The notes below the pieces were generated by a model. That model searched no databases. It was not told where the DNA came from and worked only from the letters and a program-made list of their open reading frames with translations. Positions 1 through 64,000 of a stretch of DNA of 64,000 bases are shown here, one piece after another. The position numbers were made by a program, and so were the translations under genes. The DNA lies in NCBI GenBank assembly GCA_014695345.1, contig JACJOC010000098.1, positions 62,001 to 126,000 of the forward strand, in the 5' to 3' direction. The DNA is from Cyanobacteria bacterium FACHB-471. Its GTDB lineage: Bacteria; Cyanobacteriota; Cyanobacteriia; Elainellales; Elainellaceae. Within the stretch, counting starts at the first letter, position 1, and every line of letters begins with the position of its first letter.

Positions 1-197
1 ACGTAAGTTCCGTAAATGAGCCAAAGGACAATGCCGACACAGAGCGTGATCAACATGCTCCAGGAGAGGTCTTCGGCTGATTTTGACTTCCAAGTTTTGA
101 TTAACTGGGGCAGATAAGCAATGGTGGTCAAAGCTCCTGCCACGAGTCCCAGAACAGTTGTAAAATCCGTCGTTTCTAGAACTTTTGCAAAATCCAT
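1..197 (-). CDS. SemiSWEET-type sugar transporter, N-terminal part (cut by window edge)
   Basis: Reading the minus strand from an ATG at 197 gives an uninterrupted frame to the window edge, about 65 residues. The translation begins MDFAKVLETTDF and contains a first transmembrane segment (VLGLVAGALTTIAYLPQ) ending in the YLPQ form of the PQ-loop. A charged linker (KTWKSKSAEDLSW) and a second hydrophobic segment follow. This is the pattern of SemiSWEET/MtN3-family proteins, bacterial three-helix half-transporters that dimerise to move sugars across the inner membrane. The third helix is outside the window. The gene is divergent from the ABC-2 permease. The substrate cannot be told from this fragment. 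Confidence 0.8.
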   Translation of the reverse strand, partial: MDFAKVLETTDFTTVLGLVAGALTTIAYLPQLIKTWKSKSAEDLSWSMLITLCVGIVLWLIYGTY

Positions 198-278
198 AGG
201 TGGGTTAAAAGAACGATTAGAGGATGGTTGTGAGTATAGAGGTGAGCAGATCAATTGAGAGCTTGCAAACCAATCTAT

Positions 279-314
279 AGTCTGCCTGCGATCTTAAGTC
301 TGCCCGCAATCTTA
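279..314. repeat. 18-bp tandem repeat in a divergent promoter region
   Basis: Two adjacent 18-base units (279-296 and 297-314), each of the form AGTCTGCCTGCGATCTTA, differ at only two positions. They lie between the divergent SemiSWEET and ABC-2 permease genes. They could be paired regulator sites or a simple slippage duplication; no known operator was recognised. Confidence 0.6.
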
Positions 315-395
315 AATTTTTTGTCGATAGAATCGATTGTAAACACAACTACAGAGTTGTGAAAATTCGTCGCAAGGGTGAGAGTGCCCGTAAAT

Positions 396-1190
396 ATGAC
401 TATGTCTATTCAGCAATATATGCGGGTGCTACGGCTATTTTGGGGAGCGGCGATCGCAGCCGAGTTAGAATACCGCCTCAATTTTCTAATTGCTGCACTC
501 ACTAGCTTGTTTAGTCTGACGGGGAGTCTGTTTTCACTATTCCTGTTCTACCGAACGGGCTATACCTTTGAAGATTGGTCGTGGGAAGAAGCGCTAATCG
601 TATTGGGCATGTTCACGCTCTTGCAAGGGTTTGCGGCAACTTTTTTAGCCCCCAACCTAAATCAAATTGTGCGGCAGGTTCAGGAAGGAACGTTAGATTT
701 TGTGTTGCTCAAGCCAATTAGCTCCCAGTTCTGGCTGTCTACTCGCACGGTTTCCCCTTGGGGATTGCCGGACTTGATTTTTGGCGTGATTCTAATTGGT
801 TATGCGGGCGGGCGTTTAGGGCTTGACGGAAGTAACTATTTGCTAGGCGTGGCCCCGATCCTGCTGGGTTTTCTGAGCCTTTATAGTCTCTGGTTTATGC
901 TGGGTGCAACGAGTATTTGGTTTGTCAAGATTTATAACGTGACCGAGGTGCTGCGTGGGTTGCTGGAGGCAGGCAGATTTCCGATGGTGGCTTATCCAGT
1001 TGCCTATCGGGTTTTCTTCACCTTTGTGATTCCGGTTGCTTTTTTGACAACAGTTCCCGCAGAGGCGTTGCTCAACCAGTCCGAGGTGGAGTGGGTATTG
1101 GGTGCGGCTGGATTGGCGCTCGCCCTCCTCTTTGCTTCACGCCAATTCTGGCGGTTTGCTCTACGTTTCTATACCAGTGCATCTTCCTGA
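396..1190 (+). CDS. ABC-2 family transporter permease
   Basis: 264 residues, polytopic membrane protein with about six hydrophobic segments. It resembles the ABC-2 membrane subfamily common in cyanobacteria (ABC2_membrane_6-like permeases, which pair with a separate ATPase). The stretch RQVQEGTLDFVLLKPISSQF after the second to third helix is typical of that group. An in-frame GTG lies at 378, but ATG 396 (or 402) is better placed behind the purine-rich GGGTGAG near 375. The ATPase and the second permease are not in the window, so the exported substrate is unknown. The gene ends 22 bases before a strong inverted repeat. Confidence 0.85.
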   Translation: MTMSIQQYMRVLRLFWGAAIAAELEYRLNFLIAALTSLFSLTGSLFSLFLFYRTGYTFEDWSWEEALIVLGMFTLLQGFAATFLAPNLNQIVRQVQEGTLDFVLLKPISSQFWLSTRTVSPWGLPDLIFGVILIGYAGGRLGLDGSNYLLGVAPILLGFLSLYSLWFMLGATSIWFVKIYNVTEVLRGLLEAGRFPMVAYPVAYRVFFTFVIPVAFLTTVPAEALLNQSEVEWVLGAAGLALALLFASRQFWRFALRFYTSASS

Positions 1191-1211
1191 ATTTCTGGAC
1201 AACCACAAAAG

Positions 1212-1240
1212 CTTGGGACGCGATTGAATCGCGTCCCAAG
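1212..1240. terminator. Bidirectional terminator hairpin
   Basis: Perfect 14-base inverted repeat (CTTGGGACGCGATT and its complement) around a single base. It sits between the ends of two convergent genes, the ABC-2 permease and the 618-residue protein, so it probably stops transcription from both sides. Confidence 0.75.
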
Positions 1241-1263
1241 AGGGAAACCAATAAGTTTAGGTT

Positions 1264-3120
1264 TTAGCGGGGAAACGTTGGTAGTTTAACCGCAGCTAAA
1301 GATTCAATCTTTTTAGATGTTCGCAAGGGATAAACGATTGGTGACGGCCAATTTGAATGGGTGGTGAAGGCAGCAGGTACCTTTTGCTCCGATTCACTGG
1401 TTTTAGGGTCAGACGTATCGGGTGCAGGTGTGGGCTGTTCGGCGGCCGTTGCTTGGGCAGAAGAAAGCAGCAGTTTGGCAATCGAAATTCCCTCGGCAAT
1501 TTGTTGCTCTACATCAAGCAATGTCGATTGAGGCTGATTTGAAGGGGTTTCTGCGGGTAAATCGGTCAGTGATGGAGCAGGCTGAGGTTCTGAAGATGGG
1601 GCGATCGCCTCAAAAGAATCAAAATCGTCCGATACGCTGACCTTCACCACGTCATCCGTTGAAACATCGATCAGGCGAGCTAGGTCTTGCCAAAGTGCGT
1701 CTTCAGCTTCGCTTGGTTGCGACGGTACAGATTCTTCAGAAAAGGTTGGGGTTGTGTGCAGATCGTTCTCAGCCGCTTCTACTGAAATTGGAGCTGAAAT
1801 TGAGGTTTCTGAGGATGTCGCTGGATAATCTACCTGCTGAATCTCTGAGCGCGTTTGGTCTGCTTGGGGTAATTTTGGCGCTAAGTTAGCAGATTTCGGC
1901 TGGGACGCTGCCTCATTCCACCAACCCGCAGATTTTTTCAAATCATAGCTGAGAGGCTGCAAGTTGACAGGGGTAGCAGCGTTACTCGCTGTAGACGGCG
2001 GCTCGGTCGGCAATTCAATGGCTGGTTCATCTGATGCAGACGAATCGGGATGAATAATGGAAGCCAAAACTGTGGGAAGGTCTAATGCGGCGGCGGCAAG
2101 CGGATGAAACTGGCGGCTATCCTGTGTCTCTACTTGAGACCGTAGGGATATCTGTGTCTCATCTAGATTTTCCAGTTCACCTACATTTAGATCGCTTAGA
2201 TCGCCCAAAAATTGCGGTTGAGCAGACCAGGGCTGAATTCGTTTTGCTTTAGGCAGAAAAGATTGAGGTGTAGAGGAGTCGTGTTTGTCCTCGGAGGGAG
2301 CGATCGCCTCCACCGCTTGTTCCTTTACCTCATAGCTAGGAGGCGGCACTTCCAAGCATTTCTCTAGTGCTGCTTTGAACTGGAGCGTGTACTGTTGTTG
2401 GCGTTGAAGGCGGGCATGCAAATCACGACAGGCAGTTTCAGACTGGGTCAGTTGATGAGACTGCTCACTATAGCGCTGCTGAGTTAGAGCGCACTCTCGC
2501 TCTAATTGAGCCACCCGTTCTTGGCTGCCCTCTAGTTGTCCAGTCAGGGTTTCGATCAAAATTTGTTGACGCTGGTTCGTCTGCTGAGCAAATTCTAAAT
2601 CTTGAGAAAGTTGGGTGATTTCAGCTTGGGCGGCAATCAGTTCTTGGGTGATTTGGTTAGATGTCTGATGAGCATCAGAGGCTTGAGACGATCTATTTGC
2701 TTGGGACTGAGCTTTTTGACTGCGCTCCAGCGATTCTTCTAGCTGTGATACGCGATCGAGTAAAACGTCATTGCATTGGTTTAGCTCTTGAATCAGAGCA
2801 ATCAGGTCGGCGATCTCAGGCGGTTCGATCGAGTTACCCGCTCCAGTTGACCATAAATGAGCTGCACTGGGAGTTGGAGTTGCCTGAGCGAGCCAATCAA
2901 GCGGCGGTACATCATCTGACGAATAGATCGACTGACGCTCAATTGCATCTGCGCTCACGACATTAGGAAAATCGACTGTTTGCCAGTCTTGCCAATCCTC
3001 AACTTGAGTTTCTGCAATTCCATCCGTGTTAGTTTGATCTGCATTTGCCGAGTTGTCCCAGATTGAATGAGGTGGTGTTTGTTTTTGGGATGGATCAGAT
3101 GGAAGATTTGCTTCACTCAT
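1264..3120 (-). CDS. Hypothetical low-complexity coiled-coil protein
   Basis: 618 residues with no recognised catalytic domain. The first 100 residues are polar and low complexity. Roughly residues 100-255 are rich in Gln, Glu, Leu and Arg with heptad-like spacing and look like a long coiled coil. The rest is a Pro/Ser/Thr/Ala/Glu-rich, probably disordered tail ending in a short basic stretch. There is no signal peptide and no membrane helix, so it is expected in the cytoplasm. It starts at ATG 3120 and is monocistronic between the terminator at 1212-1240 and the ABC1 kinase gene. A scaffold or adaptor role is possible from the architecture but is only a guess. Confidence 0.7.
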   Translation of the reverse strand: MSEANLPSDPSQKQTPPHSIWDNSANADQTNTDGIAETQVEDWQDWQTVDFPNVVSADAIERQSIYSSDDVPPLDWLAQATPTPSAAHLWSTGAGNSIEPPEIADLIALIQELNQCNDVLLDRVSQLEESLERSQKAQSQANRSSQASDAHQTSNQITQELIAAQAEITQLSQDLEFAQQTNQRQQILIETLTGQLEGSQERVAQLERECALTQQRYSEQSHQLTQSETACRDLHARLQRQQQYTLQFKAALEKCLEVPPPSYEVKEQAVEAIAPSEDKHDSSTPQSFLPKAKRIQPWSAQPQFLGDLSDLNVGELENLDETQISLRSQVETQDSRQFHPLAAAALDLPTVLASIIHPDSSASDEPAIELPTEPPSTASNAATPVNLQPLSYDLKKSAGWWNEAASQPKSANLAPKLPQADQTRSEIQQVDYPATSSETSISAPISVEAAENDLHTTPTFSEESVPSQPSEAEDALWQDLARLIDVSTDDVVKVSVSDDFDSFEAIAPSSEPQPAPSLTDLPAETPSNQPQSTLLDVEQQIAEGISIAKLLLSSAQATAAEQPTPAPDTSDPKTSESEQKVPAAFTTHSNWPSPIVYPLRTSKKIESLAAVKLPTFPR

Positions 3121-3382
3121 AGCTCTAACTCGTGGCTTGGGGTCAAGGAGAATTTGGAGAACGGGTATCGCACCCTAATTCAGGCAGTGCTGCTTAATAT
3201 TTCAGGGTAAACCAATTAAAACTCGCTGGTGCGATCGCTGAAGCGATATTTTATTGCTTACAATTGCTTGTAATTTTGCTACTTAATCTAAACTGATTTA
3301 ATCAAGATTCCAATAGTTTTGATCAAGATTCCAACACTTACTTAGCTCGGTTTCCCTACACAAGGTAGAAGGACAGATATTA
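3121..3382. other. Gene-free spacer upstream of the coiled-coil gene
   Basis: AT-rich. It carries a near-duplicate phrase (ATCAAGATTCCAA at about 3301 and 3321) and no convincing ORF. It should contain the promoter of the leftward coiled-coil gene. Confidence 0.5.
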
Positions 3383-3422
3383 AAAGCTGGGAGAGTAACC
3401 TACAGGTTACTCTCCCAGCTTT
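3383..3422 (-). terminator. Terminator of the ABC1 kinase gene
   Basis: A 19-base perfect inverted repeat with a 2-base centre (arms 3383-3401 and 3404-3422, core AGCTGGGAGAGTAACCT). Read leftward it is followed by a short T run. It lies 79 bases past the stop of the leftward ABC1 gene. The loop region and flanking ACAACTTAA phrase resemble the hairpin at 45150-45195. Confidence 0.8.
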
Positions 3423-3500
3423 AGTGATGGTGTTAAGTTGTGGCTGCTTGAATTAATCAAGAAATTTGATTGTTTATCTGGTGCACGCCCTCTTCGAGAG

Positions 3501-5540
3501 CTACCGCGTTGAAGCGGGAAGAGAGAGGGTTGGACGAGGCGAGGGCTGAGGATTTGTCCCATTACCATTCCGGTGACCGTTACCGTTTTGAGTAGCAGGC
3601 TCATCGGTTAGCAACAATTCCCGAATCAGACGGGCAGCAGCACGCTGAGCCAATCCCCCTGCAATTTGTTGACCCATCTGCTGAGTTTCGGGTTTTGTAA
3701 TCAGGCGAGGCAGTTTGCTAACCAGTTGCAGCGGATCAAACCCAGGTGTTTCCTGTAAAATGTCGATAATGCGGGTGAGATGTTCCAGATTTTTTTGGTC
3801 ATTGGGGGCGATCGCTGGTTTTGCCCCATTTGACCCATTCAACCCAACGCGCTTACGCAGGCTATAGGCAAGGTTGCTGACGGTATTCCGCCCAAACACA
3901 TCAATTCCCTTGACGATTTCTCCAACTAGCTGCTCGCGGATGAACTCTCCCCGCTCTGAGAACAGGAAGTCTAGTGTCTGATCAAGCACCTGGTTAAAGT
4001 CGTAGTCTTGACTGTCACGAGCGTTGCGAAGCAGGTTTTCTAACCGATTCCAGCGGAAGCTGCCCTCTTTAAACAGCAAATCTCGTAGAGAGGATCGAAG
4101 CTGTGGAGAGGGGTCCGTGAGCAACCGCTTGGCAACATAGGGGTAAGCCTTGCTCAGCACCTTGAAGTTTGGATCTACATTGATCGCAATTCCTTCCAGG
4201 GTGACAAGCGATCGAATAATCAGGGCATAGTAAGCAGGCACCCGGAAGGGAAACTCATACATTACTTCCGAGAGCTGATCGGTCATGCTCTTGAAGTTTA
4301 GTTCTGCCACACTTGCACCCAAAGCACCATCAAACACGTTGGCAAGCGCTGGAATAATCGGGGTTAGGTCAGTTTCTGGTGAGAGGAAGTCTAGCTTAAC
4401 GTAGTCTTTAGCAAGCCCCTCATAGTCTCGATTGACCAGGTGTACAACGGCTTCAATCAGTCCATAACGTTGATAAGGCTTGACCTCACTCATCATGCCA
4501 AAGTCGAGGTAAGCTAGCTTGCCATCGGTAGTTGCCAGCAGGTTACCAGGATGAGGATCAGCGTGAAAGAAACCATGCTCTAGCAACTGCCGTAGAGAAC
4601 ACTGAACCCCAACCTCAATTAAATATCTGGCATCAATTCCTTGACTCAGCAACACATCGGGACGGGTAAGCTTTGTGCCCGTAATCCATTCCATCGTCAG
4701 CACGCGCCGCTGAGTATACTGCCAATAGATCCGAGGCACATAGATATCAGGCAAACGCCCGTAAAGCTGAGCAAACTTTTCGGCGTTTTTGCCTTCTTGG
4801 GTGTAGTCCATCTCCTCAAAGATGCGGGCACCAAATTCATCCATGATGCCAACCAAGTCGCTGCGCACTTGCTCAGACTTGCTTGCCCAGATCGCTAGCT
4901 GCCGAAGAATGTAAATGTCTAGCGTAATTCGCTGAGCTAGACCGGGACGCTGTACCTTGACGGCTACCGTTTCACCGCTTTTTAGCTTGCCTTTGTAAAC
5001 TTGTCCCAGTGAGGCAGCCGCGATGGGATTTGGCGAAAGCTCAGCGTAAACGTTTTCGGGGCGATCGCCCAACTCTTCTTCAATAAACCGGAAAGCCACT
5101 TCATTAGGAAAGGGTGGCAGTTGATCCTGTAGCTTTGTCAACTCCTCCATATAAAGCGGCGGAATCAAGTCAGGACGGGTAGACAGAGCCTGACCCACCT
5201 TGATATAAGCCGGACCAAGGCTTGTCAGAATTTCTCTCAACCGAGCCGCTCGACGAAACTGATTGCGCCCAACAGTGCCCCAACGCTTGTCCCAAAATAG
5301 CCGTAGACCAAGCCCCAAGAAAGGCAAAATAATGCTAACCAGCCTTGCCCATACCTGAAACGGACGAGTGCGGTAGTGGGCAGCGATCGCCACTGGGTCG
5401 TATCGCAGAGCCGCATCTGTATCCATCAGGTCATTCACCTGAACGGATTTCAAATGCTCTTCAGGTGCAGGATGATTTTCGATTGCGATCGCCTCTAGCT
5501 GGGTTACGTCCTGGGCTGTGGAAGTGACTACGGTAGGCAT
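3501..5540 (-). CDS. ABC1/AarF/UbiB family atypical kinase
   Basis: 679 residues. It carries the hallmarks of the ABC1 (UbiB/AarF/ADCK) protein-kinase-like family. KVGQ at residues 114-117 is the family KxGQ motif, an alanine-rich loop AAASLGQVYKG replaces the usual glycine loop, AVKVQ has the ion-pair lysine, HADPHPGNLL is the catalytic-type loop, and YLDFG is the metal-binding DFG. Family members support prenylquinone metabolism; in cyanobacteria and plastids they are linked to plastoquinone and tocopherol metabolism. The C-terminal 40 residues are a disordered, Asn/Gly/Pro-rich tail. The ATG at 5540 fits the family N-terminus. Cyanobacteria usually have several paralogues, so the exact role is open. 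Confidence 0.93.
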   Translation of the reverse strand: MPTVVTSTAQDVTQLEAIAIENHPAPEEHLKSVQVNDLMDTDAALRYDPVAIAAHYRTRPFQVWARLVSIILPFLGLGLRLFWDKRWGTVGRNQFRRAARLREILTSLGPAYIKVGQALSTRPDLIPPLYMEELTKLQDQLPPFPNEVAFRFIEEELGDRPENVYAELSPNPIAAASLGQVYKGKLKSGETVAVKVQRPGLAQRITLDIYILRQLAIWASKSEQVRSDLVGIMDEFGARIFEEMDYTQEGKNAEKFAQLYGRLPDIYVPRIYWQYTQRRVLTMEWITGTKLTRPDVLLSQGIDARYLIEVGVQCSLRQLLEHGFFHADPHPGNLLATTDGKLAYLDFGMMSEVKPYQRYGLIEAVVHLVNRDYEGLAKDYVKLDFLSPETDLTPIIPALANVFDGALGASVAELNFKSMTDQLSEVMYEFPFRVPAYYALIIRSLVTLEGIAINVDPNFKVLSKAYPYVAKRLLTDPSPQLRSSLRDLLFKEGSFRWNRLENLLRNARDSQDYDFNQVLDQTLDFLFSERGEFIREQLVGEIVKGIDVFGRNTVSNLAYSLRKRVGLNGSNGAKPAIAPNDQKNLEHLTRIIDILQETPGFDPLQLVSKLPRLITKPETQQMGQQIAGGLAQRAAARLIRELLLTDEPATQNGNGHRNGNGTNPQPSPRPTLSLPASTR

Positions 5541-6010
5541 AGTGTAGAGAAGGTAAGGGTGAGCAGTCTGGACTCTAAGCCACGTGGGGTCGGTTCAGCA
5601 TCCATGCTTCTAGGAGTCAGGGCAGAACAGCCCATGTAAAGCATTGTAACAACAGGTTTAGTAAGAACTACATCTTCTTTTAACAAATAGACATTATCAA
5701 AGCGGTGCCTCCAGGAATTTTCGGTTGTGCTAGAAAGGCTGGCCATACCTCAACGGGATCGCCGTTAGAAACACCTACAGTCCTGCAAACTGCTACTAAA
5801 CTGAATAAGTACAGGATAAGTACAAGCGTTTAGAAACATCATTCGAGAGATCGAGAGTTAGGGACTGGGGGTTAGTTCCAAAACTCTGATTTAGAACTTG
5901 AGACCTTGTATCCCAGAAATCAGTCCCTTCCAAATTTCTAAGCTCTAGCCCCTTTAGAATCACTCAATTCTTTGCCCTGTGGCATCTTTCCCTCTGGTCA
6001 ATTTTGATTC
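5541..6010. other. Gene-free spacer with dispersed repeat (5855-5955)
   Basis: No supported ORF. From about 5855 it carries a GAGTTAGGGACTGGGGG/TTAGTTCC-type segment with a CTAGCCCC-type complement near 5945. This is the same class of G-rich/C-rich repeat as the one embedded in mutS (15743-15893) and the fragment at 19010-19035. The promoters of the leftward ABC1 gene and rightward recN must also lie here. Confidence 0.5.
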
Positions 6011-7840
6011 ATGCTGATCTCTCTTCAGATTGAAAATTTTGCTTTAGTTGACCGCCTGGATCTGAAATTCGGTTCAGGATTGAACGTCTTAACTGGAGAA
6101 ACGGGCGCAGGCAAATCAATCATTCTCGATGCTCTAGATGCGGCTTTAGGTGGCAAGGTGACGGGTCGAGCAATCCGCACTGGAGCCGATCGCGCCCTGA
6201 TCGAAGCTAATTTCAAGCTCAGTTCATCTCTAGCTGCCTGGTTAAAAGAGCAGCAAATTGAATTGGTGGATGAAACAGTCTTGGTGTGTAGCCGAGAACT
6301 GACCGTCAATCGGGGTAATGTTCGCAGTCGCTCTCGCTTAAACGGGGTGCTGGTGAACAAACAGCAGATGGAAGCACTGCGCGATCGCCTGGTAGAAATC
6401 ACCGCCCAGGGGCAAACCGTGCTGCTGGGGCAGTCTAGCCTCCAACGGGAATGGTTAGATGCTTTTGGCGGTGCCACCCTGATGCGACAGCGAGAAACTG
6501 TAGCGACTGCCTATGCCGCAGCTCAGCAAGCCCTTCAGGCACTTGAAAAGCGTCGTCAGTTTGAACAACAGCGACTTCAACAGCTTGACCTGTTTGAGTA
6601 TCAGGCAAAGGAATTAAATGCGGCTAACCTGAGTGACCCCAATGAGCTGACTGACTTAGAGCAAGAACGCCAACGACTCAGTCATAGCGTTGAGCTTCAG
6701 CAGCAAAGCTATCAGGTATATCAGGCACTCTATCAAAATGACGCTGGGTCAGAAGCCTGTGCTGATCTACTGGGCAAAGCCGAGGGGCTACTCACAGATA
6801 TGGTGCGCTATGACCCCGAGATACAGTCGGTACTAGACTTGGTGACCGATGCGCTAGCGCAGGTAGAGGAAGCCGGACGGCAAATTAATACTTACGGGGA
6901 AGATCTAGAAACTGACCCGGAGCGGCTGCAATTTGTTGAGCAACGGATTATTGAGCTGAAGCAGATTTGCCGTAAGTATGGCCCAACTTTGGGAGAAGCG
7001 ATCGCCTACAGTCAAAAGCTCCAAACTGACCTGGCAGAATTAAACGGTGGCGCTCAGTCTACAGAAGTTTTAGAGCAAACCTATCAAACCCGTCAGGCAG
7101 AGTTGCTGCAAGCTTGCGATCGCCTAACTGAGTCGCGTCGAACGACCGCCCAACAGCTAGAGACGCTATTGCTCAGCCAACTAAAGCCGCTAGCAATGGA
7201 CAAAGTCCAGTTTCAGGTGAACATTGCTGCGGTTTCCCCTAGTGCAACCGGAGCTGACCGGATTACGTTTCTGTTTAGCCCCAACCCTGGCGAACCGCTG
7301 CAACCGTTAACTGAAATTGCCTCAGGTGGTGAGATGAGTCGATTTTTGTTGGCGCTAAAAGCTTGCTTTTCTCAGGTTGATTCGATCGGCACGATGGTGT
7401 TTGACGAAATTGATGTGGGAGTTTCGGGACGGGTGGCACAGGCGATTGCCGAAAAGCTGCACCAGCTTAGCCAAAACCATCAGGTGCTTTGTGTGACTCA
7501 CCAGCCCATCGTGGCAGCGATGGCGGACGCTCACTTCCGAGTGAATAAGCAAGTGATTGACCAGATTCTCAGCAATGGCAAGGCGATCGCCGCTGACACA
7601 AGTAAAACCGAAGACGTCAGAACGGTTGTTCGAGTTGCTGCACTCGACGACCAGCAGCGACGCGAAGAATTGGCCCAACTGGCAGGTGGACAGACTGCTC
7701 AAGAGGCGATCGCCTTTGCTGAGTCGCTGCTTAATCAGGCCGCGAACGCCCGCCTAACTCACGCCACCCCATCGCTTAACTCCAACACTTCCCCACCAAA
7801 ATCAAGAACAGGACGCAAATCTCGCGCCAAAAAAGCTTAG
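6011..7840 (+). CDS. recN: DNA repair protein RecN
   Basis: 609 residues, SMC-like ATPase that gathers and processes double-strand breaks. The N-terminus MLISLQIENFALVD is the family start. Walker A GETGAGKS is at residues 29-36, and a long coiled-coil region (about 150-400) follows. A signature-type segment EIASGGEMSRFLLALK, Walker B MVFDEIDVGVSG and the switch histidine context CVTHQP close the second ATPase half. The last 30 residues form a basic tail (KSRTGRKSRAKKA) beyond the conserved region. ATG 6011 is preceded by weak Shine-Dalgarno-like sequence only. It is apparently monocistronic. Confidence 0.96.
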   Translation: MLISLQIENFALVDRLDLKFGSGLNVLTGETGAGKSIILDALDAALGGKVTGRAIRTGADRALIEANFKLSSSLAAWLKEQQIELVDETVLVCSRELTVNRGNVRSRSRLNGVLVNKQQMEALRDRLVEITAQGQTVLLGQSSLQREWLDAFGGATLMRQRETVATAYAAAQQALQALEKRRQFEQQRLQQLDLFEYQAKELNAANLSDPNELTDLEQERQRLSHSVELQQQSYQVYQALYQNDAGSEACADLLGKAEGLLTDMVRYDPEIQSVLDLVTDALAQVEEAGRQINTYGEDLETDPERLQFVEQRIIELKQICRKYGPTLGEAIAYSQKLQTDLAELNGGAQSTEVLEQTYQTRQAELLQACDRLTESRRTTAQQLETLLLSQLKPLAMDKVQFQVNIAAVSPSATGADRITFLFSPNPGEPLQPLTEIASGGEMSRFLLALKACFSQVDSIGTMVFDEIDVGVSGRVAQAIAEKLHQLSQNHQVLCVTHQPIVAAMADAHFRVNKQVIDQILSNGKAIAADTSKTEDVRTVVRVAALDDQQRREELAQLAGGQTAQEAIAFAESLLNQAANARLTHATPSLNSNTSPPKSRTGRKSRAKKA

Positions 7841-8178
7841 ATAAAAGCCGAATCTTCAAAGATTCAAAATTAGGATAACTGCTTTTAGAACTTCTAATTC
7901 TGAGTATTTGATCTGCTTATTTTCCTTCAAAATTCCTCCTTGGATAGATGCACACATAAGCAACCTGAAAAGCCTCAAACATATCTAGCTTGCTTCGTAT
8001 ACTTAGTTGCTCCGGGACAATCCAATCGTATTGGTGTCACATTCCTACAACAGCTGGATAGGCAATGCATCTTAGGTTGCAAAAAGTCTCTCGCTAAATT
8101 AAACCCAGCGATGGATTCAAATGCTTGCTTTTTTAAGCAACAGTGAGCAGTTAGCACCTTATCTGAGAGGAATGATTA
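7841..8178. other. Gene-free spacer between recN and the secreted repeat protein
   Basis: I see no supported gene. A short stem around a T run (GCTTGCTTTTTTAAGC, near 8122) lies just before the next gene and could be part of its leader. The segment 8150-8178 includes the GAGAGGAA ribosome binding site of the next gene. Confidence 0.4.
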
Positions 8179-8850
8179 ATGAGCGTCCAAAATCGTCTCG
8201 TTTCGCTTAAACAGCTGATCAGTCTCGGCGCGATCGCGGGCACTAGTGTTTTCTTTGGGTTTCCTGCTCTAGCACAATCCAACGTCAATTCCGATGCTTC
8301 TACTAGCACTATTCTGGCCCAAGCAGAATCTACAGGAGATGATTTTGAGCTTTCTCCAGAAGGCTTCGAGATTCTTTGTGAGCGCTTTCCACTCAATTCC
8401 CGTTGCGAAGGAACCGCTGGCTCTGGAAGTAGTGGCATATCAGGCTCCGCTCAAGATCCAAACACAGATACGTCTGATCCACCTATTGAGCCAGGAAATG
8501 CACCTTCTGATGACTCAGAAGGTGGTACCCAGGAGACTTCTCCTAGCGATGAGTCTGATGGGCTAGGCACGCCATCTGACAGCTCAAACGATGGCATTCC
8601 CGAATCGCCTTCAGACCCCAACACCGACACAACTAACCCACCCTTTGACCCTGGCAATGCACCCTCAGATGACTCGGAGGGCGGTACACAAGAGCGTCCT
8701 GGTGACTCATCGGGTGGCGGAATGATGCATTCCCCTGGTGGAACAATGCAATCTCCTGGTGGAGCATCTCCTGGTGGAGCACCTCTCGATAACCGCCCTC
8801 CAGCCGCAGAGCCAGATGACTCTACAGTTCCTCCAACCGAAAACGAATAG
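8179..8850 (+). CDS. Secreted acidic repeat protein with CERFPLNSRC motif
   Basis: 223 residues. ATG 8179 follows a good ribosome binding site (GAGAGGAA). A signal peptide spans about residues 1-32 (hydrophobic core LISLGAIAGTSVFFGFPA, cleavage after ALA). The mature protein begins with an acidic stretch, then SPEGFEILCERFPLNSRCEG. This CxxxPxNSRC-type motif recurs in short exported cyanobacterial proteins. The remainder is low complexity, with a duplicated acidic block (DPNTDT..PP...PGNAPSDDSEGGTQE at about residues 92-117 and 145-170) and then Gly/Pro-rich SPGG repeats. No catalytic domain was seen. The two cysteines probably form one disulfide. Function unknown; it probably sits in the periplasm or on the cell surface. 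Confidence 0.75.
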   Translation: MSVQNRLVSLKQLISLGAIAGTSVFFGFPALAQSNVNSDASTSTILAQAESTGDDFELSPEGFEILCERFPLNSRCEGTAGSGSSGISGSAQDPNTDTSDPPIEPGNAPSDDSEGGTQETSPSDESDGLGTPSDSSNDGIPESPSDPNTDTTNPPFDPGNAPSDDSEGGTQERPGDSSGGGMMHSPGGTMQSPGGASPGGAPLDNRPPAAEPDDSTVPPTENE

Positions 8851-8973
8851 CGGTTGAGGAACAGTAGATCCGAAGGTGCCACTTGAGCAACTTGTCAAGT
8901 TATCGTTCAGCCTTTTAGAATCCTTTCCAAACGGGTTCTTAGAGCTACTCAGTTATAAAGTGTAGCCATACAG

Positions 8974-9028
8974 GTTAGGACAAAAAAGGGAGGCAGGACT
9001 AAGTCCTGCCTCCCTTTTTTGTCCTAAC
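8974..9028. terminator. Long bidirectional terminator, repeat family A
   Basis: A perfect 27-base inverted repeat around one base (arms 8974-9000 and 9002-9028). The outer GGACAAAAAA/TTTTTTGTCC gives a T tract in both directions. It lies between convergent genes. Its left flank TAGCCATACAG and right flank AAGTCACTAGC are shared, with few changes, by the hairpin at 21304-21361, so both look like copies of one dispersed element. Confidence 0.85.
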
Positions 9029-9168
9029 TTAAGTCACTAGCACTGCAAAAACGTGGGGCTGATTAGTGCTCCACGCTTTCGCAGAATAAGATGTGGCTGT
9101 AGCCGCAAAGGCTATATCAACGTTTGAAAACAGTTCCTAAATATCGGTTAAGGACATTGCGCGGAACG

Positions 9169-9190
9169 CCCGTACGAGGTTTTGTACGGG
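9169..9190 (-). terminator. Second small hairpin after the subtilase gene
   Basis: CCCGTAC and GTACGGG (7 bp) flank an 8-base loop 16 bases past the subtilase stop. No clear T run follows, so this may be a 3'-end stabiliser rather than a terminator. Confidence 0.4.
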
Positions 9191-9205
9191 TCTGTTCAAG
9201 AGAAA

Positions 9206-10816
9206 CTACTGGGCAGGCATTGTCCACCAGGCGAGCGCATAGTCCTGAGTGGGAGCGTTGACGCGATCGCGATATACCACACGAATCTTGTACTGTCCGG
9301 TTTCGGGCACTTCGTGGAAGATGTGCTCAACACTATCAACCTCGCTTACAGATGACCAGATACTATCTGAAATATCATCATCTTCAGCCCGCATCAGGTG
9401 AATATCCAGGTTGTTTAAGCCTGCATCTTCAAACAGTTCTCCCAGATTATATTCCTCACTGCTATTTGCATCTTGCAAGGACACTTCACGATCCCAGGTC
9501 AGCGTGGCTGACACAAAGCTGCCACCCTGGAGCGGCTGCTCTAGCACATAATCCTGAAATTCGCGTGCGTCTGAGCTGTCCCCAACCGTGCGATAGTCCC
9601 AACCGATCGCCGGAACTGGTTCATCAGGACTCCACTGTCCAGGACTAAACTGCTGATAAGCGCGGAATACGTTTAGGTGCCCCGTACCAATTTCAGCATC
9701 TAAGGGAAGTGACGGATCGCGATAAGCGTCAGAGTCAAGCCAAGTTTTGTTGTTTTGCATCAGCATGGTACGGCTCATCCCTAGACGCAAACCGTCGCCG
9801 CTGTCTTGGATCTTGTCGGCAGAGTTCATTAACACCGCTTTGGTGACTTCATGGCGACGGGCATCTAGACTCCAGTTGGGCTGATTGGTGCTGATCTGGC
9901 GATCGCCATACTGATGCAGCAGCGCCACTGCTGCCGTAACGTGCGGTGCCGCAAAGCTGCTACCAGTTGCCCGGATGATGCTGCCATCAGGGTTAAACAT
10001 CTCGATGTTGGTGCCAGGAGCAACCAGGCTAACCGAGCGACGTGGTCCAACGTTGCTCTCAGAGTCAGGCGATCGCCCAAGCACCGTTGCAGGTTCGCTA
10101 CCCAGGTTGGAATAATCGACTTTCGAGAATACTCCATTAACCTGAGTCGAATTTGCGATCGTCATGCCGTTAAAGTTATCTGTTGGAATCGGAATACCAC
10201 CTGTTCCTTGATTTCCAGCGATCACATACAGGACATCGTGAAACGATGATGACCAATCAACACATTGCGTCAGCAGCGCATTCCCATCCAAAACTGCATC
10301 CGGGCGCGGATCTTGAACCAGCGATTCGCCAAAGCTGAAATTGATCGCCCGCACTTGTCCACCATCCTGCATTGCCACCATTTGAGATGACAGGCACTCT
10401 TCTGGCTGCCCGCTGCGCTCAACGATCCCCACTGCTGAAGAATAGAGAGTTGCATCAGGCGCAACTCCTGTCAGGTATTTGTCCTCGCTAACCATGACGC
10501 TGGCAACATTGGATGCATGACCATCCACATAGTCATTTGCCTGCGCTCGGTCGTCTCGAAAAAAGACTTGCCCGACCTGCACTACATTGTTATTAACAGC
10601 CGCTTTATCCAACCCAAACTGAGCGGGACGACCAATCTCAACCTGACCAATCGAAATTTTGCTGCCCGTCAAGTTATAGGGAGCAGCGTGCAGCCTGAGT
10701 GCATCAATGCCTGCTTCCCCAACCGAAACTGCTAAACCCCACACTGGCGTTGCTAAAAGGGAAGCGGAAAAGCCCCCAATTAACCATCCCAGCCTTTTCA
10801 CCATTCGCTGCTGCAC
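9206..10816 (-). CDS. Secreted S8 (subtilisin-like) serine peptidase
   Basis: About 536 residues from a GTG at 10816, which has GGAGAG six bases upstream; an ATG at 10804 is the alternative. The signal peptide reads MVKRLGWLIGGFSASLLATP. The subtilase core is visible: the histidine motif DGHASNVASVM, oxyanion-region ASN context VIAGNQGTG, and the nucleophile serine in ATGSSFAAPHVTAA. The strand that normally carries the catalytic aspartate reads SIGQVEIGRP, with Glu where Asp is usual. The C-terminal 130 residues resemble a beta-rich pre-peptidase-like domain. It should be exported to the periplasm or outside. It is divergent from rpe. Confidence 0.88.
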   Translation of the reverse strand: MQQRMVKRLGWLIGGFSASLLATPVWGLAVSVGEAGIDALRLHAAPYNLTGSKISIGQVEIGRPAQFGLDKAAVNNNVVQVGQVFFRDDRAQANDYVDGHASNVASVMVSEDKYLTGVAPDATLYSSAVGIVERSGQPEECLSSQMVAMQDGGQVRAINFSFGESLVQDPRPDAVLDGNALLTQCVDWSSSFHDVLYVIAGNQGTGGIPIPTDNFNGMTIANSTQVNGVFSKVDYSNLGSEPATVLGRSPDSESNVGPRRSVSLVAPGTNIEMFNPDGSIIRATGSSFAAPHVTAAVALLHQYGDRQISTNQPNWSLDARRHEVTKAVLMNSADKIQDSGDGLRLGMSRTMLMQNNKTWLDSDAYRDPSLPLDAEIGTGHLNVFRAYQQFSPGQWSPDEPVPAIGWDYRTVGDSSDAREFQDYVLEQPLQGGSFVSATLTWDREVSLQDANSSEEYNLGELFEDAGLNNLDIHLMRAEDDDISDSIWSSVSEVDSVEHIFHEVPETGQYKIRVVYRDRVNAPTQDYALAWWTMPAQ

Positions 10817-10944
10817 GGAAGTCTCTCCACAAAAAAATAAATTTCGTGTGAATCTGAGCCTTTGGGGATCAAGTTTTCGAGGGCTTGGGAGCACGCTTTG
10901 TTAAACTAACATTACGAGACCAGGACGCAGGAGACATCGTAGCC

Positions 10945-11652
10945 ATGACCCAAGCCAATTCCCACAAGTCAGTTGTTATTGCCCCATCTATCCTATCAGC
11001 AGATTTCAGTCGCCTGGGAGATGAAATCCGGGCTGTTGACCAAGCAGGAGCCGATTGGATTCACGTTGATGTGATGGATGGTCGGTTTGTACCTAACATT
11101 ACGATTGGTCCGCTGATTGTGGAAGCAATTCGGCCGGTTACGCAAAAGCCGCTGGATGTCCACCTGATGATCGTTGAGCCAGAAAAGTACGTCGAAGATT
11201 TTGCCAAGGCGGGAGCTGACCATATTTACGTTCACGCCGAGCATAATGCTTCTCCACACTTGCACCGCACTCTAGGTCAGATTAAGGAACTCGGTAAGAA
11301 GGCAGGCGTTGTGCTAAATCCCGGTTCTCCTCTAGAGCTAATCGAGTACGTGCTGGAACTGTGCGACCTGGTGCTAATCATGAGCGTTAACCCAGGGTTT
11401 GGCGGTCAAAGCTTCATTCCTGAAGTACTGCCCAAAATCCAAAAGCTGCGTCAGATCTGCAATGAGCGAGGACTCGATCCCTGGATTGAGGTAGACGGCG
11501 GTTTGAAAGCGAACAACACCTGGCAGGTTTTGGAAGCAGGCGCAAATGCAATTGTTGCCGGTTCAGCCGTTTTCAAGGCAAAGGATTATGCTGAGGCGAT
11601 CGCCGATATTCGCAACAGCAAACGCCCCACCCCTGAGCTAGCTAAAGTCTAG
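10945..11652 (+). CDS. rpe: Ribulose-phosphate 3-epimerase
   Basis: 235 residues from ATG 10945, which follows GCAGGAG; the frame is open further upstream, but the family begins near [16 protein letters not shown]-barrel epimerase interconverting ribulose 5-phosphate and xylulose 5-phosphate in the Calvin cycle and the pentose phosphate pathway. Metal and substrate residues are in [31 protein letters not shown] and EVDGGLK; the phosphate-binding end is AGSAVF. Length is normal for the family. It is followed by its own terminator. Confidence 0.97.
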
Positions 11653-11699
11653 ACTCTACACTCTAGTAATTAAGCAGAATTTTAGTAACTGTCTTACAA

Positions 11700-11739
11700 A
11701 AGCTCCAGCTTCTTTCCAACCTTTAGGAAGCTGGAGCTT
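11700..11739 (+). terminator. Terminator of rpe
   Basis: A 13-base inverted repeat (AAGCTCCAGCTTC and its complement) with a 14-base loop, ending in CTTCTCATTT, 48 bases past the rpe stop. Confidence 0.7.
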
Positions 11740-11818
11740 CTCATTTGCATTGTCAATCTCAAGCTTGATTGCGAGTACAGGTAGATTTCATCCCAGAGCT
11801 TTGGAATTTCAGGTTGCC

Positions 11819-12811
11819 TTAAGGAATCACCAAATCTGCAATTAACGGCAGATGGTCAGAATCCACATCTCGACCTGTGTGAATTGCTGCAACTTTAATA
11901 TCTGAACTAACCAGACAGTGATCAATCGGAATTTGCAGCAGCCGATGTAGCAAATTGGGCAGCACAGCATAGGTTCCTGGCATGGGCCAGGTCGGTAAGA
12001 CTCCAAACCCTCGTCGCGCATTCTGCAAACCCGTATTCCGCACAAATCGCTTGTAGTAAGGCGACCACATTGTGATGTTCAAATCTCCGAGCAAGACAAT
12101 AGGCGTTTCAATCTGCTGAACGTACTGCCCAATCCGGTCAAGCTGAAGATTGCGAGTATGGAAAAAGCTGCGCCGCACCGGAGGAAACGGATGAGCCGCG
12201 ACCAGTGAAATTGATTGACCCTCAACTGTCAGACTTGCCAGGATGCTAGGATTTCTACCCGTCTCAAAGAAGTCGATCGCAGCATTTGCTAATGGAAAGC
12301 GACTATAGACTGCAATTCCAAAGTTGTAAGGATTTGCCTGTCCAAACTCATAAGGAAGAATATCCTTGAGGTTCTGAAGTTGCGCTACCCAGGTATCATT
12401 GACCTCCAGAAACACTGCAACATCCGGCTTTTCTTCCCTCACCATCGTTAACACCTTTTCATAGCTGCGGTTTCTAGTGTTGATGTTTGCCGTGAGCACC
12501 CTCAGTTCTGCTGCTGCTGCACTTCGACTTAGCGGGTTGTACCAGGGCAGTATGGGTGTGGAGAGCAATGCAACACAAAACAGCGCAATTAGAATAGGTA
12601 CCTTTCGTCGAGTTAGAAATAGCAGCAGCAGCAAAATTAGACTGAGCAGAAAATATTGCAGCCTGAAGTGAGACAACAGTTCTAGGACTTGAGTCCAGCC
12701 GCGATCGCTTACTAGCGCAATCAGCGTAATCCCCACTATCGCCAGACTCAGTACAACTGAAAAAATCGCCGAAAACTTACCCTTTGGGCTACTTTTTCTG
12801 TGTAAACTCAT
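11819..12811 (-). CDS. Membrane-anchored endonuclease/exonuclease/phosphatase-family protein
   Basis: 330 residues. Three hydrophobic segments occupy roughly residues 15-85, then an EEP (DNase I-like) domain follows. Motifs are LRVLTANINTRN (Asn of the first motif), PDVAVFLEVN (metal-binding Glu), VLLGDLNITMWS (Asp/Asn) and the terminal DSDHLPLIADL (catalytic Asp-His). This arrangement, helices followed by an EEP domain, matches cyanobacterial EEP-family proteins whose substrate is not established (phosphodiester or lipid headgroup). The catalytic domain probably faces outside the cytoplasm. ATG 12811 is the first plausible start. Confidence 0.88.
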   Translation of the reverse strand: MSLHRKSSPKGKFSAIFSVVLSLAIVGITLIALVSDRGWTQVLELLSHFRLQYFLLSLILLLLLFLTRRKVPILIALFCVALLSTPILPWYNPLSRSAAAAELRVLTANINTRNRSYEKVLTMVREEKPDVAVFLEVNDTWVAQLQNLKDILPYEFGQANPYNFGIAVYSRFPLANAAIDFFETGRNPSILASLTVEGQSISLVAAHPFPPVRRSFFHTRNLQLDRIGQYVQQIETPIVLLGDLNITMWSPYYKRFVRNTGLQNARRGFGVLPTWPMPGTYAVLPNLLHRLLQIPIDHCLVSSDIKVAAIHTGRDVDSDHLPLIADLVIP

Positions 12812-12917
12812 TGTTCATCCAGTTTTACTGAAAGTCACTTCCTGATCTTGAGCTTCAACCTGTTGAGTCTCAATTCCTGTACTGCCTCACAAACATGGCT
12901 GTTTTCAATATCCCCAC

Positions 12918-13758
12918 GTGACCTACGACAACACCCTCAAATATCTAGTTGAGCAATTTCCAGATCAATTTGTACGCTGGCTGCTTGGCTCAGAGCCAGA
13001 CGAGATTCAAATTCTTAAGACCGAGCTGAGCCTTGAACCTATTCGGGCTGATGCCGTGACGTTTCTTAAAACTGCCAGCCAAATCCTGCATTTGGAAGTG
13101 CAAACTCTGCCAACCTCTACGCCACCACTGCCGCTGCGAATGCTCGACTCCTGGGTCAGGCTGCACCGGCAGTATGGCTGTGACATCGAACAGGTCGTCA
13201 TTTTCCTCAAGCCGACCACTTCAGAACTAGCATTTGCCGAGCAGTTTACAGCACGGAATACCTCACACCGCTATCGGGTCATTCGCATGTGGGAGCAGCC
13301 TCCTGAGCCCCTGCTATCAGCTCCCGGACTGTTGCCCCTGGCGACTCTGGCGCAAACTGATTCCCCTCAGCAACTTCTCGAACAAGTCGCCGTACAAGTG
13401 AACATGATTGAAGAAAAGGCTCGACAGCAAAGTATTACTGCTTGTGTGCAGCTATTAGCGGGACTGATTCTAGACAGTTGATTCAACAGCTTTTTCGGAG
13501 GGACATCATGCGGGAGTTTGTGATTTACCAGGAAATTCTTCAGGAAGGCAGAGAGGAGGGCAGGGAGGAGGGCAAGCTCAACTAAACTTGGTATTGCGTT
13601 TGCTGCATCGCCAACTCCGCGAACTGAATCCTGACCTTCAAGCTCAAATTGAGGCACTGTCGCTGGTTCAACTCACTGAACTGGGGGAAGCATCGCTGGA
13701 CTTTATAAGTGAAGCAGACCTAGTGAATTGGCTGGATTCAGACGAAACCCCGAAGTAA
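12918..13758 (+). pseudogene. Decayed Rpn-family (PD-(D/E)XK) nuclease gene, two frameshifts
   Basis: The frame from GTG 12918 reads MTYDNTLKYLVEQFPDQFVRW and continues through the expected nuclease core (HLEVQT) to LAGLILDS, then a stop at 13479. The family sequence goes on in another frame (LIQQLFRRDIMREFVIYQEI, from about 13477), including the EGREEGREEG repeat. It jumps frame again in the GAGGAGGGC repeats near 13565 and finishes as LVLRLLHRQLRELNPDL... with a stop at 13756-13758. Related cyanobacterial Rpn/DUF4351-type proteins are a single frame. Two separate shifts indicate an inactivated gene, although the first 187 residues could still be made. Confidence 0.8.
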
Positions 13759-13797
13759 ATACTAGAATGCTTCTGTCGCCTGATTGCTGAACGATCC

Positions 13798-16599
13798 ATG
13801 ACTGATGCTGCATCTATGTCGAATCCTGTAGGTGACTTGCCAGAGCGCCTGGTCAAGCATGAGGTGCGCTATGCCGACCATCGAGTAGTCAACCGGGACG
13901 ATTTGACTCCGATGATGCGTCATTATGTGGAGCTAAAGGATCAGTATCCCCATGCGCTGCTGTTGTATCGAGTGGGGGATTTTTTTGAAACATTTTTTCA
14001 GGATGCGATCGCCGTTTCCCGCGAGATCGAGATCGTCCTCACCAGCAAAGATGCAGGCAAAGAAATTGGGCGCGTTCCCTTAGCTGGAATTCCCCATCAT
14101 GCGCTCGATCGCTACTGCACCATGCTGGTTGAGAAAGGCTATGCCGTTGCCATCTGTGATCAGCTTGAGGATGCTGCCGAAGCGCAGGGGCGACTGGTGC
14201 AGCGAGATGTCACCCGTGTGATCACGCCCGGTACGGTGTTAGAAGAGGGAATGTTGGTTGCTCGCCGCAACAATTTTTTGGCGGCTGTGGTGATTGCAGC
14301 AACCCATTGGGGGTTAGCTTATGCCGATGTTTCAACGGGCGAATTTCTGACAACGCAATCGAGCAATCTGGAGCAGCTAACCCAGGAATTGATGCGGCTC
14401 CAGCCGTCTGAGGTGCTAGTACCCACGAATGCACCAGATTTGGGTGGGTTACTGCGCCCAGGAGAAAAGTCCGATCAGGTTCCAGACTGCTTGCCGCCGC
14501 AGTTGTGTTATACCTTGCGATCGCAATCTCCCTTTACCCAAAGCGAAGCTCGACAGCGTTTGCTCGAACGATTTCGGGTGCGATCGCTAGAGGGCATGGG
14601 CTGTGACCACCTGCCGCTAGCCGTCCGTGCTGCTGGAGGATTGCTGGAATATCTGGAAGACACCCAAAAGCAAAACCAGGTATTGCTTCAGCCACTTTGC
14701 ACCTATACCTTGACCGAATATCTCACCCTCGACCACCAAACCCGCCGCAACCTGGAAATTACTCAGACTGCCAGAGACGGCACTTTTCATGGTTCGCTAT
14801 TGTGGGCACTCGATCGCAATGTTACGTCAATGGGCGGACGGGCATTGCGCCGCTGGCTGCTGCAACCGCTGCTAGACATTGCGAGTATCCAGTCTCGCCA
14901 GGATACGATCGCCGAATTAGTCAGCAATGGAGCGCTGCGGCAAGACCTCCAGCAGTTGCTTAAGCAAATTTATGACCTGGAGCGACTCACCGGACGGGCT
15001 GGTTCTGGCACTGCCAATGCGCGTGATTTGGTGGCGATCGCTGACTCGCTCGAAAAACTGCCCGACTTGGCACAACTTGTTGCCTCAGCTCGTTCCCCCT
15101 ATTTGACTGCCTTACAAACGGTTTCCCCAGTTCTAGAACACTTGGGGCAACGATTGCGATCGCACCTGGTCGATCGCCCACCGCTCTATCTCACTGAAGG
15201 CAACCTGATTCGCTCTGGAGTAAATTCTCAGTTAGATAATCTAAGACAGCAGGTTGAAGTAGATCAGCAGTGGCTCACCCAGCTTGAGGTCACAGAACGC
15301 CAGCGCACAGGCATTCCTACCCTAAAAGTCAGCTTTAACAAAACCTTTGGCTACTACATCAGTATCTCTCGCGCCAAATCGCAGCAGGCACCGGACAACT
15401 ACATCCGCAAGCAAACGCTGACCAACGAAGAACGCTATATTACGGCTGACCTAAAAGACTGCGAGACCCGCATTCTCAATGCCCAGCAAGATCTGAATCG
15501 GCTGGAGTACGAAATTTTTAACGGCTTGCGTGATGAAGTCAGTGAACAAGCAGAATTGATTCGGGCTGTGGCAAAGGCGATCGCCGCTGTAGATGTCCTT
15601 GCTGCCCTCGCCGAAGTTGCTGTCTATCAGGGCTATTGCCGTCCTCAAATTACTTGCGATCGCCAAATCTATATCGAAAACGGTCGCCACCCAGTCGTCG
15701 AGCAGTCGTTACCGACTGGCTTCTTTGTGCCGAATTCCACAGAGTTAGGGGCTGGTTTAGAAGGGGTTAGGGGCTGGGGGCTAGGGGCTAGTTCCGAACC
15801 TCGAACCTCGAACCTTGAACTTGAAAATCCAAAGTCTCAGTCTCTAACCCCCTCCGAAACCCTAGCCCCCAGCCTCCAGCCCCTAGCCCCTGACCTAATC
15901 GTTCTTACCGGACCCAATGCCAGTGGCAAAAGCTGCTACTTGCGTCAGGTTGGTTTGATTCAACTGATGGCACAAGTGGGAAGTTTTGTGCCTGCTCAGG
16001 CGGCGACGTTGAGTGTGTGCGATCGCATTTTTACTCGGGTGGGTGCGGTTGATGACTTGGCAACCGGACAATCTACGTTTATGGTTGAGATGAACGAAAC
16101 CGCCAACATTCTCAACCACGCTACGCCAAAATCTTTAGTATTGCTGGATGAAATTGGTCGTGGCACTGCAACCTTCGACGGGCTTTCGATCGCCTGGGCA
16201 GTAGCAGAACACTTAGCAGCCGAAATTCGCGCTCGCACTATTTTTGCGACTCATTACCATGAGCTCAATGAGCTAGCGTCTATTTTGTCTAACGTCGCTA
16301 ACTATCAGGTGACGGTAAAAGAAATGCCTGACCAAATTATCTTTTTGCATCAGGTGCGCCCTGGTGGAGCCGATCGCTCCTATGGCATTGAGGCAGGACG
16401 CCTAGCTGGACTGCCTGCTAGTGTCATTCAGCGAGCGCGGCAGGTGATGGGTCAAATCGAAAAGCATTCACATATTGCAGTTGGGTTACGCAAAGGCAAC
16501 TCTGGCAACTTGGTTCAGGAAAAGAACGGTAAGAGTAAGAGAGTCTCTGAAAAACCAGCGGACTTAGCTCAACTAGACATTTTCAATCCACGACTTTAA
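13798..16599 (+). CDS. mutS: DNA mismatch repair ATPase MutS, with an in-frame repeat insertion
   Basis: 933 residues. The mismatch-reading motif is present as GDFFETF (residues 60-66; F62 and E64 correspond to the Phe-x-Glu). Connector, lever and clamp regions follow. The ATPase has Walker A GPNASGKS at about 705-712, Walker [12 protein letters not shown] and the trans-acting ATHYHEL. Just before Walker A, about residues 649-698 are encoded by a G-rich/C-rich inverted repeat (15743-15893) that reads through as a Pro/Leu/Gly/Ser-rich linker. ATG 13798 is 39 bases after the decayed Rpn gene. The 3' end overlaps the convergent 67-residue gene by 17 bases. Confidence 0.96.
15743..15893. repeat. 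Inverted repeat element inside mutS
   Basis: The left arm is made of TTAGGGGCTGG/GGGCTAGGGGCTAG units (15743-15795) and the right arm of CTAACCCCC/CTAGCCCCCAGCC units (15844-15893). The centre has CGAACCTCGAACCTTGAAC-type short repeats. Related sequence occurs at 5855-5955 and at 19010-19035 in spacers. Inside mutS it is in frame in the coding direction with no stop. Confidence 0.75.
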
Positions 16600-16786
16600 G
16601 CCGTCCAGACCGCAACCCATCAAAGACACGATTAACTTGAGTCTGCTCAGCAGGAGTCAAAACCTGCTTGGAGAGCAGTAATGACATAAATTTTGACTGA
16701 TCGGCAGAGCTAATCTGACGGGCAGCAAACATTTGCTCTACAATTTGCTCAACCGATGCATCTGATAAACTCACTTCAACTCGCAT
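16583..16786 (-). CDS. Conserved small hypothetical protein
   Basis: 67 residues, no cysteines, no signal peptide or membrane helix. The sequence ([20 protein letters not shown], then ALTPAEQ-type helical text) looks like a compact helical protein and is coded in good cyanobacterial codon use. It ends inside the last codons of the convergent mutS gene (17-base overlap). I do not recognise a function. The short length lowers certainty, but the frame is too protein-like to be a shadow. Confidence 0.6.
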
Positions 16787-16970
16787 CGCAACCTCAGCCT
16801 TTATGCTTCAATCTGCTTTACAGAAGGTTTGCAGAATCTTTAAATCCATTTCAGTTGATCCTGCCATACCTGACGGGCATTGAAATCCGAAGATACACAG
16901 GAGTATCGAAATTTGCCCATGTCCTGGTACGACAGGCTTGAACAAAGAATCTATTTCTGATAGCACCCTT

Positions 16971-17294
16971 TTAGCTGGGTTGGCGATCGCTCGGTTCCAG
17001 TTGCTTCAATCGGTTCTGCAAATCAACCTCGTCTTTACCCAGAATCACCTCTAGATTTGCCACTCGCTCTTCTAAATTCTTGGAAGGATTTGAATCACCC
17101 GTAGAAGATCGACTTCCCTGTCGCCAAATCGCGACCGTTCCAACGATCGCCCCTGTAATTACCCCTAACGGCAAAATTAAGCTGCCTTGCGTCAGGGAAA
17201 CCAGGGGAATGCAAAGTGCTAGCATTCCCGTCGCAAAACCCCAAATCAGCCCAGTTGCTACAACCTGCTGTGTTTTTCCGTTTTGCGGTGTCAT
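16971..17294 (-). CDS. Small two-helix membrane protein with C-terminal coiled coil
   Basis: 107 residues from ATG 17294, which has a strong ribosome binding site (GGAGAGGAAG) just upstream. The frame is open further, to 17369, but nothing there supports an earlier start. Two hydrophobic segments (ATGLIWGFATGMLALCIPLV and ILPLGVITGAIVGTVAIW) are followed by a polar region and a short helix EERVANLEVILGKDEVDLQ. Function unknown. It lies 38 bases downstream of the 110-residue ORF in the same direction and may be co-transcribed with it. Confidence 0.65.
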   Translation of the reverse strand: MTPQNGKTQQVVATGLIWGFATGMLALCIPLVSLTQGSLILPLGVITGAIVGTVAIWRQGSRSSTGDSNPSKNLEERVANLEVILGKDEVDLQNRLKQLEPSDRQPS

Positions 17295-17332
17295 GGCTTC
17301 CTCTCCTGGAATTAGTAATAGACTGAGCCGTC

Positions 17333-17665
17333 CTATGGTTTCACGAAACGATAGGACGGTTTCCACCAAATCTGAGTCGCTAACCCACTGAGATCAATAC
17401 AAACGCGAATATCGCCATTGGGTTCGACGTGTTCAACTTCAGTCGAAAAATGTAGCATTATTCCATTTATGGTACGGGATGTAGAGAGTTCTTCTACTGA
17501 TTGCAGCAGCGATTCATAGAGCATCTGAATCATGTTCTTGGGCGATCGCATTAAACACATTCCGCCTCTGGTGTTGCTGCAAGCAGAACAGAAATTTAGT
17601 AGTTTGAGCTTCAACTGAGTTACTAAAACCGTAACCTCTACCAAATTTTCTGCCACCGCTGCCAT
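17333..17665 (-). CDS. Hypothetical 110-residue protein
   Basis: The frame starts at ATG 17665, 40 bases from the divergent serpin gene. The middle part (MIQMLYESLLQSVEELSTSR, then HFSTEVEHVEPNGDIRVCID) reads like a real alpha/beta protein. It contains Cys in SACSNTRGGMC but no known metal motif. No family was recognised. A shadow frame is not excluded. Confidence 0.45.
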   Translation of the reverse strand: MAAVAENLVEVTVLVTQLKLKLLNFCSACSNTRGGMCLMRSPKNMIQMLYESLLQSVEELSTSRTINGIMLHFSTEVEHVEPNGDIRVCIDLSGLATQIWWKPSYRFVKP

Positions 17666-17705
17666 TGTGGATCAGTAGATTTATTGACGTGGTGAGGAGT
17701 ACGAC

Positions 17706-19004
17706 ATGAGTCAGCAGTGGTTTGGACGTCCTCTGATTGCTTTAGTTGGCGGCACGATTCTTTTAGGGTTAACCCTTGGAACAGCGGTTAAGTTTGGAAG
17801 ACAGGCGATCGCCCAATCTCCTTCACCCTCTTCACCTCCTACTATGAATCAGATTGAAGACTCAGATGAAGACTTAGATGTGAATGCCCGCTTGGTTGCA
17901 GCGAATACTCGCTTTGGCTTCAAACTGTTCTCTCAAATTCTGGAGCAGAACGGGGAGCCAACGAATCTGATGGTTTCACCAACCAGCGTAGCGATCGCCC
18001 TGACAATGACCTACAACGGAGCCAGCGGCACTACTCAACAGGCAATGGCAGATGCCTTGGAACTGGAAGGAATGAGCCTGGAAGAAATCAATCAAGCTAA
18101 TGCAGCTTTAGAATTGGCGCTGGAAAATGCTGACCCTGAAGTGCAGTTGGCGATCGCTAATTCCCTTTGGAGTAGAGAAGATACTTCATTTAACCCAGAC
18201 TTTTTGCAGCGAAATCGCGACTTTTATAGCGCTGAAGTGGCTAGCCTGGATTTCACGAATCCCAGTGCGATTGCAACCATCAATAACTGGGTGAGTCGCA
18301 ATACGCAAGAGAAAATTACTGAAATCATTCGAGAAATTAACCCGAATGCAGTTCTGTTTTTGATTAACGCAACCTACTTTAAGGGCAATTGGACAACGCC
18401 GTTTAATGCCGAATTGACGAGCGATCGCTCCTTTACCTTGCTAGACGGCAGCCAAAAACAGCACCCCACCATGTCTCAACGGGGTTTCTACGCCTACCTT
18501 GAAACCGACCAGTTTCAGGCAGTGAGTTTACCCTATGGTGAGTCTGAGCGGCTCAGCATGTATGTCTTTCTACCGCGTGAAAGCTCCAGCTTGACCGCTT
18601 TTCAGCAAAATCTCACCGCTGAGAACTGGGAAACCTGGATGAGCCAGTTTAGTAGAGAGGAAGGAGCCATCACTCTGCCCCGGTTCAAACTGGAATATGA
18701 AACTCAACTTAATGAAGCCTTGCAAACGTTGGGCATGGCAGTAGCCTTTGATGCAGAGCAAGCTGACTTTTCGGGCATGAGTGATGAATCATTGTCGATT
18801 AGCCGAGTGAAGCACAAAACATTTATTGAGGTAAATGAGGAAGGAACTGAAGCTGCCGCAGTTACTTCAGTGGAGATGCAGTTGACCTCTGCCCCAGCGA
18901 ATTCTCCATTTCAGATGGAAGTCGATCGCCCCTTCTTCTACGCGATTCGAGACAACCAGACAGAAACGGTTTTGTTTATGGGAACGGTGGTGGAACCGGA
19001 GTAA
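17706..19004 (+). CDS. Serpin (serine protease inhibitor), exported or membrane-anchored
   Basis: 432 residues. An N-terminal hydrophobic segment (about 8-30) acts as a signal or anchor, then a low-complexity Ser/Pro linker. The serpin fold starts near residue 60 (ANTRFGFKLFSQIL; NLMVSPTSVAIALTMTYNGA). The reactive-centre hinge reads NEEGTEAAAVTSVEM. Small residues at P12-P9 and Thr at P14 are what an inhibitory serpin needs for loop insertion. P1 falls at about the LTS of EMQLTSAP, which would favour chymotrypsin-, elastase- or subtilisin-like targets. The C-terminal PFFYAIRDNQTETVLFMGTV is the family ending. Target unknown. Confidence 0.95.
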   Translation: MSQQWFGRPLIALVGGTILLGLTLGTAVKFGRQAIAQSPSPSSPPTMNQIEDSDEDLDVNARLVAANTRFGFKLFSQILEQNGEPTNLMVSPTSVAIALTMTYNGASGTTQQAMADALELEGMSLEEINQANAALELALENADPEVQLAIANSLWSREDTSFNPDFLQRNRDFYSAEVASLDFTNPSAIATINNWVSRNTQEKITEIIREINPNAVLFLINATYFKGNWTTPFNAELTSDRSFTLLDGSQKQHPTMSQRGFYAYLETDQFQAVSLPYGESERLSMYVFLPRESSSLTAFQQNLTAENWETWMSQFSREEGAITLPRFKLEYETQLNEALQTLGMAVAFDAEQADFSGMSDESLSISRVKHKTFIEVNEEGTEAAAVTSVEMQLTSAPANSPFQMEVDRPFFYAIRDNQTETVLFMGTVVEPE

Positions 19005-19009
19005 GGGAA

Positions 19010-19084
19010 TTAGGGGTTAGGGGCTGGGGTTAGAATAGGGATGGAAAGGCTGCTGTGGTTGTGGTGTGGGCATCTTGCCCGCAC
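19010..19084. repeat. Two dispersed repeat fragments
   Basis: At 19010-19035 a TTAGGGGTTAGGGGCTGGGG segment matches the arms of the mutS-embedded repeat. At 19064-19084 GTGTGGGC and GCCCGCAC flank ATCTT, the GGGCATCTTGCCC type of small palindrome that is widely dispersed in cyanobacterial genomes. Both lie just after the serpin gene and may also end its transcript. Confidence 0.55.
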
Positions 19085-19165
19085 ATTTCCCGTTGAATGG
19101 GTCAAAGTCCGCAACGATTTTTTGATTTTCCGTAATTCCGTTCCTTGCAAGGGTAGTTATCTCCC

Positions 19166-19525
19166 ATGAAACGTGCCAACCCGTTTGTAAATCAGGATAT
19201 TAGGCGCATTCAGACATTCATTTACCTGATTCCGGTGGTTGGCTTTTTCCCGGCACTGTGGACACTTTATCGACGGCAGGGTAGCCGTGAGCAACGGTCA
19301 GTGAGTCGGCTAGCAGTAACGTTGGCAACGGGTTGGCTATTTGGCTATCTGTTGCTGGGAACGGGTGCATCCGCTTCTCATGCCTGGGCATTACCGCTTT
19401 TGATTACCAGTAGTTTGCTGACCTCTGGCTATTTTCTTGTGAATATTTGGCTGATGGTGCGCCTGTGGCAGCGTAAGGCAATATGGCTGCCAGGAGTGAG
19501 CCAGGTGAGCGATCGCCTACCTTGA
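19166..19525 (+). CDS. Small conserved membrane protein
   Basis: 119 residues, ATG 19166 after GCAAGGGTAG. It has three hydrophobic segments (about 16-34, 52-66 and 70-100), with basic residues between them (YRRQGSREQRSVSR). There is no signature of a known transporter. Similar short integral proteins occur in cyanobacteria without an assigned role. It is located between the serpin gene and the LCP gene on the same strand. Confidence 0.7.
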   Translation: MKRANPFVNQDIRRIQTFIYLIPVVGFFPALWTLYRRQGSREQRSVSRLAVTLATGWLFGYLLLGTGASASHAWALPLLITSSLLTSGYFLVNIWLMVRLWQRKAIWLPGVSQVSDRLP

Positions 19526-19734
19526 GTCGGCATCCCTACCACCTTTAGCAAAAACGCTGGTACCATGCTGCTGATAGCTGGAAAATCCTGTAAATCAGTC
19601 CCCAGTTGCTCACAAAGTGGTAGATTTTCTTGCAAACATCCGCTTTGTAGCCTAATTCATCATTAACCTGTGCCCGAAATGTGCCCTCTCTGATAAACTT
19701 GCACCTTCAGACCTAGTACGTGTTGAGGAAGTTT

Positions 19735-21192
19735 GTGTCAACTCCAAAAGCTCATCACTCCCGTTCGCCACATCCTAGAATCCCTACAAAGAAACCTGCC
19801 AGACGTTGGCTGTGGCTCACGATGGGTTTGGGTGGAGTGGCGATCGCCTCAGCGACAGCAGGGGCCATGTTAGCGGTGTCTCTTGCCAGCACACCTCTGC
19901 TGCAAAGTGAGCTTACAGCTGAAGAAGCTGAAGTGTTTGACCAGGGCGATCGCATTTCTACAGGCATGAACTTCCGCCTGCCCCAGCTTACCCGTCCCGT
20001 TAACATCCTCGTGCTGGGAGTGAAAGTACTAAGCTCTGATGTTGAGAATCCTCCTGAAGAAGCCTTAGATTTGGGTTATCACTCACTGGTCAATTCCTTT
20101 GAGGGACTGTCAGATACCATGCTGCTGCTGCGGTTTAATCCTGAAACTAAGCAGTTGGTTATGCTTTCTATACCGCGTGATACCCGCACTTACATCGATG
20201 GACTGGGTGAAACCAAGCTCAATGCTGCTAACGCCTACGGTGGACCAGCCTTATCAGCAGAATCCGTCAGCGATCTCTTGGGCGGAGTCAGCATCGATCG
20301 CTATGTTCGCATCAACGTTCAGGGTGTAGAAAAGTTGATTGATGCTTTGGGCGGCGTAACGGTGTATGTGCCTCAAGATATGAAGTACACCGATGAGAGC
20401 CAGCACCTTTACATTGATTTGAAACAAGGTGAACAGCACCTCAACGGTGAGCAGGCAATGCAGTTTTTGCGTTTTCGCTATGACGAAAAAGGCGATATCG
20501 GACGAGTGCAGCGTCAGCAAAGCCTAATTCGCTCCATGCAGGAGCAAGCGCTAAGCCCAGCTACACTAACTCGGTTACCACAAATCCTTTCGGTAATCCA
20601 ATCCCATGTGGATACCAACCTGGCGGTTGAGGAACTGGTGGCGCTGATGGGATTTGCCGCTCAGAGCGATCGCTCAAATGTGCAAATGCTGATGCTACCC
20701 GGAGACTTCAGCGCTCCCGAGGACTACGAAGCTAGCTATTGGCTGCCCAACCTTAACCAGATTGACGAAGTGGTGAGCCAATATTTTGGCACTGGCACAA
20801 GCTACGGTAGCAGTTATGACTTTGACCCAGGATACTTAAGAGTTGCGATTCAAGATAGCACCGAAGATCCAGACGCAGTAGATAACCTGGTCAATGCGCT
20901 TTATGACATGGGCTATAGCAATGTCTACATCGACAACAGTTGGAGTGAGCCGCTCAGCGAAACTCGCATTATTGCTCAGCAGGGAAATGTCGAGGGGGCT
21001 GAAGCCATTCAGCAGGCTTTGGGGTTAGGCGAAGTGCGGATTGAAAGTACGGGCAGTCTGGAGTCTGACGTAACAATCCAGCTAGGCAGAGATTGGCTAC
21101 AAGGGCAAAGCTCTAGTGATGAGGCTGATGGTGACGATCCATACAGCGAAGAGCAGTATGGCAACGAGCAGTATGACAGCGAGCAATACTAA
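19735..21192 (+). CDS. LytR-CpsA-Psr (LCP) family protein, cell-wall glycopolymer ligase
   Basis: 485 residues. The GTG at 19735 is preceded by GAGGAAG with good spacing; a GTG at 19720 is also in frame. A basic N-terminus and one transmembrane helix (RRWLWLTMGLGGVAIASATA) precede the LCP domain: DTMLLLRFNPETKQLVMLSIPRDTR and the arginine-rich RFRYDEKGDIGRVQRQQ. These hold the pyrophosphate-lipid-binding arginines and acidic metal ligands. A LytR_C-like domain (VAIQDSTEDPDAVDNL...) follows, and the tail has repeated EQY units (SEEQYGNEQYDSEQY). LCP enzymes attach glycopolymers to peptidoglycan outside the membrane. Confidence 0.93.
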   Translation: MSTPKAHHSRSPHPRIPTKKPARRWLWLTMGLGGVAIASATAGAMLAVSLASTPLLQSELTAEEAEVFDQGDRISTGMNFRLPQLTRPVNILVLGVKVLSSDVENPPEEALDLGYHSLVNSFEGLSDTMLLLRFNPETKQLVMLSIPRDTRTYIDGLGETKLNAANAYGGPALSAESVSDLLGGVSIDRYVRINVQGVEKLIDALGGVTVYVPQDMKYTDESQHLYIDLKQGEQHLNGEQAMQFLRFRYDEKGDIGRVQRQQSLIRSMQEQALSPATLTRLPQILSVIQSHVDTNLAVEELVALMGFAAQSDRSNVQMLMLPGDFSAPEDYEASYWLPNLNQIDEVVSQYFGTGTSYGSSYDFDPGYLRVAIQDSTEDPDAVDNLVNALYDMGYSNVYIDNSWSEPLSETRIIAQQGNVEGAEAIQQALGLGEVRIESTGSLESDVTIQLGRDWLQGQSSSDEADGDDPYSEEQYGNEQYDSEQY

Positions 21193-21196
21193 CCCA

Positions 21197-21293
21197 TTAC
21201 AGCCATCTCCCGATGGGTAAGCCATAGCGTAGGGGTCGTTCGCGAACGACCCCTACAGGGATTTGTGGTTAATCCAAGTGGAAATGGCTGTAA
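21197..21293. mobile_element. MITE-like palindromic element, 97 bp
   Basis: The segment starts TTACAGCCAT and ends ATGGCTGTAA. The match extends imperfectly over about 27 bases at each end. The centre (21229-21256) is a perfect 28-base palindrome, GTAGGGGTCGTTCG and its complement. The whole element can fold on itself, is non-coding, and begins 4 bases past the LCP stop. No clear target-site duplication is seen. Confidence 0.65.
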
Positions 21294-21303
21294 GTAGCCA
21301 TAC

Positions 21304-21361
21304 AGCTCAGGACAAAAAAGCGGGACAAGTCTTCGCTTTGTCCTGCCTTTTTGTCCTAGCT
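21304..21361. terminator. Long bidirectional terminator, repeat family A
   Basis: Arms of about 26 bases (21304-21329 and 21336-21361), with GGACAAAAAA against TTTTTGTCC on the outside and GGGACAAG against CTTTGTCC inside, and only a few mismatches. It sits between the convergent LCP and alpha/beta hydrolase genes. It shares its flanks TAGCCATACAG and AAGTAACTAGC with the hairpin at 8974-9028. Confidence 0.8.
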
Positions 21362-21382
21362 GAAGTAACTAGCGCAGTGGCT

Positions 21383-22309
21383 TTAATACGTCTCGTGGGT
21401 CGAAGCCTGGGATAAAATCCATTCCTGCAAAATTGGGTTTACCAGTTCCGGTGCTTCATCTTGAGGACAATGACCCACACCTTCAAGGGGAATGAATTCT
21501 TTAACAGCAGGAAAGTTTGCTAAGTCGCATCCCAGAGCAATCGGCTCCCAAGGATCTTGAGTTCCCCAAAGCAAAATTGCAGGACAGGGCAGCACTTCCA
21601 GCAAATCTTCAGGCAGCGGACCCTGAGAGTAACCGGTGAATGCTAGAAATACATCCGCTGCACCCGCATCCGCTGCCGGAGCCATCAGCATGTCAACCAA
21701 TTCGTCGGTTACGGCTTCAGGACGGATATAAGCTTTCAGCAAAATTTTGCGAACGGTATTGGGACGAGCAATTAATCTAAAAAAATTGTGACCCAACCAG
21801 CGAACTGCTAGAACCCTTTGTAGGAGCGGTGCGCCCATACGCCGATACCAGGGTAAGGTAGCACGACGGCGATCGTGCAGCAATCGCAATGAGCAGTTGA
21901 GCATAGCGATTCCCAGCACAGAGTCAGCATGACTAACGGCAGTTTGCATTGCAACAATACAGCCGATTGAATTTCCAACAAGATAGACGGGAGCACCAAC
22001 AACTTCTTGGCAAAAATCAGCAACTTGCTGTGCCCAAGTTTCAAAGGTGTATTCGATTTCGCTAAAAGGAACGGGCTTAGCAGAGCTACCAAAGCCAATC
22101 AGATCGATCGCATAAACTCGACAGCTTTCTGCCAGGGCAGGAATGTTTTTGCGCCAATGCTGCCAGGAGGCTCCAAAACCATGAATCAGCACAACTGCTG
22201 GCCCTGATTCTCCTTCAGCCTGATAACAGATAGGAAATCCCTTCCACATCCAGGTTTGAGAGGGTGAAAAAGAGCTAACAGCAGTTGGGAGGTTTGAAGT
22301 TAGAGACAT
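21383..22309 (-). CDS. Alpha/beta-fold hydrolase
   Basis: 308 residues from ATG 22309; the frame is open upstream to 22426, but similarity to the fold begins at MWKGFPICYQ. Oxyanion motif HGFGASWQHW, nucleophile elbow GNSIGC (Ser), acid in GTQDPWEP and histidine in GVGHCPQDEAP make a complete catalytic triad. A cap region (residues about 150-220) precedes the acid. Closest in layout to the cyanobacterial/plastid hydrolases related to pheophytinase-like enzymes, but the substrate is not determinable. No signal peptide. Confidence 0.9.
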   Translation of the reverse strand: MSLTSNLPTAVSSFSPSQTWMWKGFPICYQAEGESGPAVVLIHGFGASWQHWRKNIPALAESCRVYAIDLIGFGSSAKPVPFSEIEYTFETWAQQVADFCQEVVGAPVYLVGNSIGCIVAMQTAVSHADSVLGIAMLNCSLRLLHDRRRATLPWYRRMGAPLLQRVLAVRWLGHNFFRLIARPNTVRKILLKAYIRPEAVTDELVDMLMAPAADAGAADVFLAFTGYSQGPLPEDLLEVLPCPAILLWGTQDPWEPIALGCDLANFPAVKEFIPLEGVGHCPQDEAPELVNPILQEWILSQASTHETY

Positions 22310-22467
22310 CGCATCGCACCGGACGAATGGGCTATTACAAATCTTTACTTTTTTATTGTGCCAATCAATCTCTAAAAAGGCATGACCAGGATTATAGATC
22401 TGCTGCGATCGCTCCACTCCAATCAAAGCAAGCTTCCTCGATAAAAATTAGAGGGGAGAAAAAATTA

Positions 22468-22494
22468 GAGCGCAGAAGCATCACCTCTACGCTC
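22468..22494 (-). terminator. Terminator of the pst operon
   Basis: GAGCGCAGA pairs with TCTACGCTC (one wobble) around a 9-base loop. In the leftward direction it is followed by TAATTTTTTC. It lies 32 bases past the pstB stop. Confidence 0.7.
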
Positions 22495-22525
22495 AAACTT
22501 AGCTGCATCAGCAAAATCACAGATC

Positions 22526-23332
22526 TTAGCCAAAACGACCGCTAACGTAGTCTTGAGTTGCTTGCTGAGTTGGGTTGTTGAAAATATTTTGGGTGGGCGC
22601 ATATTCCACCAAGTAGCCCTGCTTGCCGCCTTTTTCAGTTGCTTGAGCGTTAAAGAAAGCAGTCATATCAGAGACACGAGAAGCCTGTTGCATGTTGTGC
22701 GTCACAATCACGATGGTGAACTGCTCTTTTAACTCGTGCATCAAGTCCTCAACCCGGAGGGTAGAAATGGGGTCAAGCGCAGAACAGGGTTCATCCATCA
22801 GCAGTACTTCGGGTTCGATGGCGATCGCCCGCGCAATGCAAAGTCGCTGCTGTTGACCACCCGAAATGGATAGACCGCTTTCCCTGAGCTTGTCTTTCAC
22901 CTCTTCCCAGAGCGCAGCTTTGCGGAGCGATCGCTCTACTAGCTCATCCATATCGCCCTTGTAACCATTGATCCGCGCCCCAAACGCAATGTTTTCATAG
23001 ATTGACTTAGGGAAAGGATTTGGCTTCTGAAACACCATTCCAATGCGGCGACGCAGCTCGGTAGCATCTACGCTCTTATCGTAAAGGTCAACTCCACGAT
23101 ACTGAATCGTACCCTTTACGTGAGCGCCTGGAATCAGGTCATTGAGACGGTTAAAGCAGCGCAGCACCGTGCTCTTACCACAACCCGATGGGCCAATAAA
23201 AGCAGTAATTTTGCGCTCAGGAACATCTACCGAGACATTGCTAACTGCCAAAAAAGAACCGTAATAGTAACTGGCTTGATCAACATGGAAAGCTGTGCCG
23301 GTGCCAACGGCTGTAGAAGGATTAGTCTGCAT
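22526..23332 (-). CDS. pstB: Phosphate ABC transporter ATP-binding protein PstB
   Basis: 268 residues. Walker [10 protein letters not shown], the Q-loop context [13 protein letters not shown], signature [10 protein letters not shown], Walker B VLLMDEP and switch histidine VTHNM are all intact. The [10 protein letters not shown] segment is specific to the phosphate-type ATPase. It drives phosphate import at the inner face of the cytoplasmic membrane with PstA and PstC. It is the last gene of the leftward pstS-pstC-pstA-pstB unit, 62 bases after pstA. Confidence 0.97.
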
Positions 23333-23394
23333 GAAATATTGACCTTTTTATTTCAAATAATTAGAACCAGCGAAGATACCAACACATTCAAGGA

Positions 23395-24315
23395 TCAAAC
23401 CTTTCCAGCCTGGAACCGATTTCGCAAATAGATTGCCGTTGCATTCATGATCAACAGCACTATCATCAAGACAATAATTCCAGCCGCAGCGTTAGTGTGA
23501 AACTCTGCCTGAGGACGACCTACCCAGTTAAAAATCTGAATCGGTAAAGCGCTAAAGCCACCTTCCCGAAAAGATGGAATGTACGGCACAAAAGTCTGCG
23601 CCCCAATCACAATTAGCGGCGCAGTTTCGCCGATCGCCCTAGATAAAGCCAAAATCGTACCCGTTAAAATACCTGGAAATGCCTGGGGCAGCACATGCTC
23701 TCTCACAGTCTGCCAGCGCGTTGCGCCCAGCGCCATTCCTGCCAGCCGCAGACTATCTGGCACTGCTCTCAAAGCTTCACGGGTCGCAACAATAATAACC
23801 GGCAAAATCAGCAATGCCAGCGTCAAGCCTGCGGCAAACACAGTACGACCACCCGTAATATCTACAAAAACGCGAACAAACACCGCCAAGCCGAGCAATC
23901 CATAGATGATGGATGGGACAGCGGCCAGGTTCCCGATGTTAATCTCAAGAATTCTGGTGAAGAGATTATCCGTAGAAAATTCTTCTAGGAAAATGCCTGC
24001 CCCAACTCCAATTGGAAAAGCCACAAGGGCAGTGATAAACAGCAACCAAACTGTGCCTACCAAGGGAGCTAAAATTCCTGCCCGTTCAGCGCTACGAGAG
24101 GGGAAGCTAGTGAGAAACTGCCAATTTAACCGAGGAAGCCCATCAACTAAAACATCAATCAGCAGAAATGCCAGCACAACCAATCCCGCTATGGTAGCAA
24201 CCCAGCTAGCAATTCTAAAAATATTGTCTAGCCTGTAGCGTCCAGCTAAGTTTGGGTTAAACCGCTGCTTAGCCAAATCATCCTGAGAAAAAGCGTTTGG
24301 ATCTGTAACTGTCAT
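23395..24315 (-). CDS. pstA: Phosphate ABC transporter permease PstA
   Basis: 306 residues with six transmembrane segments. It carries the permease EAA-type loop (EALRAVPDSLRLAGMALGATRWQTV), which docks onto PstB. The start ATG at 4315 of the 24-kb block overlaps the pstC stop by four bases (ATGA), so the two are translationally coupled. Family size is normal. Confidence 0.96.
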   Translation of the reverse strand: MTVTDPNAFSQDDLAKQRFNPNLAGRYRLDNIFRIASWVATIAGLVVLAFLLIDVLVDGLPRLNWQFLTSFPSRSAERAGILAPLVGTVWLLFITALVAFPIGVGAGIFLEEFSTDNLFTRILEINIGNLAAVPSIIYGLLGLAVFVRVFVDITGGRTVFAAGLTLALLILPVIIVATREALRAVPDSLRLAGMALGATRWQTVREHVLPQAFPGILTGTILALSRAIGETAPLIVIGAQTFVPYIPSFREGGFSALPIQIFNWVGRPQAEFHTNAAAGIIVLMIVLLIMNATAIYLRNRFQAGKV

Positions 24316-25253
24316 TCGTACTTCTCCCGGAAACGGCGAACAAACCAGAAACTAAAACCATTCAGCACCAGGGTGATCAAAAACAGAGTCATTCCCACTG
24401 CGAAGAGAGTGATGTACTCAATTGAACCAGTTGGCGCATCTCCTCCAGCAACCTGCACAATAAACGAAGTCATCGTCTGAATTGGCACACGAGGATCAAG
24501 CGTTAGCCTTGGGTTTTGTCCGGCTGCAATGGTGACAATCATTGTCTCCCCCACCGCTCGCGCTACTCCCAGAATGAAAGAAGCCACAATCCCCGAAAGA
24601 GCAGCCGGTAACACAACATTAGTAATCGTCTCACGCTTAGTTGCTCCTAAAGCATAGGAACCTTGTCGGAGACTTTGGGGCACAGCATAGATTGCATCTT
24701 CACTAAGGGAGGCGATCGTGGGTAGAATTGCAATTCCCAGTACAATTCCAGCACTTAAGCCGTTAAATTGCTGAAGACCAGGAACAAAAGGCCGCAGAAT
24801 CGGGGTTACAAGGAAGAGAGCAAAATAACCAAACACAACGGTTGGCACCCCTGCCAAAATTTCCAAGGCTGGCTTTAACCAGCTACGCACCTTGCGAGGT
24901 GCATATTCACTTAAACAAACAGCAGCCAGAATTCCCATTGGCATCGCCACAATTAGAGCGATTACAGATGTAAGCAGTGTGGCACTGATCAGCACCATGA
25001 TGCCGTATTGGGAATTGGTGAAGAGGGGAGTCCACTGGGTATCCGTCAGAAAATCCCAGATAGGCACTTCCTGAAAGAACAAAATGGTTTCAAAGACCAG
25101 AGTGAGAACGATTCCAACGGTTGTGAAAATGGAAAGAATGCCAAAAGCTCCAAATAAGCCTTTTGCTAACTTTTCCATTGTCTTGCTGAGCTTGCGGTTT
25201 GGTTGCCAGAGTCCACTGTTTTGAGATGGATCTGGTAATTGACTGGTAGTCAT
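24312..25253 (-). CDS. pstC: Phosphate ABC transporter permease PstC
   Basis: 313 residues, six transmembrane segments, EAA-type loop EDAIYAVPQSLRQGSYALGATK. The N-terminal 30 residues are cytoplasmic and polar. ATG 25253 fits. It is separated from pstS by 110 bases that hold a strong hairpin. Together with PstA it forms the membrane channel of the high-affinity phosphate importer. Confidence 0.96.
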   Translation of the reverse strand: MTTSQLPDPSQNSGLWQPNRKLSKTMEKLAKGLFGAFGILSIFTTVGIVLTLVFETILFFQEVPIWDFLTDTQWTPLFTNSQYGIMVLISATLLTSVIALIVAMPMGILAAVCLSEYAPRKVRSWLKPALEILAGVPTVVFGYFALFLVTPILRPFVPGLQQFNGLSAGIVLGIAILPTIASLSEDAIYAVPQSLRQGSYALGATKRETITNVVLPAALSGIVASFILGVARAVGETMIVTIAAGQNPRLTLDPRVPIQTMTSFIVQVAGGDAPTGSIEYITLFAVGMTLFLITLVLNGFSFWFVRRFREKYE

Positions 25254-25316
25254 AATGACAGGTTTTGGGAGGGGAGGCAGGGAACTAGCTCTCTAAGACG
25301 AATGCTTAAACTGAAG

Positions 25317-25352
25317 CCGATCGCCCCCATTTCACTGAATGGGGGCGATCGG
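25317..25352 (-). terminator. Attenuator hairpin between pstS and pstC
   Basis: A 15-base perfect inverted repeat (CCGATCGCCCCCATT and its complement) around TCACTG, 12 bases past the pstS stop and upstream of pstC. No T run follows in the leftward direction, so partial termination or 3'-end protection of the pstS message is likelier than a full stop. This would give more binding protein than permease. Confidence 0.65.
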
Positions 25353-25363
25353 CACTAGCCAAA

Positions 25364-26428
25364 CTACTGGGCCAAAATCTCAGGTAGGGACGCACCTTCG
25401 GCGGCTTCTGCAAACGCCGATCCCGTTACACCGTTCTCTAAACGAGCCTGTACCAATGGAGTAAGCTCATCACCCAGAGGTACATAGCCAACTTCTTCTA
25501 CTAATGAGGCGTTTGCCTCATCAACGTAGAAGTTAACAAACTCTTGAATATGGGGTTCTTCAAGCGCTGCGGTGCTGACATAGACAAAAAGCGGACGAGA
25601 GAGAGGAGCATAGCTACCGTCTAGCACAGTTTCAGCACTGGGTGCAACGCAACCTTCACCACCATCGACTTGAACTGCTTTGAGGCTATCTGCGTTCTCC
25701 TCATAGTAAGCGTAGCCAAAATATCCAAGTGCATTGGGGTCACCAACCACACCCTGAACGATCACGTTATCATCTTCGCTGGAGGTGTAGTCTCCACGAC
25801 TTGCACCTTCTTCACCGTTGACAACATCTGTGAAGTAATCGAATGTACCAGAATCAGTTCCGGGACCATAGAGTGCTAGAGGCGCATCTGGGAAAGAGGG
25901 GTCAACCTGGTTCCAGTTGCTAACAGTGCCCTGAGCTTCGGGTGCCCACATGGTGTTGAGCTGCTCAATGGTCATGCACTCTGCCCAATCATTTTCGGGG
26001 TTAACCACGACGGTCAGTGCGTCTTGAGCAACTGGGAGTTCGATGAATTCAATACCTGCTGCTTCACATGCAGCAATTTCATCTGCCTCAATGATGCGAG
26101 AAGCGTTGGAGATTTGGGTTTCACCAGCGCAGAACTTTTCAAAGCCACCACCCGTACCAGAGGTGCCAACCGTAACCTGAACACCATTGTTGGCAGCCAT
26201 AAACTCTTCTGCCATCGCCTCAGAGATGGGGAAGACGGTGCTGGAACCATCAATAGCGATAGTGCCACTCAGATCGCCGCCGCCCTCAGCTGGTGCTTCA
26301 GCCGTTTCGCCTTCGGGCGCTTCGGTGGAGGTGTCAGTGCCACCCCCCGCACAAGAGGACACAACGAAAGTGAGAGCAATTGAGGCGGCTAGATATGCAA
26401 AACGCTTTGAACGAAGTTGAAACAGCAT
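25364..26428 (-). CDS. pstS: Phosphate ABC transporter substrate-binding lipoprotein PstS
   Basis: 354 residues. A signal peptide with lipobox VSSC puts Cys26 as the lipidated residue. An acidic low-complexity linker (about 28-50) follows, then the phosphate-binding fold: [34 protein letters not shown] and [12 protein letters not shown], which supply Ser/Thr and Asp ligands for phosphate. It captures phosphate in the periplasm for PstC/PstA. It is first in the operon and is preceded by a candidate Pho box. Confidence 0.96.
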
Positions 26429-26481
26429 GATCTTTGGGTGTTGTAAATCTGTTTGGGAAACGCCTGCATCCTACCGTTTGA

Positions 26482-26500
26482 GTGTAAAGATAAGGTTAAG
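26482..26500 (-). promoter_or_regulatory. Candidate Pho box upstream of pstS
   Basis: On the minus strand, CTTAACCT and CTTTACAC start 11 bases apart, the spacing and CTTAACC-like sequence described for cyanobacterial Pho (SphR) direct repeats. They lie 54-72 bases before the pstS start. Only two repeats are visible and the second is degenerate. Confidence 0.5.
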
Positions 26501-26536
26501 TAAACTTGTCTTCTGGAATACTTGTCCCGAAATTCT

Positions 26537-26550
26537 GTAGTCCACTATAC
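26537..26550 (+). promoter_or_regulatory. Possible NtcA-type site (GTA-N8-TAC)
   Basis: GTAGTCCACTATAC matches the GTAN8TAC palindrome of the nitrogen regulator NtcA. A TAATAGA sequence follows about 24 bases downstream in the direction of the DCC gene. The motif is short and occurs by chance, so this is only a candidate. Confidence 0.25.
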
Positions 26551-26666
26551 GTTAAAAGTTCAATAACTGCTGCTAATAGAGATCTTTAGGCTAAATTTGA
26601 AGTATTAATTTTGTTTAAATTTGTTCGTTTCTACGTACTGACGATCACTTTTTGCTCACATTCACC

Positions 26667-27077
26667 ATGACCCACTACGTAATCTATGACGGTAACTGTA
26701 ATCTCTGCTCTACGCTAGTTCAGTTGCTTGAAAAACTGGATCAGGGTAAGCAATTTCAATATGCACCAATGCAGGACCAGGCAACACTGGAGCAGTTTGG
26801 CATTACGTCACAGGACTGCGAAAAAGGAATGCTTTTAATCAATGCTAACGTTCCCCAACAGCGATGGCAGGGCAGTGATGCGGCTGAAGAAATTGGGCGT
26901 TTGCTACCGCTAGGTGAAGTGTTTGTAAATGCGTATCGAGCAATGCCTGGTGTGAAGTGGGGGGGCGATCGCCTCTACGTCCAAGTTCGCGATAATCGCT
27001 ATGCCTGGTTTGGCCGACGCTCTAGCCTCTATGAGTCTGCTTATCCAATCTGCAACACCGATGCTTGCAGAAAGTAG
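26667..27077 (+). CDS. DCC family (DUF393) thiol-oxidoreductase-like protein
   Basis: 136 residues from ATG 26667 (a TTG at 26652 is also in frame). The N-terminal YDGNCNLC (Cys11, Cys14) is the family DxxCxxC motif in a thioredoxin-like strand-turn position. Other family features are the internal LLPLGEVFVNAYR and the C-terminal WFGRRSSLYESAYP. The role of DCC proteins is poorly defined, and a thiol redox function is inferred from the motif. The gene lies between the pst operon and the exopolyphosphatase gene. Confidence 0.88.
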   Translation: MTHYVIYDGNCNLCSTLVQLLEKLDQGKQFQYAPMQDQATLEQFGITSQDCEKGMLLINANVPQQRWQGSDAAEEIGRLLPLGEVFVNAYRAMPGVKWGGDRLYVQVRDNRYAWFGRRSSLYESAYPICNTDACRK

Positions 27078-27504
27078 AAGAAGGGCTGAAACGAGCCACG
27101 ATGAAGGTATAGCACTGTTTTAGCTCGTGAATCAAATCCAAACCGTTAGACTGTAAACTCTATGTAAATTCCTGGGATCTAGCTGCAGCCAGATGTGACT
27201 CTTGGCGACAATCTGGTAGACAATAGGGGGTGAAACAGGAGTGTGGTAGCACAGGTAACTCCCCGTTGCCAGTGTTTCTGTCTGAATTTGATCGCTTGCC
27301 ACAGATCAGCCCTAAAGAAGCCTCCGGACGCTGTAATCCCAGTGGAGTAACTGGATAAAGACTTCAATCTAGCAAGGTTCCTCGGTGGTTCAGGCAAAAC
27401 TTAGTTTGTCTGGATTAGTGTGCTGCGGCTAGATTACCTTTGTTGTTACCTCATTCAGATCTAGACAGAAGTCCGTCCCAACATTGAAAACCCTGGATGT
27501 TTGG
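27078..27504. other. Gene-free spacer before ppx
   Basis: No convincing ORF, RNA gene or hairpin. It should contain the promoter of the exopolyphosphatase gene. Confidence 0.4.
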
Positions 27505-29169
27505 ATGATTAATTCGATTTACGAGACTAAAGATCACTTGTTTAGTTTTCCATCAAGCAGCGTTACTCAAGATCGTATTTTGGCGGCGATCGACGTTGGG
27601 ACTAATTCCATTCACATGGTTGTAGTGCGAATTCAGCCTGCAATCCCTGCATTCACCATTATTGCTAAAGAAAAAGCGACAGTGCGTCTGGGCGATCGCG
27701 ACAGAGAGACAGGCAAGCTGACTCCAGAGGCAATGACGCGGGCAATGGATGCTCTCAAGCGCTGCCAAAAAATTGCTCACAGCCTCAATGCTGAAGATAT
27801 CGTTGCCGTTGCCACTAGCGCTGTCCGAGAAGCCCCAAATGGGCGAGACTTTCTTCAGCAGCTCGAGAGCGAACTGCGGCTAATGGTCAACCTGATTTCA
27901 GGACAAGAGGAAGCCCGCCGAATTTATTTAGGTGTGCTGTCGGGGATGGAGTTTGGCAACCACCCTCACGTCATCATCGATATTGGTGGCGGTTCCACAG
28001 AACTAGTGCTGGGCGACGGGCACGAACCCCGTACCCTCAGTAGCACAAAAGTTGGAGCAGTACGACTGACGGCTGACATTGTTAACACTGACCCGATCAG
28101 CAACAACGAATTTAACCATCTGCAAGCCTTCGTTCGAGGAATGCTAGAGCGATCGGTAGAAGAATTACAGGCTCACCTAAACGCTGGCGAACTGCCTCGC
28201 TTAGTCGGTACCTCTGGCACGATTGAAGCTTTAGCCGCAATTCACGCTCGGGAAAAGCTAGGAGTCATTCCCACTCCACTCAATGGCTATCAGTTCAGCT
28301 TGAAAGACCTGCGAGAACTCGTTAACCGTCTGCGTAGACTGAACTACCAGGAACGGCTAAATATTCCTGGAATGTCAGACCGTCGCGCCGAAATCATTGT
28401 AGCTGGGGCAGTCATTTTGCAAGAGGCAATGACCCTGCTGGGTATGGAGACGGTCACGATTTGCGAGCGATCGCTCCGAGAAGGAGTCGTTGTTGATTGG
28501 ATGCTAACCCACGGGCTGATCGAAGACCGACTGCGCTTTCAAAGCTCTGTACGCCAGCGCAGCGTTGTCAAAATTGCTCGCAAATATGGAATTAACCTAG
28601 AGCACAGCGAACGAGTTGCCCAATTTGCGCTTACCCTATTTGACCAAACCCAAGGCACGTTACACGACTGGGGTGCAGAAGAGCGAGAATTGCTGTGGGC
28701 GGCCGCCATGCTCCACAACTGCGGACACTTCGTCAATCATTCCTCTCACCACAAACATTCCTATTACTTAATTCGGCAGGGAGACTTATTAGGCTATACC
28801 GAAACCGAAATCGAAACCATCGCCAATTTGGCCCGCTATCATCGCAAAAGTTGCCCTAAGAAAAAGCACGAAAACTATCGAAACCTGACTAGCAAGCAAC
28901 ATCGTCGCATCGTAGAACAGCTCAGTACCCTATTACGTCTAGCCGTTGCGCTCGATCGCCGTCAAATAGGTGCAGTTCGGCAAGTCACCCTCAAGTACGA
29001 CTTCAACCAGCGGGAACTGCACCTGTTGCTTCAGGCAAAGAAACCTGGAGATGATTGTGCCCTCGAACTTTGGAGCCTCGACTACAAAAAAGGCTGCTTC
29101 GAGTCCGAGTTCAACCTGAAACTCATTCCCCAACTAGAACAATCTGAGCTGTTAAATGCCTCATCCTAA
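27505..29169 (+). CDS. ppx: Ppx/GppA exopolyphosphatase with HD domain
   Basis: About 554 residues from ATG 27505 (TTG 27484 is an alternative). The sugar-kinase/actin-like core shows AAIDVGTNSIHMVVV, SGQEEARRIYLGVLSG, DIGGGSTELVLGDG and IIVAGAVILQEAM. The C-terminal third is an HD-type domain (LWAAAMLHNCGHFVNHSSHH). Such proteins hydrolyse long-chain polyphosphate, and some hydrolyse pppGpp. Proximity to the Pst importer suggests a link between phosphate import and polyphosphate stores. The first 20 residues are not conserved-looking. Confidence 0.92.
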   Translation: MINSIYETKDHLFSFPSSSVTQDRILAAIDVGTNSIHMVVVRIQPAIPAFTIIAKEKATVRLGDRDRETGKLTPEAMTRAMDALKRCQKIAHSLNAEDIVAVATSAVREAPNGRDFLQQLESELRLMVNLISGQEEARRIYLGVLSGMEFGNHPHVIIDIGGGSTELVLGDGHEPRTLSSTKVGAVRLTADIVNTDPISNNEFNHLQAFVRGMLERSVEELQAHLNAGELPRLVGTSGTIEALAAIHAREKLGVIPTPLNGYQFSLKDLRELVNRLRRLNYQERLNIPGMSDRRAEIIVAGAVILQEAMTLLGMETVTICERSLREGVVVDWMLTHGLIEDRLRFQSSVRQRSVVKIARKYGINLEHSERVAQFALTLFDQTQGTLHDWGAEERELLWAAAMLHNCGHFVNHSSHHKHSYYLIRQGDLLGYTETEIETIANLARYHRKSCPKKKHENYRNLTSKQHRRIVEQLSTLLRLAVALDRRQIGAVRQVTLKYDFNQRELHLLLQAKKPGDDCALELWSLDYKKGCFESEFNLKLIPQLEQSELLNASS

Positions 29170-29178
29170 TCTCTCAAC

Positions 29179-29322
29179 TTAAGCTGCTTCAAAGCCCTCA
29201 TTAAGCCGAGTATCGAGATAAAGATAAAGTCCCTCGCTAGCTTGGAAATAAATATCGATCCATTCCTGGCAACCGTCCTCGCGTGTGCAATACCGGGGCG
29301 CGTGGGCACAATAGGAATACTT
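29179..29322 (-). pseudogene. Headless ORF fragment, Cys- and Tyr-rich
   Basis: The leftward frame reads KYSYCAHAPRYCTREDGCQE, then WIDIYFQASEGLYLYLDTRL and NEGFEAA before a stop at 29179-29181. It looks like a genuine protein, with three spaced cysteines and aromatic strands. A stop (TAA) lies directly upstream at 29323-29325 and there is no ATG, GTG or TTG in the 47 codons. Either the 5' end has been lost or frameshifted, or a non-standard start is used. I do not recognise the family. Confidence 0.45.
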
Positions 29323-29376
29323 TTAGACCTAGTCGTTTGGCTTGATAAAAGTTGAAATAGGGTGAGAACACTGAGC

Positions 29377-29406
29377 AGGAGATAGTTTAGCTATCTCCTT
29401 TTTTTG
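29377..29406 (+). terminator. Rho-independent terminator
   Basis: AGGAGATAG and CTATCTCCT flank TTTAG and are followed by seven T residues. It probably ends the ppx transcript, 208 bases after the stop codon. Confidence 0.75.
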
Positions 29407-29444
29407 TCTTAACTGGTAGCGGTTCTTATTGAGTGGAATACAAA

Positions 29445-29494
29445 GCGTGGCATACAGCAACAGCTCGATCCGCTGCCGCCGCTGTACGCCACGC
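29445..29494. repeat. Inverted repeat with 22-base loop
   Basis: GCGTGGCATACAGC pairs with GCTGTACGCCACGC at 13 of 14 positions. There is no T run. It is followed by AAGTGACTAGCGC, resembling the flank of the family A terminators. Confidence 0.55.
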
Positions 29495-29554
29495 AATTAG
29501 AATTACTATTAAGTGACTAGCGCATTAGGTTAAGCAGTTTCAGGTAAACCTTGA

Positions 29555-29743
29555 ATGGATAGTAATGCAATTTATATTTTGAAAGTATTCATCGTTTCGG
29601 GGGGTCTAGCAGTAGTCATTAAATATGTTGTGCCCTTCTTGTCTCTTTCATCCAGTACAGCAATTGTTTTAACTTTGGTACTCTTGCCAAGTGTTGTACT
29701 GGCGATCGCATTAGGATGGCGGGCACGGCAACAGCTTTCGTGA
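29555..29743 (+). CDS. Two-helix small membrane protein
   Basis: 62 residues from ATG 29555, with two hydrophobic segments (about 7-28 and 32-54) joined by LSLSSST and ending in a basic tail WRARQQLS. Membrane proteins of this size are common in cyanobacteria. No family role was recognised. The Shine-Dalgarno is weak. Confidence 0.6.
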   Translation: MDSNAIYILKVFIVSGGLAVVIKYVVPFLSLSSSTAIVLTLVLLPSVVLAIALGWRARQQLS

Positions 29744-29808
29744 AAGTCAGCAAAGTTAACGTGACATAGGGCTGGGAAAGCATTCTCGTAAGCTTCACTT
29801 CAACAAAA

Positions 29809-29836
29809 AAGCGCTGGCTCAATCTGACCAGCGCTT
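29809..29836 (-). terminator. Terminator of the Tic20-like gene
   Basis: AAGCGCTGG and CCAGCGCTT pair around a 10-base loop. Read leftward, the stem ends in six T residues. It begins 31 bases past the Tic20 stop. Confidence 0.8.
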
Positions 29837-29867
29837 AGCATTTAGAGCAGTAAGAGTACTAGCCTTG

Positions 29868-30359
29868 CTAGCGAACCTGCATGTAAACCGCATCTGAAAG
29901 GGTCGGAATCTCCGCGTAGCGGCCCATCGCAGACTGAATAATGGAGTAAACAACTGCGGCAATCATGCCAAAGAAAATGACGTTATAGACCGTTTCAATA
30001 ATCAGTCCGCCACCTAAACCTGAACCAAACAGGCTTAAAATAAATCTGCACAAAACTAGAATGATGTCTAATAAGATCGCTTGCATCGCATTGAACCGGA
30101 TGAAGTGGTTAATGCTTTCGTTCCTGACTACAAGCAGGAACAAGGCAAAGAATACGATCAATCCACCAAATCCAAATAAAGCCCTATCTATGGTGCTGTA
30201 AACTAGCAAAATTGGAGTTAGGGGTAGAAGAATTACTTCAAGCGCAGGAAACTGCCGGAAGAAATATATACCAAAAGCTAGCCCGTCAATCAGGGGCAAA
30301 AGATAGGGCAGACAAGCGAAAAAGCGATCCTTGGGGTTAGTGGAGCCACGCCAGCTCAT
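29868..30359 (-). CDS. Tic20 family membrane protein
   Basis: 163 residues with four transmembrane segments. The conserved N-terminal RFFACLPYLLPLIDGLAFG and the mid-protein HFIRFNAMQAILLDI are the Tic20 signature. The plastid homologue is a core part of the inner-envelope import channel. In cyanobacteria the role is not settled, but the protein is in the cytoplasmic or thylakoid membrane. ATG 30359 follows GAGGAGAGC, a good ribosome binding site. Confidence 0.92.
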   Translation of the reverse strand: MSWRGSTNPKDRFFACLPYLLPLIDGLAFGIYFFRQFPALEVILLPLTPILLVYSTIDRALFGFGGLIVFFALFLLVVRNESINHFIRFNAMQAILLDIILVLCRFILSLFGSGLGGGLIIETVYNVIFFGMIAAVVYSIIQSAMGRYAEIPTLSDAVYMQVR

Positions 30360-30483
30360 GTTTTGCTCTCCTCAAATTGGGGCTACTTTCTTACATTTCT
30401 ACACTAAGACCAGGATAGCGCAGTCGCTCAGTCAACAAAAATCTGTCTAAGCGGGTAGTTGGAGTAGGACAGGGCTAATTCAA

Positions 30484-30681
30484 TCACTCAATGTTCGCAA
30501 TTCGGAACCCCATCTGACACTCAAATTGAGCGGGTTGATTGTCAGTCAACTTACCAAGAGAACGACCGCACAAAAGCTGACCTTGCTGCCAGCGAGGTTG
30601 CCCGGTTTGACTAGCCATCAAGCAAGTTTGACAAACTTGATGGGGAGAGAGCAGTTGATTTTCCATCAAGATGACTAGCAT
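30484..30681 (-). CDS. Small Cys-rich conserved protein
   Basis: 65 residues from ATG 30681, with GGTAGG upstream; ATG 30666 (MENQLLSPHQ) is an alternative start. Four cysteines (CQTC, C in LLCGRSL, C in FECQMG) could bind a metal ion. The composition (VCQTCLMASQTGQPRW, GRSLGK) resembles small zinc-ribbon-like proteins of cyanobacteria. Function unknown. Confidence 0.65.
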   Translation of the reverse strand: MLVILMENQLLSPHQVCQTCLMASQTGQPRWQQGQLLCGRSLGKLTDNQPAQFECQMGFRIANIE

Positions 30682-30958
30682 GAAGCACCTACCTTAAGCG
30701 GGTAAGCCTAGCCCACTAGCTCTAATCTTAAGCTACTCCTTTAGAGGAGTTGTCAAGGGCATTACATACTTTAACGAGTCCTTAATGAAAAGACTTAGAA
30801 TGGCTGATCCAACCCATGAAGTCGATGCAGTGAAGCGTTATGATCATTAACTCGGGATAAATTTAGCTTGTGAATTGTGAGCAGCCAAGAACGGTTGATC
30901 ATCAATCCGGCTACTGTGAATGAAACTGTGCTGAATTGTGGATTTTGGGGGTTTGTCT

Positions 30959-32245
30959 GTGACTCAAGCTGTAGCTAAAACGACCGTTCAAACTAATTTA
31001 GATTTTGTAGAAAAAACCGATCCGGCGGTTGCTGGCTTGATTCAGAATGAACTCCAGCGCCAGCGTGATCACCTAGAACTGATTGCGAGTGAGAATTTTA
31101 CGTCTCCCTCAGTGCTGGCTGCTCAAGGTTCCGTATTGACCAACAAATATGCAGAGGGTTTGCCCCAAAAGCGCTACTACGGCGGTTGTGAATTTGTTGA
31201 TCAAATCGAGCAAATTGCAATCGATCGCGCAAAAGAGCTGTTTGGCGCAGCTCATGCCAACGTCCAACCTCATTCTGGCGCACAGGCAAACTTTGCGGTT
31301 TTCCTGTCCCTGCTAGAGCCAGGTGACACAATCATGGGCATGGATTTGTCTCATGGTGGGCATTTGACGCACGGTTCCCCAGTCAACGTGTCGGGCAAGT
31401 GGTTTAAGGTGCAGCACTACGGCGTTAGTGCGGAAACAGAGCAGCTTGACTACGACCAGATAAGAGATCTGGCGCTAAAACATCGTCCTAAGCTATTGAT
31501 TTGCGGGTATTCGGCTTATCCACGAGTGATTCGGTTTGACCAGTTTAGGGCGATCGCCGACGAAGTTGGGGCCTTGCTGCTAGCAGACATCGCTCACATC
31601 GCCGGATTAGTCGCAACCGGACATCACCCCAATCCACTACCCTATTGCGATGTCGTCACCACCACCACCCATAAAACGCTGCGTGGACCACGGGGCGGTC
31701 TGATTTTGACCCGTGATGCAGAACTGGGCAAAAAACTGGACAAAGCTGTCTTTCCAGGTTCTCAGGGTGGGCCACTAGAGCATGTGATCGCAGGGAAAGC
31801 CGTTGCCTTTGGTGAAGCCCTTCAACCTGAATTCAAAACCTACTCAGCTCAAGTGATTCGCAATGCTCAGGCAATGGCAACGCAACTTCAGGAGCGTGGA
31901 TTTAAGCTAGTTTCAGGCGGCACTGACAATCATCTAATTTTGGTTGACTTGCGCTCTGTCGGTATGACGGGTAAGCGGGCAGACCAACTTGTAAGTGGAG
32001 TCAACATTACGGCAAACAAAAATACGGTGCCCTTTGACCCAGAATCACCTTTTGTCACGAGTGGACTGCGACTTGGCTCACCTGCAATGACCACTCGCGG
32101 CATGGGTACACCAGAGTTTACCGAAATCGCCAACATTATTGCTGATCGCCTGTTGAATCCAGAAGATGAGGCAGTAGCTCAAAACTGCCGACAGCGAGTT
32201 TCAGCCTTGTGCGATCGCTTCCCCCTCTATCCCCACTTGGGCTAA
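30959..32245 (+). CDS. glyA: Serine hydroxymethyltransferase
   Basis: 428 residues from GTG 30959, which has a G-rich TTTTGGGGG eight bases upstream; a GTG at 30938 is also in frame. PLP enzyme that interconverts serine and glycine with tetrahydrofolate, also needed in photorespiration. Motifs are [26 protein letters not shown], the Schiff-base region [16 protein letters not shown] and the folate-binding C-terminal [14 protein letters not shown]. Length is typical. It ends 25 bases before a strong terminator. Confidence 0.97.
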
Positions 32246-32270
32246 TTACCTAGCCAAGGTTACTTTATGA

Positions 32271-32313
32271 AGTTGATTTTTCGTGTATAGAACACGAAAA
32301 ATCAACTTTTTTT
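32271..32313 (+). terminator. Terminator of glyA
   Basis: A 16-base perfect stem (AGTTGATTTTTCGTGT and its complement) with a 5-base loop, followed by seven T residues. The ACTTAAGTTGCTAA after it resembles the 3' flank of the family A hairpins. Confidence 0.85.
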
Positions 32314-33087
32314 ACTTAAGTTGCTAAATACATCTCAGGGGTTGAGAGAGCCACACCTTGTGTCAAGAAGCCCCATTGGAAAAGAAAATTGAAAGCCTGC
32401 CTCTTTGTGAAGCAAGAATGATGCTCTTAACTCTACAAAGAGCTTTTATTAGACAAGTCGTCACCCTTAGTTCAAAAAATGGCATTGCTGATTTGATGTA
32501 TGAAATTCGTAGAGTCATGCATTGCCATGACTCTACAGAGGGAACTAAGATTCGCAAATCATACCTGCATTCAGCAACGCCCAAAAAATATCTCTTGCAA
32601 CTTTTCCTATTAAGTAAACGAATAGCAGTTAGCAAGTAAGTCCAGGTAGAGTTGTTACCAATATGTACAAGCACTGCACTACAGATCGAGTGAATGCTCG
32701 ATTGGGTAGTCTCATATTGAATATTGGAATAACTGCTGCTGAAGCCAGGATTTAATTGCCTTGGCATCACGATTAAAACAATAAATCTAAGGAAAAACTT
32801 GCTGAAAACATATTCTATGTCTGGCTTTGAGAAGCATTAAACTAATGCCTCAACAGAATTCTCAAAGCCCTAAAATCAAAGTTCTGGAAATTCTATGGCT
32901 CAGAACATTTAGCTATATCGCTGCTCTCATTTCAGGCGGATTGCGAGCATCCAGTTATGAATCAATGAAGAGCATTTACCTTGAGATGTCACAATCATCT
33001 TAGTCAAAGCCCTAGCATTGAGCCGACAGTTCATGTAGACTCTGCCTGAAACTTAGTTTTGTCTGCACCCTATCTTATAGTTATCAG
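32314..33087. other. Gene-free spacer, about 770 bases
   Basis: Two overlapping frames at 32358-32639 (+) and 32363-32770 (-) do not read like proteins. A 53-codon frame at 32845-33003 (+) has no ribosome binding site. At 32509-32535 GTAGAGTCATG and CATGACTCTAC form an 11-base stem around six bases. The region after 33003 should hold the promoter for the glycosyltransferase gene. Confidence 0.45.
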
Positions 33088-34131
33088 ATGCCTCCTCAGT
33101 TATACCACCTGGCTGCGTTCCTGGTTTCGGCTGTGGTTGTTCTTATTAGCACGCCGATTGTCAAAAAAATTGGACTTAAGAGCGGGCGCGTAGACATGCC
33201 GGGTGGACGCAAAGTTCACCAACGACCAATGGTACGCTTGGGCGGAGTTTCCATATTTCTAGGAGCGCTAGTGGCGCTGCTAACCATTTGGGGGCTAGGC
33301 GGATTTGGCTATCTGCCACCCGACAAAGAATACGAAATTTGGGGCGTTACCGTTGGCGGTTTGGGCTTTTTTCTAATTGGGTTAGCCGATGACCTATTTG
33401 GTCTACCTGCACTGGTCAGGCTGTTGCTACAGGCGATCGTAGCAGGCTGTGCTTGGCAAGTAGGGGTCCAAATCGATTTCCTCACCGTGCCCTTCCTGGG
33501 GTTAGTCTCTCTGCCCGTTTGGATTAATCTGCCCATTACGATCATCTGGTTGGTTGGCATGGCCAATGCGATTAACTGGATTGATGGGCTCGATGGGCTT
33601 GCAGCAGGAGTCTCCGGGATTGCCGCCGTCGTCATGCTGGTCGTCAGTCTCTTCATGAATCAACCCGCCGCTGCTTTGATTGCCGCCGCCCTTGCCGGGG
33701 GTGCTCTGGGATTTCTCCGCTACAACTTCAATCCAGCCCAAATTTTTATGGGCGACGGGGGAGCTTATTATATGGGCTTTACCCTGGCTGGCGTAGGGGT
33801 AGTCGGGTTAGTCAAGAGCGTTACTACAGTTGCTGTACTCTTGCCCTATCTCATTTTGGCAGTGCCAATTTTAGATATGTCGGCAGTCATCTTGGACCGT
33901 TTACGTCACGGCAAATCTCCTTTCGTTGCAGACAAACGCCATCTGCACCATCGCTTACTCAACGCGGGACTTTCTCATCGGCTAACGGTTCTATTTATCT
34001 ATGCACTGACGCTTTGGGTTGGCAGTTTAGCGCTAGCCTTTTCTAATATCCCTAGTGGGGTTGCTTATGCAGTTGGGGCGACTGCACTGCTCAGCTATAT
34101 GAGCTGGCAAGTTAGAAAACATGCCCGTTAG
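33088..34131 (+). CDS. WecA/TagO-like undecaprenyl-phosphate GlcNAc-1-phosphate transferase
   Basis: 347 residues, about ten transmembrane helices. It has the polyprenyl-phosphate N-acetylhexosamine-1-phosphate transferase motifs: the Lys/Asp loop RVDMPGGRKVHQRPMVRLGG, GLADDLFGLP, NAINWIDGLDGLAAGVS (catalytic Asp), QIFMGDGGAYYMGF and HLHHRLLNAGLSHR. MraY would show other C-terminal residues, so the WecA/TagO branch is preferred. It starts synthesis of lipid-linked surface polysaccharides at the cytoplasmic membrane face. The next gene begins 12 bases after its stop. Confidence 0.92.
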   Translation: MPPQLYHLAAFLVSAVVVLISTPIVKKIGLKSGRVDMPGGRKVHQRPMVRLGGVSIFLGALVALLTIWGLGGFGYLPPDKEYEIWGVTVGGLGFFLIGLADDLFGLPALVRLLLQAIVAGCAWQVGVQIDFLTVPFLGLVSLPVWINLPITIIWLVGMANAINWIDGLDGLAAGVSGIAAVVMLVVSLFMNQPAAALIAAALAGGALGFLRYNFNPAQIFMGDGGAYYMGFTLAGVGVVGLVKSVTTVAVLLPYLILAVPILDMSAVILDRLRHGKSPFVADKRHLHHRLLNAGLSHRLTVLFIYALTLWVGSLALAFSNIPSGVAYAVGATALLSYMSWQVRKHAR

Positions 34132-34143
34132 TAGGTGAACTTG

Positions 34144-35424
34144 ATGAGCCATAGTGCCGAAACGAATAGTGCCGAAATTATCTGTGTGGGCACAGAGTTG
34201 CTGCTGGGTGAAATTCTCAACAGCAATGCCCAATTTCTGGCTCAACAGCTCGCTCAGTTAGGGATTCCTCACTATTACCAAACGGTTGTGGGAGACAATC
34301 CGCTGAGGCTACAGAAGGTACTGGCGATCGCCTGTGAGCGATCACGCCTTCTGATCTTCACAGGCGGCTTAGGTCCAACTCCTGACGACCTGACCACCGA
34401 AACCTTGGCAGACTTTTTTGAAGTTCCGCTGATCGAGCGTCCTGACATTCTCGAAGACATTGCTCGTAAATTTGCCAGTCGGGGCAGAGTCATGTCACCC
34501 AGCAACCGCAAACAGGCGCTCATCCCCAAAGGCGCAGAAATCTTACCCAATCCCTGGGGCAGCGCTCCTGGAATTATTTGGCAGCCTCGGTCTGGGCTGA
34601 CCTTGATGACCTTCCCCGGCGTTCCCAGCGAAATGCAGGCAATGTGGCAGCAAACTGCCGTTCCTTATCTTCAAAGCCAGGGATGGGGCAAGGAAATTAT
34701 CTACAGCCAAACGTTGCGCTTTTGGGGCATCGGCGAATCCACTCTAGCTGAAAAAGTCGTTTCCTTTTTTGACCTGAAAAATCCGACTGTCGCCCCTTAC
34801 GCTGGAAAAGGGGAAGTCAGGTTGCGAGTTTCTGCCAAAGCCAGTTCCGAAGCAGCAGCACTGGAACTGATTGAACCCGTCGCTCAGCAACTTCGTGAAA
34901 TTGCTGGGGCAGACTATTACGGCAATGATGACGATACCCTTGCCGTAGCAGTTGGTAAACTGCTTCAGGATGCTGGACAAACTCTATCGGTAGCAGAGTC
35001 ATGCACGGGGGGTGGATTAGGACATCTGCTGACATCAGTTTCGGGTAGTTCTAGCTACTTTAAAGGGGGAGTTATCTCCTATGACAACCAGGTCAAGATC
35101 TTGCTACTGGACGTTAACCCGGAAGATTTAGCACAGCATGGTGCAGTAAGTGATGTTGTCGCGAAGCAAATGGCGCTAGGAGTTAAGCAGCGTTTAGCGA
35201 CCACTTGGGGACTTAGCATTACGGGAGTTGCCGGACCAACCGGCGGCACAGAAGAAAAACCTGTAGGCTTGGCTTACATCGGGTTAGCCGGACCAGATGA
35301 GCAGGTCGAAAGCTTCGTTTATTCCTTCGGTTCGCAACGCAGCCGTGACTGGATTCGCTGGATTAGTACCTGCAATGCGCTTGACCTGCTACGCCGCAGG
35401 CTCTTGATCCCCAGCAATCCTTAA
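34144..35424 (+). CDS. cinA: CinA family protein (competence/damage-inducible, nicotinamide-nucleotide amidase)
   Basis: 426 residues from ATG 34144 with TAGGTGA upstream; the GTG at 34135 is also in frame. The N-terminal MoaB/MogA-like domain (EIICVGTELLLGEILNSNA; GGLGPTPDDLTTE) has ADP-ribose pyrophosphatase activity in characterised CinA proteins. The C-terminal deamidase domain has the nucleophile serine in VAESCTGGGLG and GITGVAGPTGG. It recycles pyridine nucleotides by hydrolysing NMN. Full family length. It probably shares a transcript with the upstream transferase gene. Confidence 0.95.
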   Translation: MSHSAETNSAEIICVGTELLLGEILNSNAQFLAQQLAQLGIPHYYQTVVGDNPLRLQKVLAIACERSRLLIFTGGLGPTPDDLTTETLADFFEVPLIERPDILEDIARKFASRGRVMSPSNRKQALIPKGAEILPNPWGSAPGIIWQPRSGLTLMTFPGVPSEMQAMWQQTAVPYLQSQGWGKEIIYSQTLRFWGIGESTLAEKVVSFFDLKNPTVAPYAGKGEVRLRVSAKASSEAAALELIEPVAQQLREIAGADYYGNDDDTLAVAVGKLLQDAGQTLSVAESCTGGGLGHLLTSVSGSSSYFKGGVISYDNQVKILLLDVNPEDLAQHGAVSDVVAKQMALGVKQRLATTWGLSITGVAGPTGGTEEKPVGLAYIGLAGPDEQVESFVYSFGSQRSRDWIRWISTCNALDLLRRRLLIPSNP

Positions 35425-35559
35425 CAAATAATTAACCGACTTGATCATTCTGAAAGATTCGTTATGATCAAGGTGAACACTTTACGTTGACTTTATTTAA
35501 GCTAAGACTTTCTTGGCTTGATTAAGTTCCTGGTCTACGGCGAAGGAGCCTTTGGGTTA

Positions 35560-35691
35560 ATGGATTACATCGAAAACATACTGGACAAGCTGAAAGAGTG
35601 GGCACGCAGGCTGATTGATGCTCTGTTAGGCCCAGAAGCTGAGCCTGAACCCGAACCCATCCCAATTCCTGTTAATGACCGCCGCCGATAG
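35560..35691 (+). CDS. 43-residue small protein [14 protein letters not shown]...
   Basis: ATG 35560, with GAAGGAG ten bases upstream, opens a 43-codon frame ending at TAG 35689-35691. It has an amphipathic helix ([20 protein letters not shown]), an acidic [10 protein letters not shown] segment and a basic end (NDRRR). This looks like a real small protein, too short for most gene callers. It overlaps the start of aroQ by 17 bases, so aroQ may be translationally coupled to it. Function unknown. Confidence 0.65.
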
Positions 35692-36199
35692 TCGTGAACC
35701 TTCTGGGTTAAGCGCCTCTTCAGAATCAAGCGCTCAATGGTTAGAATCAAGCGCTCAATGGTTGAGCATTTTAGTTCTGCATGGCCCTAACTTAAACCTC
35801 CTGGGTAAGCGTGAACCAGGCATTTACGGACATGAAACGCTGGATGGCATTAATCGCTCTCTAGATGAGGAAGGGCGATCGCTCCAGGTAAATGTTTCGA
35901 GTGTCCAGTCTAATCACGAAGGTGTACTGATTGACGCGATTCAGGAAGCGCTAGGTGAGCATCACGGTATTCTGATTAATCCTGGTGCGTATACCCATAC
36001 AAGCGTTGCTATTCGAGATGCGATCGCGTCTGTCTTGCTACCAGTTGTAGAGGTCCATCTTAGTAACATTTACCGACGCGAGGCTTTTCGGCATCACTCT
36101 TACATTGCACCAGTGGCAATTGGGCAAATTAGCGGTTTTGGAGCTGACAGCTATCGTCTGGGGCTTCATGCGTTAGTTCACTACCTGAGACGGAACTAG
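35675..36199 (+). CDS. aroQ: 3-dehydroquinate dehydratase, type II
   Basis: 174 residues from ATG 35675. Shikimate-pathway dodecameric dehydratase. Catalytic Tyr in REPGIYG, then [40 protein letters not shown] (His) and the family end. The conserved enzyme begins at [14 protein letters not shown]. The 29 residues before it include [13 protein letters not shown], encoded by a perfect 21-base tandem duplication. A TTG at 35762 would start exactly at the family N-terminus (145 residues), but it has no ribosome binding site, so the longer form is listed. Confidence 0.93.
35722..35763. repeat. Perfect 21-bp tandem duplication in the aroQ 5' end
   Basis: Two identical units beginning AGAATCAAGCGCTCAATGG (35722-35742 and 35743-35763). 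The length is a multiple of three, so the frame is kept. Confidence 0.9.
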
Positions 36200-36317
36200 T
36201 ACTCAAGTTTTTACAAAAATTCGTTACGCTGGAGAAAGGCTGAGTGTTAAACCACTTGGTCTTTTTGATTTTGAAACCGTTCAGGACGGGACGGTGCGCT
36301 ACTGGCATGGAGGAAAG

Positions 36318-37142
36318 ATGCTGACAGAAAAACTTGAGCAACTCAAAGCTCTATTTACCGAAATGGGACAAGCGCTAGTTGCTTATTCTGGTGGAATTGA
36401 CAGTACGCTGGTGGCAAAAATTGCCTTCGATGTGCTGGGCGATCGAGCCTTAGCAATCACAGCTGAATCTCCCTCCTTATTGCCCGAAGATTTAGAAGAT
36501 GCCCGAATCCAGGCAGCAGAAATCGGCATCGCCCATCAGGTGGTACAGACTCATGAGATGGACAACCCCAACTACACCTCGAACCCAGTTAATCGCTGCT
36601 ACTTCTGCAAAAGTGAACTGCACGACACACTCAAACCCCTAGCACTCAAGTGGGGCTATCCTTACGTGGTAGACGGTGTTAATGCAGATGACTTGTCAGA
36701 CTATCGTCCCGGAATTCAAGCAGCGAAAGAACGAGGAGCGCGATCGCCCCTAGCAGAAGTCGGTGTGACCAAAGCCGAAGTTCGCGAACTCTCAAGACTG
36801 CTGGGCTTGCCCTGGTGGGACAAACCTGCCCAACCCTGTCTTAGTTCCCGGTTTCCCTATGGTGAAGAGATCACCGTTGGCAAACTTCAGCGAGTTGGCA
36901 GATCTGAACGCTATCTGCGCAACCTGGGGTGGCAAAACCTGCGAGTGCGTTCAGAAGCGGATACTGCCCGCATTGAGTTGCTGCCTGATCAAATCAAAGA
37001 CTTTGTCTTGAAGACTGATTTACCAACTCTAGTTTCTGCCTTCCAATCCTATGGATTTCTCTACGTCACGCTTGACCTGGAAGGCTATCGCAGCGGTAAA
37101 CTTAACCAGGTTTTGCAGCCTGAACTTCTGGCTCAAAACTGA
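36318..37142 (+). CDS. larE: ATP-dependent sacrificial sulfur transferase LarE
   Basis: 274 residues from ATG 36318, set by the strong ribosome binding site GGAGGAAAG; the open frame extends to 36294. PP-loop SGGIDST at about residues 24-30, NRCYFCKSELH, VDGVNADDLSDYRPG, and QPCLSSRFPYG holding the cysteine that in characterised LarE gives up its sulfur. LarE modifies the pyridinium dithiocarboxylate precursor of the nickel-pincer cofactor. LarB, LarC and lactate racemase are not in this window, so the pathway here cannot be confirmed. Convergent with the DUF202 gene, 10-base overlap. Confidence 0.92.
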   Translation: MLTEKLEQLKALFTEMGQALVAYSGGIDSTLVAKIAFDVLGDRALAITAESPSLLPEDLEDARIQAAEIGIAHQVVQTHEMDNPNYTSNPVNRCYFCKSELHDTLKPLALKWGYPYVVDGVNADDLSDYRPGIQAAKERGARSPLAEVGVTKAEVRELSRLLGLPWWDKPAQPCLSSRFPYGEEITVGKLQRVGRSERYLRNLGWQNLRVRSEADTARIELLPDQIKDFVLKTDLPTLVSAFQSYGFLYVTLDLEGYRSGKLNQVLQPELLAQN

Positions 37143-37606
37143 TTGATGATATTGGCTAATTTTGAAGAGAAATAATCAGCAGGAGCGACCCCACTTTGAG
37201 AATTACGAGCTGGGTCCGGAGGGGGCTGTCGCCATAGGACAAAAGGAATGCTGAGCAGCCCCAAAATTAGCACTGTGCCTGCCGTGAGCCAGACCATCAA
37301 GCGACTAGGGCGATAGTCTGCTTGTTCAATTTGCCAGAATACCTGGTTGTAGCGCCACACGGACAGGACGATTACTACCAGTCCAACAACAACCAGCGCG
37401 ATACCGAGAGTTTGATAGCTAAATATGGAACAGGCAGCAAGTCCGTCCTCAACAACAGCAGTCTGTAATTCTCGCAGGAACAAGCCAAATCGAGCGATCG
37501 CCAGCCCAAAGCCAATCAAGGCGATCGCCGTTCTCAGCCACGCCAAAAAAGTTCGCTCATTTGCCTGATGTTCTCGCTGGCGATCGATCTTGGGTTGCTC
37601 GTTCAC
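37133..37606 (-). CDS. DUF202/YidH-type membrane protein
   Basis: 157 residues, three transmembrane segments. The family core [24 protein letters not shown] is near the N-terminus. The second and third segments lie at about 60-85 and 100-120, and the Pro/Asp-rich tail is variable. Function of the family is not established. It lies 5 bases downstream of the YajQ gene on the same strand, so the two are probably co-transcribed. Confidence 0.88.
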   Translation of the reverse strand: MNEQPKIDRQREHQANERTFLAWLRTAIALIGFGLAIARFGLFLRELQTAVVEDGLAACSIFSYQTLGIALVVVGLVVIVLSVWRYNQVFWQIEQADYRPSRLMVWLTAGTVLILGLLSIPFVLWRQPPPDPARNSQSGVAPADYFSSKLANIINQF

Positions 37607-37611
37607 ACAGA

Positions 37612-38103
37612 TCAGCGATAGTTGGTAAATTGCAGTGCGACAGGCAAGTCTTCCTGCTTTAAACGCTGAATCACTGTCTGCAACTCATCCTTAGATTTAG
37701 CAGAAACCCGTACCGCATCACCCTGAATTGAAGCCTGAATTTTATTAAACTCATCTCGAATCAGCTTTGAAATCTTTTTGCCAATTTCTGCACTGATTCC
37801 CTTTTTCAGCTTGATTTCCTGACGCACTCGGTTACCACTGGCAGATTCGATTTTGCCGTAATCAAAAATCTTCAGCGGCAGATTACGTTTAGCAGCTTTA
37901 GTTTGCAGCAGCGTATGCACAGCCTGAAGGGTAAAGTCGCTGTCAGTGTTGATGACGATCGCCTCATCACCCAACTCCACAGTCGTTTTAGTGTCTTTCA
38001 AATCATAGCGACTGCCGATTTCCCGCACAGTCTGGTCAATCGCATTGACCAATTCTTGGCGGTCAAAGTCGCTGACAATGTCAAATGAATACGTAGAAGC
38101 CAT
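37612..38103 (-). CDS. yajQ: YajQ family (UPF0234) nucleotide-binding protein
   Basis: 163 residues. It starts [21 protein letters not shown], the conserved N-terminus. The two ferredoxin-like repeats are visible, with [41 protein letters not shown] and a closing [18 protein letters not shown]-like region. YajQ proteins bind nucleotides, and cyclic di-GMP binding is reported for some members. Cytoplasmic. First gene of a leftward pair with the DUF202 gene. Confidence 0.94.
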
Positions 38104-38145
38104 GAGTAAATTGAGATAACTACGAGAACTACTAACTATTAACTT

Positions 38146-38568
38146 TTAGCTAACTTTTAGCAGACTCATCACCATAAGCGTAGCAATACTAGCGGAACCG
38201 ACAAGAAACATCAGCGATCGCAGTAACGGCACGCTCACAATATAGAAAACCGAGTAGAAGAAGCGAGCAGCCAAATAGGCGATCGCCGCTCCAACGACCA
38301 GGGTTGAATTCAATTCCGTTACATACGCCATTAGCGCCGCTGCTGCAAATAGCACAAAAGACTCAAAGGAATTTTGGTGTGCCCAGGTTGCTCGCTGTGC
38401 CACCGCAGGCAGCTTATCAAACATAGCCCGTGGTGCAGCCATGTCATACCCTGCTGACAGCCGACCGTATGCCACAACTAAGAAAGGCAGATAAACCAAG
38501 ATAGCTGCCCCAGCGATCGCATAGAGCAGCGTCGTAGACACAGGGAACTGTTCTAGAAAAGACATCAC
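38146..38568 (-). CDS. MAPEG family membrane protein
   Basis: 140 residues, four transmembrane helices. The MAPEG features are the asparagine/glutamate-containing HQNSFESFVLFAAAALMA and the following AYLAARFFYSVFYIVSVPLL. Eukaryotic members are glutathione or eicosanoid enzymes; bacterial members are mostly uncharacterised. ATG 38568 lies 5 bases after the stop of the upstream SLOG-like gene, so the two are likely one transcript. Confidence 0.88.
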   Translation of the reverse strand: MMSFLEQFPVSTTLLYAIAGAAILVYLPFLVVAYGRLSAGYDMAAPRAMFDKLPAVAQRATWAHQNSFESFVLFAAAALMAYVTELNSTLVVGAAIAYLAARFFYSVFYIVSVPLLRSLMFLVGSASIATLMVMSLLKVS

Positions 38569-38573
38569 GCAGG

Positions 38574-39077
38574 CTAGTCAAAGTAAAACAACGTCACTAG
38601 CTTACGCTGATCTTCAGCATCCTGGCAGGTTTTTAACAGCGTATGGCTGTCATGAAAAGCAAAGCAAATAAGCTGCTGGCAGCGTGACACGATTTCCTGA
38701 TTACAGACGGCGCTGGCTTCTGCTAGAGATAGCGTGTCATTAGCAGGATTTTCAACCAGGTGCATGACCTGATCAAGCTGATCACGAGATTCACGGGGTT
38801 GACGACTCAAGCTCTGAGGTAAAATCACCGTCAGCAAATTGGGGTCGGCCCGCATCGCTCCACGAATTGCAGCGGAATTAGTGCCTGTAGCGCCAGAGGT
38901 AAGGAGGCGATTACCCGATAGCACCAAGGCATAACTCATCAACTCAATCAAATGCTGATGAGTAATGGGTACATGACGCGACCCTAGCACCGCAATCCGC
39001 TTTGATCCAGCTTGCTGAATCGTTGCCAGCTCTTGCAAGAATTCATCTACGTTGGGCAGATCTACTGATTGGCTCAA
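38574..39077 (-). CDS. SLOG/DprA-like Rossmann-fold protein
   Basis: 167 residues. KRIAVLGSRHVP near the N-terminus, then NRLLTSGATGTNSAAIRGAM and QQLICFAFHDSHTLLKTC. This is the pattern of the SLOG superfamily (DprA, LOG, TIR-linked sensors), where the GSR and SGG-like loops bind nucleotides or DNA. It is shorter than DprA and lacks the SAM and winged-helix parts. A nucleotide- or ligand-binding role is inferred. It is upstream of the MAPEG gene on the same strand. Confidence 0.75.
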   Translation of the reverse strand: MSQSVDLPNVDEFLQELATIQQAGSKRIAVLGSRHVPITHQHLIELMSYALVLSGNRLLTSGATGTNSAAIRGAMRADPNLLTVILPQSLSRQPRESRDQLDQVMHLVENPANDTLSLAEASAVCNQEIVSRCQQLICFAFHDSHTLLKTCQDAEDQRKLVTLFYFD

Positions 39078-39181
39078 AGACGGTATTGGGCTGAACGACC
39101 CAGCTATTTTAGCAGGTGTAGCGTGTCATCGAAACTTACCTTTAAGCTGAGAGAAAATTCTCAGCACAATCACAAACTCCA

Positions 39182-39925
39182 CTACATTGAGAATTTGTCT
39201 CTCATAAAGGTCATAGTTTCTTCTAAGGCAGTGACCGGAGGACGCTTTACCGAAGTTAAATCAGGTTTACCAGCACAGTGCGCGCAATATTGGGGTTGCC
39301 CTGAAGGCAGCGACTCTGCCAAGCTGAGCCGTTCTATCATTTCAGCAGACAAATTTTCCATGGATTGGCTTTCATTTCCACTTAAAAAAACGAGCGTTAG
39401 ACTTCCTAGCCGAACGCGATCGCCATCTTTGAGCAAAAGGCTCCGTTGCACCTTTTCCCCATTCACATAAGAGCCATTACTGCTATTTAAATCAGTCAAG
39501 TAGAAGCCTTGATGGTCAACGTATCGAATCACAGCGTGACAGCGGGACAGTCGCTTATCGGCGATCGGCAAAGTCACCTGACGAGAATCGCGACCAATAA
39601 TCCAGGTATTTTGAGGCTGAGAGAGCATCTGTGTAGTGCCATCCCGCAAATTAGTTGTTAAATAAATTTGGCGATTTAGCACCACTCCCTGAATGTAGGG
39701 AAACATCATCCCGGGTAAAGCACTACCTCTTGAATTCTCCAGGTTAAGAATTTCATCCAATAACTCTCGATGGTGTTCATAGAGCTTTAGAAACAACTGA
39801 TACAGCCCTAGACGCTGCTTCAATTCTGTATTCTCTACGGTATCTAATAATTCTGATGAGTATTCGGCTAAAAAATTTGCGTTAATCATATCTAGCTTGT
39901 GCTGGCTGGGCGTGAAAAGTCTCAC
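39182..39925 (-). CDS. FHA domain protein
   Basis: About 247 residues. The start is uncertain. GTG 39925 (VRLFTPSQHKLDMINANFL) has AAGGAGG directly upstream (3-base gap) and its N-terminus matches cyanobacterial relatives; the open frame extends to 40021. A helical N-terminal region is followed by an FHA domain at about 120-210 (WIIGRDSRQVTLPIADKRLS, RCHAVIRY, DLNSSNGSYVNG) that binds phosphothreonine peptides. The C-terminus has a CAHC pair. It is a reader of Ser/Thr-kinase signalling. Kinase partner unknown. Confidence 0.85.
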   Translation of the reverse strand: MRLFTPSQHKLDMINANFLAEYSSELLDTVENTELKQRLGLYQLFLKLYEHHRELLDEILNLENSRGSALPGMMFPYIQGVVLNRQIYLTTNLRDGTTQMLSQPQNTWIIGRDSRQVTLPIADKRLSRCHAVIRYVDHQGFYLTDLNSSNGSYVNGEKVQRSLLLKDGDRVRLGSLTLVFLSGNESQSMENLSAEMIERLSLAESLPSGQPQYCAHCAGKPDLTSVKRPPVTALEETMTFMRDKFSM

Positions 39926-40159
39926 TGTCCTCCTTCTAATGGCTGAAGCGGGTGAGGACAGTGATGAGTAAGCTTGACGAGCGTAAGACCTTGTGGCGAT
40001 GCCCCTGATCTGACTAATCATTCCATTTGCAGATGCTCAACTAAACGGAGGTTCCCTGAGCACCAAACTTAGACTAAGACCTCTCTCTGCTGGAGATAAC
40101 CGCAAAATTACGATCAAATACAGAGTTGCAGGCATTTCGGGTAGTGAGATCTACGGAAT

Positions 40160-41038
40160 TTAGACTTTGCGCAAAAAGCTCAATAGCTCTCGGTTCACGG
40201 TTTGAGGAGCTTCTTGTTGAATCCAATGACCACAGTGAGGCACTAACTTGATTTGAAGAGGAGCATTGACAAATTGACTGATGCCTTCAGTTAGGGTCTG
40301 ACTCAGCAAAAAGTCGTCTTCGCCCCATAACACTAAGGTTGGGACGGTAATTGGATCAGGCGATCGCCCCCAATTGCGAAACCAAATCTGGGGAGCCAGC
40401 CATTGGCGGTAGTGGTTAATTGCTGCAGACAGGACACCTGGTTTTGCTAGAGCTGCCCGATAGATCTCAGTATCCCTGGCGGTGAACGCACCCTTACGAA
40501 TCGCCTGTTCCTGAAACAGATTCTTGACAAAACTCTGTAAGTTCTGCTGGATCAACCACTCTGGCAATCCAGGAATCTGAAACGCTAAAACGTGCCAACT
40601 GCGGCGCAGTTGATCCAGATTGCTGACCATTTCCTGCATGAAGTGCTGTGGGTGAGGTGCATTGAGGATGGCAAGGCGATCAAGGTACTGGGGAAACTTT
40701 TGGGCCATGTGCCAGGCGATCGCCCCACCCCAGTCATGTCCCACGACGTGTGCTCGCAAATAGCCCAATCCTTCGATCAAGCCGTGAATATCGGCACTGA
40801 GCGTATCCAGGTCGTACCCACTTTGAGGTTTGTCGGAATCGTTGTAACCACGCAAATCGGGCACCACCACCTTAAAATGGCGTGCTAAAGCTGGAATTTG
40901 ATGTCGCCAAGAGTACCAGAATTCTGGAAAACCATGCAGCAGAATGACTAACTCCCCTTCGCCTTGAGTAACACAATGTAAGCGAATCCGATTTGTCTCA
41001 ATGAAGTGGTGCTGCCATGCAGAACTAAGTGCGGTCAT
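40160..41038 (-). CDS. Epoxide hydrolase-like alpha/beta hydrolase
   Basis: 292 residues. HGFPEFWYSWR is the epoxide-hydrolase oxyanion motif HGxP. The nucleophile elbow is VVGHDWGG, with Asp instead of Ser. Catalytic acid and base lie in WGEDDFLL and PHCGHWIQQEAP. Asp nucleophiles are found in epoxide hydrolases and haloalkane/fluoroacetate dehalogenases. The HGFPE motif favours the epoxide hydrolase side. Cytoplasmic, no signal peptide. Confidence 0.9.
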   Translation of the reverse strand: MTALSSAWQHHFIETNRIRLHCVTQGEGELVILLHGFPEFWYSWRHQIPALARHFKVVVPDLRGYNDSDKPQSGYDLDTLSADIHGLIEGLGYLRAHVVGHDWGGAIAWHMAQKFPQYLDRLAILNAPHPQHFMQEMVSNLDQLRRSWHVLAFQIPGLPEWLIQQNLQSFVKNLFQEQAIRKGAFTARDTEIYRAALAKPGVLSAAINHYRQWLAPQIWFRNWGRSPDPITVPTLVLWGEDDFLLSQTLTEGISQFVNAPLQIKLVPHCGHWIQQEAPQTVNRELLSFLRKV

Positions 41039-41359
41039 AGAAGTTGAAGAGAACAGAATATTAGGTCTTTTTCGCTACTGAAGCCTAAATCTCCGGACTA
41101 CTTGCATGACGCTGGCAGACCAGAGCAAATCTGGAATTCTAGCAAGTTAGCTGCTTTCGGCAGTTGAAAGTTAGCAAAAGCAGATGGTTATGAACAATAC
41201 GGCTGTCAGTGCTGTCAATATTGTTACATCTCACAGCCTACTTCTGATGATATTCAGAACTAGCTACAGCATTGTCACTAAAAAGCATCGTGGTAAACTC
41301 AATCTCAAATCTCAATCAGAACTCGGCTCTGAGCTTAAAATTCTTCTATCCCTTCTTCC
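41039..41359. other. Divergent promoter region
   Basis: 321 bases between divergent genes (hydrolase leftward, membrane protein rightward). No ORF and no hairpin worth noting. It contains AT-rich promoter-like sequence. Confidence 0.4.
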
Positions 41360-41770
41360 ATGAGTAATCCGCTTCGGAGACTCAAATTTCTGCCCTGGTT
41401 GCCTCTTTTTCAGGTAGCTGCATTGGCTACAGGTTTAGCTTTTGTTGTAGAGATTTTGTTAATTGCAGGAACCCAATTCTCTCCTATCGCTGAGACGTTG
41501 GAAATCCTATTTCAGCCGCCGCTCGCTTTGTTCGTTTTACTTGCGGCTGCAGTTGGCTTGGGAGCATTGGCTACCCTAATTTTAGAGCGCTTTCACCAAA
41601 GAGTTGTAATTAACACGTCTGTGCTTTGGGCGCTGATCTTGTGTGTCATGGTAATGCTGATGGCGCGATCGCTTCTACAACTTCCTGTCCTTTTTCTTGC
41701 ACCAGATTACATGACCTTGATGGGAGTTTTGCTGGGTGTGTTCTGGCAAGGAAAAGCATACTGGCGGTGA
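41360..41770 (+). CDS. Four-helix conserved membrane protein
   Basis: 136 residues starting MSNPLRRLKFLPWLPLF. Four hydrophobic segments: about 15-35, 50-70, 82-105 and 110-130. Basic residues at the N-terminus suggest it faces the cytoplasm. Membrane proteins of this type are common in cyanobacteria; no role was recognised. It is convergent with the lysozyme-like secreted gene, with only 2 bases between their stops. Confidence 0.7.
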   Translation: MSNPLRRLKFLPWLPLFQVAALATGLAFVVEILLIAGTQFSPIAETLEILFQPPLALFVLLAAAVGLGALATLILERFHQRVVINTSVLWALILCVMVMLMARSLLQLPVLFLAPDYMTLMGVLLGVFWQGKAYWR

Positions 41771-41772
41771 TA

Positions 41773-43071
41773 CTAGCTACCAGAATCAAGCTCGGCTTCT
41801 TCTGGCAAATCTAGATCCAAGATGGCATCTACGGTTGACGGGCTAGTTGCGTTGTTTAGAGTAGTTGCGGCGACCTCAGGATCAGTCCGAGTTGAATCTG
41901 GAGTGGAAGTGGGCGCAAACGTCGGGGGAACTTCCTGGGCAAACAGACGGGCGATCGCCTCTTCTTCGGCAATTTCTTGAGGTGGTTGGCTAGCAGCAAC
42001 CTCGGGTTGAGTTGGAGGCATTTGGACTGGCTGAGGTCTGAGGCGATCCGCTTCAATGGCGCGGGCGATTGCCAACAGCCGCCGTTCCTGATCGCTGGAA
42101 ATGCGGTGCAGATTATTGCCTAACCCTGGAGCATCCCACTTGCTAGTATCTGGATCAAGGAAGGAGCGAGTTCGTGCCCAAAGGACTGCATCTGAGCCGC
42201 GCATTCCCATCTCGTGCGCCTGTTCCAGCCAGTCAATATAACCTCCTCTGCTCAGAGCCGCCCTTGGGGCTTGATTTGCTAGATCAATGCCGTTTAGTCT
42301 TTCCTCTAAGGTCAATTCGAGATTGTGAGCGATCGCCTTCTGCTGTAGGACATGGGCTTGTTGTCGCAACCTTGCCAGTTGCTTTGCATCTGCTTCTTCG
42401 GGTGAACTCGCTCCGTGCTGGTAGGAAAAACTGCCCAAATTCCAAACGCCATTACCCGGATCAACGTGTCCATAGTAAGCGGGGTTGCGATGTCCATCTG
42501 GGGTGCGCGTGCCCTCTGCGCTACCGACTGCCCTGGCAACTAATGAATCAGACCCCCCCTCAAACAATCTGGCTTCTATGTCTTGTTCTTGATTAGGGAG
42601 TGTAGGAGTGGAAGAGAGAGCAGAATTAGGGGTGGAATTCCCTGAACTCGCTGCCAATTCTGTTGAAGGAGACGCTTGTGGAGCAGGAGCTACAGCAGGA
42701 ATGTCGAAGCTCAGCTCCGCAGGCTTGATGGGTGATTCAGTCGAAATTACTTCAATTTGCGGTGGGGTAACTGAAACGGGTTGGGGGGGTGGCGGTAAAG
42801 TGTTCGTAGCCTGATCTGAGACTCCAACTGGAATTGCAGTTGCCTGAGTCGGAATTTCTAGCGGTTCTACCTGAGGTGGTGCAGTATCAATGGGAAGCGC
42901 TGATGCTACAGCAGGCGCTTGCTCGACTATTGGCTTAGGTGAACGGGGAGAGAGATTAAAGCTCAGAGCTAAATCATCTGCCCGAGCAGCTACACCGTTG
43001 GTCAGCGCAATTCCAACAGAAAAAGGGGCGATCGCCACCCAGCGCAACAAAGACTTACAGAGGGTTCTCAT
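41773..43071 (-). CDS. Secreted protein with lysozyme-like C-terminal domain
   Basis: 432 residues. The signal peptide covers residues 1-30 (cleavage after AARA). A Pro/Gln-rich disordered segment extends to about 165. The conserved domain is at about 170-335: ARAVGSAEGTRTPDGHRNPA, YYGHVDPGNGVWNLGSFSYQ, LARLRQQAHVLQQ, GGYIDWLEQAHEMG. The AEGT motif with an early Glu resembles the catalytic Glu of phage-type lysozymes, so peptidoglycan cleavage is a fair guess. A Pro/Thr-rich tail follows. Its ATG overlaps the upstream lipoprotein stop (ATGA), so it is the last gene of the 45.0-41.8 kb operon. Confidence 0.8.
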   Translation of the reverse strand: MRTLCKSLLRWVAIAPFSVGIALTNGVAARADDLALSFNLSPRSPKPIVEQAPAVASALPIDTAPPQVEPLEIPTQATAIPVGVSDQATNTLPPPPQPVSVTPPQIEVISTESPIKPAELSFDIPAVAPAPQASPSTELAASSGNSTPNSALSSTPTLPNQEQDIEARLFEGGSDSLVARAVGSAEGTRTPDGHRNPAYYGHVDPGNGVWNLGSFSYQHGASSPEEADAKQLARLRQQAHVLQQKAIAHNLELTLEERLNGIDLANQAPRAALSRGGYIDWLEQAHEMGMRGSDAVLWARTRSFLDPDTSKWDAPGLGNNLHRISSDQERRLLAIARAIEADRLRPQPVQMPPTQPEVAASQPPQEIAEEEAIARLFAQEVPPTFAPTSTPDSTRTDPEVAATTLNNATSPSTVDAILDLDLPEEAELDSGS

Positions 43072-43556
43072 GGCTTTTTCAAAGTTCGCTCCAGGATATC
43101 TACGGCGGGCTCAACCAGGGCCCACTTGCCATCTGGTTGTCTTCTCAGTGCCGCAAACTGAAGATATTCGCCCGACCCAATCGCTTCTCCCTGGCTGACT
43201 TGCCCTAAAGTAGGACGCTTTAGCCCACACAGGCGAAACAGGTAAGCCGGAATCTGAGGCGTAGAAAAAATGACACATCCTTTGACATTGGGTTGGACTC
43301 TGCCGTCGAATGGGGCATAGACCGAATCGCCTTTCAGCTCAATCGAGATATCGCCCAATCCGCCCAATACCCGGTGTCCGGCGATCGCATCTCCAGGTGC
43401 TAATTCCCAGTCCTGGTAAATCTGAATTGCTCGGACTGCTTCTATAGGACGGTTGCTACAGCCCGTAACCGATAGCAACAACGCCAGCGCCAAGCCAACT
43501 TGTCTAAGTTTGCCGATAAACTCACTGATGGCTAAACTGATACCCCGCATACTCAT
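43068..43556 (-). CDS. Lipoprotein with degenerate M23-like domain
   Basis: 162 residues from ATG 43556 (GAGGACG just upstream); the frame is open to 43628. A signal peptide ends in the lipobox SVTGC. The domain includes GDISIELKGDSVYAPFDGRV, the VYAPFDGRV strand typical of M23 peptidase/LytM folds, and RLCGLKRPTLGQVSQGEAIG. The His-x-His metal ligands of active M23 enzymes are not present. It may act as a regulator or binding protein for a peptidoglycan hydrolase, possibly the neighbouring lysozyme-like protein. Confidence 0.75.
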   Translation of the reverse strand: MSMRGISLAISEFIGKLRQVGLALALLLSVTGCSNRPIEAVRAIQIYQDWELAPGDAIAGHRVLGGLGDISIELKGDSVYAPFDGRVQPNVKGCVIFSTPQIPAYLFRLCGLKRPTLGQVSQGEAIGSGEYLQFAALRRQPDGKWALVEPAVDILERTLKKP

Positions 43557-43917
43557 CGTCCTCGTAGAGAATGACCAGCCAGGTCTGAGGGTCAAATTCA
43601 AGAGGATACGCTTCTCGTTCGGCCGCAACGCCAGCCCGAACTTCTAAGCTCGGCAGTTGGCAATAAGGCTCTTTTAGAATGTCTCGAACTCTTGCTTTTG
43701 GATCTCGCTCTGGCACGATGAGCAGTTGAAGCAGTTGCTCTCTTGATAGTGCAACCTCTGACTTCACGCTGCTCGGGCAGACTTCACCCTTACTGCTACT
43801 GGAACTGCCCGAAGGAACCATACCGCGTACATCTATCAGCAGCCCCACAAGCGCAAACATCAGCCCGCCTGCAAGCAATGGTTTTAGAGTAGATCGTTCA
43901 GAATCATGGTGCTTCAT
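43522..43917 (-). CDS. Small membrane-anchored hypothetical protein
   Basis: 131 residues from ATG 43917, with GAGGGACAAG upstream. One transmembrane helix (LLAGGLMFALVGLLI, about 14-30), a Ser-rich linker and an exported domain with two cysteines (EVCPSSV and KEPYCQLP). The C-terminal YPLEFDPQTWLVILYEDDEY is conserved-looking, and VPERDPKARVRDIL may be an amphipathic helix. It overlaps the next gene downstream by 35 bases, evidence of a tightly packed operon. Function unknown. Confidence 0.7.
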   Translation of the reverse strand: MKHHDSERSTLKPLLAGGLMFALVGLLIDVRGMVPSGSSSSSKGEVCPSSVKSEVALSREQLLQLLIVPERDPKARVRDILKEPYCQLPSLEVRAGVAAEREAYPLEFDPQTWLVILYEDDEYAGYQFSHQ

Positions 43918-43993
43918 CTTGTCCCTCAACTTCTAGAAACAAAAAGCAGGACAACACAATCAGGAGCCACGCGCCTAAGAAGATAGGTATCAC
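43904..43993 (-). CDS. Possible 29-residue hydrophobic peptide
   Basis: A GTG at 43993 overlaps the stop of the preceding gene (GTGA) and opens MIPIFLGAWLLIVLSCFLFLEVEGQDEAP, here noted as residues 1-20 MIPIFLGAWLLIVLSCFLFL plus an acidic end. It is a single transmembrane segment, reminiscent of small subunits such as KdpF. It fits the exact gap between two operon genes. Tiny length and GTG start make it tentative. Confidence 0.35.
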   Translation of the reverse strand: MIPIFLGAWLLIVLSCFLFLEVEGQDEAP

Positions 43994-44997
43994 AGCAGCC
44001 TTCCCCCAATTAGCAAACCAGCCATGACGAGAAATAGACGGTAACCCCAGATCGATCCGGTTTCAGGAGAAACAGCAATTTGGTAGATGGCGATCGCCGC
44101 TGGCGTTAAAATTAGAGCCACGATTGGCAGCCACAGCCCTGGAAATGATGCCAGCACTAGATCGATTCCCACTCGCGCGATCGTCGAGCCAATCACCCAG
44201 ATCAATGCATCTGGCAAGCTAAAGGAAGGTACTGCTACGGGTGCAGCGTGATTTCGGGAAGCTTTGGAGGCTTTACGGCGACGAGCAATCAACTGGCTGG
44301 TCAGTTTGGAAAGTTGTTGCCACAGCAGTTTTCCCCAGACTCCAGCCATTTCAAGAAACAATTCAGGTTCGGCAGCGCGACGTCTTGACACACCAACATG
44401 CTTTTGAGGTGAAGCAGAACCCGGTCTGCCTGCTCGGTAACGTAGCGATTGAGCCATCAAAGTTGCTTCTCGCTCTGCCTTAAACAAATCGATTGTTCGC
44501 GTCGTGATGATGAACGCCCCGTTGGGTTCTCGCTCTACACAGGGCACTACTTCTGTTAAGTATTCACAAACAGGAATTTCAGATGAAAATTCCTCTGCAT
44601 CTTCTGGAAGGGTCTGGCGCTCGCGTTCTAGCCTTTCGGCGATTGCCCTGAGTTCTAGAAGAGCCGCCTCTTGCGCTATAGAGAGTTGATTAACTCGTTC
44701 AGCCTGAGCTTCTAAGCGTTTAATCTCTTCAGCGATTTGCTCTGCAGACGTGACACGAGGTGGCTTCAGGTTTAGCTGCTGAATCTGAAGCTGGGAAGCC
44801 GGACGTTGCGGCAGTACTTCAATGGGTACAGAAAAGTTGTCAGGTCGGCTACTCGCTAGAGTTGCTGAAGCAGAACCATTCCTCTGAGGAACATGAACTT
44901 GGGACGGAGGAGAATACTGATAAGCTGGTTTACGTCCGCTCTGAAGCGCCTGAAGCTTGGCTTGAATGGCTTTAATTTCTGCTTGCGACTCTTTCAT
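43990..44997 (-). CDS. Membrane protein with N-terminal coiled coil
   Basis: 335 residues, ATG 44997 after AAGGAGC. The N-terminal helix (QAEIKAIQAKLQALQS) is followed by a polar linker and a coiled coil at about 85-125 (IAEEIKRLEAQAERVNQLS). Then comes a conserved segment (PVCEYLTEVVPCVEREPNGAFIITTRTIDL) and a basic region (SKLTSQLIARRRKASKASR). Three transmembrane helices occupy about 250-335. First gene of a leftward operon with four more genes. No family function recognised; the context is envelope-related. Confidence 0.7.
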   Translation of the reverse strand: MKESQAEIKAIQAKLQALQSGRKPAYQYSPPSQVHVPQRNGSASATLASSRPDNFSVPIEVLPQRPASQLQIQQLNLKPPRVTSAEQIAEEIKRLEAQAERVNQLSIAQEAALLELRAIAERLERERQTLPEDAEEFSSEIPVCEYLTEVVPCVEREPNGAFIITTRTIDLFKAEREATLMAQSLRYRAGRPGSASPQKHVGVSRRRAAEPELFLEMAGVWGKLLWQQLSKLTSQLIARRRKASKASRNHAAPVAVPSFSLPDALIWVIGSTIARVGIDLVLASFPGLWLPIVALILTPAAIAIYQIAVSPETGSIWGYRLFLVMAGLLIGGRLL

Positions 44998-45149
44998 ATC
45001 AGCTCCTTTGGGGTACCTGACTACTCTGATATTTGCTGATGCTTTAGAATTAGTACAAGTGTACTATAAATAAACTCTTTTGCATCCCCCTAGCAAAATT
45101 TGTGACAGCCGTATTCTGGGGCAGGTTTTCCCTGCTTCAGCCCAACGAA

Positions 45150-45195
45150 AAAGAAATAGAGGGAGTGACCCACAGGTCACTCCCTCTATTTCTTT
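45150..45195 (-). terminator. Terminator of the sigG operon
   Basis: A 21-base perfect stem (AAAGAAATAGAGGGAGTGACC and complement) with loop CACA and, leftward, a T-rich end (CTTTTTCG). It starts 53 bases past the anti-sigma stop. Its loop and ACAACTTAA flank resemble the hairpin at 3383-3422. Confidence 0.8.
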
Positions 45196-45230
45196 TCTAT
45201 TAAGTTGTATTTCTCTTCTATTAAGTTGTA
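45195..45230. repeat. Short direct repeat next to the sigG terminator
   Basis: TTCTATTAAGTTGTA occurs at 45195-45209 and 45216-45230, with a 21-base period. The phrase TTAAGTTGT also follows the hairpins at 3383-3422 and 32271-32313. Confidence 0.7.
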
Positions 45231-45247
45231 GTTAAACAATCCGTCTG

Positions 45248-45844
45248 TTAACGGACATCATCATTGTTCAGATATGACCTAGATTCGTAGGGTTTGTCTC
45301 CCTCGTTCAGATCAGGTGAAGAAATTGGAGCTTTAGGAATCTCGATGACCGGACGGTCTACAGCAATCATCAGCGCAGTGGTAGAAACATCAGGGACATC
45401 GGGAAACTCAGCAACCTGCGGTGCAGGAGATTGGTAACCCGGAGAAAACACGTTCGATAGTACACCCACGAATGTTGCGGCGATCGCCACCCCTGCCCAA
45501 GCCAGAGCTATTTTGGGTCGGCGGCTCAGCCGAGAAAAGACCTGTTCCGCAGCTTGTTCTGCGGATTGTTCGGGAGCAGGGATGGGAAGAGACTGCATTC
45601 CCTGACGCAATCTTAAAAGACGGCTGTATAGGCGCTGGACTGTTGGATCATTCTGTAACCAGCCTTCAACCTGGCGACGCTCCGCCGCAGTTACTTCGCC
45701 ATCCAGATAGGCACTCAGCAGCTCAAAGCGATCACGCTTTAAGTTATCTAATGCACCCAAGGGCTGCTGATTGTCCATTCCATCCACCACATCACGGTGT
45801 GACGGTTGATTGGAATCGTTACGAGCACCAAAATTAGAGGTCAT
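45248..45844 (-). CDS. Anti-sigma factor for the SigG-like sigma factor
   Basis: 198 residues. The N-terminal anti-sigma domain (KRDRFELLSAYLDGEVTAAE, RRQVEGWLQNDPTVQRL) is RseA-like, without the zinc-binding Cys/His of ZAS proteins. One transmembrane helix (ALAWAGVAIAATFVGVLSNV, about 112-131) and an extracytoplasmic tail follow. Anti-sigma proteins of this layout hold their partner at the membrane until an envelope signal releases it. It starts 201 bases after the sigma gene and is probably co-transcribed with it. The start could be the Met at residue 23. Confidence 0.88.
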   Translation of the reverse strand: MTSNFGARNDSNQPSHRDVVDGMDNQQPLGALDNLKRDRFELLSAYLDGEVTAAERRQVEGWLQNDPTVQRLYSRLLRLRQGMQSLPIPAPEQSAEQAAEQVFSRLSRRPKIALAWAGVAIAATFVGVLSNVFSPGYQSPAPQVAEFPDVPDVSTTALMIAVDRPVIEIPKAPISSPDLNEGDKPYESRSYLNNDDVR

Positions 45845-46045
45845 TTTCAGATTGGAAAGTCAAGTACCAGGTCATACGTAGCAACGAAATCGAGCAAGTG
45901 ACTGACGTAGTGGCAAACGATGCTCATCTAGTCAGATCATAGGTTAAGTGGCTTGAAACAAGCACCAACCTGAAGCAAAATCATTAATTCGGCGTAATCG
46001 TCTCTAACCTGGTCCATTGCTCATCCACCTCCTCAATTGACCTTG

Positions 46046-46750
46046 TTATCGACCATCAAGATAATTCTGTAACTGATACTGTAGCCGCTGACGCGCCCTA
46101 GCAATCCTAGATTTTACGGTTCCTAAAGAAACACCTGTAATCTCGGCGATCTCTTCGTAGGCCATCCCTTCAATTTCCCGGAGTACAATTGTGGTCCGAA
46201 AGACTTCGGGTAAGTCGGCGATCGCCTCGCGCAACTGGTCATAAAACTCGCGAGTGATTAAATCTTCTGCTGGCCCGGGATCATCCGAGGCAATTTCCCA
46301 ATCCATCTCCCCATCTTCCACAGATCGAGGTGCATCAAGAGACAATGGACTGCTGATGCGCTTACGTTTGCGGAGTTCATCATAAAACAGGTTGGTTGCA
46401 ATACGACTCAGCCAACCACGAAATTTAGAGGGTTCTTGCAATCGGCGAATATTTCGATAAACCCGAATCCAGACTTCCTGAGCCAGATCTGCGCGATCTG
46501 ACCAATCAGGAGCCAGATGGTATAGCACCTTTTCGACGTGGGACTGATAGCGGCGAAGCAGTTCAGCGAAAGCGGCTTTCTCAGGGCGTAACCCAACTTG
46601 ACATTGCAGGATCAGGTCATAGTTAGAGAGTTTTTCAGCTTGCACTGGAACTTGAGGCATTGCCCCAGCCACTGACCAAGATACGGGAAAAGGATGACTC
46701 ATCGGCAACGCTTGACTATGAGAGGTTCCGTCTTTTGATGACGCTGGCAT
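46046..46750 (-). CDS. sigG: ECF-type RNA polymerase sigma factor, SigG-like
   Basis: 234 residues. The region-2 sequence (RADLAQEVWIRVYRNIRRLQ, KFRGWLSRIATNLFYDELRK) and region-4 helix-turn-helix (MAYEEIAEITGVSLGTVKSR) are complete. The whole sequence is very close to the cyanobacterial SigG type, including the N-terminal PVQAEKLSNYDLILQCQVGLR. It would direct RNA polymerase to extracytoplasmic-stress promoters. The anti-sigma gene follows, matching the two-gene arrangement known for SigG. A good -10 was not identified. Confidence 0.92.
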   Translation of the reverse strand: MPASSKDGTSHSQALPMSHPFPVSWSVAGAMPQVPVQAEKLSNYDLILQCQVGLRPEKAAFAELLRRYQSHVEKVLYHLAPDWSDRADLAQEVWIRVYRNIRRLQEPSKFRGWLSRIATNLFYDELRKRKRISSPLSLDAPRSVEDGEMDWEIASDDPGPAEDLITREFYDQLREAIADLPEVFRTTIVLREIEGMAYEEIAEITGVSLGTVKSRIARARQRLQYQLQNYLDGR

Positions 46751-47196
46751 GTCTGAGAAGTTCCCACAGATACTGCATAAGGTTTACTGGGCTGCAAATC
46801 CGCATCAGGTCTTTTTCAAGTTTGGCTGAGCGGTACAGCTAGGAGTTCACGACTCAGAGTGTCTGAGAACTGAACTGATCAGAAGGTTTGCTCATCCTAA
46901 AACTTCCAGAAATTTTAAGCTTTAGTTTTGAGTTTTCCACCTGAAGCAGCTTAACTTTATCGTCTTCAGCCAAATGGCTGAGCCAATCTGTGGGACGGTT
47001 TTTGATCTGCACACTGATCAAGCTTTGGCTCTGGCTCTAGTTTTGAGCGATCGCCAATACTCTATAACTAGCTTCAGCACGGTGATTGAGGCGCTGATTC
47101 ATAAAAGCTTTATTAAGATGGCTGGCACCCTATCGCAACGATGAACCTCTTAATAAGAGGACTCAAAGTGAACTTTGCAAGTTTCCCAAAAAATGC
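46751..47196. other. Gene-free spacer upstream of sigG
   Basis: No convincing ORF. Near 47152-47166 CCTCTTAATAAGAGG forms a small palindrome that may end the leftward isochorismatase-like transcript. The sigG promoter must lie in its left part. Confidence 0.4.
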
Positions 47197-48240
47197 TCAA
47201 GTTAAATTTAGTCCAGCCCAAGTCTCAATCGGGTCAGTTGACTTAACAAGGTGCATTCCGGCTTCTGCAAATCGCTGAAAGGCAGACTCTCCCTGCTCGG
47301 TAAAGTCAACCACACCGGGCACCACAACTGGAGATGAGCAATCTTCTAGCAGGTATACTTTGCTTGCCAAGGCTGGATCAGTTGCTTGAATTTCAGTTAA
47401 TAAATCATCGATCGTCCAGGCAACACAGTGGCTTTTGGCTTGACCGGCGATTGCGATCGCATCAAATTTCAGCAGCTTTTGTAGAAACTGAGTATTTTTC
47501 TGGGCGATCGCTCGCTTTTCCTGGTCCTCCAGCACCTCAGGCTGAAGCACCGAATAGTTTTCTGTCAGAGGATTGCTGCCCTTGATTTCCAAATTGGTTT
47601 GGCTCTGACGAGCCAAATTGTGAAAAAAACAAGCTTCCTCAAACGCAGACACCAAAGCGTGCCCTACTCCGCCCAACATGGAATGGTAAGGCCAAATCGT
47701 CAGAGGATATTTACCAACCGAATCAAGCTTGCGAACGTAATGCAACGCATAGTTTTGTAGTGCGGCGTAGTCCATCTGCACGATTCCATGAGCAATCGCT
47801 GGATTAACTTGCCAGACTCCCTGCTCCACATCCGTTAGAGAAATCATCGTCATTGCGAGCGGGTGCTCCCCCACCTGATTCACCCAAAACACCGCATGAA
47901 AAATTTGAGTTGCAGTGTGAGTGTCCATCGTCGGTGCAATTTCGCTAATTACCCCCAAATTGCGATAAATGAATTCACATAAGCGCACGTTGTCCTCCAC
48001 GGCACCCATGCCTGATCTGCCGCCTACAAATAGCTCAAACCCAGGAATACAAAACGTGTTTTGGACATCGATTGCTAGCAGACAAATTTTTGTCTTGTCA
48101 TCCACAGCAGATTGCAGTTCGTGCTGTCTTGCCCAACTTGCAGCCTCTTTTGCCCGATCCTGATAGGGAACGCGCCACACTTCTCCTACCTTTGCTGAGT
48201 CAAAGTGTGTGGGAATCGGAAGTTGGGTTTTAGCACTCAT
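47197..48240 (-). CDS. Isochorismatase-family cysteine hydrolase
   Basis: 347 residues, longer than the usual 180-220. Catalytic Asp in [15 protein letters not shown], Lys in the middle, and nucleophile Cys in [19 protein letters not shown]. The segment [16 protein letters not shown] carries the His-rich metal-binding strand. Members of this family hydrolyse nicotinamide, N-carbamoyl groups or similar amides; the insertions (about 150-240) set this one apart. It may be a nicotinamidase-like enzyme, but the substrate is not predictable. ATG 48240 follows GGAGAAGACG. Confidence 0.87.
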
Positions 48241-48306
48241 CGTCTTCTCCTGGTTTTAGGATCTTTTGAAGCTACGTAGAATGAAGTTTATGCAAATTAG
48301 CAAAGT

Positions 48307-48334
48307 GGGCGTGGGGAACTACTTCCCCACGCCC
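48307..48334. repeat. GC-rich hairpin upstream of the isochorismatase-like gene
   Basis: GGGCGTGGGGAA and TTCCCCACGCCC form a perfect 12-base stem with loop CTAC. It lies in the promoter/leader region of the leftward gene, so it may be a dispersed repeat or part of a regulatory leader. Confidence 0.55.
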
Positions 48335-48394
48335 GCTCTACTTATATTCGATCTAATCAAATACAAAAAATTTTGGAGGCCTTAAGAAATCAGA

Positions 48395-48435
48395 AAGGGC
48401 ATCGACGACTGACCGTGTTTCGTCTCGATGCCCTT
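48395..48435 (-). terminator. Terminator of the DALR-domain gene
   Basis: AAGGGCATCGA and TCGATGCCCTT form an 11-base stem. It lies 92 bases past the stop of the leftward gene. Confidence 0.6.
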
Positions 48436-48526
48436 GCTGGTTCGCTCCTCACACTGACATAACTCTAGCAGACCCCCTCCGATTTGTCATTAGTTTGAAG
48501 GAAATTTCACAACGGTGTGACACGCT

Positions 48527-49588
48527 TCATAACTTCGTAGGTGCATAAACATCTAAGCCTTCTTCTAGTAAAGCTTTTAGAACAGCTTGAGTTGCCAGTA
48601 CGAGTCCTAACCGAGCTTGAGCTAATTCTGGTTCAGCGGTTTTAATCTCTGCAAAGACACGACAGGCGGCGTGGAATTTGATGAAGTTTTGGCTAAGGTT
48701 TTCGCCTACCTTCAGGATCGAGCGCTGAGAAGGTGCATCAGAAAGTGTATCTACCGTGGCTACAAGTTGGGAAATGAGCTCGTGTTCAACGGGGTGTTGG
48801 AATCGCAGTAACTGCCTTGAATCGAGCCAAGGAAAAGGTTTCGGTGTTAAAACAGACTCCAACTGAAAGTCACTAAAGCTACATTCAGATGAATTTTCTG
48901 ACGAACTCAGTAGTCCTACCTGTCGAGCCAGATAAATTTGAGAACAACATCGCGCATGAGTGTGCTGGAGTTCGAATAACTTGGTAGAATTACGCAAAAG
49001 TTGGTTATCATTTTCATGAACATTTTTCTGCTTAAGGCGATCGCCCAGGCGAATAGACCGTTCAGTTAGGATTTGTAGCCAGCTAGCCAGCCCCAAGTCA
49101 CTGAGTTGCAGATGAATCCATCCTGAGGGGACAAACTTAACAGTGAAGTTGCGCCAAAGCGCATCAGACAAAGGTTGATGGACTATAGCTTTGTCTCCAA
49201 CAGCTTTTATTGAATTGGTTAAATACGCACTGATTGTCTGAGCATCGATTGTTTGAACAACGTCCACTGATTCACCTGGTAGCCTTGAGAGCTTTAGAGC
49301 GATCGCGGATACGTACTCAATCTCAGAAGTGCCTCGATTGATTCGGTTGAGCGGAACAGTTTGAGGCTGCTCTATATCTTTAGATAGATAGCCTTTACAA
49401 GATAGATCCGATACCTTGTCTCTGCGTATTATTTCCTTCGACAAACGAATAGCTTCTTGTATTTGCCTGATCAAAATTGGCTTTAGGGCGATATGTGCAA
49501 TATCGGTTGAGAGCAATTTCACTGCAATCTGTTTGTTACTTACGAGACACGGAGCTTTTCTTGTTTGCCTAATAGCAAAATTTGTCAA
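48527..49588 (-). CDS. Stand-alone DALR anticodon-binding-like domain protein
   Basis: 353 residues from a TTG at 49588; a GTG at 49522 is an alternative start. The C-terminal two thirds resemble the anticodon-binding (DALR) domain of arginyl-tRNA synthetase: TKLFELQHTHARCCSQIYLA (ArgRS-like QxxHAR), FHAACRVFAE (the C-terminal helix) and a closing LVLATQAVLKALLEEGLDV. The HIGH and KMSKS catalytic signatures of ArgRS are absent. The N-terminal part is similar only in length to an additional domain. It may be a tRNA-binding paralogue, but its role is unknown. Confidence 0.75.
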   Translation of the reverse strand: MTNFAIRQTRKAPCLVSNKQIAVKLLSTDIAHIALKPILIRQIQEAIRLSKEIIRRDKVSDLSCKGYLSKDIEQPQTVPLNRINRGTSEIEYVSAIALKLSRLPGESVDVVQTIDAQTISAYLTNSIKAVGDKAIVHQPLSDALWRNFTVKFVPSGWIHLQLSDLGLASWLQILTERSIRLGDRLKQKNVHENDNQLLRNSTKLFELQHTHARCCSQIYLARQVGLLSSSENSSECSFSDFQLESVLTPKPFPWLDSRQLLRFQHPVEHELISQLVATVDTLSDAPSQRSILKVGENLSQNFIKFHAACRVFAEIKTAEPELAQARLGLVLATQAVLKALLEEGLDVYAPTKL

Positions 49589-49809
49589 AAAAAGCTCACT
49601 TTCATAATAAGGAGTAGTTCTGTAGTTCAGTCTGCGTCATGCAATAAGAGGACCTACGTATTTTTCCCTACCTGGATAGGGTGAGATGAAGTTAAGCTTG
49701 GCTTACCCTGTTGGCCAATTTCGGTTTGAGGAGTTGAGTCCAGCCCCCTAGCGCACTCAATTCATAAATGATTTCCCAGAGTATTCACTGATTCTTCGAG
49801 CTTCCGACT

Positions 49810-50502
49810 ATGTACTCAGTATCCTCACAACAACCCGAGACAGCCCGTCCTTTCCTCACTTGGCAAAGAATTTTGGACTGGGCTCAAGAACATTATCGCT
49901 GTCGGACTTTTGCCAAGGATGATAAGATCCCGGCTCGACCTGGACTCCTTTATTTAGTTCAACGAGGAGCTGTGCGATTAGTGGGCGAAGCTCAGGTGAG
50001 CGCAACTGCCAGCAACTCTTCTCGTCTACCCCGAATTAATTCTGAAGAAGCATTCTTAGGGTTTGTGGGTGCCGGACAGCCTTTTGAGATTGTGGCTCAG
50101 TCGCCTTTTACATTGCAGAGTTTTGCCCATGTTGACAACACTGCTGTGATTTGGATGTACTGGCACGACCTGGATAATTGGCCACATTTTCGCCGTGAAG
50201 TGCTGGATGCTTTTCGCTATCAGCATCAACGCAAGCTTTTGTGGCTAAGTACGCTGGGGCAGCGTCGTACCATTGACCGCCTGTTAGGGTTTTTGACCCT
50301 GCTAATTGAAGAGTTTGGTGAACCTTGCGAGGAGGGATATTGTCTGCCTTGGGCGTTGACTCACGCTCAAATTGGTAGCGCTATTGGCTCAACTCGGGTT
50401 ACGGTGACCCGCTTGATGGGTAAACTCCGACAGCGATCGCTAATTCGTACCTATGGTGACAATTTACTTTGTTTGCCTGCTGAGTCCGTCATTCAGCGAT
50501 AA
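49810..50502 (+). CDS. Crp/Fnr family transcription regulator
   Basis: 230 residues. An N-terminal cupin-like sensor region (RPGLLYLVQRGAVRLVGEA, then EEAFLGFVGAGQPFEIVAQSP) precedes a dimer helix and a C-terminal winged helix-turn-helix: LTHAQIGSAIGSTRVTVTRL. The Arg-Val-Thr-Val-Thr recognition helix is like that of NtcA/Crp proteins. The cAMP-binding Glu/Arg pair is not evident, so the effector is unknown. It does not match NtcA throughout, so that assignment is not made. ATG 49810. It ends before a strong terminator. Confidence 0.85.
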   Translation: MYSVSSQQPETARPFLTWQRILDWAQEHYRCRTFAKDDKIPARPGLLYLVQRGAVRLVGEAQVSATASNSSRLPRINSEEAFLGFVGAGQPFEIVAQSPFTLQSFAHVDNTAVIWMYWHDLDNWPHFRREVLDAFRYQHQRKLLWLSTLGQRRTIDRLLGFLTLLIEEFGEPCEEGYCLPWALTHAQIGSAIGSTRVTVTRLMGKLRQRSLIRTYGDNLLCLPAESVIQR

Positions 50503-50547
50503 GCCAGATATAGCTGTCGCCTCGCAGGTTCGGACAAAATAGCTAGG

Positions 50548-50580
50548 AGCGCCTCTGCTGACAGAAGGGGCGCTTTTTTT
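50548..50580 (+). terminator. Terminator of the Crp/Fnr gene
   Basis: AGCGCC and GGCGCT stems around a TCT/AGA inner pair, ending in seven T residues. The region is between convergent genes. Confidence 0.75.
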
Positions 50581-50587
50581 GCCATGT

Positions 50588-51667
50588 TTAGCGAATTTGG
50601 ACAAACCCAGACTCTTCAATTAGTGCCTGCCCTTGATCCGTAAGCAGTAAATTGGCGTAAGCTTCTCCAGCTTGTTGATCGATTTGACCATTTTGCTTGA
50701 CCACAACAAACAGCCTACGAGTGATCGGGTATGCGCCAGTTTGAAATGCATTGGAGTTGAGTTGAGTACGCTCAGCCGAGCCGCCACATTGAGAACCAAC
50801 AATCAACGGCTCAACGTAGGGTGCAACAAAAGAATCGCCAGAACGGGCACCCAAGGGAAGGGGCTTCACTGTGCATTGACCTACAATCTCCGGAGCCGAG
50901 GCATAGTAAATTCCACCTGGATTAGTTGAAACTTCTCGCAGGGCTTGCGTGGTGGTGTCGATAAAGCTGATATTGCTGCCAAAATTCTGTCCACCCAAAA
51001 TGTTTGCTACAAAAAATTCTACGGTGCCACCATCGTTGACCCGACGGGAGTAGGAGGTGATGGGTAAGTTAGGTCCGCCAACTTGGCTCCAGTTTGTAAT
51101 TTGCCCGGTGTAAATATCTCTCAGTTGATCCAGAGTTAGCCCAGGAAGGTTGAGGTTAGGGTTGACGGCGATCGCCATCCCTTCCAGTGCTACCGGAATT
51201 TCTCTCAAGGTAAAGCCACGCTGTTCTGCTTCTTGATATTCCTGGGTGTTGAGTGCCCGTGAAGACTGAGCAAATGTAAGCTGATTGTCGAGCAACATCC
51301 GAATGCCGCTAGCAGAGCCAGGTGTTTCTCCTAAAGGAGGATTGGTGTAGCGCAGTTGATAGCCAGACCAAACACTCTGAATTACAGGATCGATCTGCCC
51401 ACGAATAGGGGCCCAGGTTGTGCTGCCACCATAACTAAACAGACCAGAAGGAACGTTGGGTACTCCTGCAAAATCGTCTGCAACAGCGGCAGGCGGCGGT
51501 GCGAACGATGAATTGGAACCCGGTGTGGAAGAACCTGGAGTTCCTCGCCCCAACAAATCGCCAACCCCAGAACCGGAGCGGGTAAACCACCAAGCGCCAG
51601 CGCCAATCAAACCGATCGTGATCAGCAGAGAGAGGATCAAGGTAGGTGTCTCGTTCTTTTGAGCCAT
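50588..51667 (-). CDS. Membrane-anchored PstS-like phosphate/ligand-binding protein
   Basis: 359 residues from ATG 51667. The N-terminus MAQKNETPTLILSLLITIGL is a membrane anchor, followed by a short disordered linker. Residues about 75-355 form a type-2 periplasmic-binding fold of the PstS kind: YGGSTTWAPIRG, LTLDQLRDIYTGQITNWSQV, and SFVAPYVEPLIVG. It is not lipidated. Its anchor is nearly identical to that of the neighbouring type-1 binding protein. No transporter permease is nearby, so it may be a sensor or receptor rather than a transport component. It lies 96 bases after its upstream neighbour. Confidence 0.88.
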   Translation of the reverse strand: MAQKNETPTLILSLLITIGLIGAGAWWFTRSGSGVGDLLGRGTPGSSTPGSNSSFAPPPAAVADDFAGVPNVPSGLFSYGGSTTWAPIRGQIDPVIQSVWSGYQLRYTNPPLGETPGSASGIRMLLDNQLTFAQSSRALNTQEYQEAEQRGFTLREIPVALEGMAIAVNPNLNLPGLTLDQLRDIYTGQITNWSQVGGPNLPITSYSRRVNDGGTVEFFVANILGGQNFGSNISFIDTTTQALREVSTNPGGIYYASAPEIVGQCTVKPLPLGARSGDSFVAPYVEPLIVGSQCGGSAERTQLNSNAFQTGAYPITRRLFVVVKQNGQIDQQAGEAYANLLLTDQGQALIEESGFVQIR

Positions 51668-51763
51668 AGTTGCTGAGGTGCGATCGCACACCCTTTATAG
51701 TTCTACAGAATAGTTCTATAGATTTAAGGCTTGATTAACTACTTTGAATTGTTGAAGCAGTCG

Positions 51764-53197
51764 CTATTGCACAGGCACGAAATCGTAACCATAACCAGAA
51801 CGAGATCCTGGTTCAACGATCACAAGCTGCTCTGCCTGATTGCGATCGCCCGACGGCAAAAACCGAATCGTACCCGTTGCGCCCTCGGTCGCAAAGTTGC
51901 TAGCACTTAGCGTTTGTTCAATACCTTCACGGGTCGGGTTACTTTTCAGACCCGCAACTAAAGCCTGCGTTGCGTCATGGGCCATAGCTGTTCGCCAGTT
52001 AACGTCGCCTCCCCAGAAGTTTCGAGAAGATTGAACAAACGCTGCTTGAGGGTCCGAGAGAATGTGCCAGGGCACTGCAACCACCATATCAACAGCAGCT
52101 TCTCCACCTACCTGAAGCGTCTTGGGATTGTAAATACTATCTCCACCGAGTAAGCGCAATTGCCCACGATTGACCGTTACGACTTGCAGTGCTTGATCAA
52201 GCGTAGCTGTATTGGCAATCAAAACTAGGACTTCAGCGTCCTGTGAAGCAGCTTGTTGAAGCGTATCTGCGGCGCTAAAAGCGGGGTCAGCCAGGTCAAA
52301 CTCTGCCAAAATCTGTCCGCCATCCCCGTAAAGTGCCGTTGTGAATTCATCCTTGAGTGACTGGCTGTAGTCACTCTCAGAATTAAAGTAAATTGCAGCA
52401 TTTTGAGCTTGCAAGGTGTTGACCATGTAGCGAGAAAGCGCTGCAGCAGTAAAGCGATCGCTGGGCACCGTACGAAACACATAGTTACCAACTTCCGAAA
52501 GCTGCATTGACGTACTTGTTGGCGAAATCATCACTAGTCCAGAATTCTGATAAATTTCTGCCGCTGCCAGCGTAGCCTCACTACCAAAGTGCCCGACCAC
52601 ACCCAACACCTCTGAGTTTTCTGTTAGCGCTTCAGCAACCTGTCGGGAGACCTGGGGGTCGTTGTCATCATTGGCAATCAGCACCTTTAGCGGCACACCG
52701 TTGATGCCACCTGCCTGGTTAATTTCAGTTTGAGCCTGAGCAACACCCCGAAGAATTTCTAGAGCCGGATTTGCAGAAGTTGCTGCTGGAACCGGAACGG
52801 CAATGCTGTAAGCGGTCTGATCGCCGATTTGAGCATTGTTGAGATAGATCAATGCCTCCGGATCGTTTCGATTAGCCTGGAGCGCTGCTTCTAGATCGGA
52901 AACGGCCTGCTCAAAGTTGCCGGAGGCGATCGCTTCCACGCCTGCCTGTTTTTCAGGCGATGTCTCCGCAAACAAGACTCTTTCTCCTGAACTCAGGCGC
53001 TCTTGAGTCGGTGTGTTGCTTGCATTTTGAGGAGAATCAGAATCACCATTGCCATTTGTCGCTGTTGAATTTTGAGCTCCTGGAGTCAGCGCTCCTGGAG
53101 CAAACCGATTCAACACCCACCAGGCTCCACCACCAAGCAGCGCTAACGTCAGCAACAGGGACACGATTAAAACAGGAGTTTCATTTTTCTGAGCCAT
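51764..53197 (-). CDS. Membrane-anchored type-1 (Leu/Ile/Val-type) periplasmic-binding protein
   Basis: 477 residues, ATG 53197. Anchor MAQKNETPVLIVSLLLTLAL, a Ser/Asn-rich linker, then a short TPR-like helical hairpin at about 84-115 (GVEAIASGNFEQAVSDLEAA). A type-1 binding fold follows, of the amino-acid/branched-chain kind (ALEILRGVAQAQTEINQAGG; GVVGHFGSEATLAAAEIYQN; RTVPSDRF). It probably binds an amino acid or similar small solute outside the membrane. It lies between the kinase gene (29 bases upstream) and the PstS-like gene and shares its anchor with the latter. Confidence 0.9.
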   Translation of the reverse strand: MAQKNETPVLIVSLLLTLALLGGGAWWVLNRFAPGALTPGAQNSTATNGNGDSDSPQNASNTPTQERLSSGERVLFAETSPEKQAGVEAIASGNFEQAVSDLEAALQANRNDPEALIYLNNAQIGDQTAYSIAVPVPAATSANPALEILRGVAQAQTEINQAGGINGVPLKVLIANDDNDPQVSRQVAEALTENSEVLGVVGHFGSEATLAAAEIYQNSGLVMISPTSTSMQLSEVGNYVFRTVPSDRFTAAALSRYMVNTLQAQNAAIYFNSESDYSQSLKDEFTTALYGDGGQILAEFDLADPAFSAADTLQQAASQDAEVLVLIANTATLDQALQVVTVNRGQLRLLGGDSIYNPKTLQVGGEAAVDMVVAVPWHILSDPQAAFVQSSRNFWGGDVNWRTAMAHDATQALVAGLKSNPTREGIEQTLSASNFATEGATGTIRFLPSGDRNQAEQLVIVEPGSRSGYGYDFVPVQ

Positions 53198-53226
53198 AGC
53201 AAGTTCGCACCTCTCTTACATGTCTC

Positions 53227-54732
53227 TTAGATGAAGCGGGACAGCAGCGCATAAATCAGGCGGAAAATCACTGTGATGGCGATCGCCAGCAGTCCTACCA
53301 ACCCCGCCAGAATGACCAGGGTCGAAAGCGATTCTCCTGTTCGCAGCACCACAAAGGCAACCACCGCTAGTGTCACTGCCCCAATAATCGGCAAGTCCCA
53401 TCCTTCAATGACGCGACGGGTTTGAAGCAAGACTAAAACGGCGATCGCCAATAGCGGTAACCCAGCACTGAAGAGCAAAGACCCAGAAAAGCTATAAATG
53501 GCGATCGCCAGCAGCCCTGCTTCAAAGCCAGTAAATCCAGCGCCTCTAATCAATTCCAAGGTCGAAAAGGGGCGTACAGCAGGCTGCATTCCGGGTTGAG
53601 CAGCCGGGTGCATCGCGACAGGAGCGGGTGTAGGCGTAGGTGCAGGGGATGGCGCAGGCGCAGGACTAGAAGGAGGGGGTGCCTTCCTAACAGCAGCGGC
53701 TGATCCAGATGAGGGAACTGGGGGTGGCGGAGGCGGTGGTGGGGGTGGAGGCGGGGGCGGTGATGCAGGTCTGGCAGTTGGGGCGGCAAGCGCTTCTAGC
53801 ACCTCATCCGCCGACTGAAAGCGCTGTTTAGGAGACTGCAGCAGCATTCGGTTGAGGATCGCTTCCAGGCGATCGCTCACCTGAGCATAGGCTCGCCACG
53901 TCCATTCGTTGCCATACGAGTCATACAGTTCGTCGGGTTGCTTTCCCGTCAACAGCGTAATGCAGGTAACGCCAAGCGCGTAGAGATCAGTCGCTGGATA
54001 AACCACGTTACCCGCCATTTGCTCGGGTGGCGCAAAACCCATTGAGTAAATTCCAGTTGAGGCCTTGCCTCCTTGAACTGCGGCGGCTGAAGTCAGCTGC
54101 TTGACCGCCCCAAAATCTAGCAAAAACAGCCGACCGTCCCGGTGGCGCATGATGTTAGAAGGCTTGATGTCACGGTGAATTGAGCCGTTGCTATGAACAA
54201 ACCTCAGCACCTTGAGAATTTCGGTCAGCACTTCTAAGACTTCTGCTTCAGAGAACTGTTTCTTTTGCTCCAGTTCCCGCTCCATGTCCTGCCCATCGAT
54301 GAACTCTTGCACCAGATAAAAGAAGCGATCGGGCTTATTAGGAGTGCGACTGGGTACATCTAATTCAAAAAAAGCCAGCAGATCAGGAATCTGAGGATGT
54401 TTATTGCCCAATTCCTCCAAGACCTCGCCTTCCCGCTCAAATAGCTTTTGAGCCATTTCTAGCTGGGCCGGACTGAGATCACCCGCAGGCTGAAACTGCT
54501 TCACCACACACTGGCGCATCGCAGGCGTGTAGCGATCGCGGGCCAAGTACGCAGCCCCAAAACCACCCCTGCCCAGCAGCTTTAGCGGTACATAGCGCCC
54601 CACCAAAATCAACGGCATCCCACAGGCTGTGCAATATTTTTGCTGCACTGTCTTCAGCGTCGCGCTGTTATCCAGGTCAGCAAAATGGTTGGCGGGTCGA
54701 GGGCAAACTGGACGGGTGCAGTGGACTTCCAT
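53227..54732 (-). CDS. Four-cysteine Ser/Thr protein kinase with C-terminal membrane helices
   Basis: 501 residues. The N-terminal Cys pairs (C5, C10, C34, C37) look like a zinc ribbon. The kinase domain has GRGGFGAAYLARDR, VKQF (ATP-binding Lys), HRDIKPSNIM (catalytic loop), LDFGAVKQL (DFG) and PPEQMAG. After a poly-Pro linker (about 295-365) come three or more hydrophobic helices (from about 395). The membrane helices place the kinase inside the membrane next to the two tethered binding proteins encoded downstream. It starts 12 bases after the rbcR stop, so it may share its transcript. Confidence 0.92.
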   Translation of the reverse strand: MEVHCTRPVCPRPANHFADLDNSATLKTVQQKYCTACGMPLILVGRYVPLKLLGRGGFGAAYLARDRYTPAMRQCVVKQFQPAGDLSPAQLEMAQKLFEREGEVLEELGNKHPQIPDLLAFFELDVPSRTPNKPDRFFYLVQEFIDGQDMERELEQKKQFSEAEVLEVLTEILKVLRFVHSNGSIHRDIKPSNIMRHRDGRLFLLDFGAVKQLTSAAAVQGGKASTGIYSMGFAPPEQMAGNVVYPATDLYALGVTCITLLTGKQPDELYDSYGNEWTWRAYAQVSDRLEAILNRMLLQSPKQRFQSADEVLEALAAPTARPASPPPPPPPPPPPPPPVPSSGSAAAVRKAPPPSSPAPAPSPAPTPTPAPVAMHPAAQPGMQPAVRPFSTLELIRGAGFTGFEAGLLAIAIYSFSGSLLFSAGLPLLAIAVLVLLQTRRVIEGWDLPIIGAVTLAVVAFVVLRTGESLSTLVILAGLVGLLAIAITVIFRLIYALLSRFI

Positions 54733-54744
54733 AAACCTCGTGAC

Positions 54745-55764
54745 TTACTTTCCCCCAGGCTTGGAGGTGGTTGCCTCCAATGAGAGCGGTTCAACCGGCT
54801 CAGCTGCATCTTGATTAATCCTATCGTCTACCGCAACAGGCTTATGGCTGGCAAACTGCGGCAAGATCTCTTTAAAGAAAGCCTCTGCCGCCTTAGAGCG
54901 ATAGCGATTGGGATTGATAATCACCGAAAGTGTGCGATTGACAACCACATCTTCAATCCGGGCGCGATGCAATACGCCCATTTGCAGCTCTTTTTCAATC
55001 GCTGAGATTGATACAAAAGCAGCACCTAACCCAGCCTGAACTGCATTCTTAATTGCTTCAATCGAATTTAGCTCCATTTCGATCTTGAGGCGACGAGTTT
55101 CGATGCCGCAGCGCGTCAAAACTTGGTCAATCACCTTACGAATTGTGGATTGAGAATCGAGGGTAATGAACTGGAGTTTATAAAGATCTTCTTTTTGCAC
55201 AGTGCCCAAATGGGCAAGAGAATGCAAAACAGGTAAAATCAGCGCAAGTTCGTCTTCTGCGTAGGGAATAATTTCTAGCGAGTCCTGTAATTCAGGAGGC
55301 ACTTCACCGCCGATAATGGCCAGATCAATCTGCCCATTTGCTACGCTCCAGGCAGTGCGGCGAGTGGAATGGACGTGAAGCTGTACCGCTACATCTGGGT
55401 AATTCTGCCGAAACAAGCCAATCATGCGGGGCAGCAAATACGTTCCTGTAGTTTGGCTTGCCCCCACAATCAAGGTGCCACCTTGAAGATTCTGTAAATC
55501 TTCGATCGCTCGACAGGTTTCCTGGCACAGCGTCAAAATCCGATCGCCATAGCTGAGCAACAGATGCCCCGCTTCGGTCAACTGTGCCCGCCTGCCACCC
55601 CGGTCAAACAAAGGCACATCCAACTGTCGTTCCAGGTTTTGCACCTGAAGGCTAACGGCAGGTTGGGAAACATAGAGACTATCAGCGGCACGCTTAAAGC
55701 TTCCCTCGGCAGCGATCGCCTTAAGAATCCGCAACTGGTCCAAAGTAAAAGGAAGGTCAGACAT
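54745..55764 (-). CDS. rbcR: LysR-type regulator, RbcR/CmpR-like
   Basis: 339 residues. The N-terminal winged helix ([38 protein letters not shown]) is followed by two effector-binding lobes ([40 protein letters not shown]). This sequence matches the cyanobacterial RbcR group very well. RbcR regulates carbon-fixation and related genes, with small metabolites as effectors. The C-terminal tail (about 300-339) is low complexity. The gene ends 12 bases before the kinase start, so it may head an operon. Confidence 0.92.
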
Positions 55765-55997
55765 GAGTGCTAAACCTGAAAGGAGATAAGGCCCAAAGGC
55801 TGAGAACGAATAGACCGATTAGGAAAATGGGACGGTGGAGAACCATAATGGATGGATATCTGAGTCGGTAAGCAAGTCACCTGATAAGCAAATCACCTGA
55901 GTTGATCAAAAATCACAATGAGCAGATTAGCCCTCCCTGGATTACCGTTTGGCATATGCCGCACTGAAGTAAACAACTTATTGCTTAGAGCGTCCTT
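55765..55997. promoter_or_regulatory. Divergent regulatory region of rbcR and the roadblock-like gene
   Basis: About 230 bases with no ORF. It should contain the rbcR autoregulatory sites and the promoter of the rightward gene. A duplicated phrase (AAGCAAGTCACCTGA at 55870 and AAGCAAATCACCTGA at 55885) occurs here and might be a paired operator. Confidence 0.5.
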
Positions 55998-56930
55998 ATG
56001 AAGCGGGAGGTTGTCCAGGACTTTCTGAATTTACCAGGAATTGCGGGAGTTGCCCTAATGGATGGGCGATCGCGCCCGTACTTTTTTGGTGTGGATCAAT
56101 CCCTTAACTTTCAGCAGAAAGAGGCCCTGGCTCAAGGCATCCAACAGGTTGTAGAGACAACCCCAGCAGACTTTGAATTCTTTGAATTTCAGTTTACCGG
56201 GCATCAAGTCTATATCTACAAGCTAAATCACGGCATTATCCTTCTAGTTTTAACAGGGAGCAGTCTGGTTTACCCAGCTTACCTACAGGCGGTTGAACAG
56301 CTAAAAATCGAGCTTCAGGAAGACATCGCCAACACGATCGCCACCTTTCGTCTCTTAGCTGGCAACATCACCTTATCCAACCAAAACTACTGGAAACAGC
56401 GTCCTGAGGTGAACGCGGCGGCTGAAGGTCAATCCCCTTCAGGGTCCACTAAACTGGAATCTCAATTTAAAACCCACACTAAAAATGGCACTCCGACCCC
56501 ATCGTTAAACTCAGCTAACAAACATCTAGATAGTCCTCCTACTCAAGCGCAATCTACAGCTTCTGCCCCTCTCACCTCCCCTATAACCGACCAGATCAAC
56601 CTCAAAGAATTGTTGCTGGCGCTTAACCACCTTAGTCAGTTCACCACTCAATATTTAGGCACAACCGTCGTCAACAACTACTGGAAATCTAGCCGCCCTG
56701 CCGTGGAATGGCTGAACAACTTTCAGATTGATCGGTCTGCTCAAATTACCTTCTCAGCCTCTATTGCCAGCTCCGACTTCATCACCATTAATCAACATCA
56801 GTACATTCAACAGTGGGTATCTGCCTTTATCGAACGCTGTGCCAAAGTAATCCGTGATTTCCCCCTCATCATTCGGCAAGCGGCACTCGATGATGAACAG
56901 AAAAGGCTCTTATTAGCGGATAAAGCTTAA
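55998..56930 (+). CDS. Roadblock/LC7-like protein with C-terminal conserved domain
   Basis: 310 residues, ATG 55998. Residues 1-125 look like a roadblock/LC7 fold (LPGIAGVALMDGRSRPYFFG, YIYKLNHGIILLVLTGSSLV), a domain used for dimerisation in bacterial signalling and GTPase regulation. A Thr/Ser-rich disordered linker (about 135-200) and a helical C-terminal domain (INLKELLLALNHLSQFTTQY; AAFIERCAKVI-like) follow. No catalytic residues were seen. It is followed after 23 bases by the ferredoxin gene, likely in the same operon. Confidence 0.75.
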   Translation: MKREVVQDFLNLPGIAGVALMDGRSRPYFFGVDQSLNFQQKEALAQGIQQVVETTPADFEFFEFQFTGHQVYIYKLNHGIILLVLTGSSLVYPAYLQAVEQLKIELQEDIANTIATFRLLAGNITLSNQNYWKQRPEVNAAAEGQSPSGSTKLESQFKTHTKNGTPTPSLNSANKHLDSPPTQAQSTASAPLTSPITDQINLKELLLALNHLSQFTTQYLGTTVVNNYWKSSRPAVEWLNNFQIDRSAQITFSASIASSDFITINQHQYIQQWVSAFIERCAKVIRDFPLIIRQAALDDEQKRLLLADKA

Positions 56931-56953
56931 TTATTCTTCAAGGAAGATTCACC

Positions 56954-57439
56954 ATGGCAAAAGTGGTCAGGCTAGAACCGATCGCCCAGGAAACCTCTGT
57001 TGAAACCAACGGTAATTTGCTGTCTGTCTTGATCAACAAAGACCTGGACGTGTTGCGGGAATGTGGTGGTCGTGGCATGTGTGCAACCTGCCATGTCTAT
57101 GTGACAAAAGGAATGAACGCACTCACCCCGATCAACCGTCGAGAACAGCGCACCCTGGAAGTCATCACCACCTGCAAAACGAACTCTCGGCTAGCTTGCC
57201 AGGCCCGGGTCATGGGCAACGGGGTGGTTGTAGAACTACCACCCGGTATGTATATCAATTCCTTACAAGACATTGAAGCGCTGATCGGGCGACGTGCTGA
57301 CCAGGATTTGCTTCACCCGATTACAGGCCAAGTGCTTGTTGAGTCAGGCAAACTAATTACTCGCTCTACACTCAAGCAAATTGCAGATACCACCAGCTTT
57401 AAGCTAGGGCAGTACTTCTCACACACAACCGATGCTTAA
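56954..57439 (+). CDS. 2Fe-2S ferredoxin
   Basis: 161 residues, ATG 56954 after AAGGAAG. Cluster ligands C37, C43, C46 and C82 (ECGGRGMCATCHVYV and LACQARV; C74 is extra) match the adrenodoxin/plant-type family, with ligand spacing C-x5-C-x2-C. The C-terminal 60 residues (SGKLITRSTLKQIADTTS) extend past the fold. Electron partner unknown. It lies between the roadblock-like gene and the phycobilisome-like gene. Confidence 0.93.
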   Translation: MAKVVRLEPIAQETSVETNGNLLSVLINKDLDVLRECGGRGMCATCHVYVTKGMNALTPINRREQRTLEVITTCKTNSRLACQARVMGNGVVVELPPGMYINSLQDIEALIGRRADQDLLHPITGQVLVESGKLITRSTLKQIADTTSFKLGQYFSHTTDA

Positions 57440-57440
57440 A

Positions 57441-57479
57441 GTAAATAACAACTGTTGCTCAGCAACAGTTGTTATTTAC
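57441..57479 (+). terminator. Terminator of the ferredoxin gene
   Basis: A 19-base perfect stem (GTAAATAACAACTGTTGCT and complement) around one base, directly after the stop codon at 57437-57439. No T run follows, so it may be a partial terminator or 3' stabiliser. Confidence 0.7.
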
Positions 57480-57533
57480 ATTTCAAGCTAGGGAATTCTT
57501 GATAAAAGTTAACCGACTGGAGAGTGAGCCGGA

Positions 57534-58010
57534 ATGTTGAGTCAACTGGAACGCCTGAGCTTGAATGTAGATGGTCGGTATGCTGCAGACGACGAACTTC
57601 AGTTTGTCAGCGACTATGTCCAGTCTTTCTATTTAAGAGTTGAAACCTATCAAAAGCTTCAGGCGGCAGAAGCATCCATTGTCCAGCAGGTGCAAGCGCG
57701 AATGCGGGCGATCGCCCCTGAGCTGCTGAAGAACGGAAATGAAGACCTCAGCGCCAAGTGGAAGCGCGACACGATTCGCGTTTTGCGTTATTCAGCCATT
57801 GCCATGCTGTTAAATGACCCTGATAGCTTGCGCGATCGCCTCTTGGTCTGGATGCAAACCATCATGCGGGCTTTTGGCGCTCAACGAAGCTGCGACATGA
57901 CCTACCGGATTATGCAAGAAGTTGTCAAACAGCACCTCACTCCCATTCAAGCCAGCCTCTTCTGCCCTATCTTGGAACTAAATCGTCGCTCACTGGGAGT
58001 GACGGCTTAA
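57534..58010 (+). CDS. Phycobilisome-type globin without the usual bilin cysteine
   Basis: 158 residues, ATG 57534. It has the allophycocyanin/phycocyanin helical pattern: LNVDGRYAADDELQFVSDYV (N-terminus like ApcE or ApcD-type), RDTIRVLRYSAIAMLLNDPD and the C-terminal ASLFCPILELNRRSLG. The chromophore cysteine normally found in CxRD is replaced: the sequence reads KWKRDT. Other cysteines are at CDMTY and FCPIL. It may be a non-pigmented relative or one with an altered attachment site. Neighbours are the ferredoxin and roadblock-like genes, unusual for an antenna protein. Confidence 0.85.
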   Translation: MLSQLERLSLNVDGRYAADDELQFVSDYVQSFYLRVETYQKLQAAEASIVQQVQARMRAIAPELLKNGNEDLSAKWKRDTIRVLRYSAIAMLLNDPDSLRDRLLVWMQTIMRAFGAQRSCDMTYRIMQEVVKQHLTPIQASLFCPILELNRRSLGVTA

Positions 58011-58049
58011 CTTCAGCAGTTTTAAGCAGTTTTAGAAAAATCAGTTTTT

Positions 58050-58082
58050 AACCGGAGGTATAGCCTTGCTATGCTTCCGGTT
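58050..58082 (+). terminator. Terminator of the phycobilisome-like gene
   Basis: AACCGGAGGTATAGC and GCTATGCTTCCGGTT pair fully if two G-U pairs are allowed, followed by TTGCTCTTT. It is 40 bases after the stop. Confidence 0.75.
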
Positions 58083-58144
58083 TGCTCTTTAAAGTTTAAT
58101 TTTTAGGCAAGGCATAACTCACTAATAACGTTTCTCTAAAAGGA

Positions 58145-58197
58145 GGCTACAGATGGAAGGGCAACTCGCGGAGTGGAGTGCCCTTCCATCTGTAGCC
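58145..58197. repeat. 19-base inverted repeat with 15-base loop
   Basis: GGCTACAGATGGAAGGGCA (58145-58163) and its exact complement (58179-58197). It is a very stable hairpin in the spacer before the GNAT gene, with a GC-rich loop (ACTCGCGGAGTGGAG). No T run on the right. It may be a dispersed repeat. Confidence 0.7.
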
Positions 58198-58274
58198 CTA
58201 ATTTTTGGAATTGGTATATACAGGTAAAGTATGTAAGTTCTGATAGTTTCTAAGTGAAGTAGGGATAGAAGCAA

Positions 58275-58823
58275 TTGGACGAACAGCCCAGACAGAACAT
58301 TGAGGTAACGCGAACCTACCTGCAAATGACTCATCCTGATGATCTGAAACCTGCCAGGATTGAGGAGGATTTTCAGAACTCTGTTGAGCGTGCGCGAATT
58401 GAACGGGTGGTTGACTGTCCTGCTTCTTTTTATCGCTATTTCTACACAGAGGTAGGACGCGAGTATTATTGGTGCGATCGCCTCCCCTGGAGCAATGAGC
58501 AAATTCTTACCCATCTAAATCAAGCTGGTGTATCCGTCTGGGCACTGTATTGTGACGGCGCACCTGCTGGATTTTTTGAGCTAAAACAGCACCCCGATCG
58601 CTCCACCGAAATCGCCTACTTTGGGCTACTGCCAGAATTTACCGGGCGTGGACTTGGCAAGCATTTACTCACCTACGCAGTTGAACAAGCCTGGAGTATG
58701 AACCCCGATCGGGTCTGGCTACACACTTGCACCTTAGATTCACCTGCGGCTCTCCCCAACTACCTCAAGCGCGGCTTCCAACCTTTTAAGCAAGAGCAGT
58801 ACGTCACTTCTATAGAGTCGTAG
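58275..58823 (+). CDS. GNAT family N-acetyltransferase
   Basis: 182 residues from a TTG at 58275 (AGGGA about 10 bases upstream); an ATG at 58326 is a shorter alternative, but it would lose part of the conserved N-terminus. The acetyl-CoA loop reads FTGRGLGKHLLTYA (R-x-x-G-x-G/A type), preceded by AGFFELKQHPDRSTEIAYFG and followed by WLHTCTLDSPAALPNYLKRG. Acceptor substrate unknown. Cytoplasmic. Confidence 0.87.
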   Translation: MDEQPRQNIEVTRTYLQMTHPDDLKPARIEEDFQNSVERARIERVVDCPASFYRYFYTEVGREYYWCDRLPWSNEQILTHLNQAGVSVWALYCDGAPAGFFELKQHPDRSTEIAYFGLLPEFTGRGLGKHLLTYAVEQAWSMNPDRVWLHTCTLDSPAALPNYLKRGFQPFKQEQYVTSIES

Positions 58824-59424
58824 AGATATTAGTTGGACCGAAGCCCCTGGCAGATACGCTCCTATTGTTTGGTTGGCGATCGCTAATCCGACTAGGAGAA
58901 AGGGGCATAGGAATTTTATAGAGTTTTCACCACTCAGCAACCTCACGTCGCGAACCTGGTAGCCACCTTAATGCCCCAGGCTACCAGACTTTTGGGAGTA
59001 TTCTTTGCCTCAAGCTTGCTTTACGCGGGCTTTATAGAGTGACATCTTTAGTGACAATCATTAAAAATCTGCAATAAACTAGTACCGAACTTTACTTTGC
59101 TTAATAAAACTGGGGTATCATCGTAATTGACTAGGTAATTGTTCTTACCGGATCTAATTTTCCAGTGTTGACTCGATCTGTCAAGGATAACTTCGTGGAA
59201 GTCCTGCAAGGTTACAGCCTCTTGATTTATAGGTTCGCGATACCTGCCATCTATCTGCTCTGTCGTCTTGGGCAGAGCCATCTCATCCAGGAGCGCCTGT
59301 TCTCTTCCCGCTTCCTCACTTCAGCTAAACGCGCTTCTTTACAGATCGAGCCTGTGTTGCTCTGTAGCAAGCCTACTCTGCAACCCGAATGTCCTTCACG
59401 CTTAGAACTTTTGGGTAGGCTCTC
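58824..59424. other. Long spacer before ndhD1
   Basis: No supported gene. CTGGTAGCC and GGCTACCAG (58956-58987) form a 9-base stem with a 14-base loop. A minus-strand frame (59048-59281, 77 residues; MALPKTTEQIDGRYREPINQ) reads partly like protein, but lacks a good start signal and is left as doubtful. The ndhD1 promoter lies here. Confidence 0.4.
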
Positions 59425-61035
59425 ATGATGAGTACTGAATTTCCTTGGTTAACAGTCCTGATTCTGTTCCCCCTTCTAGCATCCCTGCCGATTCCCTTTC
59501 TGCCCGATCAAGAGGGCAAGGTGGTTCGCTGGTATGCGTTGGGAGCAGCCTTAACAGAATTCGCGCTGATTATTTACACCTTCTGGCAGCATTACGACCT
59601 TCGCAACCCAGAATATCAACTGGTTGAAACCTATAGCTGGCTTCCTCAAATTGGGCTGAACTGGTCTGTTGCAGTAGATGGGCTGTCGATGCCCCTGGTT
59701 ATCCTGACGGGTCTGATTACGACGCTGGCGATCCTGGCAGGCTGGCAGGTGAAGCACAAGCCACGCCTGTTTTTCTTCTTAATGCTGGCGATGTATAGCG
59801 CTCAGATTGGCGTTTTTGTCGCTCAGGATCTCTTATTCTTCTTCATCATGTGGGAACTGGAATTGGTTCCGGTTTACCTGCTGATCTCGATTTGGGGTGG
59901 TGAAAGACGCTCCTATGCAGCGACAAAGTTCATTCTCTACACAGCAATTGGGTCGCTGTTTATTCTGCTAGCCGCCTTTGCGATGGCTTTCTACGGAGAT
60001 AACTTCACTCTCAACATCTCTGAGTTGGGGATGAAGGATTACTCCCTAACCTTTGAGTTGTTGATTTACTCTGCCTTCCTGGTCGCCTTCGGTGTGAAGT
60101 TGCCGATTTTTCCCTTCCACACCTGGTTGCCCGATGCTCACAGTGAAGCTCCTGCCCCAGCATCAATGATTTTGGCGGGTGTCCTGTTGAAGATGGCTGG
60201 CTATGGGTTGATTCGCTTCAATATTGAGATGCTGCCCAATGCCCATGTCTACTTCGCTCCAGTGCTGGCAGTTTTGGGTGTGGTTAATATTATCTACGCT
60301 TCTTTGACTGCCTTTGCTCAGACTAGCTTGAAGAAGAGACTCGCCTACTCCTCGATCGCTCACATGGGGTTTGTCCTGATTGGTATCGCCTCTTTCACCA
60401 CGCTCGGCATCAGTGGCGCAGTGCTGCAAATGGTGTCGCACGGTTTGATTGCAGCGGCTCTCTTCTTCCTGTCGGGTGTAACCTACGAGCGGACTCATAC
60501 CCTGGCAATGGATAAGATGGGCGGCATGGCGAAGAAAATGCCACTGGTGTTTGCCTTTTTTACCGCTGGCTCTCTCGCCTCTCTAGCGCTTCCTGGAATG
60601 AGTGGCTTTGTGGGTGAATTGACGATATTCCTTGGCTTCACCACCAGCGATGCTTACAGTCCGACCTTTAAGGCAGCGATTGTGCTGCTGGCAGCGGTAG
60701 GTGTGATTCTCTCGCCAATTTACCTGCTGTCGATGCTGCGGGAAGTCTTCTACGGTTCTGAGAATGTCGAGCTAACCGCTAAGTTTAGCTTTAGCGATGC
60801 TAGACCCCGTGAAGCGTTCATCGCGCTCTGCCTGCTCGTGCCAATTGTGGCGATCGGAGTTTACCCGAAGCTGGCAACGCAAACCTATGATGTGAAGACC
60901 GTAGCAGTCGCAACGCAAGCAAGAAACGTGCTACCGCTAATTGCTGAACAGCCGATTCGCATCTTTACGCCTCCCTTCTTCGCACCGCCGATTTTGGGCG
61001 CTGAAACGAAGGAACTGGCTAGCTTAGCCGAATAG
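59425..61035 (+). CDS. ndhD1: NAD(P)H dehydrogenase subunit 4, NdhD1
   Basis: 536 residues, about 14 transmembrane helices. Conserved signature region [20 protein letters not shown] with catalytic Glu, the Lys in [20 protein letters not shown], and [16 protein letters not shown]. The sequence corresponds to NdhD of NDH-1 with the length and helix plan of NdhD1 (respiratory/cyclic electron flow type) rather than the CO2-uptake types. It acts in the thylakoid or cytoplasmic membrane as a proton-pumping subunit. ATG 59425 overlaps a second ATG two codons later. Terminator follows. Confidence 0.96.
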
Positions 61036-61071
61036 CTCCTAGCAGTTTAGGCAGGACAGTTAAACGAGATA

Positions 61072-61110
61072 GAGCGAGCCGGACGTATCCAGGATATGTC
61101 CGGCTCGTTC
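61072..61110 (+). terminator. Terminator of ndhD1
   Basis: GAGCGAGCCGGACGTATCC pairs with GGATATGTCCGGCTCGTTC with two wobble positions, followed by TTTT. It starts 36 bases past the stop. Confidence 0.8.
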
Positions 61111-61214
61111 TTTTAAAGGGCAAGGTTTTCTAAAGACTTGTGAAGCAGTTTGATTAAAGCCTTACAGACATCCAGAATTCTCGCGGTTAGACTTGAAGTG
61201 AAAGACGTTCAAGC

Positions 61215-61856
61215 ATGATGATGCGACTGCAACTTTTTGGGCGATCGCCACACTCCCTTTCTTGCCTAGTTCTAGCTGTTGCTCTAAGTTTAGGGTTACC
61301 GCTAAAGGCGATCGCAGTTGAGCGAGAAACCATCCTTTCCCTGATTCAGGACACTGCACCGCCAGACTTGCGATTTTTGCAGCCAGAAGCCGTTCCAGCA
61401 GACGGTTCAGTTATTACTGCGGATACCGTTTCTCAAACTGACCTGACTCTTCCTAGCCTGTGGTGGGCAGACGAACAGTTTGGCGGCAAATTGTTGAACA
61501 ATTGGTTTGCTTTCACGGGCAGCAATGGCGAAACGCGCCGAGTAGACCTGATTGTCAATCAGCAAATCTGGAGTCTTTACAATTACCTGGAGCGCTATAC
61601 CTTTATCAACCAGCTGGGTACCGCTGCACAAGAATTTGGCTACAGCACCAGAGTTTACAATCAGCAGCAAGAACCTTTAGCAGCTTATATTTGCGAGTTT
61701 CCAGTGGCTGAGATTGATGCTCAACGGTTGGTCAGCCCAGATGATTTGCCCGAGGAGTTGCCTCAGAGCGACTGTGCCATTCTGCTTGACTCGTTTGGGC
61801 AGGGTGGTTTGACTGGGCAAACTAACCCGTTTGAGCGCTTCACCACCCCCCAATAG
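61215..61856 (+). CDS. Secreted conserved hypothetical protein
   Basis: 213 residues from ATG 61215. Signal peptide at about 1-34 (LSCLVLAVALSLGLPLKAIA, cleavage after AIA). The mature protein (RETILSLIQDTAPPDLRFLQ, ADGSVITADTVSQTDLTLPS) has conserved Trp/Tyr-rich strands (PSLWWADEQFGGKLLNNWFA) and two cysteines (YICEFP, SDCAIL). No catalytic motif recognised. It is convergent with the COP23-domain gene, 6 bases between stops. Confidence 0.75.
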   Translation: MMMRLQLFGRSPHSLSCLVLAVALSLGLPLKAIAVERETILSLIQDTAPPDLRFLQPEAVPADGSVITADTVSQTDLTLPSLWWADEQFGGKLLNNWFAFTGSNGETRRVDLIVNQQIWSLYNYLERYTFINQLGTAAQEFGYSTRVYNQQQEPLAAYICEFPVAEIDAQRLVSPDDLPEELPQSDCAILLDSFGQGGLTGQTNPFERFTTPQ

Positions 61857-61862
61857 CGAGAG

Positions 61863-62801
61863 TTAGCGCACGGTGTAAGTGTAGTTGCCCTGCCCCGTTT
61901 CGTCGTAGGAGTTGGCGAGAATTCGGTAAACTCCGGTTGTGGGTAGCGTGACGGTGATTTGAGAGTTGAGGTTGTCTGAGCTGATGTCGTCGTTTTCGGC
62001 AACGCGATCGCCATTTGGCCCTAGCAAAATCAGATAGGTATCAAACTGACTACTCTCTAGCGTGATGGTGACAGTCTGACCCGCTGTACCCGAGAGAAGA
62101 TGTTCTCTAAACAGAGAGCCATCGTTAAGGACCGGTCCACCCGCAGCTAAAGTACCCTGCCCCTGCAAAAGGTAATCCCCTGTTCCCGTAGTAGTGGAGT
62201 TGTAGGGAATGGTGCTGATGGGTGCCTGCTGTTGATTCAGCGCGAGAAACGTTTGACGAGCCTGGCTGTCACCGCGTCGTGTTTGGGCAGAAAATTGGCG
62301 ATTACACTGCTCTCTCGTAATGCCGCTAGAGTCGCCCTGGACACCCTGACGAAAAAGATTTTCTTCAAACGCGGGAATAAACAAACAGCCCTGGAGTTCG
62401 TTTTGGAAGGTTAGCAGAATGTTTTCGGGGTCACAGATGCCCCGCTGTTGATCCTGCGTGTTTCTCGAAAGGCACATGACTGGCTCGTTGTTCAGGTAGC
62501 CAAAAGTTGCGTTAGAGAAGGCAGATGCACCATCTCTAACAAAAACTCGTTGAAATCGGGCAGAAATGACCTGGCAGCGCACCTCAGCTGTGTAGGGTGG
62601 GGGTGCCCAGGCAGACGTAAAGGTAATGAAGTCAATAACTTGCCCATTCCCAGCAGCAACCATGACCGGGGGTTCACGGCTTTCGTCGCAGTAAAAGCCT
62701 GACCCTGTTTGTGCCTGAACGGGCTGACGTAGCCCTGGCAGCAGCGAAATTGTTGCAGTCGAGCCAACCAGTAAAGCAACTAGGAATTTAGCTAATTTCA
62801 T
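61863..62801 (-). CDS. Secreted COP23-domain protein with C-terminal PPC-like domain
   Basis: 312 residues from ATG 62801; upstream in-frame codons are unlikely. Signal peptide about 1-33 (LVALLVGSTATISLLPG). The COP23 domain, first described in a circadian-oscillating membrane protein, runs from GFYCDESREPPVMVAAGNGQ through YLNNEPVMCLSR to NELQGCLFIPAF; its paired cysteines suggest disulfides. A PPC-like (pre-peptidase C-terminal) beta domain follows: HLLSGTAGQTVTITLESSQF, FDTYLILLGPNGDRVAEND. Function unknown; likely periplasmic or extracellular. Confidence 0.85.
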   Translation of the reverse strand: MKLAKFLVALLVGSTATISLLPGLRQPVQAQTGSGFYCDESREPPVMVAAGNGQVIDFITFTSAWAPPPYTAEVRCQVISARFQRVFVRDGASAFSNATFGYLNNEPVMCLSRNTQDQQRGICDPENILLTFQNELQGCLFIPAFEENLFRQGVQGDSSGITREQCNRQFSAQTRRGDSQARQTFLALNQQQAPISTIPYNSTTTGTGDYLLQGQGTLAAGGPVLNDGSLFREHLLSGTAGQTVTITLESSQFDTYLILLGPNGDRVAENDDISSDNLNSQITVTLPTTGVYRILANSYDETGQGNYTYTVR

Positions 62802-62875
62802 GGATATTTGTTCTAGTTCTAGAGGTGAAGAATGAGGGGGAAAAGCTAAGAAGGAGGCGTCTCGAATTCGCCTAT

Positions 62876-64000
62876 CTACAAGCAAACTCCACTGGGGCAA
62901 TCCGGATCGGTGAAAGTGGGAGCTTGGGGCTGGGGTTGAGGTTGGGTCGCAGGACGCTGACGCTGCGTTTGAGAGCGGCGCTGGCTGGTTTGGCGTTGGC
63001 GGGGTTGGGATTGGCGTTGTTCAGCGGCTCTTTGCTCGGCAGCTCTTTGCTCAGCCGCCCTTTGCTCGGCTGCCCTTTGCTCAGCGGCTCTTTGCTCAGC
63101 GGCTCTTTGCTCAGCGGCTGAGATTTCGGTGTTGGCTTTTTCTACGATGGGCGCTGCTTGCTGTTTCCAGTATTCGTTGGTAATTTTTTCGGTTTCGGCG
63201 ATCGCCGCCTGCCATTCACCCTGATCTACCGCTTCTTGGGCGGTTTTCAGCAGCCCCTCATCGGCTTCCCATTCCTGATTCCACGAGACAATTTGCGCCT
63301 GCGCCTGCTCATAGATTGAGCTAGTTTCAGGAATTGCCCCTGCCATTGCTACGGCGTTTTCTAACTTTCCACCCTGATATTGCTCGGCTGCCAGTTCTAG
63401 AATTCGCTCAGACCACTCACCTACAAGGTTCTGAGACTCCTCATGGGCAGAATGACCTTCAGCAATTTCGCTGGCGGCAAGAATGGCATCTTTGAGTCGA
63501 TTGCTTGCTGCCAATGCCTGAGCCTGTGCTAACTGGCACTCTCCCAAAAGCTGTTGGGCCTGTGCGTCCCCAGACAGCGCCATCGCAGTGCGAACGCATT
63601 CCTCGTGGTTTCCTTCCATCTTCAAGGAAGTAATCTGACCCAGAGCAAACTGGCGCTGAGACTGGTTGTAGTAATTCAACCCAACAACGGTAGTGGCGAT
63701 CGCCGCTGCCACTCCTGCTCCTACCCCTAGAAACTTCCAAGGGAAGCGAGGAGACTGCACTACCGTACCCTCAGAGGGGGGAGAAGCCACAGTCAGCGGC
63801 ACTTGCACCGGAGGAGAAGGCGGCTCCGTTAGGGGAACGGTTGGCGGTGAAGACGAGGAGGCAGCCCGAGCCGACCCACCCAGCATCCCTTCAACTTGCA
63901 TACCAGGGGGTACGGAAGGAGGCGCAGTCACAGGCACCGTTGGTGCAGAGGAACTGGGTACTACGGGATCTGGGGAGGACTGAGCAGAAGCAGGGTCAAC
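62876..64000 (-). CDS. Membrane-anchored protein with AEQR repeats, 3' part (5' end beyond window)
   Basis: Frame open to the window edge, over 370 residues. A Pro/Ser/Val-rich segment precedes one transmembrane helix (FPWKFLGVGAGVAAAIATTV, about 70 residues from the GTG at 63937). Helical, TPR-like repeats follow (LGECQLAQAQALAASNRLKD; AQEAVDQGEWQAAIAETEKI), then six to seven AAEQR repeats and a basic, Gln-rich tail ending SGVCL. A cytoplasmic part, possibly a kinase domain, may lie upstream; this is inference from similar cyanobacterial layouts. The repeats are spread over the last 100 residues. Confidence 0.8.
   Translation of the reverse strand, partial: VDPASAQSSPDPVVPSSSAPTVPVTAPPSVPPGMQVEGMLGGSARAASSSSPPTVPLTEPPSPPVQVPLTVASPPSEGTVVQSPRFPWKFLGVGAGVAAAIATTVVGLNYYNQSQRQFALGQITSLKMEGNHEECVRTAMALSGDAQAQQLLGECQLAQAQALAASNRLKDAILAASEIAEGHSAHEESQNLVGEWSERILELAAEQYQGGKLENAVAMAGAIPETSSIYEQAQAQIVSWNQEWEADEGLLKTAQEAVDQGEWQAAIAETEKITNEYWKQQAAPIVEKANTEISAAEQRAAEQRAAEQRAAEQRAAEQRAAEQRAAEQRQSQPRQRQTSQRRSQTQRQRPATQPQPQPQAPTFTDPDCPSGVCL
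63022..63120. repeat. 15-bp tandem repeats encoding AAEQR
   Basis: About 6.6 units of a 15-base repeat (TCAGCGGCTCTTTGC on the plus strand, with single-base variants). The period is five codons, so copy number can change without a frameshift. Confidence 0.85.

Follow-up and report, generated by a model that had tools for sequence, protein, structure and literature searches.

A four-cysteine Ser/Thr kinase and two solute-binding proteins with a common membrane anchor probably form a nutrient-sensing receptor in cyanobacteria

A Ser/Thr kinase (KIN) and two solute-binding proteins (SBP1 and SBP2), encoded in a row within the 64-kb window (the whole stretch of DNA analyzed here, 64,000 nucleotides long), probably make up a single nutrient-sensing receptor by which protein phosphorylation is switched, since related species fuse the kinase to the same binding proteins. 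In the form that we consider likely, the receptor is split and accepts several inputs, with an amino-acid sensor and an oxyanion sensor joining one kinase via a shared helix. This reading was drawn from domain assignments, predicted topology, gene order, co-occurrence, same-locus fusions and the shared anchor of the two binding proteins, all of them read from sequence. The three genes lie on the minus strand, with 29 bp between the first two and 96 bp between the second and the third, and the earlier note had given their coordinates, leftward orientation and gaps correctly. The locus comprises the following features.

54745..55764, minus strand, LysR-family regulator, ending 12 bp before the kinase gene, its place conserved, 81-98% identity
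53227..54732, minus strand, KIN, Ser/Thr kinase with 4-Cys prefix, Hanks kinase domain, Pro-rich linker and 4-helix membrane module
54610..54723, minus strand, 4-Cys prefix domain of KIN, with C5, C10, C34 and C37 invariant in 19 orthologues
53233..53562, minus strand, 4-helix membrane module of KIN, with conserved FTGFEGG, Q437, R440, E443, D446 and FRLIY
51764..53197, minus strand, SBP1, membrane-anchored LIV-type (Peripla_BP_6) binding protein
53108..53197, minus strand, SBP1 anchor, MAQKNETP and a single transmembrane helix (...LGGGAWW)
52823..53002, minus strand, conserved juxtamembrane helical segment of SBP1, GE..L...K..G..A...G....A...L......NDPEALIYLNNA, kept in fused forms
50588..51667, minus strand, SBP2, membrane-anchored PstS-type (PBP_like_2) binding protein
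51578..51667, minus strand, SBP2 anchor, MAQKNETP and a single transmembrane helix (...IGAGAWWF)
50545..50577, no strand assigned, terminator-like hairpin with a T-run, in the gap where SBP2 and the Crp-like gene converge
49810..50502, plus strand, convergent Crp-family regulator, the conserved downstream boundary of the block

The start of SBP2 was taken as the ATG at 51667, with the gene ending at 50588; a longer GTG reading frame from 51691 is not its likely start. The LysR-family and the convergent Crp-like neighbors were absent from the earlier note. The LysR gene, which is possibly co-transcribed with the kinase, is extremely conserved (81-98% identity) even in distant cyanobacteria, and among its solved relatives with a named role the best match regulates a Rubisco operon (5y2v, E 4e-32). 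A promoter scan of the locus yielded sites no more numerous than in shuffled sequences, and operon status therefore rests on spacing and conservation.

KIN proved to be the four-cysteine Ser/Thr kinase with C-terminal membrane helices that had been proposed for this gene. Its prefix (residues 4-41) matched 4Cys_prefix_kin (NF045510) with 40.9 bits, above the curated cut-off of 24, and is followed by a Hanks domain (residues 48-312; Pkinase, E 6e-36), which together place the protein among the 4-Cys prefix Ser/Thr kinases, as well as by the Pro-rich linker and a module of four predicted hydrophobic membrane helices at the C-terminus (residues 391-500). The catalytic K78, HRDIKPSN and DFG are conserved across 19 orthologues, and no TPR domain was found in the protein. 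A fold search with the KIN model returned kinase domains throughout and was uninformative on the 4-helix module. In the own genome of the locus the 4-Cys prefix has 12 matches but the 4-helix module occurs just once; overall, the module was detected in 112 of 195 cyanobacterial genomes and is missing from fused kinases.

The two binding proteins belong to different folds, the type-1 (Leu/Ile/Val-like) and PstS-like type-2 classes to which they had been assigned before, and each has a single N-terminal helix and, again as described earlier, no lipobox cysteine. SBP1 matched Peripla_BP_6 (E 5e-35), and three of its conserved residues (S206, T229 and D353) fall, in the alignment, on the pocket positions of LIV-type amino-acid binders of solved structure. 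With both the family match and these Ser, Thr and acidic positions, SBP1 falls within the LIV-type amino-acid-binding proteins. We take these positions to be those that hold the carboxylate and amine of the amino acid in the LIV family. Because these residues match those of solved amino-acid binders, the pocket appears amino-acid-like, and an amino acid is the predicted ligand class. SBP2 matched PBP_like_2 (E 2e-26), and its predicted model, in which confidence is modest (pLDDT 65) and from which only the fold was taken, resembled PstS (Z 22.9 to 4q8r). Its likely ligand is an oxyanion. Phosphate itself is uncertain, because the phosphate-binding SGT of solved PstS proteins is replaced in the alignment by GGT (G213-G214-T215, invariant in 14 orthologues) and the match to the PstS family TIGR02136 reached 126.7 bits, below the cut-off of 206.6. 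No cognate PstCAB permease was found encoded alongside SBP2.

Despite their unrelated folds, SBP1 and SBP2 both open with MAQKNETP and one helix, and 20 of their first 30 residues are identical, a likeness that the earlier note had pointed out and that is not due to chance. At the DNA level, third codon positions of the identical residues agree at only 41%. This strong divergence of synonymous sites rules out a recent gene conversion or DNA copy as the source of the common anchor and means that the likeness has been kept by selection. Across genomes, anchors of 30 SBP1 and 13 SBP2 proteins share a mean cross-fold identity of 53% over 28 residues; in the 28 residues that follow, identity falls to 10%, and a shuffled null gives 13%. 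In 24 genomes the anchor score of SBP1-SBP2 pairs from different genomes (82) was no lower than that of SBP1-SBP1 pairs (79), and pairs from within one genome were more alike still (93.5; 0 of 20000 permutations), a figure to which phylogeny contributes, so that the apparent co-variation is confounded by it. In one genome (G083) both anchors have changed jointly, to MAKSGKET and MARGKET. The exact pattern M-x-Q-K-N-E-T occurs in the 7.1-Mb genome at the SBP1 and SBP2 genes only, and its presence in other cyanobacteria, which had been suggested as a check, was borne out by 41 matches in the 195 genomes, namely 28 SBP1 starts, 11 SBP2 starts, one WD40 propeller and one contig end. The idea that many kinds of protein carry the anchor as a general feature was thus rejected, 39 of the 41 matches being starts of SBP1 or SBP2. 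The exceptional propeller, of seven repeats, carries the anchor MSQKNETTT (L083:4238-5290, plus strand, genome G137), and its gene lies directly upstream of one for a large kinase-containing multidomain protein. Tandem SBP1 pairs that have the same diverged anchor within each pair were also seen (MAKGSKET in L136:5950-8909 and SPSGGKE in L139:5851-9036).

In a census of the 195 genomes, in which the kinase was scored by its 4-helix module at E below 1e-10 (101 genomes), kinase and anchored SBP occurred together in 95 genomes, the kinase alone in 6, an anchored SBP alone in 14 and neither in 80 (Fisher p about 4e-32, a value uncorrected for and confounded by phylogeny). Joint presence extends, by reading of the tables, across about 20 families. 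The expected co-location of the genes was found as well: an anchored SBP lies directly downstream on the kinase's strand in 68 of the 101 kinase genomes. Every linked SBP follows the kinase on the kinase's own strand, in many cases no more than 100 bp away, and none was found nearby upstream or on the opposite strand. The arrangement of LysR gene, kinase, SBP1 and/or SBP2 and reverse Crp-like gene recurs in Leptolyngbyaceae, Oculatella, Moorena, Anabaena, Calothrix and others, and some genomes have three tethered SBPs behind one kinase, as in the order KIN-SBP2-SBP1-SBP2 of L135. About a third of the kinase genomes have no SBP directly downstream, six of them are without a separate anchored SBP, and some anchored SBPs stand alone, far from the kinase. 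Several SBP-only genomes do possess either a kinase that has diverged or a fused one (L138, L142, L103, L105). Among the exceptions that were looked at, the fusion is in place in G154 and G161, the kinase found at the locus in G005 has diverged in its membrane part, and G150 encodes a kinase that has diverged to 43% identity.

A further link between the parts comes from such fusions. In two genomes of one genus (L103 and L105) the locus reads LysR gene, a single frame encoding 4-Cys kinase, one helix and SBP2, and Crp-like gene, with identities of 87.6% for LysR, 56% to KIN over residues 1-315, 45% for SBP2 and 76% for the Crp-like protein. In this fusion a linker and a single helix ending in GGGWW precede the SBP2 domain, and the 4-helix module is absent. 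L114 and L115 encode fusions of SBP1 with kinases that share 58-60% identity with KIN; further kinase-helix-SBP1 fusions were found in L036, L040, L043, L048, L054, L070-L074, L113 and L116-L120, and kinase-helix-SBP2 fusions in L108 and L109. The helix of several fused forms resembles that of the free anchor, so that the cytoplasmic QKNET tail may be the part special to unfused SBPs. Taken together, the fusion of the kinase to SBP2 in place, the kinase-SBP1 fusions and the near-obligate co-occurrence strongly support the kinase-receptor link that the earlier note had put forward as inference. Microcoleus-type single chains of about 900 aa (L054, L055, L057-L059) combine a winged-helix-like N-terminus with kinase, membrane helix and SBP1.

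SBP1 and SBP2 domains with a membrane helix also follow N-termini of other effectors, including CHAT (L102:2393-4525; by resemblance L104:4726-6861), caspase (L107:426-2582; by resemblance L121:3373-7008) and effector-associated-like or response-regulator-like parts (L077:4975-7221, L110:2945-4621, and another N-terminal part in L111). The CHAT and caspase fusions thus place nutrient-type sensors on cell-death-type effectors. Being fused to kinases, CHAT, caspase and other N-termini, domains of the SBP1 and SBP2 types are, by their architecture, extracytoplasmic sensor domains of membrane signaling proteins. The own genome additionally encodes, on contig C49, a 762-aa protein (L081:3240-5528, minus strand) with a kinase-like region that lacks HRD and DFG and has no kinase HMM match, together with a membrane segment and a weak match to a PstS-like domain (PF12849, E 2.9e-6). 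Its gene sits among genes resembling those for tail tube and sheath of contractile injection systems, and the protein is reminiscent of CisA from Streptomyces, a membrane protein needed for firing whose outer domain is SBP-like (PMC12237407).

We propose that SBP1, with its amino-acid-like pocket, and SBP2, with its PstS-like pocket, would be held in the periplasm on single N-in/C-out helices, and that these helices may dock onto the 4-helix module of the kinase via the shared QKNET tail and GGGxWW helix. Closure of either SBP on its ligand would then act through its helix on the 4-helix module and alter the activity of the cytoplasmic 4-Cys kinase, while the kinase-SBP fusions would do the same signaling within one chain. 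Docking and physical contact are what we infer here, and statements on ligand identity, the sign of regulation and the kinase substrates have the same standing.

The anchor might instead belong to a general sensing or retention kit, in which the QKNET helix serves as a membrane-retention or sorting signal, the genes are neighbors through co-regulation, for example with the LysR gene, and the SBPs do not control KIN. The solitary anchored SBPs far from the kinase, the single WD40 propeller bearing the anchor and the SBP domains fused to other effectors agree with such a role; however, it would leave unexplained the in-place fusion of a KIN-type kinase to SBP2, the SBP1 fusions of near relatives and the co-occurrence of kinase and SBPs even where they are unlinked, and a mere retention helix would need no conserved QKNE tail on two folds. 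We therefore consider this explanation unlikely. Even less probable, in our estimation, is that the SBPs capture substrates for ABC importers encoded at other loci, with the kinase regulating that uptake. Both folds are those of importer SBPs, and a complete Pst system lies in the window at 22526-26428, yet that system has its own lipoprotein-type PstS, whereas SBP1 and SBP2 have no lipobox. As the earlier note had stated, no ABC permease or ATPase adjoins the three genes, and a permease belonging to them, which would have spoken for uptake, did not emerge as a conserved neighbor in 82 SBP loci, where just scattered single ABC matches were found; an adjacent importer was rejected on these grounds. 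Furthermore, the same SBP domains are covalently attached to kinases, CHAT and caspase, where solute hand-over is not an evident role. An indirect, chemoreceptor-like arrangement, in which the SBPs reach the kinase only through a third membrane protein, has a precedent in the separate membrane transmitter of the GlnH-GlnX-PknG system (PMC6069109, PMC9769921). But KIN has its own 4-helix module, no third gene is conserved in the block, and the fusions manage without any transmitter, which makes this arrangement very improbable.

The split receptor kinase could be one instance of a wider plug-in system, a reading on which we are evenly divided, in which the 4-helix module is a socket for interchangeable periplasmic sensors bearing a QKNET-GGGxWW plug, one kinase integrates several nutrients, and fusion of plug and kinase replaces the socket. 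The sensors would be of the amino-acid type, the PstS type and, in one genome, perhaps a WD40 propeller. Partners other than KIN are possible for anchored SBPs, because the anchor occurs on the propeller encoded beside another kinase-containing protein (L083) and SBPs are fused to CHAT, caspase and other effectors.

The activation of bacterial Ser/Thr kinases has been called an outstanding question (PMC6069109), and a term search through a review from 2025 on Ser/Thr phosphorylation in cyanobacteria turned up no mention of a ligand (PMC11863333). The present locus names a kinase together with candidate ligand-binding subunits and predicts a ligand class. Natural fusions can be expressed as single-chain receptors, which makes ligand-to-kinase signaling directly testable in a widespread cyanobacterial family, and helix-mediated assembly of receptors can be tested cleanly on the helix that the unrelated folds have in common. 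With four helices behind its kinase domain, KIN conforms to the cbSTKI-TM kinases (3-6 helices, no other known domain), a class that includes SpkF and was defined in a 2007 survey that named no partner (PMC2176072). Synechocystis SpkF (PMC2176072, PMC11863333) and its class share this layout behind the catalytic domain with KIN but have no ligand-binding partner described in the literature searched.

Fused kinase-SBP receptors, in contrast, are already known: papers from 2005 and 2007 mention Nostoc kinases joined to an ANF receptor, a Streptomyces kinase carries a solute-binding domain (PMC1262709, PMC2176072), and MSMEG_1200 is a further case (PMC6069109). These receptors likewise combine a cytoplasmic kinase, a membrane helix and an extracytoplasmic SBP, and SBP1-type fusions such as L036 and L070 are of this kind. 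The window differs in having three separate genes, the single polypeptide being found in L103, L105, L114 and L115, in the four helices of KIN instead of one, and in that several SBPs can serve one kinase. This split, multi-input form with a shared anchor appears to be undescribed in the literature searched, a search that most subscription papers lie outside.

The nearest tested functional precedent is the GlnH-GlnX-PknG system of Actinobacteria, where a 4-helix membrane protein relays control from an SBP to a Ser/Thr kinase (PMC6069109, PMC9769921). The two systems have in common an operon, putative in the cyanobacterial case, that pairs a Ser/Thr kinase bearing a Cys-based metal-site domain (a rubredoxin domain in PknG) with a signaling extracytoplasmic SBP, a 4-helix membrane element that links the parts, and an amino-acid ligand; the signaling role of the SBP, the link and the ligand are predictions in our case. 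Their parts are nevertheless differently built, and the KIN-SBP system is therefore not a member of the GlnH-GlnX-PknG family. PknG is soluble and has a TPR domain, whereas KIN has four membrane helices and no TPR; GlnX stands as a protein of its own, with two large domains in the periplasm, while the 4-helix element resides here within the kinase; and GlnH is a lipoprotein, in contrast to the helix-anchored SBPs without a lipobox cysteine, two different folds of which have one common anchor. By this comparison, the cyanobacterial system would work like its actinobacterial counterpart while being assembled in a different way.
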